A DNA stretch of 38,810 bases from a bacterium (GTDB taxonomy: Bacteria > CG2-30-53-67 > CG2-30-70-394). This document shows, piece after piece, positions 1 through 38,810 of the stretch. Under the pieces are notes generated by a model that saw only the letters and a list, made by a program, of their open reading frames with translations, was not told the DNA's origin and did no database searches. Position numbers and translations under genes: made by a program. Each line of letters opens with the position of its first letter. The first letter of the stretch is position 1. Where the stretch lies: the NCBI GenBank assembly GCA_024278555.1, contig JAJRSX010000147.1, forward strand, positions 1 through 38,810. The letters are read 5' to 3'.

Positions 1-156
1 AGGAGGCCGCTCTCCTCGCGAGCTCAGGTTCTAACCTGGCTCAATGCTAACCACGGGCTCGGAGCCCACAAGCAAAGGAGAGCGACCATGAAGCAGGCTA
101 CCACGCAGACGATCGGAGTGGACGTGAGCGACCGGAAGAGCGCGGAGGAGCAGTGA
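1..156 (+). mobile_element. IS110-family element, 5' remnant with truncated transposase start
   Basis: An ATG at 88, preceded by a good Shine-Dalgarno (AAAGGAG, 74-80), opens a 22-residue frame ending in TGA at 154-156. Its first 18 residues, MKQATTQTIGVDVSDRKS, match the start of IS110-type (DEDD, RuvC-like) transposases, where GVDVS carries the first catalytic Asp. The frame then runs into unrelated sequence and stops, so only the left tip survives. The 87 bases before it hold a stem-loop (CAGGTT-ct-AACCTG, 25-38) and a palindrome (GGGCTC-g-GAGCCC, 55-67). In IS110-group elements this leader can encode the bridge RNA; here at most a fragment could remain. The element may continue to the left of the window. 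Confidence 0.6.
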
Positions 157-245
157 GGCGGAGGGAGGGGAGCCGAAGTGAGGCGTTGTGGGTGGCTCTG
201 CGGTGAGTTGGGCGAGTGCCTGGAAGGCGGCTTTCGCGCATAGCC

Positions 246-380
246 GCCAAGACGCAAAGGCTTGCTGGGCGGCCTTGGTGGCGGGGGCGGTGTTCCTGAC
301 CTCAGCCAGTGGCTTACAGGGTTATTGATGAGTCGCGAAGGTGAGACGCAGCTCCTTGCGCCTTGGCGTCTTTGCGTGAG
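246..380. repeat. Dispersed intergenic repeat, inverted pair of an 'ACGCAAAGACGCCAAG' unit
   Basis: The stretch 157-510 contains no convincing gene. It holds two units of the same type in opposite orientation: around 246-262 (CGCCAAGACGCAAAGG) and around 359-377 (CTTGGCGTCTTTGCG). Such cgcaaagacgccaagg-type units are common between genes in environmental bacteria. Nothing else was recognised up to the end of the acyl-CoA synthetase gene. Confidence 0.5.
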
Positions 381-510
381 TCCCCGGCCTTCAAGGCCCA
401 CGCCATCCCCCGACCCACCACCGGCGACACCGCCTCCCCTCCTGCCTCCCCCTCCCCACCATTCTCCGCCTCTCTGCGCGAGAATCCTGCCGACGATGGT
501 GGGCCTGCCC

Positions 511-2397
<1,887 letters not shown>

Positions 2398-2486
2398 AGT
2401 CTGAAGCTTGCCCGCCGGCGGAGGGGTGTCAATACGTCTTGGCGCTCCCACCATTCCCGCGACGCGGGCGCCTCTCCCACGGGGTT

Positions 2487-2577
2487 GGTGCGCCGCGCTT
2501 GGCTTGGCACACCCTACGGCCGACCCGGGCGACGCGGACGCGATGCGTAGGGTGTGCCAAGCGAGGCGCGGCGCACC
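2487..2577. repeat. REP-like element: 32-bp imperfect inverted repeat around a 27-bp centre
   Basis: Left arm 2487-2518 and right arm 2546-2577 are reverse complements except for two mismatches (core GTAGGGTGTGCCAAGC). Transcribed, it would form a very stable hairpin. It sits upstream of the acyl-CoA synthetase start and of the divergent sigma factor gene, so it could affect the leader of either. Further right, 2656-2690 carries a unit (CCTTCGTGTCCTTGGTGG) resembling the acgaa-type repeats near 27750. Confidence 0.75.
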
Positions 2578-2725
2578 GGTGTGCGTGGGGAGGCTCCTCG
2601 CAGGGTCCGGATTTTCGCGATGGAGTCCGCTACCGAATCGCCCACATCTCGGTTTTTCCTTCGTGTCCTTGGTGGTCTTGCCTTCCGATTTCCGTGATAG
2701 CCTCGACACCGCCGTTGGGCGGGGC

Positions 2726-2754
2726 GCAACTTTGTTGCTCGGCCGGGGTTGATA
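2726..2754 (+). promoter_or_regulatory. Candidate ECF-sigma autoregulatory promoter
   Basis: GCAACTT at 2726-2732 is followed after 15 bases by GTTGATA at 2748-2754. This resembles the AACTT -35 and 15-16 bp spacing of many group IV (ECF) promoters and lies about 45 bases before the sigma factor start, the usual place for autoregulation. The match is by eye and the -10 is not the Escherichia coli RpoE consensus. Confidence 0.4.
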
Positions 2755-2798
2755 GGGAGAGACCGGCCGCTGCCTGTAGAGACGCCGGGAGGATCCAG

Positions 2799-3383
2799 GT
2801 GATCGGTCGCGATATCGATACTCGTGCGATGCTCCGCTTCCAGCGGGGCGATGAGGCAGGATTCGTGGACCTCTTTCGCCGCCACCACCACCCCATGGCC
2901 CAGTTCCTCTACCGCTTCACCGGTTCGAGTGCGCGCGCCGAGGAGCTGGTGCAGGAGGCCTTCCTGCGCATCTACCGGGCGCGGGCGACCTATGCGCCGC
3001 GGGCCAAGTGGCGCACCTGGGCGTATCGCATCGCCACCAACCTCGCCCTCAACGAGCTGCGGCGACGCGAGCACCACGCCGCCCACGTGGCCGCCGGTGA
3101 GGAGGGTGAGGAGGGGAGGGTGGTGGTGGCCGACCCGGCCGGGGCGACCGCCGAGGAGGAGGCGGAGGCGACGGAGCTCGCCGACCGTCTCCACACCGCC
3201 CTCGATGCGCTCACCGACAAGCAGCGCACCGCATTTCTTCTTTCCAAGGTGGAGGGGTTTCGCTACCAGGAGATTGCTCAGGTCCTGGAGACGAGCGTGC
3301 CGGCGGTGAAGTCCCTCATCTTCCGTGCCCGCGACCAATTGAAGGAGGCGGCGCGTGATCTCCTCCCGGAGGTGTACCGATGA
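2799..3383 (+). CDS. RNA polymerase sigma factor, ECF (sigma-70 family)
   Basis: This 194-residue protein has the two-domain layout of extracytoplasmic-function sigma factors. Region 2 (about residues 15-85) includes ARAEELVQEAFLRIYR and KWRTWAYRIATNLALNELRR; an acidic linker follows; region 4 (about 130-185) has LTDKQRTAFLLSKVEGFRYQ with a helix-turn-helix ending in SVPAVKSLIFRARDQLKE. It directs RNA polymerase to its own promoter set and is probably held inactive by the downstream anti-sigma factor. The GTG at 2799 is preferred because GGGAGGA (2787-2793) lies five bases upstream; an ATG ten codons later (2829) is possible. The stop overlaps the next start (ATGA). A candidate autoregulatory promoter lies upstream. 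Confidence 0.9.
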   Translation: MIGRDIDTRAMLRFQRGDEAGFVDLFRRHHHPMAQFLYRFTGSSARAEELVQEAFLRIYRARATYAPRAKWRTWAYRIATNLALNELRRREHHAAHVAAGEEGEEGRVVVADPAGATAEEEAEATELADRLHTALDALTDKQRTAFLLSKVEGFRYQEIAQVLETSVPAVKSLIFRARDQLKEAARDLLPEVYR

Positions 3384-3850
3384 TCGACCGAACGACTCGA
3401 CTCGACACCGTGGCGCCGTGCGGCCACCCACGGGAGCACCTCTCCCTGTGGCTCGACGGTGAGGCGGGGCCGCTCCTCCGCCTCCACCTCCGCCGGCGGC
3501 TGGCACGGTGTGGTGGGTGCCGCGCCGCCCTCGCCGAGCTCGCCGCCGCCGACAGCATGGTGAGCGGGGTGGAGATGGTGGTCGACCCGCACGCGGAGGC
3601 GCGACTCCTCGCCCGGGCGCGCGCCCTCGGCTCGCCGTCGGCACCGGCGCGGAGGCGGCGTTGGCTGCCGATCGTGGTGCCCCTGGCGGCCTCCGCGGCG
3701 GTGGTGGCGGTGGTCGGCGTGCGCCTCCTCGCTCCACCGCCGGAGGTGGCCCTCTATGAGGAGCTGCCCCTCTTCGAGGAGATGGAGCTGATCGCCGAGC
3801 TCGACCTGGTCCAGTACCTCGATGAGATCCAGGAGGTGCGGCTTGATTGA
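3380..3850 (+). CDS. Putative anti-sigma factor, zinc-finger-like, membrane-anchored
   Basis: A 156-residue protein translated from an ATG that overlaps the sigma factor stop, with GGAGG at 3368-3372. The N-terminal part holds H20, H36 and a CGGC pair (C44, C47), resembling the ZAS/zf-HC2 fold of anti-sigma factors, but the His-to-Cys spacing is seven residues rather than the usual three, so zinc binding may be altered. A single membrane segment lies near residues 94-117 (WLPIVVPLAASAAVVAVVGV). The short C-terminus is acidic (EELPLFEEMELIAELDL) and would face the periplasm. Position after an ECF sigma gene is the main argument for the role: binding the sigma factor in the cytoplasm until an envelope signal releases it. 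Confidence 0.75.
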   Translation: MIDRTTRLDTVAPCGHPREHLSLWLDGEAGPLLRLHLRRRLARCGGCRAALAELAAADSMVSGVEMVVDPHAEARLLARARALGSPSAPARRRRWLPIVVPLAASAAVVAVVGVRLLAPPPEVALYEELPLFEEMELIAELDLVQYLDEIQEVRLD

Positions 3851-4076
3851 GGTCGCCCTCCTCTTCTCCCTCCACGGCGTCGCGCCGGCCCTCGCCGGTG
3901 ACGCCGTACCGGCCTCGGCGACGACCACGACGGCGTCGCCGAGCCGCGCGGAGGTGGCGGAGATCCTGCGCCTCCGCGCCCTCCTCCAGCGCCTCGACCT
4001 CCTCAGAGAGATGGAGGAGGTGGAGGCGTTGCCCCTGCTCGAATCGCAAACCGACGAGGTAGACGATGATCGCTAG
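3843..4076 (+). CDS. Small secreted hypothetical protein of the ECF sigma operon
   Basis: About 77 residues from a TTG at 3843 that has an excellent Shine-Dalgarno (AGGAGG, 3831-3836, six bases away); an in-frame ATG at 3822 would give a worse N-terminus. The first ~20 residues look like a signal peptide ending in APALAG. The mature part is a short helix-prone, Leu/Glu/Arg-rich stretch (LRLRALLQRLDLLREMEEVE). It overlaps the end of the anti-sigma gene by eight bases and the start of the DUF3106 gene by eleven, so the four genes form one operon. No family was recognised. It may be an envelope partner of the anti-sigma or DUF3106 protein, but that is inference. Confidence 0.6.
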   Translation: MIEVALLFSLHGVAPALAGDAVPASATTTTASPSRAEVAEILRLRALLQRLDLLREMEEVEALPLLESQTDEVDDDR

Positions 4077-4518
4077 GCGTCTGACTACTTTCCTGCTGCT
4101 CTTCACGGTGGCCGCCGCCCTCCCGGCGTCGGCCGCGGAGACCGCGCCGCCGAGCCCGTCGGTGGAGGAGCAGTGGCAGGAGATTCCGGCGGCGGAGCGT
4201 GCTCTGCTGTTGAAGGAGTACCGTCGTTTCCAGGGTCTGGGGGCGGAGGAGCGTGCGCGGGTCCTGCGCAACTTCCGCCGCTGGCAGTCCCTCTCCCCGA
4301 AGTAGCGGCGCTTCATCCGGCACAACTTCGAGCGGTTCCGCAAGATGCCGCCGTGGCGGCGGCGGGCGATCCTGCGCCGCTACCGTGCTTGGCAAAAGAT
4401 GGGGCCGGCGGAGCGGGCGGCCCTCCGTGCCCGCTTTCGGGAGCTGAAGCAGATGGAGCCCGGGAAGCGCAAGCGGCTCCTGCGCAAGTACCGGAAGTGG
4501 AAGCGCCAGCGGCGGTGA
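4066..4518 (+). pseudogene. DUF3106 protein interrupted by an in-frame TAG (amber) codon
   Basis: From the ATG at 4066 the frame encodes a signal peptide (RRLTTFLLLFTVAAALPASA) and the start of a DUF3106 repeat region, stopping at TAG 4303-4305 after 79 residues. The same frame continues without any other stop for 70 more codons to TGA 4516-4518, and the continuation is plainly the rest of the protein: repeats of the form F/Y..W/F..M.P..R..IL occur on both sides (NFRRWQSL before; HNFERFRKMPPWRRRAIL and YRAWQKMGPAERAALR after). Full length would be 149 sense codons plus the TAG, normal for the family. DUF3106 proteins are small periplasmic proteins often next to ECF sigma genes; their biochemical role is not known. 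The TAG may be a recent nonsense mutation, a sequencing error, or a suppressed or recoded codon. Confidence 0.75.
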
Positions 4519-4737
4519 TACGCGGTGGTCCGGCGCCGCTGGGGGCCGGCCCCATCTTGAGATCAGGGGGGACGGGGCGTCCTCGGCGTGGTTGACGAGC
4601 GGGAGCTCGCATCTGCCGCTGTGGCCATAGGCGCGGTGCGGTAGATCCATGTTGCCTGCGGCGGCGCGATACCACCGCCTTCCGGCGCAGCCCCCCCTTG
4701 GGTACCCTCAGCCGCCGGTCAACCGAGGAGAGTGGCG
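4519..4737. other. Intergenic region with a GC hairpin
   Basis: No gene was found. GGGGGCCGGCCCC around 4541-4553 can form a compact hairpin shortly after the DUF3106 frame and may end that transcript, though no T-run follows. The Shine-Dalgarno of the next gene (GAGGAG) is at 4725-4730. Confidence 0.3.
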
Positions 4738-5967
4738 ATGACGACAAAGCTGGCAGGCAAGGTGGTGGTGGCGATGGGCGGCGGGCCCACCGCGGTGATC
4801 AACCAGTCGCTCGTGGGGGCGGTCCTTGAGGCGCGCAAGTTTCCCGAGGTGGAGCACGTCTACGGCGCCCTGCACGGGGTGACCGGGATCATCAACGAGG
4901 AGTTCGTCGACCTCACCCAGGAGACCACCCATAACCTGGAGCGGGTGGCGGGGACGCCGTCGTCGGCGATCGGCTCGACGCGCGACAAGCCGGATGCCGC
5001 CTACTGCCAGGAGATCTTCCGGGTCCTGAAGGCGCACGACGCGCGCTACTTCTTCTACATCGGCGGCAACGACTCCTCGGACACGGTGCGCATCGTCAAC
5101 GAGGAGGCGGAGAAGGCGGACTACGAGTTCCGCGCCATCCACATCCCAAAGACGATCGACAACGACCTGATGGTGAACGACCACTGCCCCGGCTACCCGT
5201 CGGCGGCGCGCTTCGTGGCGAGCGCCTTCATCGGCACGAACATGGACAACCGCGCCATCCCCGGGGTCTATATCGGGGTGGTGATGGGGCGCCACGCCGG
5301 CTTCCTCACCGCCGCCGCGGCCCTGGGGCGCAAGTATCCGGACGACGGACCGCACCTGATCTACCTGCCGGAGCGCCCCTTCTCGGTGGACGGCTTCCTC
5401 GCCGACGTAAAGCGGGTCTACGAAAAGTACGGCCGCTGCGTGGTGGCGGTGAGCGAGGGGGTCATGGACAAGGAGGGGGTGCCGATCGCGGTACGCCTGG
5501 CCAGCGAGACCGAGGTCGACGCCCACGGCAATGTCCAGCTCTCCGGGACCACGGCGCTCGGTGATCTGCTGGCGGCACAGGTGAAGGGCAATCTGAAGAT
5601 CACCCGGGTGCGCGCCGACACCCTCGGCTATCTCCAGCGTTCGTTCATCGGCTGCGTCTCCGACGTCGACCAGCGCGAGGCGCGCGAGGTGGGGGAGAAG
5701 GCGGCGCAGTTCGCCCTGTGGCACAACCGCGACGGCTCGGTGACCATCCACCGCACCGGCTTCTACTCGGTCGACTACCGCCTCTCGCCCCTGGAGGAGG
5801 TGGCGGCAAAGACCAAGCTGATGCCCGACGAGTTCATCGCCCCGTCGGGGACCGACGTCACCGAGGCCTTCATCCTCTACCTGCGGCCGCTCCTCGGCTC
5901 CGGCATGCCGGCGCCGAGCCGGGTGCGGGCACCGAAGGTAGAGAAGATCCTCTACCGCAGGGACTAG
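4738..5967 (+). CDS. pfp: Pyrophosphate-dependent 6-phosphofructokinase
   Basis: This 409-residue cytoplasmic enzyme phosphorylates fructose 6-phosphate using pyrophosphate, reversibly. GGNDSSDT starts near residue 109 and PKTIDND near 137; an Asp in the first motif and the Lys before TIDND are the positions that separate PPi-using from ATP-using enzymes, and both point to PPi. MGRHAGFL near 183 is the conserved substrate loop. The ATG at 4738 has GAGGAG seven bases upstream; a GTG two codons earlier is less well spaced. Replacing ATP-PFK with this enzyme makes glycolysis and gluconeogenesis reversible at this step and is common in methylotrophs and some chemolithotrophs. The TAG stop sits exactly at the edge of a G-rich repeat. 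The gene appears to be transcribed alone. Confidence 0.92.
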   Translation: MTTKLAGKVVVAMGGGPTAVINQSLVGAVLEARKFPEVEHVYGALHGVTGIINEEFVDLTQETTHNLERVAGTPSSAIGSTRDKPDAAYCQEIFRVLKAHDARYFFYIGGNDSSDTVRIVNEEAEKADYEFRAIHIPKTIDNDLMVNDHCPGYPSAARFVASAFIGTNMDNRAIPGVYIGVVMGRHAGFLTAAAALGRKYPDDGPHLIYLPERPFSVDGFLADVKRVYEKYGRCVVAVSEGVMDKEGVPIAVRLASETEVDAHGNVQLSGTTALGDLLAAQVKGNLKITRVRADTLGYLQRSFIGCVSDVDQREAREVGEKAAQFALWHNRDGSVTIHRTGFYSVDYRLSPLEEVAAKTKLMPDEFIAPSGTDVTEAFILYLRPLLGSGMPAPSRVRAPKVEKILYRRD

Positions 5968-6109
5968 GGGTCAGAGGTCAGGGGTTAGGGGTTAGAGAAG
6001 GAGAGCCCTACGGGCTGATGAGATGCCGATGGAGGCGACCCACGAAACCATCCGTGCCGGCCGAAGGCCGGCACCACCCCTAATCCCTAAATCCCGATTT
6101 CCCTAATCC
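5965..6109. repeat. G-rich-arm intergenic element, copy A
   Basis: A G-rich left arm (GGGGTCAGAGGTCAGGGG, continuing to about 6000) begins at the pfp stop codon. It is followed by a short hairpin (AGCCCTACGGGCT, 6004-6016), a spacer, a long perfect palindrome (GTGCCGGCCGAAGGCCGGCAC without its ends, 6054-6074), and a C-rich right arm (6075-6109, CCCTAATCCCTAAATCCC). The same architecture recurs at 9609 and 15167. The left arm has four runs of G and could form a G-quadruplex on the + strand. The rest of the gap, 6110-6336, shows nothing recognisable except the UppP ribosome binding site (GAGGAGGG, 6322-6329). Confidence 0.65.
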
Positions 6110-6336
6110 GCAGGTGAAGAGCCTCGCTGAACCGGATCCTCAGGGGTCGGCGGTCCTGGGTCTCGAGGTCTGCGGTCGAGCGGCGGACGGGATGGGGAGG
6201 CGTGACGTGGCGTGGAGGCGGTGATCAATCAAGGTCTGCCCGTGTTCCCAGGAAGAGCGAGATAGCGAGCAACCCAAGTCGGCCTGGGGGTGTGGGCCGA
6301 CATCGCCGGTACTGAGGTTACGAGGAGGGTTCAAGC

Positions 6337-7170
6337 ATGGACTGGTGGCAGGCGCTGGTGCTCGGGATTGTGGAGGGGCTCACGGAGTACCTGCCGGTCA
6401 GCTCGACGGGACACTTGATCCTCGCGCAACGGGCAATGGGGATCGCCAACGGCGCGGCGGCGGATGCGTATGTGATCTGCATTCAGGCGGGTGCCATCCT
6501 CGCGGTAGTGGGGCTGTACTGGCGGCGGATCCGGCAGATGCTGTGGGGGCTGGCGGGGAGGGATGCCGAGGGGCTGCGGCTGGCGGTGTGCATCGTGGTG
6601 GGCTTTTTGCCGGCGGCGGTGATCGGATTGACCATCGAGCACTGGGTCAAGAATCACCTGTTTGGCCTCTGGCCGATCGTTGCGGCGTGGGGCGTGGGCG
6701 GGGCGGTGATCCTGGTGGTGGCATGGTGGCGAAGGCGGAAGAGCGAGAAGCCGACGAGCGGCTTGGCGATGCGCGCGTTGACATGGAAGACGGCGCTCAT
6801 CATCGGCTTGGCACAATGCCTGGCGATGTGGCCGGGGACGAGCCGGAGCCTGGTGACCATTGTGGCGGGGGTGCTGGTGGGGATGAGTCTGCCGGCGGCG
6901 GTGGAGTTCAGCTTTCTGCTGGGGGTCGTCACCCTGACCGCGGCGACGGGCTATGAGGGGCTCAAGCAGGGCGCGCAAATGCTGCACGCCTACGGGCCGG
7001 TCGATCTCGCGATCGGTTTTGTGTGCGCGTGGCTGGCGGCGGTGCTGGCGGTCAAGTGGATGGTGGCCTATCTGAACCGCCACGGGCTGGGCCTTTTCGG
7101 CTACTACCGGGTGGCGTTGGCGATCGTGGTGGCGGGGCTGATCCTGGCGGGGTCGCTGGCGGTGACGTAG
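6337..7170 (+). CDS. uppP: Undecaprenyl-diphosphatase UppP (BacA family)
   Basis: A 277-residue integral membrane enzyme that removes a phosphate from undecaprenyl diphosphate, recycling the lipid carrier for peptidoglycan and other surface glycans; it also confers bacitracin tolerance. The catalytic signature EGLTEYLPVSSTGH is at residues 13-26 and the second motif PGTSRS at 166-171. About eight hydrophobic segments span the protein, and the length is typical. The ATG has a strong Shine-Dalgarno seven bases away. By eye the codon choice (CTG, GCG, GTG, GGG) differs from neighbouring genes, which favour CTC and GCC, hinting at a different history. It stands alone between two repeat-containing gaps. 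Confidence 0.95.
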   Translation: MDWWQALVLGIVEGLTEYLPVSSTGHLILAQRAMGIANGAAADAYVICIQAGAILAVVGLYWRRIRQMLWGLAGRDAEGLRLAVCIVVGFLPAAVIGLTIEHWVKNHLFGLWPIVAAWGVGGAVILVVAWWRRRKSEKPTSGLAMRALTWKTALIIGLAQCLAMWPGTSRSLVTIVAGVLVGMSLPAAVEFSFLLGVVTLTAATGYEGLKQGAQMLHAYGPVDLAIGFVCAWLAAVLAVKWMVAYLNRHGLGLFGYYRVALAIVVAGLILAGSLAVT

Positions 7171-7197
7171 GGCTAGGAGATGGAACATGGCACGGAG

Positions 7198-7322
7198 AGC
7201 TTTCAGCTCTCAGCCTTCAGCGGAGGGAAATCGCCGGTTTGGCGGAGCGAGGTAGGGGTTGCGTGCGCCTGTCGCGCGGCTTCCGCTTGGAGGAGAAGCC
7301 GTTGTCGCTGAAAGCTGAAAGC
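7198..7322. repeat. Inverted 'AGCTTTCAGC' repeat pair
   Basis: AGCTTTCAGCTCTCAGCC begins at 7198, and an inverted counterpart GCTGAAAGCTGAAAG lies at 7307-7321. The arms could pair across about 100 bases. A related direct repeat (ACAGCCTTCAGC) occurs between tlyA and dxs near 35383. The remaining gap up to ftsK at 7432 is C-rich and shows no gene or clear promoter. Confidence 0.45.
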
Positions 7323-7431
7323 CGGAGCCCCATCCTCGCCACCGTCCAGCCGGTCATCCCCCTCTGCCGACCGCCTACTGCCGTCCCCCCCCTTCCCACT
7401 TTCCGTCTCCTGCTTTCTACTACCGGCCACC

Positions 7432-9609
7432 ATGGCCAAGGTAAAGAAGCTCGTGGAGGAGGCGACCACGGGGTCGCGGCGGTTGGACGAGGCGGTGGCG
7501 ATCCTGCTCCTCGGCCTCTTCCTCCTCCTCCTCGCCGCACTCCTCTCCTATTCGCCCACCGACCCGGCCTTCGGGGTCGCCGCCCCTCCGGGGCGGGTGG
7601 GTAACGTGGTGGGGGTGGTGGGAGCGTATACCGCCGGGGCGGTGATGGAGTGGCTCGGCGGCGCCGGTTATCTCCTCCCGGTCGGCTTGCTGCTGGCGGC
7701 GATGAACCGCCTGCGCGGCCACCGCCTGCGTGGTCGCCGCGCCGCCGCCTATGTGGCGGCGTCCCTCGCCTTTCTCCTCGCGGTGGCCACCCTGGTCCAC
7801 ATGGGGGGGGCGGGGTCGGCCCACCCGCAGCCGGCGGGGCTGCTCGGGGAGATGGGGGGCAGGGCCCTCACCTTCGCCTTCGGCTCCCTCGGCGGCTACG
7901 TGGTGGCGGGCACGGTGGCGCTCCTGGCGCTGATGGTGGTGAGCCGCCTGTCGCTCGTGGGGCTGGCGGCGACCGGGTGGCGGGAGGTGCGCGCCCTCAC
8001 CGAGGTGGTGCGGGAGCGGCAGGCGGAGCGGAATGCCCGGCGCGAGCGGGTGGCGTCGCTTACCCGCAAGATTGAGGAGAAGAAGAGCCGCACCCCACCG
8101 CGTCTTGCCGAGCTGCCGCCGGCCGAGGAGGAGGTGGAGCCCGCCCAAGATGTCCTGGAGCTCACCGGCGGCGACGACTACCAGCTCCCCCCGTTGACCC
8201 TCCTTGCCGATCGCCCGGCCTCGACCCGCAAGCTCTCGGAGCGGGAGATCCTGGTCAACTCGGAGATCCTCGAGCGCAAGCTCCTCGACTTCGGGGTCTC
8301 CGGCGAGGTGACCGAGGTCCACCCGGGGCCGGTGATCACCATGTACGAGTTCAAGCCGGCGCCGGGGGTGAAGGTGTCGAAGATCTCCAACCTCGCCGAC
8401 GACCTTGCCATGGCCCTGCGCGCCATCTCGATCCGCATTGTCGCGCCGATCCCCGGCAAGGGGGCGGTGGGGATCGAGCTCCCCAACGTCGAGCGTGACG
8501 GCGTCTTCCTTCGCCAGGTGATCGCCTCGGAGGTGTGGGATACGCGCAAGCAGCAGCTCCCCATCGCCCTGGGCAAGGACATCTTCGGCAACCCGGTGGT
8601 GAGCGACCTGGCGCGGATGCCGCACCTCCTGGTCGCCGGCGCCACCGGCTCGGGCAAGTCGGTGTGCATCAACTCGATCATCGCCTCGATCCTCTTCCGC
8701 GCCAGGCCGAACGAGGTAAAGCTCCTCATGGTCGACCCGAAGATGCTCGAGCTCCTGGTCTACGAGGGGATCCCGCACCTGATCACCCCGGTGGTCACCG
8801 ACCCGAAGAAGGCGGCGGTGGCGCTCAACTGGGCGGTCAAGGAGATGGAGCGGCGCTACACCCTGCTCTCAGCCTACGGGGTGCGGAACCTCCCCGGCTT
8901 CAACCGGATGGTGGCGAAGATGGAGCGCGACGGGACCCTGCCGGAGCCGGCGGAGGGGGAGCCGCCCCTGGCGCCCCTGCCGTACATGGTGGTGATCGTC
9001 GACGAGCTCGCCGACCTGATGATGGTGGCGAGCCGCGACGTGGAGGTCTCCATCGCCCGCCTGGCGCAGATGGCGCGGGCCGCGGGTATCCACCTGGTGG
9101 TCGCCACCCAGCGCCCCTCGGTGGATGTCCTCACCGGGGTGATCAAGGCGAACTTCCCGGCCCGCATCGCCTTTCAGGTCTCCTCGAAGACCGACTCGCG
9201 CACCATCATTGACGGTAACGGCGCCGAGGCGCTCCTGGGGCTCGGCGACATGCTCTTCCTGCCGCCCGGGGTGGGGAAGGTGCAGCGGGTCCACGGCACC
9301 TTCCTCTCCGACGACGAGATCAAGGAGCTCGCCTCCTTCGTGCGCAAACAGCAGCCGGCGGAGTACGACCTCACGGTCACCGTTGCCGACCAGGACGACG
9401 GGGACGACGCGGCGGTGGTGAAGGAGCGCGACGAGGTCTACGACGAGGCGGTCGCCTTCGCCCTCGAGCAGGGGAAGATCTCGGTGTCGTTGGTCCAGCG
9501 CAAGCTGCGGATCGGCTACAACCGCGCCGCCCGGGTGGTGGAGCAGATGGAGCGCGACGGCATCGTGGGACCGGCGGACGGGGCAAAGCCACGGGAGGTG
9601 ATTCAGTAG
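7432..9609 (+). CDS. ftsK: DNA translocase FtsK/SpoIIIE
   Basis: A 725-residue septal DNA pump that moves the replication terminus region out of the closing division site and promotes dimer resolution. The N-terminus has about four membrane segments within the first ~190 residues. A short linker follows, much shorter than in Escherichia coli, then the motor: Walker A GATGSGKS at residues 403-410 and Walker B VVIVDELADLM near 520-530, with the VATQRPSVDVLTG and FQVSSKTDSRTI motifs after it. The C-terminal winged-helix gamma domain (LVQRKLRIGYNRAARVVEQME, about 685) would read KOPS-like DNA signs. The ATG at 7432 lacks a Shine-Dalgarno but gives the expected start before the first membrane helix. 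The stop TAG abuts repeat copy B. Confidence 0.95.
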   Translation: MAKVKKLVEEATTGSRRLDEAVAILLLGLFLLLLAALLSYSPTDPAFGVAAPPGRVGNVVGVVGAYTAGAVMEWLGGAGYLLPVGLLLAAMNRLRGHRLRGRRAAAYVAASLAFLLAVATLVHMGGAGSAHPQPAGLLGEMGGRALTFAFGSLGGYVVAGTVALLALMVVSRLSLVGLAATGWREVRALTEVVRERQAERNARRERVASLTRKIEEKKSRTPPRLAELPPAEEEVEPAQDVLELTGGDDYQLPPLTLLADRPASTRKLSEREILVNSEILERKLLDFGVSGEVTEVHPGPVITMYEFKPAPGVKVSKISNLADDLAMALRAISIRIVAPIPGKGAVGIELPNVERDGVFLRQVIASEVWDTRKQQLPIALGKDIFGNPVVSDLARMPHLLVAGATGSGKSVCINSIIASILFRARPNEVKLLMVDPKMLELLVYEGIPHLITPVVTDPKKAAVALNWAVKEMERRYTLLSAYGVRNLPGFNRMVAKMERDGTLPEPAEGEPPLAPLPYMVVIVDELADLMMVASRDVEVSIARLAQMARAAGIHLVVATQRPSVDVLTGVIKANFPARIAFQVSSKTDSRTIIDGNGAEALLGLGDMLFLPPGVGKVQRVHGTFLSDDEIKELASFVRKQQPAEYDLTVTVADQDDGDDAAVVKERDEVYDEAVAFALEQGKISVSLVQRKLRIGYNRAARVVEQMERDGIVGPADGAKPREVIQ

Positions 9610-9756
9610 TAGGGAGATAGGGAAATGGGGAGGTAGGGAAGTAGGGAGGATGGCCGCATGGCGGCCAGCAATCGGTTTCGGGGTGCCTGCCCTCGGCAAA
9701 TTCATCCGGCCCGAAGGGCCTTCCTTCCCTACCTCCCTATTTCCCTACCTCCCTAC
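9607..9756. repeat. G-rich-arm intergenic element, copy B
   Basis: The left arm 9609-9644 (GTAGGGAGATAGGGAAAT...) and the right arm 9721-9756 are reverse complements over about 36 bases with three or four mismatches. Between them lie two small palindromes (GGCCGCATGGCGGCC and GGCCCGAAGGGCC). The element starts at the ftsK stop codon. A GCGCGCAGCGCGTCGCGC tail follows the right arm. Confidence 0.75.
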
Positions 9757-9804
9757 GCGCGCAGCGCGTCGCGCAGCGCACCATCCATTACTGCGCCGCT
9801 CATG

Positions 9805-9833
9805 TTGACGGCCCCCCGCCTCCGGTCTATAAC
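9805..9833 (+). promoter_or_regulatory. Sigma-70-type promoter for smc
   Basis: TTGACG at 9805-9810 and TATAAC at 9828-9833 are separated by 17 bases, close to consensus, with the predicted start near 9840 and smc beginning at 9906. A hairpin CTCCGGT-ctata-ACCGGAG (9820-9838) overlaps the -10 element and could be an operator or an accident of composition. Confidence 0.6.
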
Positions 9834-9905
9834 CGGAGCCACCTCCCCGCGGGGCACCCTCCTGCCCCACTCCCCCCCCAAAATCCCCCCTTTCTGGAGA
9901 CCGCC

Positions 9906-12900
9906 ATGCGCTTCAAGCGTTTGGAGATGGTCGGTTTTAAGTCCTTTGCCGATCGGACGCGCGTCGATTTTCAGCCCGGGGTGACGGCGATCGTCGGCCC
10001 CAACGGGTGCGGCAAGTCGAACGTCTCCGATGCCCTGCGGTGGGTCCTCGGGGAGCAGTCGGCGCACCAGCTCCGCGGCGATTCGGCGGTCGATTTCATC
10101 TTCAAGGGGGCGGGGAAGCGCAAGATGATGGGGTTGGCGGAGGTCACCCTGACCATCGACAACAGCGACCATTCGGTCGCCGGCCCCTTCGCCGATTTTG
10201 CCGAGATCCAGGTTACCCGCCGGGTGCACCGGGACGGTGAGCGGGAGTACTTCATCAACAAGGTGCCGTGTCGCCTGAAGGACATCCGCGACATCTTCAT
10301 GGATACCGGGATGAGCGGCCGTGGGGTGGCGATCCTCCAGCAGGGCCACATCGACGCGATCCTCAACGCCAAGCCCGAGGAGCGGCGCGCCCTCTTCGAC
10401 GAGGCGGCGGGGATCACCAAGTACAAGATCAAGAAGGAGGCGGCGCAGCGGAAGCTGGTGACCAGCGAGGAGAACCTCGCGCGGGTGATGGACATCGTCC
10501 ACGAGGTCGAGCGACAGATGCGCCGCCTGGATCGCCAGGCGCGGGATGCGGAGCGGTTCAAGCGGCTGCGCGCCACCCTGCGCACCTACGAGGCCCATGT
10601 GTCGTGCGCGCGGCTGGCGGAGCTGAATGAGCGAGCCGCCGTGGTGGAGGGCGAGATGGCCGATGCCCGCCGTCTGCTGGAGGATACGGAGAGCCGGCTG
10701 GCCGCCACCACCGCCGAGCTGGAGGCGGCCCGCCTGCGGGTGCGCGAGGGGCGCCAAGAGGCGGATGAGCTGCGCGAGCGGGCCGCCACCCTGCGCCACC
10801 AGGCGGCCAAGCTGGAGGGGGAGATCGCCACCGAGCGGGCCCGGCTGGAGGGGATCGACCGGGAGCGTGCCGGCCTCGCCGGCGACGTGGATCAGTGGCG
10901 GGAGCGGCTCGAGCTGCTCGCCGCCCGTGGGGGCGCTCTGGCCGCCGAGGCGGAGGAGGCGGAGGCGGCCCACGGCGAGGCGGTGGTGGCGCTGGAGCAG
11001 CAGGAGGCGTGCCTGCGCGACCGGGTGAACGAACGGGAGCAGTGCCGTACCACCCTGCAGGAGCAGCGCCGCGCCGCGATGGCTGCGGCCGAGGCCCGTT
11101 CCAAGGCGCAGGCGCGGGCCGAGTCCCTGGCCCGTCGCCTTGATGAGCTCGGCGAGCAGGAGCAGCGGCTCGCCCTGGCCGGCGCCGCCCTGGAGGTGGA
11201 TGTGGAGGGCCACGCCGCCCGCCGGGAGGAGGTCGAGGCCGCAGTCACCCGTGCCGAGCAGGTGTCCGCCGACGCGGACAGCGCGGTGGGGGCGGCCCGT
11301 GAGACCCTCGCCGCGAGCCAGTCCCGTCTCGCCACCGCGCGCAGTGCGCGGGAGGCGCAGGCGCAGATCCTCCACCGGCTGGAGGCACGCGCCACGGTCC
11401 TCGCGGACCTCGTGGCCCGGCCGGCGCCGGAGAGCGAGACGCCCCTGCCCGCCGAGGCTCGGGCGTGGGAGGAGGCGCCGACGGTGGCTGCCGCCCTGCG
11501 CGTCGAGCCCGAGCTGGAGGGGGCGGTGGAGGCGCTGCTCGGTGAGACCCTGCACGCGCGGGTCCTCTCCGACCGTGGGGTGGCCGCGGCCCTCGCCCGC
11601 TGGGCCTCGGATCAGTCGATCCCCCCCACCACCGTGGTCTTGCCGCCCACCGCGGCCGAGATACCGCCGCCGCCGCCTGCCGGCGGTACGGCGCTGCTCG
11701 ACGGTGTCTCCACCGCCAACGGCCTCGCACCGTGGCTTGCTGAGCGGCTCGGACGGGTGGTGGTGGTCGATGACCTGGCGGCGGCGGTGGCCGCCCCGCC
11801 CGAGGGGTGGACCTGCATTGCCCGCGACGGCCAGCGGCTGGAGGGGAACGGCCTGCTCCACCTCGGCCACGCCGGCGGTGAGGAGTCGGGCACCCTCGCC
11901 CGCCACCGTGAGCTGCGCGAGATGGAGGAGGCGCTGCCCGGCGCGCGCGCCGCCCTGGCGGCGGCGGAGCGCGAGGTGGTCGAGGCGACCGAAGCGGTGG
12001 CCGGGTGTGAGGCGGAGCTCGCCGCCGCCACCACCGCCGCCCACGAGGCGCGCCTCGCCCTCCAGTCGGCGCGCCACAACCGGGAGGCGGCGGAGGCTGA
12101 GCAGCGCCGGCTGGCGCGGCGGCGCGACGACCACCAGGGCGAGGTCACCCGCCTCGCCGAGGGGCGCGCAGGGGTGGAGGCGGAGCTCGTCCGTCTGCGG
12201 GCCGAGGTGGCGCGCGGCGAGACGGAGGCGGAGACGGGGAGCGCGCGGATCACCGAGGCCGAGCAGGCGCTGGCGACGGCGGAGGAGCGGCTGGAGGGGG
12301 TACGCCAGGAGGTGGTGGCGGCGAAGGTGTTGGTGGGCGAGGCGGAGGGGCGACTGCGCCACCTCAGGGGCGAGCTCACCGCGATCCGCGAGGAGGAGCA
12401 GCGTGGTCGCGACGAGCGCAGCGCCAAGTCGGCGCGCGCCACCGACCTCGACCGTCAGGAGGCGGAGGGCCACGTACGGCTGCGCCGCCTGGAGGGGGAG
12501 CTCTCCACCGCCCTGAGCGTGGAGGAGGGCGCGCGTGCAGAGCTACAGCTCGCCCTCGACCGGGTGGCGGGGGTGGAGGAGGGGGTCGCCACCCTGAGCC
12601 AACGGGAGCACCAGCTCATTGCCACCCGCGAACAGGAGCAGGAGCGGCACCACCGGGCCGAGCAGGAGGCGGCGGAGGTGCGCCACACCGCCCACGAGAC
12701 CCGGGTCCGCTTCGAGGACCGCTACCAGACCACCCCGGAGGAGGCGCGCGATCAGGGGGAGCCGGTGGAGGTGGAGCTGGCGGAGATGGAGCGGGAGATC
12801 CCCGAGCTCGCCCGTAAGCTCGACCGCATCGGTCCGGTAAACCTGTCGGCGATCGCCGAGCACGAGGAGCTCGCCGAGCGCCTCGACTTCCTCACCGGCC

Positions 12901-13463
12901 AGCGCACCGACCTGGAGCAGGCGATCGACGATATCCGCCAGGCGATCCGGCGGATCAACCGCACCAGCCGCGAGCGGTTCATCACCACCTTCGAGCAGAT
13001 CGACCACCACTTCGGCGAGCTCTTCACCGCCCTCTTCGAGGGCGGCCAGGCGAAGCTCCACCTCCTCGATCCGGACAACCCGCTCGAGTCGGGGATCGAG
13101 ATCACCGCCCAGCCGCCGGGGAAGAAGAACGGCTCCATCAACCTGCTCTCCGGCGGCGAGAAGGCGCTCACCACCCTCGCCCTGATCTTCTCCACCTACC
13201 GGGTCCGGCCCGCCCCCTTTTGTCTCCTCGACGAGGTGGACGCGCCGCTCGACGACGCCAACGTCGGCCGCTTCAACCGGCTGTTGCGGACCATGGCCAT
13301 CTCCACCCAGTTCACCGCCATCACCCACAACAAGTCGACCATGGAGGCGGCGGATGCCCTCTACGGCATCACCATGGCCGAGCCCGGTGTCTCGTCGCTG
13401 ATCGCCGTCCACCTGGAGGAGGAGCCGCAGCTCGCCATGGGGGAGGCGGTAGCGGTGGGGTAG
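9906..13463 (+). CDS. smc: Chromosome segregation protein SMC
   Basis: At 1185 residues this has the full length of bacterial SMC, the ATPase that with ScpA and ScpB forms loops in and organises the chromosome. Walker A GPNGCGKS is at residues 31-38. Two long coiled-coil arms rich in Glu, Ala and Arg flank a hinge around residues 500-660 (LEGAVEALLGETLHARVLSD). The C-terminal head carries the ABC signature LSGGEKALTTLAL near 1080 and Walker B CLLDEVDAPLDD near 1105. The start has GGAG six bases upstream (9896-9899). scpA and scpB are not in the window. The gene has its own sigma-70-type promoter. Its presence argues against a MukBEF-based enteric relative. Confidence 0.96.
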   Translation: MRFKRLEMVGFKSFADRTRVDFQPGVTAIVGPNGCGKSNVSDALRWVLGEQSAHQLRGDSAVDFIFKGAGKRKMMGLAEVTLTIDNSDHSVAGPFADFAEIQVTRRVHRDGEREYFINKVPCRLKDIRDIFMDTGMSGRGVAILQQGHIDAILNAKPEERRALFDEAAGITKYKIKKEAAQRKLVTSEENLARVMDIVHEVERQMRRLDRQARDAERFKRLRATLRTYEAHVSCARLAELNERAAVVEGEMADARRLLEDTESRLAATTAELEAARLRVREGRQEADELRERAATLRHQAAKLEGEIATERARLEGIDRERAGLAGDVDQWRERLELLAARGGALAAEAEEAEAAHGEAVVALEQQEACLRDRVNEREQCRTTLQEQRRAAMAAAEARSKAQARAESLARRLDELGEQEQRLALAGAALEVDVEGHAARREEVEAAVTRAEQVSADADSAVGAARETLAASQSRLATARSAREAQAQILHRLEARATVLADLVARPAPESETPLPAEARAWEEAPTVAAALRVEPELEGAVEALLGETLHARVLSDRGVAAALARWASDQSIPPTTVVLPPTAAEIPPPPPAGGTALLDGVSTANGLAPWLAERLGRVVVVDDLAAAVAAPPEGWTCIARDGQRLEGNGLLHLGHAGGEESGTLARHRELREMEEALPGARAALAAAEREVVEATEAVAGCEAELAAATTAAHEARLALQSARHNREAAEAEQRRLARRRDDHQGEVTRLAEGRAGVEAELVRLRAEVARGETEAETGSARITEAEQALATAEERLEGVRQEVVAAKVLVGEAEGRLRHLRGELTAIREEEQRGRDERSAKSARATDLDRQEAEGHVRLRRLEGELSTALSVEEGARAELQLALDRVAGVEEGVATLSQREHQLIATREQEQERHHRAEQEAAEVRHTAHETRVRFEDRYQTTPEEARDQGEPVEVELAEMEREIPELARKLDRIGPVNLSAIAEHEELAERLDFLTGQRTDLEQAIDDIRQAIRRINRTSRERFITTFEQIDHHFGELFTALFEGGQAKLHLLDPDNPLESGIEITAQPPGKKNGSINLLSGGEKALTTLALIFSTYRVRPAPFCLLDEVDAPLDDANVGRFNRLLRTMAISTQFTAITHNKSTMEAADALYGITMAEPGVSSLIAVHLEEEPQLAMGEAVAVG

Positions 13464-13515
13464 GGGCGGTTCACCGGCGAGTGACGAGACCCTCCGACCG
13501 GCGGTAGGGTAGGCG

Positions 13516-13887
13516 ATGGAGATGGATCCGGACCACCGCCACCTGGTGACCACCCTCGCCGCCTACCTCGCCGATCGGCCCGAGTACCACACCATCAAGA
13601 CGGGATTCGGGGAGCCCCCCTATCCCGAACCGGTGAACGGCGAGCTGCCCGACATCACCGCCTTCCGGCGCCACCAGTTCGTGATCTTCCGTGCCTTCAC
13701 CGAGCAGGAGCTGGCGGATCCCACCTTCGAGGCGGCGTGTCGCGCCTTCGCCAAGTGTGCCGCCTTCGAGCACATCCGTTTCCACGCCATCGTCCCGGCC
13801 CGCTGCGGCGACGAGCAGGGGCGGGTGGTGGCACTCAGGCAGGCGGCTGCACTGGGCCTCCGCATCGACAATGTCTGGGAGGTGTGA
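13516..13887 (+). CDS. Uncharacterised protein with a degenerate PD-(D/E)XK-like fold
   Basis: A 123-residue protein with no signal peptide or membrane segment. The pattern ...LPDITAFRRHQFVIFRAFTEQEL... followed by ...FHAIVPARC... and the ending LRIDNVWEV resembles a family of small nuclease-fold proteins in which an Asp is followed by an IFEVET-type strand. Here the strand reads IFRAFT, so the expected acidic catalytic residue is replaced by Arg and activity looks unlikely. This assignment rests on remembered family patterns and is tentative. The gene lies 52 bases after smc, with only a weak purine-rich stretch (GGGTAGG) before the ATG, and could be co-transcribed with smc. It is followed by a TAGGAG-type repeat. 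Confidence 0.6.
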   Translation: MEMDPDHRHLVTTLAAYLADRPEYHTIKTGFGEPPYPEPVNGELPDITAFRRHQFVIFRAFTEQELADPTFEAACRAFAKCAAFEHIRFHAIVPARCGDEQGRVVALRQAAALGLRIDNVWEV

Positions 13888-13952
13888 GACGGCGGCGCCA
13901 TGCACCCCATCTTCGGCCTGCGCGGCTGACCGAAGATCCTCACCGTGTACGG

Positions 13953-14036
13953 GTAGGAGCGGGTTGTACCCGCGATCCGGCGCCGGTGGCGCCGGCCGGC
14001 CCTTCGGGCCGGGGTCGGGGGTGCACCCCCCTCCTC
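13953..14036. repeat. TAGGAG-type structured repeat, copy 1
   Basis: It starts with GTAGGAGCGGGTTGTACCCG and ends near CTCCTCC at 14036. Internal palindromes include GGCGCCGGTGGCGCC and GGCCCTTCGGGCC. Compared with the other copies its right edge is degenerate (CTCCTCC for CTCCTAC). The outer ends pair with each other and would fold the RNA into a multi-stem structure. Confidence 0.75.
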
Positions 14037-14089
14037 CCGGGGGGAGGGCGCGGAGAGATTGTTGAGGTGCCTACCCAACGTCATGATGG

Positions 14090-14156
14090 GGAGTCCGCAG
14101 GGCTATCCCGCCCTAATCCCTATATCCCTACCCCCGGCGAGCGCAGCGAGCCCCCC
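14090..14156. repeat. Half copy of the G-rich-arm element (right arm and tail)
   Basis: CCCTAATCCCTATATCCCTA (14111-14130) followed by a GGCGAGCGCAGCGAGCCCCCC tail (without its first base) matches the right arm and tail of the elements at 5965 and 15167. The tail runs directly into the ATG of arfB at 14157, so the repeat forms the leader of that gene and leaves it without an ordinary Shine-Dalgarno. Confidence 0.5.
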
Positions 14157-14573
14157 ATGCTCCGCATCACCGACTCCCTGACGATCCCCGATGACGCGGT
14201 GCGGGTGCGGTTTATCCGTGCGCGTGGGCCGGGCGGTCAGCACGTGAACAAGGCGTCCACCGGCGTCGAGGTGCGGGTGGCGGCGACGGCCTTGCCACCG
14301 GGCGTCGTGCGGCGTCTGGCCATTCGCTACCCGGCCCACGTCACCGGCGACGGGGTGGTGGTGGTGGCCTCGGACAGCCACCGCAGCCAGGTGCAGAACC
14401 GGCGCGAGGCGGAGGCGCGGCTCATCGCCATGGTGTGCGCCTGTCTCACACCCCGCCGGAGGCGGAAGGCGACGCGGGTCCCGGCCCGGAGCCGGCGGGC
14501 GCGGCTGGTGGCGAAGCGGCTACGGGGTGAAACCAAACGGCGGCGGCGCGGGCCGACCGGCGATGAGGGGTAA
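14157..14573 (+). CDS. arfB: Alternative ribosome-rescue peptidyl-tRNA hydrolase ArfB (YaeJ family)
   Basis: This 138-residue protein frees peptides from ribosomes stalled on truncated mRNA. The release-factor-like GGQ loop is at residues 26-28 within RARGPGGQHVNK, followed by the family sequence STGVEVRV and the SHRSQVQNRREAEARL helix. The C-terminal tail is strongly basic (KATRVPARSRRARLVAKRLRGETKRRRR), as needed to enter the empty mRNA channel. The ATG at 14157 sits at the edge of a repeat tail with no clear Shine-Dalgarno, yet it is the only start that gives the family N-terminus. The stop is TAA. Repeats lie on both sides and the gene is probably a single transcription unit. Confidence 0.93.
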   Translation: MLRITDSLTIPDDAVRVRFIRARGPGGQHVNKASTGVEVRVAATALPPGVVRRLAIRYPAHVTGDGVVVVASDSHRSQVQNRREAEARLIAMVCACLTPRRRRKATRVPARSRRARLVAKRLRGETKRRRRGPTGDEG

Positions 14574-14595
14574 CGCGGGGAGCTGCCGGAATGGG

Positions 14596-14681
14596 GTAGG
14601 AGCCGGCTCCCGCCGGCGATCAGCCCCTCTGGGGCTGCCGCGGTCTCTGGCCGCGGATCTCGGGGGTACACCCCCTCCTAC
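14596..14681. repeat. TAGGAG-type structured repeat, copy 2
   Basis: Runs from GTAGGAGCCGGCTCCCG to GGGGGTACACCCCCTCCTAC. Inner stems include CAGCCCC-tct-GGGGCTG and GCGG...CCGC pairs. It lies 22 bases after arfB and 38 bases before copy 3 in the same orientation. Confidence 0.8.
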
Positions 14682-14719
14682 CGGTGGGTGGCGGATTGGG
14701 CGTTGGGTGCGGGTGCTTG

Positions 14720-14804
14720 GTAGGAGCGGGTTGTACCCGCGACCCCGGCCCAACGGGCCGGCCGCGGCCAGGGGCCGCGGATCGGGGGTGCAACCCCCTC
14801 CTAC
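14720..14804. repeat. TAGGAG-type structured repeat, copy 3
   Basis: Runs from GTAGGAGCGGGTTGTACCCG to GGGGGTGCAACCCCCTCCTA plus C. Inner stems are GGCCC-aac-GGGCC and GCGGCC-agg-GGCCGC. Its right edge CTCCTAC supplies the TAG stop (read leftward, 14803-14801) of the rhodanese-like gene. Confidence 0.8.
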
Positions 14805-15145
14805 TCCCCCTCGTAAACCGGGAAGGTGGGGTCTTGGTCTCGGGCCCAGGCGTCGAGGCCCCCCTTGAGCATCCAGAGGCGCTCGAACTCCCGCCGTTCG
14901 AGAAACTGGATCGCCCGGACCGCCCGGAACCCCTTGTGGTCGATAACGACGATCTCGTCTCCCTCGTCCAGCTCCTCCCACTCGAACTCGAGCTCGTCGA
15001 GGGGGATCGCCACCGTCTCCGGGAAGGGGGAGGGGTAGGTCGCGGCCTCGTCGGCCGGGCGCACGTCGAGGAAGCAGAGGGGATGGTTCTCCTCGGCGAC
15101 CATCGCCGCGAGCTCGGCGGGGGTGAGTTTGACGCCGTCAGGCAT
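14801..15145 (-). CDS. Rhodanese-homology-domain protein lacking the active-site cysteine
   Basis: A 114-residue single-domain protein with the rhodanese pattern FLDVRPADEAATYP, then IPLDELEFE, then the active-site loop and LKGGLDAWARD near the end. In active rhodaneses the loop begins with Cys (VVYC..G.R); here residues 66-74 read VVIDHKGFR, so Asp69 occupies the Cys position and sulfur transfer by the normal route is not possible. It may act as a binding or regulatory domain. The ATG at 15145 gives the family N-terminus. The stop is contributed by a TAGGAG repeat. It lies downstream of the thioesterase gene on the same strand but is separated by repeat copy C. Confidence 0.8.
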   Translation of the reverse strand: MPDGVKLTPAELAAMVAEENHPLCFLDVRPADEAATYPSPFPETVAIPLDELEFEWEELDEGDEIVVIDHKGFRAVRAIQFLERREFERLWMLKGGLDAWARDQDPTFPVYEGE

Positions 15146-15166
15146 GGGGGAGCCGCGCTGTGCGCT

Positions 15167-15320
15167 GCGGGGATGGGGGGTGAGGGGTAAGGGGAAGGAC
15201 GGTCCTGCGGGCCACGATCATGGGGGAGGTGTCTGTTCGGAACAACATGTCCCGGCCGTAGGCCGGTACCTACCCTCATCCCCCCATCCCCCATCCCCGC
15301 GAGGACCGCGAGCCCCCCTA
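15167..15320. repeat. G-rich-arm intergenic element, copy C
   Basis: The left arm GCGGGGATGGGGGGTGAGGG (from 15167) pairs with the C-rich right arm 15269-15300. Internal palindromes are GGTCCTGCGGGCC and a CCGGCCGTAGGCCGG core. The tail GCGAGGACCGCGAGCCCCCC runs into CTA (15318-15320), the reverse-strand stop of the thioesterase gene. Confidence 0.65.
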
Positions 15321-15788
15321 CTTCCGCCGCGCCTCGCGTCGGGCCAGGGCGTCGGCGTGGCGGCGTTCGTCCTCGGCGTTGGCGGGTGCCACCGGTGCCA
15401 CCCGGACCGGGTGGCGGTCGTCGTCGAGGGCGACGAAGGTGAGGTAGGCGGAGGCGGTGTGGGCGCGCTCGCCGGTGAGGGGGGCCTCCCGCTCCACCCT
15501 CACCCCCACCTCCATGGAGGAGCCGAAGGCGCGGTTCACGGAGGCGTTGAGGATGACGATGTGGCCGCTGGCGATCGGGACGTGAAAGTCGAGGCGGTCG
15601 AGCGACGCGGTGACACAGACCCGCCGGGCGTGGCGCATGGCGGCGATCGCACCGGTGGTGTCGATGTACTGCATGACCTTGCCGCCGAAGATCGAGCCGA
15701 GGTAGTTGGTGTCGCCGGGCATCACCAGGTAGGTGGCGGTGACCCGCGACGCGGCTACCGGCTTCGGCTCGAGGATCGGCTCCGCCAC
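15318..15788 (-). CDS. Acyl-CoA thioesterase, hotdog fold (YciA/BACH-like)
   Basis: A 156-residue hotdog-fold protein that hydrolyses acyl-CoA to the free acid and CoA. The characteristic TYLVMPGDTNYLGSIFGGKV stretch near residue 19, with the catalytic-type Asn/Asp and Gly-Gly-Lys, and the DRLDFHVPI strand support this group. Substrate chain length cannot be told from sequence. The start is a GTG at 15788, one base after the rimI stop, with GAGG about six bases upstream; the nearby ATG is in another frame. It is therefore translationally coupled to rimI. Near its end the protein has a charged tail (EDERRHADALARREARRK). The TAG stop falls on the edge of repeat copy C. Confidence 0.9.
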   Translation of the reverse strand: MAEPILEPKPVAASRVTATYLVMPGDTNYLGSIFGGKVMQYIDTTGAIAAMRHARRVCVTASLDRLDFHVPIASGHIVILNASVNRAFGSSMEVGVRVEREAPLTGERAHTASAYLTFVALDDDRHPVRVAPVAPANAEDERRHADALARREARRK

Positions 15789-15789
15789 A

Positions 15790-16305
15790 TCAAACCTCGT
15801 CGCCGTTCCACTCGGGGGTGAGGTCGAGGACCATCACCAGGGCGTGGCGACCATGGCCGTAGTAGTCGGGGCGCACCGCCTCGACGGTGAACCCCAGCCC
15901 CTGGTAGAGGGACTCGGCCGGGTGGTTGCCCTCCTCGACCTCCAGGTAGAGCCAGTGGGCGCCGAGGTCGAACGCCTGATCGAGGACCGTCCTCAGGAGG
16001 GCGGCGGCGGCGCCGCGGCGCCGGTGTGACGGCGCCACCGCGAGACGCAGGACCTGCACCTCGTCGGAGATGAGCCACGGGCAGATGTACCCCACCACTT
16101 GACGGTGAGAGAGGCAGACGAGGGGGTGGGCGTGGCCGAGGTTGAGCTCCCGCTCGAAAGAGGCGCGCGCCCACGGTGACTCGAAGGAGAGGGCCTCAAT
16201 GGCCACCACCTCGTCGAGGTGGGTCGGTTTCATCCCCTCGATGATGAACTGCTGGAGGGTCGGGTGAGAGGCGAGGCGGGCGTCAGCGGGCGGGTCGAGC
16301 GACAT
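15790..16305 (-). CDS. rimI: [Ribosomal protein S18]-alanine N-acetyltransferase RimI
   Basis: A 171-residue GNAT acetyltransferase. RimI acetylates the N-terminal alanine of ribosomal protein S18. The acetyl-CoA loop is LRLAVAPSHRRRGAAAALL near residues 87-105, and the conserved YLEVEEGNHPAESLYQGLGF stretch follows, where the Glu and N-x2-A-x3-Y-x3-GF pattern is typical of RimI. IEALSFESPW near residues 35-44 matches the substrate-binding start of the family. The ATG at 16305 is used because the strand LQQFIIEGMKPTH before the internal Met24 is part of the fold. It is the first gene of a leftward unit with the thioesterase. A 9-bp perfect hairpin lies just upstream (16333-16357). Confidence 0.9.
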   Translation of the reverse strand: MSLDPPADARLASHPTLQQFIIEGMKPTHLDEVVAIEALSFESPWARASFERELNLGHAHPLVCLSHRQVVGYICPWLISDEVQVLRLAVAPSHRRRGAAAALLRTVLDQAFDLGAHWLYLEVEEGNHPAESLYQGLGFTVEAVRPDYYGHGRHALVMVLDLTPEWNGDEV

Positions 16306-16514
16306 GCGCGGATCTTACCCGAATCGGGTCTTTCAGGGAAAAAGCCGCTTTCCCTGATCGCGGAGCCGGAGTTATCGTCCCGTCCAGGAGGGTCACACTC
16401 CTCTCCGAGTCCCCGGTGGGCGGGGGCGGCGAACCGGGCCGGATCGGCGCAGGTCCCGGGGGGTGCCGGCGGCTGGTCGCCGGTGCGGGTGTCGCCGAGA
16501 AAGGAGGTGGTCCA
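16306..16514. promoter_or_regulatory. Divergent intergenic region with hairpin and GC-rich leader
   Basis: TCAGGGAAA-aagccgc-TTTCCCTGA (16333-16357) is a perfect 9-bp stem 28 bases before rimI and could be an operator or RNA structure. The stretch 16400-16500 is very GC-rich with several possible stems (for example GGTGCCGGCGG with TCGCCGGTGC) and ends in a strong Shine-Dalgarno AAGGAGGTGG (16501-16510). I compared it mentally with common riboswitches and found no match. Confidence 0.35.
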
Positions 16515-16565
16515 GTGGACAGTCCCAACACTACGGCACAGTTGAGTGAGGTGGCGGCACCCTAG
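16515..16565 (+). CDS. Mini-ORF, 16 residues, possible leader peptide
   Basis: GTG at 16515 lies four bases after an almost perfect Shine-Dalgarno (AAGGAGGTGG, 16501-16510) and encodes MDSPNTTAQLSEVAAP before TAG. The peptide is too short to classify. The ribosome binding site is better than that of most full genes here, which suggests that translation initiation is real. It precedes a set of stem-loops and the Gx transporter gene 192 bases away, so a leader-peptide role is possible. It could also be the start of a small unknown peptide gene, or chance. Confidence 0.35.
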   Translation: MDSPNTTAQLSEVAAP

Positions 16566-16575
16566 GTGCGCCGTT

Positions 16576-16700
16576 TCGCTGCCTCCGTCCGATGGGCGGA
16601 GGACACGGCAGCCTGGGGTCGCACCCCAGCGCCACCATCCCCCCGGGAGCGCGGACGCCGTGGCCGCGACAGGGCTCGCCCTACTCCCGGGGGGACCTTA
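16576..16700 (+). repeat. Series of stem-loops before the Gx transporter gene
   Basis: Three consecutive stems are visible: GCTGCC...GGCAGC enclosing CCTCCG/CGGAGG (about 16580-16613), CTGGGG-tcgca-CCCCAG (about 16612-16628), and CCCCCCGGGAG (about 16640) pairing with CTCCCGGGGGG (about 16684). The second stem resembles the edge of the TAGGAG-type repeats. This could be a dispersed repeat or a structured leader of the downstream gene. Confidence 0.45.
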
Positions 16701-16756
16701 TTTCGGCAACGGGCGGGAACACGGGTACCGCTTTTCGGCCGTCTCTTGACCCGTTC

Positions 16757-17314
16757 ATGCCGCCGATGGTCGTTGCCCCGCCAGATCCCATCCACGCCAC
16801 CGAACGCCAGGTCCGTCTCGCCTGGTTTGCCGCCCTGGCGATCGCGATCCACGCGGTGGAGGCCCTCATCCCCTCCCCCCTGCCGGGGGTAAAGCTGGGG
16901 CTGGCGAACGCGGTCACCCTGGTGGTCCTCCTGCTGCACGGCCCCCGTGACGCCTTCGTGGTGACGGTGGTGCGCATCCTCATCGGGGCGCTGCTGATCG
17001 GCACCTTCCTCGGCCCCGGCTTCTTCCTGTCGCTCGCCGGGGGGCTCGCGGCGTGGGCGGTGATGGCCGCCGCGCGCCCCCTGTGGCCCGGACTCCTGAG
17101 CCCCCTCGGCCTCTCGGTCCTCGGCGCTGCCGCCCACATCTCGGCCCAGGTGGGGCTGGTCTATGCCGTCCTCCTCCCCAACCCGGGGCTCCTCCACATC
17201 GCGCCGGTGCTCGTCGCCTCGGCGGTGGCCACCGGCATCGCCACCGGGCTGGTCGCCACCCGCCTGGTGGCGATCTTCCAAGAGGTGGCGGCCCCTCCCC
17301 TCTCCACCTCGTAG
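16757..17314 (+). CDS. Gx transporter family membrane protein (heptaprenyl diphosphate synthase component I-like)
   Basis: A 185-residue hydrophobic protein with about five membrane segments and the conserved N-terminal pattern ALIPSPLPGVKLGLANAVTL, which identifies the Gx transporter family (Pfam Hpre_diP_synt_I). Despite the old name, the family looks like the substrate-binding component of small-molecule transporters, and its substrate is not established. The ATG at 16757 is chosen because homologues begin a short distance before the first helix; ATG 16766 is an alternative. Often such genes sit next to a NusG-domain-II protein, but no partner is present here. The gene ends just before two dyad repeats that belong to the PEP-CTERM promoter region. 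Confidence 0.8.
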   Translation: MPPMVVAPPDPIHATERQVRLAWFAALAIAIHAVEALIPSPLPGVKLGLANAVTLVVLLLHGPRDAFVVTVVRILIGALLIGTFLGPGFFLSLAGGLAAWAVMAAARPLWPGLLSPLGLSVLGAAAHISAQVGLVYAVLLPNPGLLHIAPVLVASAVATGIATGLVATRLVAIFQEVAAPPLSTS

Positions 17315-17325
17315 GGCAGAGGAAA

Positions 17326-17380
17326 CGGAAACACGAGTTTCCATTTCCCCCGAAAAAAACGGAAACACGAGTTTCCATTT
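17326..17380. promoter_or_regulatory. Two identical 21-bp direct repeats with dyad symmetry, candidate activator sites
   Basis: The 21-base sequence at 17326-17346 is repeated exactly at 17360-17380 (period 34). Each contains the near-palindrome GGAAACACGAGTTTCC. Their centres lie about 155 and 121 bases upstream of the start predicted for the sigma-54 promoter at 17464, the normal range for enhancer-binding activators. An alternative is that they are hairpins ending the Gx transporter transcript, 12 bases away; each is followed by ATTT. Confidence 0.55.
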
Positions 17381-17463
17381 ATTCTCCTGCGATGCATGCG
17401 TAAATCCAGGTAACGCACTGTAGATAAAGACGCCCGTCGTCTTGTGTGCATCTTTTCCTGACT

Positions 17464-17479
17464 TGGCACGTCGGTTGCT
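17464..17479 (+). promoter_or_regulatory. Sigma-54 (RpoN) promoter of the PEP-CTERM gene
   Basis: TGGCACG (17464-17470), four bases, then TTGCT (17475-17479) is a full match to the -24/-12 consensus, with GG and GC ten bases apart. The predicted start is near 17490, leaving a leader of about 176 bases before the ATG at 17666. An inverted repeat TTGCTAC-gttcg-GTAGCAA (17475-17493) overlaps the -12 element and start site. Confidence 0.8.
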
Positions 17480-17665
17480 ACGTTCGGTAGCAATAGAGGG
17501 CCTCGGGGGGCCGCGCTGCCGGACTTCTGGTGGGGTCGAGCGGGGGGGTCCTGGTGGGTGGCTTCTCTTTTGTTCACACCGTGCCGATAGAGCCGGCGGT
17601 AGGCCGGTCGTGTTTTGGCGACGCCGCGGTTGGTGCGTCGTAGCTCTTACTCGAAGGAGGAACCG

Positions 17666-18499
17666 ATGCGCACCTTCCCGATGTCTCTGGCCGCCCTGGT
17701 CGCGGTTGCCCTCTTCACCGCCCCGGCTGTGGCCGCTCCGGTCCCGTGGGTCGGCTCTGCGGATTATGGCGCCGGAACCTACGGGGACACCGCCGACGGC
17801 GAGGCCGTCGGTCCCTTCGACGCCTATGACGCCGGGCCGGGCGTTGCCCTTACCCTCGGGGCCGGATCTGCTGGGGTGGGCTCGGTCCTCGACGGCTACT
17901 TCCAGAGCTATGTCACCGCCCACACCCGCAACTCGACGACGGTCACCGCCGCGCACCTCAACACTCAGGGTGCGGTCGGCGACGGGAGTGGCTATGAGCT
18001 CACCGTGGCGGCGAACTTCACGGAGGCGGTGACCGCGATCAACGGCGGCCAGACCGACTTTGCGATCACCGGTGGCCACGTCGATCTCTACCTCGATGAC
18101 ACCCCGGACTACAGCTTCCCCGGGGACAGCGGTTTCACCGACAACGGGTCGATCCTCAGCGGCACGATCGTCGGCGGCGGTGGGAACTTCACCACCACCC
18201 CCTTCTTCAGCTTCGGGGGGGCGCTCATCGACATCCAGGTCGACGGCTACGACGCGGACGTCTTCAGCCCCGACACGATCGCCTCCGGTGCCTCGGTCTT
18301 CACCCTCCAGATCACCCCGAACAACGCCCAGTTCCTCTCCACCGTTTCCAGTGTCCTGGGCCATCCCTACGATAGCGGCCAGGACCTCTTGGTCGTCGCC
18401 GACGGCAACCTCGACCTCTACGCCGTGCCCGAGCCCCTCTCCCTGCTGCTTGTGGCGTCGGCCTTGGCGGGAGTGGTGGTGGTCCGCCGCTCCAGGTAG
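17666..18499 (+). CDS. PEP-CTERM sorting domain-containing secreted protein
   Basis: A 277-residue exported protein. The N-terminal signal peptide (MRTFPMSLAALVAVALFTAP, cleaved near AVAA) leads into a Gly/Asp/Thr-rich beta-type body with no Cys. The C-terminus has the complete sorting signal: VPEP at residues 254-257, a hydrophobic helix LSLLLVASALAGVVVV and a basic end RRSR. Exosortase removes this tail while anchoring or releasing the protein at the cell surface, generally together with an exopolysaccharide. The body (VLDGYFQSY, LDLYAVPEP) recalls flocculation-associated PepA-type proteins, but I am not certain. ATG 17666 has AAGGAGG five bases upstream. The gene has a sigma-54 promoter and a strong terminator, so it is a monocistronic, activator-controlled unit. 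No exosortase gene is in the window. Confidence 0.9.
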   Translation: MRTFPMSLAALVAVALFTAPAVAAPVPWVGSADYGAGTYGDTADGEAVGPFDAYDAGPGVALTLGAGSAGVGSVLDGYFQSYVTAHTRNSTTVTAAHLNTQGAVGDGSGYELTVAANFTEAVTAINGGQTDFAITGGHVDLYLDDTPDYSFPGDSGFTDNGSILSGTIVGGGGNFTTTPFFSFGGALIDIQVDGYDADVFSPDTIASGASVFTLQITPNNAQFLSTVSSVLGHPYDSGQDLLVVADGNLDLYAVPEPLSLLLVASALAGVVVVRRSR

Positions 18500-18521
18500 A
18501 ACCACCCCCCTCCAGGGCCGA

Positions 18522-18557
18522 GACGCCCCGCGGTGGTTCACCACGGGGCGTTTCTAT
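18522..18557 (+). terminator. Rho-independent terminator after the PEP-CTERM gene
   Basis: ACGCCCCGCGGTG (18523-18535), loop GTT, then CACCACGGGGCGT (18539-18551) pair with one mismatch and are followed by TTCTATT. This is the clearest intrinsic terminator in the window. Confidence 0.85.
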
Positions 18558-18584
18558 TGGGCGGCGCCCGCCTATCCTGCGGCG

Positions 18585-20249
18585 ATGGTCGATGAGATCC
18601 GCGCCACCCTCGCCGCCACGCCGGCGCGCACGGTCGCCGCGGCCGCTCGGCCGCGGGCGGCGGTCCTGGTGGGGATTGTGGCTGGAGCCCGGCCGCGTCT
18701 GCTCCTGATTAAGCGCAGCGACACGGTCCCCTACCACCGCGGCGAGATCGCCTTCCCCGGTGGTCGCATGGAGGAGGCGGACCGCGACCCGTGGCGATGC
18801 GCCCTGCGGGAGGCGGAGGAGGAGGTGGGGCTGCCGCCGGCGGCGGTGTCGCCCCTGGGGCAACTCGACGACCTGGTGACCAGCTCCGGTTTCGTGGTCA
18901 CCCCCTTTGTCGCGGTGATCGATACCTTGCCGCGGCTCACCCTCTGTGAGCGCGAGGTGGCACGGACCCTCACGCCGCTGGCGGCGCCGCTCCTTGTCCG
19001 GGGGGCATGGTCCTCCCATTTGGTGTGGGACGGCAGCGGCGTGCGGCCGATCTATTCGCTTGCCGGCGGCCGGCCGCCGATCTGGGGGGCGACCGCGGCG
19101 ATCCTCGTGGACCTCGCCCACCGCCTCGACCCGCCGCCCGCCGGGGGCGATGGCGTGGCCGAGGCGGTCGCCCCGTACGGCGCGCCGCACCGGCCCCTCT
19201 CCGAGCGTGCCCCGGACCTGGTGGAGCGGCTGCTGGCCTGGTATCGCCCCCGGGCCCGCGACCTGCCGTGGCGTCGGACCCGCGACCCGTACCGGGTGTG
19301 GCTCTCGGAGATCATGCTCCAGCAGACGCGGGTGGAGACGGTCCTACCGTACTACGAGCGGTTCCTCGCCCGCTTTCCCACGGTGGAGGGGCTCGCCGCC
19401 GCCTCCGAGGATGAGGTTCTGCGCCTCTGGGAGGGGCTCGGCTACTACCGTCGCGCTCGCCACCTCCACGCGGCGGCAAAGGAGATGGCCGCCGCCGGGG
19501 TGCCGGTCGATGCGACCGGCTGGGCGCGGCTGCCGGGGGTGGGGCGCTCCACCGCCGGCGCCATCGCCGCCATCTGCTTTGGCGAGCGGGCGCCGGTCCT
19601 CGACGGCAACGTGAAGCGGGCCCTCGCCCGGCTGCTCGCCCTGCGGGTGGCGCCGGCCACCCCGATCGGCGGCCGCATCCTGTGGAGCTGCGCCCACCAC
19701 CTCACCCCGGCCGCCGACGCCGCCACCTACACCCAGGCGATCATGGAGCTCGGCGCGACCTGCTGCACGCCCCGCTCTCCCGCCTGTGGTGGCTGCCCGT
19801 GGCGCGACGGGTGCGGCGCCCGCGCCCTCGACCTGGTGGGGGAGATCCCGGTGGCGGTGCGCCGCGGCGCGTTGCCCCACCACCGGGAGATCGCCCTGGT
19901 CGTCCGCCACGGCGGCCGCCTCCTCCTCCAGCGCCGAGCCGACGGCGGCCTGCTCGCCGGCCTGTGGGCCTTCCCTCACACGCGCGCCGGCACAGGGGAG
20001 GGGGAGGCGGAGGCGGCGCGCCGCCTCGCCGCCGAGGTCATCGGCCGGACCCCGACGCTGGCGCCGCTCACCCGCCTCGAACACGCCTACACCCACTTTC
20101 GCATCACCCTCCACGCCTTTGCCGGCGAGATCGACGCGCCGCCTCCGGCGGTCGAAGGCGAGTGGGTCGAGATCGGCGCCCTCGGGGAACGCCCCATGGC
20201 GGTTACCGACCGGACGGTGGCGCGTGTCGTCGTCGAGGTAGCGGGGTGA
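18585..20249 (+). CDS. mutY: Fusion of a CoA-pyrophosphatase-like Nudix domain with adenine DNA glycosylase MutY
   Basis: One uninterrupted 554-residue frame. Residues 1-190 are a Nudix hydrolase of the NudL/CoA-pyrophosphatase kind: GEIAFPGGRMEE then ALREAEEEVGL form the Nudix box (about 59-83). Residues ~205-420 are MutY: catalytic Glu242 in SEIMLQQTRV, helix-hairpin-helix LPGVGRSTAGAIAA, catalytic Asp340 in VLDGNVKR, and an iron-sulfur loop C394-x6-C401-x2-C404-x5-C410. Residues ~425-554 are the usual MutY C-terminal Nudix-like domain that recognises 8-oxoG (GGRLLLQRRADGGLLAGLW). MutY removes adenine opposite 8-oxoguanine. The normal protein is about 350 residues, so the extra N-terminal domain is a true gene fusion or adjacent genes joined in frame. 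ATG 18585 follows the terminator directly; an internal GTG near residue 190 might also start MutY alone. Confidence 0.9.
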   Translation: MVDEIRATLAATPARTVAAAARPRAAVLVGIVAGARPRLLLIKRSDTVPYHRGEIAFPGGRMEEADRDPWRCALREAEEEVGLPPAAVSPLGQLDDLVTSSGFVVTPFVAVIDTLPRLTLCEREVARTLTPLAAPLLVRGAWSSHLVWDGSGVRPIYSLAGGRPPIWGATAAILVDLAHRLDPPPAGGDGVAEAVAPYGAPHRPLSERAPDLVERLLAWYRPRARDLPWRRTRDPYRVWLSEIMLQQTRVETVLPYYERFLARFPTVEGLAAASEDEVLRLWEGLGYYRRARHLHAAAKEMAAAGVPVDATGWARLPGVGRSTAGAIAAICFGERAPVLDGNVKRALARLLALRVAPATPIGGRILWSCAHHLTPAADAATYTQAIMELGATCCTPRSPACGGCPWRDGCGARALDLVGEIPVAVRRGALPHHREIALVVRHGGRLLLQRRADGGLLAGLWAFPHTRAGTGEGEAEAARRLAAEVIGRTPTLAPLTRLEHAYTHFRITLHAFAGEIDAPPPAVEGEWVEIGALGERPMAVTDRTVARVVVEVAG

Positions 20250-20264
20250 GCTGGTGGTCCGCTC

Positions 20265-20468
20265 CTATTTGAGGGCGATGTAGGGCCGCTCCGACTCCCC
20301 CGCGTCCCGGTAGAGGTAGTAGTCCTTCCCCTCGTAGCTCACCCACGACGGCGGGTAGCTCGGGCTCTCCAGACCGAGGTAGAAGGGGACGCCCTTCCCC
20401 TCGCCGACTACCTTGCCACCCAGTCCATCGCGGACGTCGAAGGTCACCTGCTGTACTGTCTCGGCCAT
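20265..20468 (-). CDS. Small hypothetical protein, 67 residues
   Basis: A 67-residue soluble protein with a clear ribosome binding site (GGAAAGGA about seven bases before the ATG at 20468). The sequence is rich in Gly and Tyr (DVRDGLGGKVVGEGKG; SWVSYEGKDYYLYRD) and looks like a small all-beta domain. No signal peptide, membrane segment or known motif is visible and I do not recognise the family. It converges on the mutY fusion with only 15 bases between the stops and is divergent from the radical SAM gene. Normal base composition and the good start argue that it is a real gene. Confidence 0.65.
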   Translation of the reverse strand: MAETVQQVTFDVRDGLGGKVVGEGKGVPFYLGLESPSYPPSWVSYEGKDYYLYRDAGESERPYIALK

Positions 20469-20598
20469 CGATTTTTCCTTTCCCTATTGATGACGAGAGT
20501 TGATAAGAACCATGGGGCTATGGCCCCTCTTCGTGGGTATCCCCAACATGGGACGATGGTGGGTGACGGCAATCCCCTGCAGCCCACACCTCTCTGCC

Positions 20599-21495
20599 AT
20601 GGCAACGCCCCCTGTCTATCTCGCGGCTGCATGTCTCCATCGCGGCGAGGAGCCGTGTCTCGGCGGCGGCCGGCCGGTGGGCAACCTCTTCTTCTCCGGC
20701 TGCAACCTGCGCTGCGGCTTCTGCCAGAACCAGCAGATCAGCCACGCGCCGCGCGCCGGGGAGCGGCTCACCCCGGAGGGGTGCGCCGAGCGGATCCTCG
20801 CCCTGGCCGAGCAGGGGGGCGGCGCCATCGGCCTCGTCTCCCCGACCCATCAGGGGCGCGGGATCGCCCGCGCCGTGGAGCTCGCCCGCCTCGGCGGCCT
20901 CGATCTGCCGGTGATCTACAACTCCAACGGCACCGACCCGGTGGCCACCCTGCGCCGCTTCGACGGCCTCGTGGATATCTACCTCCCGGACTTCAAGTAC
21001 GGCGCCGACGCCGTCGCCTGGGAGCTGTCGCGGGTAAAGGGGTACGTGGGGCGGGCGACCGCGGCGGTGGCGGAGATGCACCGGCAGGTGGGCCACCTCG
21101 ATGACTCCGCCGCCACGACCGATGCCCACCGTGGCCTCATCGTTCGCCACCTCTGCCTCCCCGGTGGGCTCGCCGCGACCGGCCGGGTCGCCCGCCTGCT
21201 GGCCGAGTCCGTGGGGGACGGCCTCTGGCTCTCCCTCATGGCCCAGTACCACCCGGCGCCGCTCTTCGAGAGTGAGGCGGGGGAGGAGCTCGCGCGCCGC
21301 TTCCCCGAGCTTGCCCGCACCATCACCGTCGCCGAGTACGAGGAGGCGATCGACGCCTGCGGCCTTGCCGGCCTCACCCGCCTCTTTCTCCAGGACCCGG
21401 CCGCCGCACCGGAGTCGGGCCTCCCCGACTTCCGACGCGAGGAGCCCTTTGTCTGGCGGGAATCTATTGACAGTCAGGTCGATAGGATGCCCTGA
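20599..21495 (+). CDS. Radical SAM protein, pyruvate-formate-lyase-activating-enzyme-like (COG1313)
   Basis: A 298-residue radical SAM enzyme. The cluster motif CNLRCGFC (C35, C39, C42) binds the 4Fe-4S cluster that cleaves S-adenosylmethionine. NLFFSGCNLRCGFCQN, then LVSPTHQ, VIYNSNGT and DIYLPDFKY are the family motifs of PflA-like COG1313 proteins, and QYHP and the CGL..LFLQD ending also fit. The target is unknown; in other genomes such proteins are sometimes linked to AmmeMemoRadiSam genes, which are absent here. Many homologues carry an extra N-terminal cysteine region that is lacking. The ATG at 20599 is chosen as the last one before homology begins; no good Shine-Dalgarno is seen, and the frame is open back to 20500. 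The gene is followed by VapBC. Confidence 0.85.
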   Translation: MATPPVYLAAACLHRGEEPCLGGGRPVGNLFFSGCNLRCGFCQNQQISHAPRAGERLTPEGCAERILALAEQGGGAIGLVSPTHQGRGIARAVELARLGGLDLPVIYNSNGTDPVATLRRFDGLVDIYLPDFKYGADAVAWELSRVKGYVGRATAAVAEMHRQVGHLDDSAATTDAHRGLIVRHLCLPGGLAATGRVARLLAESVGDGLWLSLMAQYHPAPLFESEAGEELARRFPELARTITVAEYEEAIDACGLAGLTRLFLQDPAAAPESGLPDFRREEPFVWRESIDSQVDRMP

Positions 21496-21608
21496 TCGTC
21501 GGTTCTGATTTTTCCCTCACAGCGGTCGAGCTGGTCAGGTGTTCTCACCATGGCGATGGTGCAGGGGTGTTATCGTGTATTGTGTAGGTGTAATCGTTTG
21601 GTGAAGAC

Positions 21609-21857
21609 ATGGTCCGTACCCAGATCCAGATCACGGAGGAGCAGGCAGCGGCGGTGAAGCGTCTTGCGAGGTTGCGCGGCATCTCGATGGCGGAGCTCAT
21701 TCGCAAGAGCATCGATCAGGTTCTGCGTACCGAGGGCCCGATAGACGATGAAGAGCGTCGGCGGCGGGCGCTATCGGTCATCGGCTGTTGCCACAGTGGC
21801 CTCGGCGATCTCGCCGAACACCACGATGACTATCTTGCCGAGGCGTACGGCAAGTGA
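21609..21857 (+). CDS. VapB-type antitoxin, ribbon-helix-helix (CopG-like)
   Basis: An 82-residue protein. The N-terminus (MVRTQIQITEEQAAAVKRLA followed by RLRGISMAELIRKSIDQVL) is a typical ribbon-helix-helix DNA-binding domain; the C-terminal half (LSVIGCCHSGLGDLAEHHDD) is the kind of flexible arm that wraps the toxin. The stop overlaps the vapC start (GTGA), the standard layout. It should neutralise VapC and repress the shared promoter. The upstream stretch 21540-21600 is richer in A and T than its surroundings (for example TTATCGTGTATTGTGTAGG) and probably holds the promoter and operator, though no clear palindrome was found. Acquisition by transfer is likely. Confidence 0.85.
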   Translation: MVRTQIQITEEQAAAVKRLARLRGISMAELIRKSIDQVLRTEGPIDDEERRRRALSVIGCCHSGLGDLAEHHDDYLAEAYGK

Positions 21858-22255
21858 CGGTCTTTGTCGACACCTCTGCAATTTTGGCGCTGGTCGACGG
21901 GGACGATGGTGACCACCGCCGTGCCGCGCGTACCTGGGTTGCACTCATGGATCACAAGGTCGCCCTGTGGAGCCATAACTACATCCAGGTCGAAACCAAT
22001 GCACTGCTCCAACGTCGTCTGGGCATGGAGGCCCTCCAAAGGGTCGAAGTGGATCTCTGGCCGATCCTCTCCACCCACTGGGTCTCCCCCGACCTCCATC
22101 GAGCGGCGGTGGCTGCGCAACTGGTGGCGCGCCGGCGTAAGCTGAGCCTGGTGGATTGTGTCAGCTTCGAGGTCATGCGCCACCTCGGTATCCGCAACGC
22201 GTTTGCCTTTGATCGCCACTTCAAGGCGGCAGGTTTTACCTACCCCACACCATGA
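21854..22255 (+). CDS. VapC-type toxin, PIN-domain ribonuclease
   Basis: A 133-residue PIN-domain protein. The acidic metal-binding residues are all present: Asp6 (VFVDTSAILAL), Glu47 (QVETNALL), Asp101 (LSLVDCVSFEVM) and Asp120 (AFAFDRHF). VapC toxins cut specific RNAs such as initiator tRNA or the sarcin-ricin loop when the antitoxin is degraded. The start is a GTG inside the antitoxin stop. Unusually, its own stop overlaps the start of the next gene by four bases (ATGA at 22252-22255), tying the toxin-antitoxin unit to an rRNA methyltransferase gene. Base composition is somewhat less GC-rich than in neighbours. Confidence 0.9.
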   Translation: MTVFVDTSAILALVDGDDGDHRRAARTWVALMDHKVALWSHNYIQVETNALLQRRLGMEALQRVEVDLWPILSTHWVSPDLHRAAVAAQLVARRRKLSLVDCVSFEVMRHLGIRNAFAFDRHFKAAGFTYPTP

Positions 22256-23382
22256 AATGTCTTGCTACCGCCGCGGCGGGGAGCGATGGGGTGGTGGCCG
22301 ATGAGCTCGCCGGACTCGGTATCGAGTCGGCGGAGCGGGTGGCCGGCGGTATCGCCTTCGAGTGCGATGAGGCCCACCTCTACCGGGCGCTGCTCGGCCT
22401 GCGGGCGGCGAACCGGCTCCTGGTGGAGGTGGGCAGCTTCAACGCCTTCACCCACGACCGCCTCTACGCCGGGGTAAAGCGGATCGCCTGGGAGGGGTGG
22501 TTCGATCCCGACGCCACCCTCGCGGTGGATGTCCACCTCTCCGGCGACAACCGCTGGGTGAAGCACGGCGGCTTCACCGTCTTGCGGGTGAAGGACGCGA
22601 TTTGCGACCGCCTGCGTGACGCAACCGGCCGCCGCCCGTCGATCGACAAGCGCCACCCGGCGGTGCGCGTCCACGCCCGGATCCGCGCCAACCGCGCCGC
22701 CATCTACCTCGACGCCGGCGGCGAGCCGCTCTTCAAGCGCGGCTGGCGGGTCGCCGACCACCCGGCGCACCTGCGCGAGACCCTCGCAGCGGTGATCGTC
22801 CAGCTCACCGGCTGGCGCGGCGACCGGCCCCTCTTCGACCCCCTGTGCGGCTCCGGCACCCTGCTCATCGAGGCGGCCCTGATCGCCGCCCGCATCGCCC
22901 CCGGCCTCGCCCCGGGACGCGACTATGGCTGCCGGCGGTGGCGCACCTTCGAGCCGGCGGTGTGGGAACAGGCGGTGGCGGTGGCGCGGGAGCAGATCGA
23001 CCTGAACCGCTGCCCCGCCATTGTCGGCTCCGATAACGATCCGGCGGCGATCGCCGCCACCCGCGCCAACGCCCAGGCGGCCGGGGTGGGGGAGGTGGTG
23101 CGGGTGACGGAGGCGGCGGTGGGCGACGCGCTCGCGCCGACCGGCCCCGGCGTTTTGATCACCAACCCGCCGTACGGCGAGCGGCTCGGCGACAAGCGGG
23201 CACTCGCCCCCCTCTACGGGGAGATCGGCCACCTGCTCAAGGGGCGGTGTGGCGGCTGGGAGGCGTACCTCCTCTCCGGCGACCGCGACCTCACCCGCCA
23301 CCTCCACCTGAAGGCGAGCCGCCGCTGGCCCCTGCGAAACGGCCCTATCGACTGCCGGCTGCTGCGCTACGAGGTGCGGTAG
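22252..23382 (+). CDS. THUMP-domain class I SAM-dependent rRNA methyltransferase (RlmL N-terminal/Trm14-like)
   Basis: A 376-residue RNA guanine-N2 methyltransferase. The N-terminal ~160 residues are a ferredoxin-like plus THUMP RNA-binding region (LATAAAGSDGVVADELAGLG; ARIRANRAAIYLDAGGEPLFKRGWR). The Rossmann domain follows with DPLCGSGTLLIEAALIA near residue 196 and the catalytic NPPYGERL near 305. Length equals the N-terminal half of RlmL, so only m2G2445-type methylation of 23S rRNA is expected and not the RlmK m7G activity. The ATG overlaps the vapC stop. The TAG stop is formed by the first bases of TAGGAG repeat copy 4. Confidence 0.9.
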   Translation: MKCLATAAAGSDGVVADELAGLGIESAERVAGGIAFECDEAHLYRALLGLRAANRLLVEVGSFNAFTHDRLYAGVKRIAWEGWFDPDATLAVDVHLSGDNRWVKHGGFTVLRVKDAICDRLRDATGRRPSIDKRHPAVRVHARIRANRAAIYLDAGGEPLFKRGWRVADHPAHLRETLAAVIVQLTGWRGDRPLFDPLCGSGTLLIEAALIAARIAPGLAPGRDYGCRRWRTFEPAVWEQAVAVAREQIDLNRCPAIVGSDNDPAAIAATRANAQAAGVGEVVRVTEAAVGDALAPTGPGVLITNPPYGERLGDKRALAPLYGEIGHLLKGRCGGWEAYLLSGDRDLTRHLHLKASRRWPLRNGPIDCRLLRYEVR

Positions 23383-23450
23383 GAGCCGGTTGCACCCGCG
23401 CCCCCGGCCCAAGGGGCCGGCCGCGCCTGGGGCGCGGAACCCCCTCCTAC
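23379..23450. repeat. TAGGAG-type structured repeat, copy 4
   Basis: Runs from GTAGGAGCCGGTTGCACCCG to CCCCCTCCTAC, with inner stems GGCCC-aag-GGGCC and CCGCGCC-tgg-GGCGCGG. It is slightly shorter than copies 1-3 because the GGGGGTGCAA portion before the right edge is missing. The TAG at 23380-23382 is the stop of the methyltransferase gene. Confidence 0.8.
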
Positions 23451-23510
23451 TGCCTACTGCTCCCCGACCCGTTAGGATGGCCGCTCCTCTCTCCCCCGAG
23501 GATGCTGCCC

Positions 23511-26500
23511 ATGGCCACTGCTGAGCCCCCTATCGCCCCTGTCGAGAGCGCCCCGCCGGAGGCGGCGGTGGCGCCGGCGCCGGCGCGGATCCGCGAGATC
23601 CCCTTTAACTACACCTCCTATTCCGACCGGGAGGTGGTCCTCCGCCTGCTCGATCAGGAGGCGTGGGACGATCTGAACGCCCTGCGCGGCGAGCGGCGCA
23701 CCGGCCGCTCGGCCCGCTGGCTGTTCGAGATCCTCGGTCAGATCTGGGCGATCTCCCGCAACCCGTACCTGCAGGAGGACCTCTTCCGCCACGCCAAGCG
23801 GCGGCGGGCGGTGCGCGAGAAGCACGAGGATCGCCTGCGCTTCATTGAGCAGCGCGCCGACGGCAACGAGCGGGTCCTGGCCATCGCCAGGAAGACCCGC
23901 CACCTGGTGGAGAGCTTCCAGCGCTCCTTTGCCGAGGTGCGCCGTGAGCGGCAGCGGGCGATCAGGCGGCTGTCGCGGGCCACCGCGCGCGCCAACATCC
24001 ACTTCTCTCCCTTCATGAAGGTGGCGCACATGACCGACGCCACCGACTGGCGGATGGAGATCCCCTTTGTGGTGATCACCCCCGACACGGAGCAGGAGAT
24101 CGGCGCGGTGGTGCGTGGCTGCGCCGACCTCGGCCTGTCGGTGATCCCGCGCGGCGGTGGCACCGGCCTGTGCGGCGGCGCCGTGCCGCTCTTTTCGCGC
24201 TCGGTGGTGATTAACACCGAGAAGCTCGATCATATCGGCGACGTGGCCACGGTGGAAAACGAGGGGGCCACCGAGAGCCACCCCTCCCACATCCCCACCA
24301 TCCACGCCCAGTGCGGCGCGGTGACCGGCCGGGTAACCGAGCGGGCGCGCGCCGCCGGCCTGGTCTTCGCCACCGATCCGACGTCCCTGTGGGCGTGCAC
24401 CATCGGCGGCAACGTCGCCTCCAACGCCGGCGGCCAGAAGGCGGTGATGTGGGGGACCTGTGTTGACAACCTGCTCGCCTGGCGGATGGTCGACCCGGAC
24501 GGCCTCCCCCTGGAGGTGCGGCGCCTCGACCACCACATGGGCAAGATCGGTCCGCACACCCTCGCCCGCTTCCGTGTCACCCACTACGAGGCGGACGGCG
24601 AGACGGTGCGCGGCGAGCCCGAGATCCTGGAGATCCCCGGCACTACCTTCCGTTCTCCGGGGCTGGTGAAGGACGTCACCAACAAGTACCTCGGTGGGCT
24701 CCCCGGGGTGCAGAAGGAGGGGACCGATGGGATGGTCACCTCGGCCACCTTCGTCCTCCACCGACCCTTCGACTTCACCCGCACGGTTTGCCTGGAGTTC
24801 TTCGGCGATGAGCTCTCCAAGGCGACCGAGGCGATCGTTGCGGTGAAGCGGCAGGTGGAGGAGACCGATGGCGTCTTCCTCACTTCGCTCGAGCACTTCG
24901 ATGAGAAGTACGTGAAGGCGACCGGCTACCACACGAAGAGTCCGCGCAGCGCCCGCGCCCGGGTGGTGCTGCTGGTCGACGTGGCGGGCAACGATGAGGC
25001 GTCGGTGGCGCGCACCTGCTCGGAGATCTGCCGCCTGGCGGCGACCGGCGACGGCGAGGGGTTCGTGGCGGTGGCCGAGGAGGACCGCGCCGCCTTCTGG
25101 AAGGTGCGCGGACGCATGTCGGCGATCGCCCGCCACACCAACGCCTTCAAGATCAACGAGGACGTGGTGATCCCGCTGGAGCGGCTCACCGAGTACGCCG
25201 ACTTCATCGAGCGGCTCAACATTGAGCTCTCCACCACCAACAAGCTGGCCATCCTCGACGCCCAGCGCGCCCTCCTCGCCGCCCACCTGGAGCGGGCGGA
25301 GGAGGGCGACGAGGGCGGCTTCCTCCTCCCCAAGCTGAGCGAGGGGATGGCGGTGATCGAGCGGGTGGCGGCTCGCTGGCGGCGGCTGCTCACCGCCCTC
25401 GACCTCCCGGCGATGGAGGTGATCGACCTCCTGCCGGCGGAGGTGGTGCGCGGCGACGAGACCCTCTTCCGGGTGGTCCAGCGGGCGGATCTGCGCATCT
25501 CCTACCGGCGCGAGGTGGAGGCGCCGCTGCTGGCGCTGTTTGACGGCTACGACGAGGTGATCGCCGACCTCAAGCAGGGCCACGCCCAACACCTGCGCTC
25601 GCGGGTGGTGATCGCCACCCACATGCACGCCGGCGACGGCAACGTGCACACGAACATCCCGGTCAACTCCAACGACTACCAGATGATGCGCACCGCCCAC
25701 CAGGTGGTGGAGCAGGTGATGGCGAAGGCGGTGGAGCTCGGCGGGGTGATCTCCGGCGAGCACGGCATCGGCATCACCAAGCTGCCTTACCTGGCGCCGG
25801 AGCTGCTGGCGGCCTTCGCCGACTACAAACAGCGGGTCGATCCGGAGGGTCGCCTCAACCCGGGCAAGCTGACCGCGGAGGCGCCCCTGGAGTTCGTCTA
25901 TACCCCGTCGTTCCGCCTCCTGGAGCAGGAGGCGATCCTCATCGAGGCGGTCGACCTGGAGGAGATCTCCGAGACCATCGCCCCGTGCATCCGCTGCGGC
26001 AAGTGCAAGCCGGTGTGCAACACCCACTCGCCGCACAGCGACATGCACTACTCGCCGCGCAACAAGATCCTCGCCATGGGGATGATCATCGAGGCCTTCC
26101 TCTACCAGTCGCAGACCCGCCTGGGGATCTCCCTGGCCCAGTTCGGCAACATCCAGGACGTCGCCGACTACTGCACCATCTGCCACAAGTGCGAGGCGCC
26201 GTGCCCGGTGAACATCGACTTCGGCGAGGTCTCCGTGGGGCTCCGGCGGCTCCTCAAGCAAAAGGGGGTGGCGCGCTTCCGGCCGATGACCAAGCTGGCG
26301 ATGCTCTTCCTCACCCTCTCCAACCCGGAGGCGGTCAGGGCGATGCGCACGGTGGTGATGCGCGGCGGCGTCGCAGTCCAGCGCACCCTCCACCGCCTCG
26401 CCCGCCGGATCGGTCTGATCGACGGCCGCACCCGCTACACCACCCCGAACATGGACGGGGTGCGGGCGCAGGCCCTGCGCTTCATCGAGACCCCCCTGCC

Positions 26501-27374
26501 GATGATGGACAGGAAGACCGCGCGCACCGCCCTGTCCATCGAGGACCGGCGCTACCTGCCGATCCTCCGCCACCCGGAGCGGGCCACCGACGAGGCGGTC
26601 TTCTACTTCCCCGGCTGCGGCTCCGAGCGGATGTACTCGCGCATCGGCCTCGCCACCGAGGCGCTGCTCTATCACGTGGGCACCCAGGTGATCCTGCCGC
26701 CCGGCTACCTCTGCTGCGGCTACCCCGCCTCCTCCAATGGCGAGGAGTCCCTCGGCAAGCGGATCAACGCCGACAACCGGGTTCTCTTCCACCGCATCGC
26801 CAACACCCTCTCCTACCTCGACATCAAGGCGGTGATCGTCTCCTGCGGCACCTGCATGGACCAGCTCGAAGGGTACGAGCTCGCCCGCATCTTCCCCGAT
26901 GCACGGCTGTTGGACATCCACGAGTACCTGATGGAGAAGGGGATCTCCATCGCCGGCCTCCCCGGCCGCCGCTACATGTACCACGAGCCGTGCCACACCC
27001 CGATCAAGCAGTACCCCACCGCCCAGGTCCTCGACGCCACCCTCAAGGGGACGCCCGTGGCCATGCCGCCGGGCTGCTGCGGCGAGGCCGGGACGCTGGC
27101 CCTGTCGCGCCCCGACATCTCGGCGATGATCCGCCTGCGCAAGGAGGAGGAGGTCGGCGACCTCCTCGCCGCCACCGCCCACACCGCGCCCACCGACACC
27201 AAGATCCTCACCTCCTGCCCCGCCTGCGTCCAGGGGCTCTCCCGCCTGGAGGCGATGGGGGTCGAGGCCGACGCCCTGGTCTGCGAGCTCGCCGAGTCGA
27301 TCCTCGGTGAGGATTGGGAGAAAGAGTTCATCCGCGCCGCCAAGGCAGAGGGGATCGAGAGGGTTCTTTTCTAG
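23511..27374 (+). CDS. DUF3683 FAD-linked oxidase fused to a 4Fe-4S/CCG-domain subunit
   Basis: A very large protein of 1287 residues. The DUF3683 region comes first (about 30-170), then a VAO-type FAD domain with VIPRGGGTGLCGGAVP at about 211-226, the FAD-oxidase C-terminal domain (HMHAGDGNVHTNIPVNS; ISGEHGIG), two ferredoxin motifs (CIRCGKCKPVC from 826 and CTICHKCEAPCP from 888), and two CCG domains (CCGYPASSNGE near 1068 and CCGEAG near 1189, plus CPAC). This fuses GlcD-like and GlcF-like activities: a 2-hydroxyacid such as D-lactate or glycolate is probably oxidised and electrons pass via Fe-S clusters to quinone. Substrate is inference. ATG 23511 is preferred, with GAGG about eight bases upstream; ATG 23502 in the same frame is possible. 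A small gene follows 20 bases later. Confidence 0.9.
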   Translation: MATAEPPIAPVESAPPEAAVAPAPARIREIPFNYTSYSDREVVLRLLDQEAWDDLNALRGERRTGRSARWLFEILGQIWAISRNPYLQEDLFRHAKRRRAVREKHEDRLRFIEQRADGNERVLAIARKTRHLVESFQRSFAEVRRERQRAIRRLSRATARANIHFSPFMKVAHMTDATDWRMEIPFVVITPDTEQEIGAVVRGCADLGLSVIPRGGGTGLCGGAVPLFSRSVVINTEKLDHIGDVATVENEGATESHPSHIPTIHAQCGAVTGRVTERARAAGLVFATDPTSLWACTIGGNVASNAGGQKAVMWGTCVDNLLAWRMVDPDGLPLEVRRLDHHMGKIGPHTLARFRVTHYEADGETVRGEPEILEIPGTTFRSPGLVKDVTNKYLGGLPGVQKEGTDGMVTSATFVLHRPFDFTRTVCLEFFGDELSKATEAIVAVKRQVEETDGVFLTSLEHFDEKYVKATGYHTKSPRSARARVVLLVDVAGNDEASVARTCSEICRLAATGDGEGFVAVAEEDRAAFWKVRGRMSAIARHTNAFKINEDVVIPLERLTEYADFIERLNIELSTTNKLAILDAQRALLAAHLERAEEGDEGGFLLPKLSEGMAVIERVAARWRRLLTALDLPAMEVIDLLPAEVVRGDETLFRVVQRADLRISYRREVEAPLLALFDGYDEVIADLKQGHAQHLRSRVVIATHMHAGDGNVHTNIPVNSNDYQMMRTAHQVVEQVMAKAVELGGVISGEHGIGITKLPYLAPELLAAFADYKQRVDPEGRLNPGKLTAEAPLEFVYTPSFRLLEQEAILIEAVDLEEISETIAPCIRCGKCKPVCNTHSPHSDMHYSPRNKILAMGMIIEAFLYQSQTRLGISLAQFGNIQDVADYCTICHKCEAPCPVNIDFGEVSVGLRRLLKQKGVARFRPMTKLAMLFLTLSNPEAVRAMRTVVMRGGVAVQRTLHRLARRIGLIDGRTRYTTPNMDGVRAQALRFIETPLPMMDRKTARTALSIEDRRYLPILRHPERATDEAVFYFPGCGSERMYSRIGLATEALLYHVGTQVILPPGYLCCGYPASSNGEESLGKRINADNRVLFHRIANTLSYLDIKAVIVSCGTCMDQLEGYELARIFPDARLLDIHEYLMEKGISIAGLPGRRYMYHEPCHTPIKQYPTAQVLDATLKGTPVAMPPGCCGEAGTLALSRPDISAMIRLRKEEEVGDLLAATAHTAPTDTKILTSCPACVQGLSRLEAMGVEADALVCELAESILGEDWEKEFIRAAKAEGIERVLF

Positions 27375-27394
27375 TATTTTCATGGAGATAAGAC

Positions 27395-27727
27395 ATGGAG
27401 TTCGACGTTCACTTTAAAGGCCGCTCTCTCCCCCTGAAGGTGGAAGACCCCTTCCGCCTCGACGGTGCCTCCTTCGCCGAGCGGATCCACGCCTTCCTCG
27501 ACGACGCCGCCCACAAGGTGGGTGAGCTCCACCTCGCCGAGCTCCTGCCGCGCATGGTCCGCGGCGTCGCCGGCTGCGAGGCCGGTTGTCCGGCGGACGC
27601 CAAGCACCTCGTCCGCCTCGGCTTCCGCGACTACCAGCTCGCCTACGTCGAAGGCGGCATCCTCACCGCCCGCCGCGACCTCGCCCCGGGCGAGCCCCTG
27701 GAGATCCGCCTCTTCCCGGACTTTTGA
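27395..27727 (+). CDS. Small uncharacterised protein downstream of the DUF3683 oxidase
   Basis: A 110-residue soluble protein with a good ribosome binding site (GGAG seven bases before the ATG at 27395). It has alternating strand and helix stretches, a GCEAGCPADAKHLVR segment containing two Cys four residues apart, and an acidic Pro-rich end (LAPGEPLEIRLFPDF). I do not recognise the family. Only 20 bases separate it from the giant oxidase gene, so the two are almost certainly co-transcribed, and a role as accessory or assembly protein for that enzyme is plausible but unproven. Confidence 0.75.
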   Translation: MEFDVHFKGRSLPLKVEDPFRLDGASFAERIHAFLDDAAHKVGELHLAELLPRMVRGVAGCEAGCPADAKHLVRLGFRDYQLAYVEGGILTARRDLAPGEPLEIRLFPDF

Positions 27728-27763
27728 GGCGCAGCAGGCCGGCCCAACCACGAAGGCCACGAA

Positions 27764-27960
27764 GAGGATCAGCGGAAATAACCCCGAGCGTTCCGCCACC
27801 CTTTACACCGCTGGAACACGAAAACACGAAAGGGGAAAAGCACGAAAAACAACCGATTGAGTTCTTTCGTGTTTTCCACTTTTCGCGCTTTCGTGTTCCC
27901 ACTCGCGCGAGGACTCGGAAATACCGGATTTCTCGACCGTCATAATTTCCGCTGATCCTC
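27764..27960. repeat. MITE-like nested inverted-repeat element (about 197 bp)
   Basis: Outer arms GAGGATCAGCGGAAAT (27764-27779) and ATTTCCGCTGATCCTC (27945-27960) are perfect 16-bp inverted repeats. Inside, a longer imperfect pair lies at 27813-27850 and 27862-27899 (GGAACACGAAA... / ...TTTCGTGTTCC). The element is A/T-richer than the surrounding genes and carries no gene. It fills most of the 346-base gap between the oxidase operon and the mntA gene; the remainder, 27961-28073, shows nothing else clear. Confidence 0.7.
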
Positions 27961-28073
27961 GAAGGGTCGTGATTCCTCCCCTTCATCTCCTTCACGCTCT
28001 TCATGGTAAAAAACGGTGTTTGCCAACGCGGTGAGGCCCCGTCCTAACCCTCGCGGCTTGCGCCGCACCCACG

Positions 28074-28508
28074 ATGGAACTTCAAGAAACCCCTGACCGC
28101 GGTGCTCCACGCCGGCTTCGAGAGGAGGCCATCGCTCGGATTACCGGAGTGTTCCCCGCGGTTCAGGCAATCTATCTTTTCGGCTCGGTGGCCTGTGGCG
28201 AGGCGGGGGCGCAGAGTGACGTCGATCTGGCGATTCTCGGGGAGCGGGAGGTGGATCCCGTTCTCCTGTGGGAAACGGCACAGGAGATCGCCGATGTCGT
28301 CGGCCGGGAGGTGGATCTCCTCGATCTGCGTGCGGTCTCCACGGTCATGCGCATGCAGGTCATCAGCCGCGGAGAGCGGATCCATTGCCAAGATGCCATG
28401 GCGGCTGAAACCTTTGAAGACTTCGTCTTTTCCCATTACGCCCTCCTGAATGAGGAGAGGCAGGCCATTCTCGACGAGGTGCGCGAGCGAGGGAGCGCCT
28501 ATGGATGA
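28074..28508 (+). CDS. mntA: MntA-type minimal nucleotidyltransferase, antitoxin
   Basis: A 144-residue MNT-family nucleotidyltransferase. The catalytic pattern GS-x10-DxD is exact: G37 S38, then D49 and D51, within IYLFGSVACGEAGAQSDVDL. In the type VII HepT/MntA system this enzyme transfers AMP onto a tyrosine of HepT and so neutralises it. The middle (EIADVVGREVDLLDL) matches the family. It overlaps the hepT start by eight bases. The ATG at 28074 is the first that gives a full N-terminal helix, but the ribosome binding site is poor. The module lies next to a MITE-like element, which fits mobility. Confidence 0.88.
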   Translation: MELQETPDRGAPRRLREEAIARITGVFPAVQAIYLFGSVACGEAGAQSDVDLAILGEREVDPVLLWETAQEIADVVGREVDLLDLRAVSTVMRMQVISRGERIHCQDAMAAETFEDFVFSHYALLNEERQAILDEVRERGSAYG

Positions 28509-28917
28509 CGTGCTGCTGAACAAGGCGATCCACATCGATCGTTGTCTTGTTCGAATTGGTGAGGAGTACATCGGCCACGAGAGTGAGCTGGAGACGAACT
28601 ACACCCGCCAGGATGCCATCATCCTCAACCTGCAACGCGCCTGCGAAGCCACCATCGATGCAGCGATGCACCTCGTCCGTACGCGCAAGCTGGGCGTCCC
28701 CCAACGGAGCCGTGATGCATTTTCTTTGCTACAAGGCGCCGAGATCATCGATGTGGAGTTGAGCGATGTGTTGAAGAAAATGGTCGGTTTCCGCAACGTC
28801 TCGATTCACGACTATACCGAGCTCAACATGCAGGTCGTGCGCGCCATTCTGGAACGTCGCCTCGACGACCTCCGCCGCTTCTCGCGACTCCTCCACCGCT
28901 TGAGCGCATCGTCGTGA
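28501..28917 (+). CDS. hepT: HepT-type toxin (HEPN domain, DUF86)
   Basis: A 138-residue all-alpha HEPN protein. The ribonuclease-associated motif R-x4-H-x-Y is present as R98, H103, Y105 in FRNVSIHDY, and Tyr105 is the position modified by MntA in the studied homologue. HepT acts on RNA (tRNA in the Shewanella system) and stops growth when unmodified. The ATG at 28501 overlaps the mntA reading frame by eight bases, so the pair is translated together. It converges with the TSUP transporter gene. Confidence 0.9.
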   Translation: MDDVLLNKAIHIDRCLVRIGEEYIGHESELETNYTRQDAIILNLQRACEATIDAAMHLVRTRKLGVPQRSRDAFSLLQGAEIIDVELSDVLKKMVGFRNVSIHDYTELNMQVVRAILERRLDDLRRFSRLLHRLSASS

Positions 28918-28945
28918 CCTTCGTGGTTCGGCTCCTCCAGCCCAT

Positions 28946-29743
28946 TTACCCCACCACCATGCGGCCGCCGGTGAGAAGCAGTAACACCACGAAGAGGGTG
29001 CGCAGCCACCGCTCCGGCAGGCGGTGGGCGAGCCAGCCGCCCACCTGGGCCGCGGGGAGGGCGGCAACGGCCAGGGCGAGGGCAGCGGGGAGGTGGATGA
29101 GGCCGAGGGAGGCGCCGCTGGTGGCGAGCCACCGGCGGCCCTCCACCAGGTAGACCGTGCTCCCCACCACCGCGGAGGCGGCGAGGACGGCGGTGGCGTT
29201 GCCCACCGCACGCTTGAGGTCGAGGTGGAGGAGGGTGCGCATGAGCGGCACCGCCACCACCCCGCCGCCGACCCCGAAGGCGGCCGACAAAGCGCCGCTC
29301 GCCGCGCCGATCACCAGCCAGCGGCCGGTCGCCCCAGCCGGCGGGCGGCCGACGGCCCGTGGAAGATCGCGGCGGACCGCCAGCCACGCCGCCGCCCAGA
29401 GGAAGAGGCCGAAGGCGACCCGCCAGCCGGGACCGGGCCGCTCCGCCACCCACCGGGCGACGGCGGCGGCGCCCACCGCCGCTCCCGCCGCCAGGAGGGC
29501 GGCGTGGCGCCGGTCGACGTTGTGGCGTCGGCCGTGGGCGACGAGGGCGGAGAGGCCGCCGGCGACGATCGCCGCCAGGCTGGTGGCGGTGGCGCACTGG
29601 AAGAGGGTGGCCGCCGCGAACCCCTGGTCGCGGAAGCAGAAGTAGAGGAGCGGGACCATGATGATCCCACCCCCCACCCCGAAGAGGCCGGCGAGAAGCC
29701 CGGCCCCGCCGCCGGCCACGAGATAGAGAAGCCACTCCGCCAC
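28946..29743 (-). CDS. TSUP (TauE/SafE) family membrane transporter
   Basis: A 265-residue membrane protein with about eight hydrophobic helices in two similar halves, each beginning with a Gly-rich signature: GLLAGLFGVGGGIIMVPLL near residue 14 and GALSAAFGVGGGVVAVPL near residue 150. This duplication defines the TSUP family (formerly DUF81), which exports or imports sulfite, sulfonates or related anions. The substrate cannot be told from sequence and no sulfur gene is adjacent. The start is a GTG at 29743; the open frame allows nothing better close by. Its promoter region adjoins that of the tRNA on the other strand. Confidence 0.9.
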   Translation of the reverse strand: MAEWLLYLVAGGGAGLLAGLFGVGGGIIMVPLLYFCFRDQGFAAATLFQCATATSLAAIVAGGLSALVAHGRRHNVDRRHAALLAAGAAVGAAAVARWVAERPGPGWRVAFGLFLWAAAWLAVRRDLPRAVGRPPAGATGRWLVIGAASGALSAAFGVGGGVVAVPLMRTLLHLDLKRAVGNATAVLAASAVVGSTVYLVEGRRWLATSGASLGLIHLPAALALAVAALPAAQVGGWLAHRLPERWLRTLFVVLLLLTGGRMVVG

Positions 29744-29876
29744 ACCCCATCTCGCCCGAGCCCGTCGCCGGAGGCAAGCCCCCCGTGGTCAAATTCGGTT
29801 CGCCGCCGATCCGGCAACAGGGCCGCCGTTTGACACCCCGGCCGCCGCCGCCGTCCAATATCCGCCGCCAGCCGCC

Positions 29877-29953
29877 GCGCCCGTGGCTCAACTGGATAGA
29901 GCACGAGGCTTCGAACCTCGGGGTTGCAGGTTCGAGTCCTGCCGGGCGCACCA
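29877..29953 (+). tRNA. tRNA-Arg, anticodon UCG
   Basis: All four arms fold: acceptor GCGCCCG/CGGGCGC, D-arm GCTC/GAGC, anticodon stem CGAGG/CCTCG around loop CTTCGAA (anticodon TCG), and T-arm GCAGG/CCTGC around TTCGAGT. The discriminator is A and CCA (29951-29953) is encoded. TTGACA at 29830-29835 with CAATAT at 29856-29861 is a possible promoter, although the 20-base spacing is long. Confidence 0.97.
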
Positions 29954-29960
29954 CGGCGCA

Positions 29961-29976
29961 CCGGGGTTTGCCCCGG
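29961..29976 (+). terminator. Probable tRNA transcript-end hairpin
   Basis: CCGGGG-TTTG-CCCCGG forms a compact hairpin eight bases after the tRNA. No T-run follows, so termination may depend on Rho or the structure may only protect the 3' end. Confidence 0.4.
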
Positions 29977-30008
29977 CCGCCTCACGATCTCACCCGCGGG
30001 TTGTCCAC

Positions 30009-30131
30009 ATGGTGTCCATTCGCCGCAGCGCGTTGACCGGGAAGGGGAGGGGGCGAGACCCTCGCCCTCCTAGCGGCGGCAAGCGGTTCAAGTTTCCTGC
30101 CGAGGCAGTGGCACGCCTCGGTCAGGGGTGA
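30009..30131 (+). CDS. Possible 40-residue protein or HU-like fragment
   Basis: An ATG at 30009 opens a 40-residue basic frame whose second half (GRGRDPRPPSGGKRFKFPAE) vaguely recalls the C-terminal arm-end pattern of HU/IHF proteins (GRNPRTGE.I.IPA..V). It ends at TGA 30129, 11 bases before yceH. No good ribosome binding site is present. It may be a decayed fragment, a small basic protein, or chance in GC-rich DNA. Confidence 0.25.
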   Translation: MVSIRRSALTGKGRGRDPRPPSGGKRFKFPAEAVARLGQG

Positions 30132-30142
30132 GGAGAGGTTGT

Positions 30143-30808
30143 ATGGAGACGGAGAACGGACCGATTGAGCTGAACGCGGTGCAGGCGCGGGTCCTCGGGG
30201 TGTTGATGGAGAAGGAGCGCACCACCCCCAACAGCTACCCCCTGTCGCTCAACGGGGTGGTGGTCGCTTGCAACCAGCGCTCCAACCGGGAGCCGGTGAT
30301 GGCCCTGGAGGAGGGGGAGGTGGTGCGGGGGTTGGATCGCCTGCGTGGCCACGGCCTGGCGGTGGAGCGCCACACGGTGGAGGGGCGGGTGGTGAAGTAC
30401 GCCCACACCGCCGAGCGGCGGCTGGCCCTCACCCCGGCGGAGGGGGCGGTGCTCTGCCTGCTGCTGCTCCGCGGACCGCAGACTCCGGGAGAGCTTCGCG
30501 GTCGCTCCGGTCGACTCCACCCCTTTGCGGACGTCGCCGAGGTCGAGGCCCTCCTCACCCGCCTCCGGGAGCGGTCCGCTGGCCCCCTCGTGGCGCGCCT
30601 GGAGCGGCTCCCAGGCCACCGGGAGCATCGTTACGCCCACCTCCTGTGCGGCGCCGCGGCGGTAGAGGCGGCGGTGGCCGCGCCGATCGTGGCGCCGGGG
30701 ACGGTGGAGGCGCGCCTGGCGACGGTGGAGAAAGAGGTGGACGAGCTGCGCCAGGCGGTCGAGGCGCTACGCGCCGAGCTCGACGGTTTTCGCCGTCAGT
30801 TCGAGTAG
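30143..30808 (+). CDS. YceH family protein (DUF480)
   Basis: A 221-residue protein of the YceH family. The N-terminal signature LNAVQARVLGVLMEKERTTP followed by NSYPLSLNGVVVACNQRSNR is almost invariant in the family. Two winged-helix domains are expected (residues ~8-85 and ~95-175), and the C-terminal ~40 residues form a coiled coil (VEARLATVEKEVDELRQAVE). The biological function is unknown. The ATG at 30143 has AGGAGAGG upstream (30130-30137). It converges with the amidase gene with five bases between their stops. Confidence 0.92.
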   Translation: METENGPIELNAVQARVLGVLMEKERTTPNSYPLSLNGVVVACNQRSNREPVMALEEGEVVRGLDRLRGHGLAVERHTVEGRVVKYAHTAERRLALTPAEGAVLCLLLLRGPQTPGELRGRSGRLHPFADVAEVEALLTRLRERSAGPLVARLERLPGHREHRYAHLLCGAAAVEAAVAAPIVAPGTVEARLATVEKEVDELRQAVEALRAELDGFRRQFE

Positions 30809-30813
30809 GGGGG

Positions 30814-31635
30814 CTACCCGAAGAGGTCGGTGCGCCGGTGGGTCAAGGCCGGGAGCTGGCTGCGGATCTCCCGCAGGCGGGCGCGGTCGAGGGTCGCCAT
30901 CGCCACCCCCTCCCCGGTGGTGAGGCGGGCGATGACCTCGCCCCACGGACCGATGACCATCGAGTGGCCGTAGGTGGGGATGCCGTTCTCCATCGGGCCG
31001 ATGAGCCCCGGGGCGACCAGGTACGCCTGGTTCTCGATGGCGCGGGCGCGCAGGAGGATCTGCCAGTGGCGCCGGCCGGTGTGGCGGGTGAAGGCGGCGG
31101 GCAGGACGATCACCTCCACGCCGCGCGTGGCCATGGCGCGGAAGAGCTCCGGGAAGCGGAGGTCGTAGCAGATGGCCAGGCCGATCCGGCCGAGCTCCGT
31201 CTCCACCACCACCACCTCGTCCCCCGGGGCGATCAGCGAAGACTCCCGCGCCGTCGGGCCGCCGTCGATCGCCACGTCGAAGAGGTGGAGCTTGCGGTAG
31301 CGGGCCAGTAGCGTGCCGCCGGGACCAAAGAGGAGGGCGGTGTTGTGGCACAGGCCGGCGATTGCGCTCCGCTCGAGGATCGAGCCGGCCACGAGGTGGA
31401 TCCGGTGGCGCGCCGCCAGCCCCCCGAGCCGCTCGCTCAGGGGGCCGGGGATCGCCTCCGCGTGGGCGGCATAGTCGCGCCCCGGGCCACGCCAGCAGCA
31501 GAGCTCGGGGAGGGCGATGAGGCGCGCCCCGGCCGCCGCCGCCTCCGCCACCCGCGCCTCCACCCGGGCGAGGTTGGCCTCGGTGTCAGGGCCGGCCGCC
31601 ATCTGGACGGCGGCGGCGGTGAAAATCGATTCCAT
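30814..31635 (-). CDS. Nitrilase-superfamily amidase (deaminated glutathione amidase-like)
   Basis: A 273-residue cytoplasmic C-N hydrolase. The Glu-Lys-Cys triad is complete: Glu44 in LIALPELCCW, Lys115 in RYRKLHLFD and Cys156 in AICYDLRFPEL. The YRKLHLFD form and the overall length fit the Nit1/NitA branch, which hydrolyses deaminated glutathione, a repair step for transaminase side products. ATG 31635 starts at the family N-terminus (MESIFTAAAVQMAAG); a Met sixteen codons upstream is in frame but non-homologous. It follows the small gene ending at 31744 on the same strand and may belong to the cca transcript. Confidence 0.88.
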   Translation of the reverse strand: MESIFTAAAVQMAAGPDTEANLARVEARVAEAAAAGARLIALPELCCWRGPGRDYAAHAEAIPGPLSERLGGLAARHRIHLVAGSILERSAIAGLCHNTALLFGPGGTLLARYRKLHLFDVAIDGGPTARESSLIAPGDEVVVVETELGRIGLAICYDLRFPELFRAMATRGVEVIVLPAAFTRHTGRRHWQILLRARAIENQAYLVAPGLIGPMENGIPTYGHSMVIGPWGEVIARLTTGEGVAMATLDRARLREIRSQLPALTHRRTDLFG

Positions 31636-31743
31636 GGTCCGCCCGCGAATATTGGTGGTAGGGGGTGTTGTCGAACGGATCAAACGTGTCGTGGCTCAGA
31701 GGGGTTGGATCCAGGGAAAAAGAGAGTAATCGATCACGTGTCG

Positions 31744-31953
31744 TTATCGCTTCGGGGGGGGGAGGTCCTCCCTGCTCCCTTCGTCCCCGTTCCCGAGACG
31801 TCTCTTCACCAACCCCCGGGGCACCGGCTCGGAGGTGGCGCGGCCGCGGGCCCGGATGGCGATCATGACGGTGATGACGTCGTGCAGAGCCGTCCTCAGG
31901 CGACCGTGCCCGGCTCCAGCGGCAACCTCCTCGACGTCACGGCGTAGCCTCAT
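31744..31953 (-). CDS. Small basic hypothetical protein overlapping cca
   Basis: A 69-residue Arg-rich frame beginning at an ATG (31953) inside the last 17 bases of the cca-like gene, preceded by GGAGTTGGAGGGG, which can serve as Shine-Dalgarno. It contains a hydrophobic patch (LHDVITVMIAIRARG) but no full membrane helix. The overlap suggests translational coupling. I do not recognise it; it could be real or one of the many chance frames in GC-rich DNA. Confidence 0.35.
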   Translation of the reverse strand: MRLRRDVEEVAAGAGHGRLRTALHDVITVMIAIRARGRATSEPVPRGLVKRRLGNGDEGSREDLPPPKR

Positions 31954-33397
31954 CCCCTCCAACTCCCCGCGCGATCCGCCGGCGCAGCCAGGCGACACAG
32001 CGGTCGCGGTCCGGGGGCGGCTCCTCCCGCTCCCACCAGCGGCGCAGCTCGGCGAGCAGATCGCCCACCGCCGGCCCCTCCTCCATGCCGAGGGTAAGGA
32101 GGTCGACCCCGCCCACCGGCAGGGGGGGCGGCTCGCCCCAGGTCGGCAGGGTGTCGCGCAGGGGTAGGAGGGTGGCGACGCACCGCTCCCACACGTGCGG
32201 CTGCATGGCCGCGCCGTCGGCCAGGGCGAGGGGCAGCAGGAGGGCGAAGCGCGCCGCCCCCACCCGGCGGTAGAGGCGGCGGTGGAGGTGGGGGGCGTCG
32301 TTCTTCAACAGGTAGAGGTGGCGGCGGACCACCGCCCGCGCCGTCTCCTGCTCCCGCCGCGGCCGGCAGAGGCGGCGGAGCTGGCGGGCGATCATCTCGG
32401 CGCCGACCCGGTCATGGCCGAGGAAGCGGTCGCGCCCCTCTTCGTGCTGGTAACAGAGCGGCTTGGCGAGGTCGTGAGAGAGGGCGAGGTGGCGCAGGAG
32501 CGGATCGCGCGCCAGCGGGGCGCAGGCGACCGTGTGGTCCGTGTCCGCCTCCCCGCTACGCCGGATGCGGCAGTAGCGGCCCTCCTCCATCTCCAGAACG
32601 GCGTAGAGGCAGTGCCAGCTATGCAGGCGGCAGTCGCGGTCGTGGTAGGGGTTCACCTGCGGCTCGGCCGGCATGGCGCCGATCTCCGGGAGGATTACCG
32701 CCAGGACGCCGCTCGCGTCCATCTGCTCCAGGGCCGCCCGTGGCCGCTCCGTCTCCAGCAGCCCCCACCACTCGTGGCCGACCCGCTCGTGCGACAGGTG
32801 GGTGAGGTACGGCGCCCACTGGCGCACCGCCGCCAGGGTCTCCTCGTCGAGGGGGTGGCGGCCGAAGCGGGCGTGAAAGCGAAAGAGGCGGAGGATGCGC
32901 AGGAAGTCCTCTTTGATCCGCGCCGCCGGATCGCCCACGAAGCGGACTCTGCCGGCATCGAGATCGGCGAGGCCGCCCACCGGGTCATAGAGGGTGCCGT
33001 CGAGGTCGGCGTAGAGGGCGTTGATGGTGAAGTCGCGCCGTTGGGCGTCCTCCTCCCACGCCACATCGCCGAAGGCGACCTCCGCGTGGCGACCGAAGGT
33101 GGCCAGCTCCCGGCGCAGGGTGGTGATCTCGAACCCCTCGCCGTCGACGATCGCGGTCACCGTGCCGTGGGCGATGCCGGTGGGCACGGTGCGGATCCGC
33201 GCCCGCTCCAGGGTGGCCGCGGTCGCGTCGGGTGGTGCGTCACAGGCGAGGTCGTCGTCGGCGGGCTCCTGTCCGAGGAGCCGATCGCGCACCCCGCCGC
33301 CGCACAGGCGCGCCGTGAAGCCGGCACCCGCCAGCGCCTCGATGATCCGCGCCAGCCGCTGCCGGCGACGCGGCTCGATCTCCCACGGCCGATCCAT
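31937..33397 (-). CDS. CCA tRNA nucleotidyltransferase / poly(A) polymerase family
   Basis: A 486-residue class II nucleotidyltransferase. The catalytic head has CGGGVRDRLLGQEPADDDLA at about residues 32-51 with the metal-binding acidic residues, followed by FEITTLRRE, RRDFTINALYADLDG and a DPVGGLADL strand, which is the CCA-adding signature. An RNA-binding domain (RILRLFRFHARFGR) follows, then an HD-type region (HLALSHDLAKP). Length exceeds the minimal CCA enzyme and fits the HD-containing bacterial type. The tRNA in this window already encodes CCA, so repair of 3' ends would be the likely use. The ATG at 33397 gives the usual short N-terminal helix. It lies downstream of nadK across a palindrome-rich gap. 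Confidence 0.88.
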   Translation of the reverse strand: MDRPWEIEPRRRQRLARIIEALAGAGFTARLCGGGVRDRLLGQEPADDDLACDAPPDATAATLERARIRTVPTGIAHGTVTAIVDGEGFEITTLRRELATFGRHAEVAFGDVAWEEDAQRRDFTINALYADLDGTLYDPVGGLADLDAGRVRFVGDPAARIKEDFLRILRLFRFHARFGRHPLDEETLAAVRQWAPYLTHLSHERVGHEWWGLLETERPRAALEQMDASGVLAVILPEIGAMPAEPQVNPYHDRDCRLHSWHCLYAVLEMEEGRYCRIRRSGEADTDHTVACAPLARDPLLRHLALSHDLAKPLCYQHEEGRDRFLGHDRVGAEMIARQLRRLCRPRREQETARAVVRRHLYLLKNDAPHLHRRLYRRVGAARFALLLPLALADGAAMQPHVWERCVATLLPLRDTLPTWGEPPPLPVGGVDLLTLGMEEGPAVGDLLAELRRWWEREEPPPDRDRCVAWLRRRIARGVGGDEATP

Positions 33398-33731
33398 CCG
33401 ACCATCTCACCCTGTCGACCGTAGCCGTGCAAGCCCAACAGGCCGTCCCACTATCGTCGGGTGGGGCCTCGCGCAGAGACGCAATGGGGCGTCTCCGCAG
33501 GGTGCGCCAGGGGCAGGCCGGGCAGCGAGCCGGACGCGGGGCAGGGAGGTCGGGCCCACCGGAGAACCGCCGGGTACGCAGAGGAGAGGCAGACCGGAGG
33601 GGACGGTGGAGAGCCGCCTCCACCGTCCCCTCACCCGGCTTCGTGCCGACCCTCGACGATCTCCGCTCTCCCGGGGAGAGAGGCGCATGACCATGCGCAA
33701 CACGACCCCGTGGCGCCGTCGCCCGCCGGGT
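33398..33731. other. Intergenic region with four consecutive perfect palindromes
   Basis: Reading left to right: GAGACGC-aatggg-GCGTCTC (33476-33495), GAGGGGACGGTGGAG with its exact 15-base complement (33597-33632, loop of six), CTCTCCCCGGGGAGAG-like (33666-33680), and GCGCATG-ac-CATGCGC (33683-33698). The 15-bp hairpin lies 100 bases past the nadK stop and may end or stabilise the long leftward operon transcript, but no T-run accompanies it. No gene was found in this stretch. Confidence 0.55.
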
Positions 33732-34628
33732 TTACCGTCGCCCACGCAGGTCGCCGCCCCAGCCGAGTTTGGCGCGGAGGACCGCGTAGTAGTCGTAGGC
33801 GGGGTCGTGGATGAGGCGGACGTGGTGGGGGGAGCGGCGGATGGTGATCCGGTCGCCGGTCTGCAGACGGATCCCCTCCTGGCCGTCGAGGGTGAGGTGG
33901 AGGTCCTGGTGGTCGGCGCGCAGGGTGATCGCCACGGTGGCGCCGGCGGAGATGACCAGGGGGCGGTGGGTGAGGGTGTGGGGGCAGATGGGGACGACGG
34001 CGAGACAGTCGAGCCCCGGGGTGAGGATCGGGCCGCCGGCGGCCATGCAGTAGGCGGTGGAGCCGGTGGGGGTGGCGAGGATGAGGCCGTCGGCGCGGAA
34101 GGTGGTGAGGGGGCGGCCGTCGACCGCCACGTCGATGGAGACGACCCGGGCGATCGCCCCCTTGTTGATCACCGCATCGTTGAGGCAGTGGTGGCGGGCG
34201 ATGACCTTGTCGTCGCGCACCACCTCGCTGGTGAGCAGGAGCCGCCGGTCGATCCGCATCTCGCCCGCAAACAGGTGGGTGAGGGCGGCGCGGGCCTCCG
34301 GAAAGGGGGTACCGGTGAGGAAGCCGAGGGAGCCGAGGTTGATCCCGAGGACCGGGATGTCGCCGTCCGCCGCCTCCCGCGCCGCCCCCAGGAGGGTGCC
34401 GTCGCCGCCGAGGACGAGGATGAGGTCGCTCTTCTCGAACAGCTCCGCCCGCGGTGCGGCGGGGATCGACGGGAAGAGGGGGGCGACGCCCCGCTCCACG
34501 AGGACCGAGCGGCCCTGGTGCTGGATCCAGATGAGGAGGTCGGTGACCTGGCGGCCGAACTCCGCCTGCGGCTTGCAGATCACCCCGATCCGCTTCACTG
34601 CCAGACCGCTGTCGGTTTGGTGGCTCAC
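33732..34628 (-). CDS. nadK: NAD kinase
   Basis: A 298-residue cytoplasmic enzyme that phosphorylates NAD to NADP. GGDGT, the phosphate-donor motif, is at residues 74-78, and the second conserved stretch LILATPTGSTAYCMAAGGPI lies near 178, followed by PICPHTLTHRPLV. The start is GTG at 34628, whose last two bases are part of the tlyA stop (GTGA), so translation is coupled. The N-terminus has about ten extra residues before the first strand (VKRIGVICKP). It is the last gene of the xseB-ispA-dxs-tlyA-nadK series. Confidence 0.94.
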   Translation of the reverse strand: MSHQTDSGLAVKRIGVICKPQAEFGRQVTDLLIWIQHQGRSVLVERGVAPLFPSIPAAPRAELFEKSDLILVLGGDGTLLGAAREAADGDIPVLGINLGSLGFLTGTPFPEARAALTHLFAGEMRIDRRLLLTSEVVRDDKVIARHHCLNDAVINKGAIARVVSIDVAVDGRPLTTFRADGLILATPTGSTAYCMAAGGPILTPGLDCLAVVPICPHTLTHRPLVISAGATVAITLRADHQDLHLTLDGQEGIRLQTGDRITIRRSPHHVRLIHDPAYDYYAVLRAKLGWGGDLRGRR

Positions 34629-35371
34629 CGTGGCGTCCCCCCATCGCGGCGCGCCGCCATCAGCGCCTCCAGGTTGCCCTTGGGGCCGCGGATCGGCGCG
34701 TCCATGGAGCCGACGATACGGAGGCCCAGATCGGCGGTCAATCGAAGGACCCGGTCGATCGCCGTCCTCCGCGCCGCCGGATCACGGACCACGCCGCCCC
34801 TGCCCACCTCCCCCTTGTTTGCCTCGAACTGCGGTTTGATCAGGGCCACCAGCCAGCCCCCCGGGGCCAGAAGGTCCACGAGGTGGGGGAGGACGCGGGT
34901 GAGGGCGATAAAGGCGAGGTCGCAGGTGATGCCGTCGTAGCGGCGGGCACGGAGCGCCTCGGGCAGGCGCAGGACATGGGTGCGCTCATGGACCTCGACC
35001 CGCGGGTCTCGGCGCAGGGGCCAGGCGAGCTGGCCGTAGCCCACGTCCACCGCCACCACCCGCTCGGCGCCGTGTTGCAGGAGGCAGTCGGTGAAGCCGC
35101 CGGTGGAGGCGCCGGCGTCGAGCCAAATGCCGGTGGGGCGGATCTCGAACCGCGCCAGTGCCCCGGCGAGCTTCACCCCGCCGCGGCTCACGTACGGGTG
35201 GTGGTGGCCGCGCAGGCGCAGGAGGTCGTCGTCGTTCACCGGGGTGGCCGGCTTGTCCACCGGCCGGTCGTTCACCAGGACCCGGCCGGCGCGGATGAGC
35301 CGTTCGGCGAGGGGTTGGTCCGCCGCCAGCCCGGCCTCAACGAGGGCGTGGTCAAGACGGGAGCGGGCCAT
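34625..35371 (-). CDS. tlyA: TlyA family RNA methyltransferase
   Basis: A 248-residue protein with an N-terminal S4 RNA-binding domain (residues 1-65; LDHALVEAGL, RAGRVLVNDRPVDKP) and a Rossmann methyltransferase domain that starts at YVSRGGVKLAGAL and carries the SAM motif LDAGASTGGFTDCLLQHGA near residue 85. TlyA proteins 2'-O-methylate rRNA (C1920 of 23S, sometimes C1409 of 16S); older annotations call them hemolysins. LIKPQFEANKGEVGRGGVV near 170 is the conserved catalytic strand region. The ATG at 35371 lacks a good Shine-Dalgarno. It lies 89 bases after dxs, with a short direct repeat (CAGCCTTCAGC, about 35380-35406) in between. Confidence 0.93.
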   Translation of the reverse strand: MARSRLDHALVEAGLAADQPLAERLIRAGRVLVNDRPVDKPATPVNDDDLLRLRGHHHPYVSRGGVKLAGALARFEIRPTGIWLDAGASTGGFTDCLLQHGAERVVAVDVGYGQLAWPLRRDPRVEVHERTHVLRLPEALRARRYDGITCDLAFIALTRVLPHLVDLLAPGGWLVALIKPQFEANKGEVGRGGVVRDPAARRTAIDRVLRLTADLGLRIVGSMDAPIRGPKGNLEALMAARRDGGTPR

Positions 35372-35460
35372 GGGGGCGTTCAGCCTTCAGCAAACAGCCT
35401 TCAGCGAACAGAGGATCAGTGAAAACGGTGACTGTCGAGATATCCGGTCGTTGAACGCTC

Positions 35461-37368
35461 TTAGGGTTTCACCACCGCGGCGCTGCCGGCATGGACGAAG
35501 GTGGCGGTCTGGCGGGCGATCGACTCGGCGTCGAGGCCGACCTCCGCGAGGAGGGCCTCGCGCGGGCCGTGGGAGATGAAGCGGTCCGGGAGGCCGAGGC
35601 GCAGCAGCGCGACGTCGGTGCGCTGGGCGTCGGCGAGCACCTCGGCGATCGCCGAGCCGACACCGCCGGCGAGCTGCCCCTCCTCGACAGTGACGAGGCG
35701 GCCGGTGGCGGCCCCGGCGGCGAGGATGGCGTCGGTGTCCAGCGGCTTGGCGAAGCGGAGGTTGACCACCGCCGCGTCGATGCCGTCGAGGGCGAGCAGC
35801 CGGGCGGCGGCCAGCGCCGGGGCGACCATGGTGCCGAGGGCAAGCAGGCACACGTCGGCGCCGTCGCGCAGGGTCTCGGCGCGGCCGATCTCCAGGGGGT
35901 GGGGGGCGCCGTCGAGGGGGACGCCGAGGCCGGCGCCGCGCGGGTAGCGCAGGGCCGCCGGGGTGTCGAGGGCGAGGCAGGTGGCGACCATGTGGCGCAG
36001 CTCCTGCTCGTCCTTCGGCGCCATCACCACGAAGTTGGGGATCGGCCGCAGAAAGGCGAGGTCGAAGACGCCGTGGTGGGTGGGGCCGTCCTTGCCCACC
36101 AGACCGGCGCGGTCGAGGGCGAAGGTGACCGGCAGCCTTTGCAGGGCGACGTCGTGGATGAGCTGGTCGTAGGCGCGCTGGAGGAAGGTGGAGTAGATCG
36201 CCGCTACCGGCCTGAGGCCGTCGGCGGCGAGCCCGGCGGCGAAGGTGGCGGCGTGCTGCTCGGCGATGCCGACATCGAAGAAGCGGTCCGGGAAGCGGCG
36301 GGCGAACTCGGTCAGACCGGTCCCCGAGACCATGGCGGCGGTGATCGCGACGATCCGCTTGTCCTTCTCCGCCAGCTCCACCAGGGTGTCGCCGAAGACC
36401 CGCATGTAGGTGAGTGGCGGCGTGGCGCCGGTGCCGTTGCTGCGCGGCTTGCCGGTGTCGATGTGGTACGGCCCGAGGCCGTGCCACTTGGCCGGGTCCT
36501 TCTCGGCGAAGTGGTACCCCTTGCCCTTCTGGGTCGCACAGTGGACGAGGACCGGCCGCTTGAGCTTGGCGGCGCGCTGGAAGGCCTCGATGAGGCTCTT
36601 GATGTCGTGGCCCTTGATCGGGCCGATGTAGGCGAAGCCGAGCTCCTCGAAGAGCATGCCCGGGAGGATCGCCTGCTTCAGGCCGTCCTCCACCCCCTTG
36701 GCCGCCCGCAGCATCGGTTCGCCCACCCCGGGCAGGCGGTTGAGGAGCCGCTCGACGAAGCCGCGCAGGGCCAGGTAGGTGTCGCCGGCGAGGTGGCGCG
36801 ACAGGTAGGCGGAGAGCGCCCCGACGTTCGGGGCGATGGAGAACTCGTTATCGTTGAGGACGACGATGAGGTCCTTGGCGAGGCCGCCGCCGTGGTTCAT
36901 CGCCTCGAAGGCGAGGCCGGCGGTCATCGCGCCGTCGCCGATCACCGCGATCGTCTTGTGGTGCTCACCCTTGAGGTCGCGCGCCGCCGCCAGCCCGAGG
37001 ACGGCAGAGACCGAGGTGCCGGCGTGGCCGGCGCCGAAGGGGTCGTGAGGCGACTCGTCGCGGCGGGTGAAGCCGGAGATGCCACCCGCCTGGCGCAGGG
37101 TCTCGAAGGCGTCACGGCGGCCGGTGAGGAGCTTGTGGACGTACGCCTGGTGGCTCACGTCCCAGACGATCCGGTCGGTGGGGGAGTCGAAGCAGTAGTG
37201 CAGCGCCAGGGTGAGCTCGACCACCCCGAGGTTGGCGCCTACGTGGCCGCCGTTGACCGAGCACACCTCGATGAGCCGTTCGCGGATCTCCGCGGCGAGG
37301 GCGGTGAGCTCGGTGCACGAGAGGGACTTCAGCTCCGCCGGGGAGTCGATGTGATCGAGGAGAGACAT
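35461..37368 (-). CDS. dxs: 1-deoxy-D-xylulose-5-phosphate synthase
   Basis: A 635-residue thiamine-diphosphate enzyme that joins pyruvate and glyceraldehyde 3-phosphate, the first and controlling step of the MEP isoprenoid pathway. The TPP-binding motif GDGAMTAGLAFEAMNHGG lies near residue 150 and is followed by LNDNEFSIAPNVGALSAYLS. The transketolase-like middle domain has DVGIAEQHAATFAAGLA with the catalytic Glu, and DRAGLVGKDGPTHHGVFD follows. Length is standard. ATG 37368 gives the normal start (MSLLDHIDSP); the frame is open 21 codons further but without homology. It follows the ispA homologue by 66 bases and probably shares its transcript. Confidence 0.96.
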   Translation of the reverse strand: MSLLDHIDSPAELKSLSCTELTALAAEIRERLIEVCSVNGGHVGANLGVVELTLALHYCFDSPTDRIVWDVSHQAYVHKLLTGRRDAFETLRQAGGISGFTRRDESPHDPFGAGHAGTSVSAVLGLAAARDLKGEHHKTIAVIGDGAMTAGLAFEAMNHGGGLAKDLIVVLNDNEFSIAPNVGALSAYLSRHLAGDTYLALRGFVERLLNRLPGVGEPMLRAAKGVEDGLKQAILPGMLFEELGFAYIGPIKGHDIKSLIEAFQRAAKLKRPVLVHCATQKGKGYHFAEKDPAKWHGLGPYHIDTGKPRSNGTGATPPLTYMRVFGDTLVELAEKDKRIVAITAAMVSGTGLTEFARRFPDRFFDVGIAEQHAATFAAGLAADGLRPVAAIYSTFLQRAYDQLIHDVALQRLPVTFALDRAGLVGKDGPTHHGVFDLAFLRPIPNFVVMAPKDEQELRHMVATCLALDTPAALRYPRGAGLGVPLDGAPHPLEIGRAETLRDGADVCLLALGTMVAPALAAARLLALDGIDAAVVNLRFAKPLDTDAILAAGAATGRLVTVEEGQLAGGVGSAIAEVLADAQRTDVALLRLGLPDRFISHGPREALLAEVGLDAESIARQTATFVHAGSAAVVKP

Positions 37369-37434
37369 GAGAAAAGGGCCGCAGGTTCCGGCGGCGGCGC
37401 AGGATACACGCACCGGCGGCTCAGTGCGCACCTG

Positions 37435-38253
37435 TCAGCCAGGTTCCACCAGGTATCGCGGCAACGCACGCAGGGGGTCGGCGGCGGTGTCGAAGGGGGC
37501 GAGGTCGGCGATCGCCCGCTCGATCAGGTCGTCCGCGAGGTCGTGGGCCGCCGAGGCCCCCATGACGAGGGTGTACGACGGCCGTGGTGGGGTACCCGTC
37601 GCTTCGTGCTCGGCGTGCAGGTCGGCGGCGATCGCCGCCGCGAGGCCGGCGTGGTGGCCGTAACGGGTGATCGCCTCCACCGCCGCGTCGTCGCCGCCGG
37701 CGACGAGGGCGCCGATGCGCACCGCCGTGGTCAGCCAGGTGCCCTCGGTGTGGGTGTGGATGAACTCCAGCTCGGGCACGGTCGGGGCCCCGTCGGGGGG
37801 TGCGAGGTGCGCCGCCGCGATCCCCGCTGCCGCGCCGCCGCAGCCGACGCAGCGGGCGAGGTCGTGGAGGGCGGCGAGGTGGGCCTCCGCGTCGCCGGGG
37901 GGGCGGGAGTCGGCGAGGAGCTCAAAGGCGAGGGCGAGGAGGGCATCCTCCGCCAATGCCGCCAGCCGTGCGTCGATCGGTTCGGCCGCCGGAACACGGC
38001 GGTGTGCGGTCCACGCCATCTCCACCGCCGCCGCCGCCCCGAGGCAGCCGGGGCCGTCGCCCCCGGCAGCCTCGGCCGCGGCGACCACGAAAATTGGGTG
38101 GATGCGGTCGCCCGGGGCGAGGAGCTGTCGCTCCATCGCTGCGAACAGGGGCTGCGGGTGGCCGTGGGGGAGGTGGGCGCGTAACGCCTCCTCCACCCAG
38201 TCGCGGCGGCTGTCGAGGTAGGCGGCGAGGGCCACCTGGGGGGCGTCGCTCAT
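37435..38253 (-). CDS. IspA-like polyprenyl synthetase homologue without catalytic Asp-rich motifs
   Basis: A 272-residue protein that aligns along its length with farnesyl diphosphate synthases: IHPIFVVAAAEAAGG (51-65) to their RLRPFLVYATGE region, LAEDALLALAFELLA (100-114) to LAGDALQTLAF, VPELEFIHTHTEGTWLTTAVRIGALVAGG (159-187, shown in parts) to the KTG helix, and RPSYTLVMG (224-232) to KPTYPALLG. Yet every catalytic feature is altered: the KRLRP lysine/arginines read DRIHP, the first DDxx(xx)D is replaced by TAHRRVPAAE (82-91), KTG becomes TEG, and the second DDxxD reads AADLHAE (209-215). It should not bind the Mg-diphosphate substrates normally. It sits exactly where ispA is expected, with ATGA coupling to xseB, so it is expressed and intact. 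A regulatory or structural role is possible. Confidence 0.8.
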   Translation of the reverse strand: MSDAPQVALAAYLDSRRDWVEEALRAHLPHGHPQPLFAAMERQLLAPGDRIHPIFVVAAAEAAGGDGPGCLGAAAAVEMAWTAHRRVPAAEPIDARLAALAEDALLALAFELLADSRPPGDAEAHLAALHDLARCVGCGGAAAGIAAAHLAPPDGAPTVPELEFIHTHTEGTWLTTAVRIGALVAGGDDAAVEAITRYGHHAGLAAAIAADLHAEHEATGTPPRPSYTLVMGASAAHDLADDLIERAIADLAPFDTAADPLRALPRYLVEPG

Positions 38254-38480
38254 CCCTCGAGATCCAGCTCCACTGTGGTGTCGTCACCATCGGCGGCGAC
38301 GAGACGCTCCACCCGCCGCTCCGCCTCCTCCAGGCGGTGGCTGCACCGCTTCACCAGCCCGACCCCCTCCTCGAAGAGGGTGAGCGACTCCTCCAGGGGC
38401 AGCTCGTCACCCTCCAGACGGGAGACGATCGACTCCAGGCGGGCAAGGGACTTCTCGAAGGTCTCGGGTTTCGTCGCCAT
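38250..38480 (-). CDS. xseB: Exodeoxyribonuclease VII small subunit
   Basis: A 76-residue helical protein, the small subunit of exonuclease VII, several copies of which bind the large subunit XseA and allow degradation of single-stranded DNA. The family pattern TFEKSLARLESIVSRLEGDE then LPLEESLTLFEEGVGLVKRC is complete. ATG 38480 has GGAGG five bases upstream; the longer frame to 38534 has no homology. Its stop overlaps the ispA start (ATGA). It is the first gene of the leftward operon. xseA is not next to it in the window. Confidence 0.95.
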   Translation of the reverse strand: MATKPETFEKSLARLESIVSRLEGDELPLEESLTLFEEGVGLVKRCSHRLEEAERRVERLVAADGDDTTVELDLEG

Positions 38481-38810
38481 CGATGCCTCCAGGATAGGGG
38501 GGGCAGTATCCGGCCGCCGGTAAATCACGGTCAAGGCGAGGGCTTTTCCCCATAATCGTCGGCTCCCTCTGCTGCCCTTCCATGAGGAGGCCGCTCCCTG
38601 TCAACACCGTGGAGGCCGGGTGGCGGGATACCGGAGGGGGAGACGAGATGCGCGACCGCGCAGCGAGTAGTCCCCCGAGAAGGAAAAGAACTTCTCCTCC
38701 GTCGCCATACTGGGGACCGTGTGGGCAACCGCAGCGCGGTTGTCCAAGCGGCGGGGGGCAAGGCCTTCGGACTTGTCCCAGGAGGCGGTGGGCAAGGGGT
38801 GGGCGGCTTG
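38481..38810. other. Intergenic right end, no gene recognised
   Basis: This stretch holds the promoter side of the xseB operon but no clear promoter was found. Two hairpins are visible: GAGAAG...CTTCTC (about 38670-38693) and CAACCGC-agc-GCGGTTG (38726-38742). Short open frames exist on both strands but show no recognisable protein and no good ribosome binding site. The sequence is cut at 38810. Confidence 0.4.

Follow-up and report, generated by a model that had tools for sequence, protein, structure and literature searches.

Tandem dyads at a fixed 34-bp pitch upstream of sigma-54 promoters of PEP-CTERM genes, and a candidate orphan activator

PepA proteins form a surface-protein family with a role in bacterial clumping (flocculation). 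To our knowledge, the activation of exosortase-dependent surface proteins is poorly understood beyond the PrsR system proposed for Proteobacteria. For that system Haft et al. (2006, PMC1569441) described PrsK-PrsR together with PEP-CTERM promoters composed of motif 1 and motif 2, in which an enhancer motif, sometimes repeated, is followed by a spacer and a -24/-12 element, with TTTACA at the end of motif 1. Work on Aquincola tertiaricarbonis showed that pepA needs RpoN1 for its transcription, the start of which has been mapped (PMC9850573); the operator in that species is the enhancer that had already been predicted. DVUA0057 of Desulfovibrio vulgaris, a two-component response regulator predicted to act on PEP-CTERM genes, is a sigma-54 activator (bEBP) that has several of them as targets (PMC3333781, PMC4641369), and DVU2106 carries GAFTDA as a working natural variant of the activator loop (PMC4641369).

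The locus described here resembles the system of Haft et al. in its order of enhancer motif, spacer and -24/-12 element before a PEP-CTERM gene, and in a genome that encodes PrsR, PrsK and an exosortase. It differs in its motif, GGAAAC-N4-GTTTCC in fixed 34-bp pairs, and in the apparent involvement of a second type of dyad and an orphan bEBP. The 350 bp that precede the pepA promoter contain neither TTTACA nor TGTAAA, and a TTTACA-type motif 1, when sought upstream of sigma-54 promoters, was not a shared feature. The gene shares its protein family (NF033554) and kind of promoter with pepA of Aquincola, whereas its operator is a lineage-specific dyad pair. The activator proposed below would, like DVUA0057, serve several PEP-CTERM genes, but it is without a receiver domain.

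The window, the whole 38,810-nucleotide stretch of bacterial DNA that was analyzed (contig C125 of genome G000), carries pepA at 17666..18499 on the plus strand (NCBIfam NF033554, 138.6 bits against a cut-off of 80), and the encoded flocculation-associated protein has a PEP-CTERM tail scoring above the cut-off of TIGR02595 (C125:18425-18496). The upstream gene on the same strand (16592..17314) encodes an Hpre_diP_synt_I / Gx-transporter-like membrane protein (Pfam PF07456, 122.9 bits against a cut-off of 30), and its synteny is kept in the congener G001. The sequence-only reading had claimed a perfect -24/-12 element, TGGCACG-N4-TTGCT, before pepA, and this was found exactly as TGGCACGTCGGTTGCT at 17464-17479, with the -24 GG and -12 GC correctly spaced. 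No other site in the window is free of mismatches; the promoter as a whole, TTGGCACGTCGGTTGCT, occupies 17463..17479 on the plus strand and scored 18.7 out of a maximum of 20.0. Sigma-54 spacing predicts a transcript start near 17490, which would give pepA a long 5' leader (17490..17665, plus strand). The exact repeat copies had been put at 21 bp; they proved slightly longer, at 24 bp, with the claimed 34 bp from start to start. The distal copy AAACGGAAACACGAGTTTCCATTT (17323..17346, no strand assigned) begins 9 bp past the stop codon of the upstream gene, and the identical proximal copy occupies 17357..17380. Each contains the 16-bp dyad GGAAAC-ACGA-GTTTCC, and their centers fall at about -156 and -122 from the predicted start, in agreement with the 120-155 bp given earlier.

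Judged by the window on its own, the dyad departs only slightly from expectation: 12 of 100 shuffles gave at least two matches at up to two mismatches. Across the genome, its recurrence in 34-bp pairs is not a chance effect. At up to one mismatch the genome contains 11 dyads, 10 of which lie in five tandem pairs, every one at exactly 34 bp: one in the window, one on C31, two on C84 and one on C52, the last with GGTAAC half-sites. The eleventh stands singly on C210. A search for the pair pattern itself, allowing up to three mismatches, returned the same five places and nothing with the reversed pattern. The exact tandem pair was present in none of the relatives searched (G001-G007), and single dyads in G002-G007 were near or below control numbers. 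Across 85,000 species genomes the exact pair pattern occurred in five stretches from unrelated records, four of them clostridial, and the dyad GGAAACNNNNGTTTCC was not found printed in the literature searched. One chance dyad match in G001 came from a CRISPR-like array (L073:100-760, G001:C171) with the repeat GTTTCCGCAGCGTTAACGCTGCGGCCCCATTGAAGC.

Four of the five pairs (C125, both on C84, and C52) precede genes with PEP-CTERM tails, which belong to the 18 PEP-CTERM places in the genome; the suggestion that the dyad would recur before such genes was thus borne out. The single C210 dyad precedes an outer-membrane efflux (TolC-type) gene (OEP, PF02321, 148 bits), with a near-perfect sigma-54 promoter 43 bp away (L023:5030-5094). 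Using a matrix built from the known consensus, we found a -24/-12 element downstream of all six places, with scores of 18.7 (C125), 17.4 and 12.9 (C84), 17.2 (C31), 15.4 (C52) and 19.7 (C210). With the background density measured over 737 kb of the same genome, the chance of finding such an element within 450 bp at six of six places is about 1e-10.

The distance from the center of the proximal dyad to the -24 GG was 97 bp at C125 and C31, and 108 and 109 bp at the C84 pairs; in G001 the corresponding values were 98 and 110 bp. At these six loci of two species, 97-98 bp amounts to 9.2-9.3 helical turns and 108-110 bp to 10.3-10.5 turns, so that the proximal dyads lie on one face of the helix in two classes one turn apart. 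The exceptions are the C52 pair, which does not share this phase and has its promoter 437 bp away, and the single C210 dyad at 43 bp. Save at C52, then, the tandem dyads have the position (about 80-200 bp upstream) and helical phase of enhancer sites, the pair in the window combining its 34-bp pitch with a distance of 97 bp from the -24 GG. The machinery that the earlier reading called for is also encoded. Scanning stretches of the genome located rpoN on the minus strand of C48 at about 36387-37823 (TIGR02395, 438.6 against 277.35 bits), and both PrsR (TIGR02915, 580 against 502.6) and PrsK (TIGR02916, 440 against 300) were present, clustered on C106 with an XrtA-type exosortase and EpsI. The recurring pairs, their fixed spacing and phasing, the four PEP-CTERM targets, and the presence of rpoN and prsR/prsK together make the reading as a bEBP enhancer pair with a sigma-54 promoter well supported at the level of sequence.

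One of the C84 pairs (9716/9750) adjoins an orphan bEBP gene (G000:C84:10029-11099) that, in both species, is oriented divergently to the PEP-CTERM gene under dyad control. The 356-residue product is without a receiver, comprises Sigma54_activat and AAA lid domains, and carries the same GAFTDA loop as DVU2106. It is like receiver-less bEBPs such as PspF in its AAA+ domain, its C-terminal helix-turn-helix-like region and the divergence of its gene from a target. Unlike PspF, it scored 212 bits against that family's cut-off of 443.55, and its proposed targets are exported PEP-CTERM proteins. The orthologue in G001 is 71% identical; the six class relatives (G002-G007) contain only general homologues at about 44%, with neither dyad pairs nor a close homologue.

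Comparison with G001 revealed exactly two dyad pairs there, both at orthologous loci. At the counterpart of the C84 9716/9750 pair, which has the same PEP-CTERM neighbor and a near-identical promoter TTGGCACGCGGCCTGCA, the diverged pair beside the orphan bEBP orthologue reads GGAAAGTGGCGTTACC and GGAAAGCGCCGTTACC, 33 bp apart; the counterpart of the C31 pair, on C99, reads GGTAACCGGCGTTACC and GGTAACGGGAGCTACC, also 33 bp apart. One of the two has GGAAAG/GGTAAC half-sites, and the change from G000 to G001 at the two loci is from GGAAAC to GGTAAC/GGAAAG. The bEBPs of the two genomes formed 16 reciprocal pairs, 14 with a readable recognition helix, although not every bEBP was paired. Among them conservation is lowest in the orphan bEBP, whose helix (GTTRQWLTKQIRKY against GKSRQWLSQQLRKY) differs at 5 of 14 residues, the most of any readable pair, the others showing 0-3 changes. 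The PrsR helix GTSRPTLHHLLNKYEI is identical in both genomes. The dyad thus appears to have changed along with the orphan activator helix, and the GTCTCA dyad described below to have stayed constant like the PrsR helix, a correlative pattern drawn from two species. As the C52 pair of G000 already has GGTAAC half-sites, the base change may lie within the tolerance of one protein.

Other PEP-CTERM genes are preceded by a different dyad, GTCTCA-N3-TGAGAC. G000 and G001 each contain 16 copies (reversed controls, none); the dyad is the same in both species, and at most sites it is followed by a sigma-54 promoter 60-240 bp beyond. Eight sites in G000 precede PEP-CTERM genes, and one in G001 lies just past the 3' end of prsR; this operator may belong to PrsR and serve those other PEP-CTERM genes. 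Besides PEP-CTERM genes, its targets as judged by eye include a multi-CxxCH cytochrome-like protein and a TPR-like protein, along with small, conserved proteins 83 residues long. The PEP-CTERM gene on C52 (L022:4752-5244) has both operator classes before one and the same sigma-54 promoter, from which the GGAAAC pair is 437 bp away.

In G001, pepA is syntenic behind the same upstream gene, and the slot equivalent to the GGAAAC pair is filled by one perfect GTCTCAATGTGAGAC of the GTCTCA type. That slot contains no GGWAAC dyad with fewer than three mismatches, and the corresponding slot of the window contains no GTCTCA dyad with fewer than five. As a GTCTCA dyad serves pepA from the same slot in the sister species, the most economical interpretation is a replacement of one operator class by the other, so that the enhancer would have been exchanged and control of pepA seemingly rewired.

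The explanation we favor is that the tandem dyads are upstream activating sites for a bEBP, which would loop to the -24/-12 promoter and turn pepA on. The likeliest protein for this role is the receiver-less orphan bEBP whose gene on C84 lies beside another of the dyad pairs. Its regulon in G000 would then comprise four PEP-CTERM genes, a conserved and apparently non-coding transcript by a fliA-like gene, and perhaps the TolC-type gene; the second operator, possibly that of PrsR, would serve other PEP-CTERM genes and, in the sister species, pepA. Binding, activation and the identity of the activator we infer from sequence, and taken as a whole, from the tandem sites at pepA to the C84 activator, the second operator and the enhancer exchange, we regard this explanation as reasonably probable. 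We are evenly divided over the broader proposal that in this genus two sigma-54 activators, each with an operator of its own, divide the PEP-CTERM surface proteins between them, with the pepA enhancer exchanged and the helix of the orphan activator co-diverging with its operator.

The sequence-only reading had offered the dyad as the PrsR-type operator of this lineage, which would leave the GTCTCA dyads to another activator. PrsR and PrsK are indeed encoded with the exosortase and EpsI, and in Desulfovibrio the promoters of PEP-CTERM genes are bound by a response regulator for which control of these genes had been predicted (PMC3333781). PrsR scored above its cut-off in G001, G002, G003, G005 and G007, yet the last four are without the pair, which is therefore not an operator common to PrsR-bearing genomes. 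Its helix is identical in the two species despite the change in the GGAAAC dyad, and the GTCTCA dyad, unchanged, is the commoner of the two at PEP-CTERM genes and stands beside prsR in G001. The proposal is accordingly not favored, and we hold it to be quite unlikely. Because the pairing of bEBPs between the genomes is incomplete, another bEBP could be the activator: the central domain, at least in part, occurs at 27 places in the genome, and several bEBPs are unpaired or cut by contig ends. For none of them is a neighboring dyad pair known, however, and the readable helices changed at 0-3 positions. This we consider unlikely, though with a real chance of being correct, and the orphan receiver-less bEBP remains favored over PrsR at the dyad pairs.

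Two readings would detach the dyads from the promoter altogether. As terminators of the upstream gene they would account for the position of the first copy so soon after its stop codon, and the second dyad with ATTTATTC does score terminator-like. This role was rejected because pairs also lie between divergent genes, as at C84 9716/9750; moreover, a 34-bp pitch phased to sigma-54 promoters is not expected of terminators, and a different, non-matching dyad fills the slot in G001, so that we find the idea very improbable. The idea that the dyads are palindromes of a mobile or REP-like kind, without a role at the promoter, is scarcely credible. Short palindromes are capable of spreading, and the C31 pair does have a REP-like element beside it, but nearly every site shows exact pairing and phasing, and the dyads are promoter-linked at orthologous loci in the second species.

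With enhancer sites for the orphan bEBP as the preferred reading, a sparsely sampled lineage would combine operators of two classes with a candidate activator of the orphan kind and an orthologous gene whose enhancer was swapped. Two proteins and a handful of short DNA probes would then be enough to test how activators and operators co-evolve and how regulons are rewired.

The promoter of the C31 pair adjoins a fliA-like sigma gene and reads into a GC-rich, conserved, apparently non-coding stretch. This stretch (L020:4990-5194, G000:C31) and its counterpart in the congener (L071:1756-1900, G001:C99) share 24 identical bases, CGGCCGCCTCGTGAGGGTGGGGCC, and a strong predicted stem. A search of the C31 transcript against Rfam gave matches only below the gathering score of each family; the stretch is a candidate small RNA of the same regulon. 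A REP-like inverted element with copies of GGGGTCAGGTCTTGCA (L020:5330-5500, G000:C31) separates the fliA-like gene from the dyad pair, and related copies occur near the end of contig C52.
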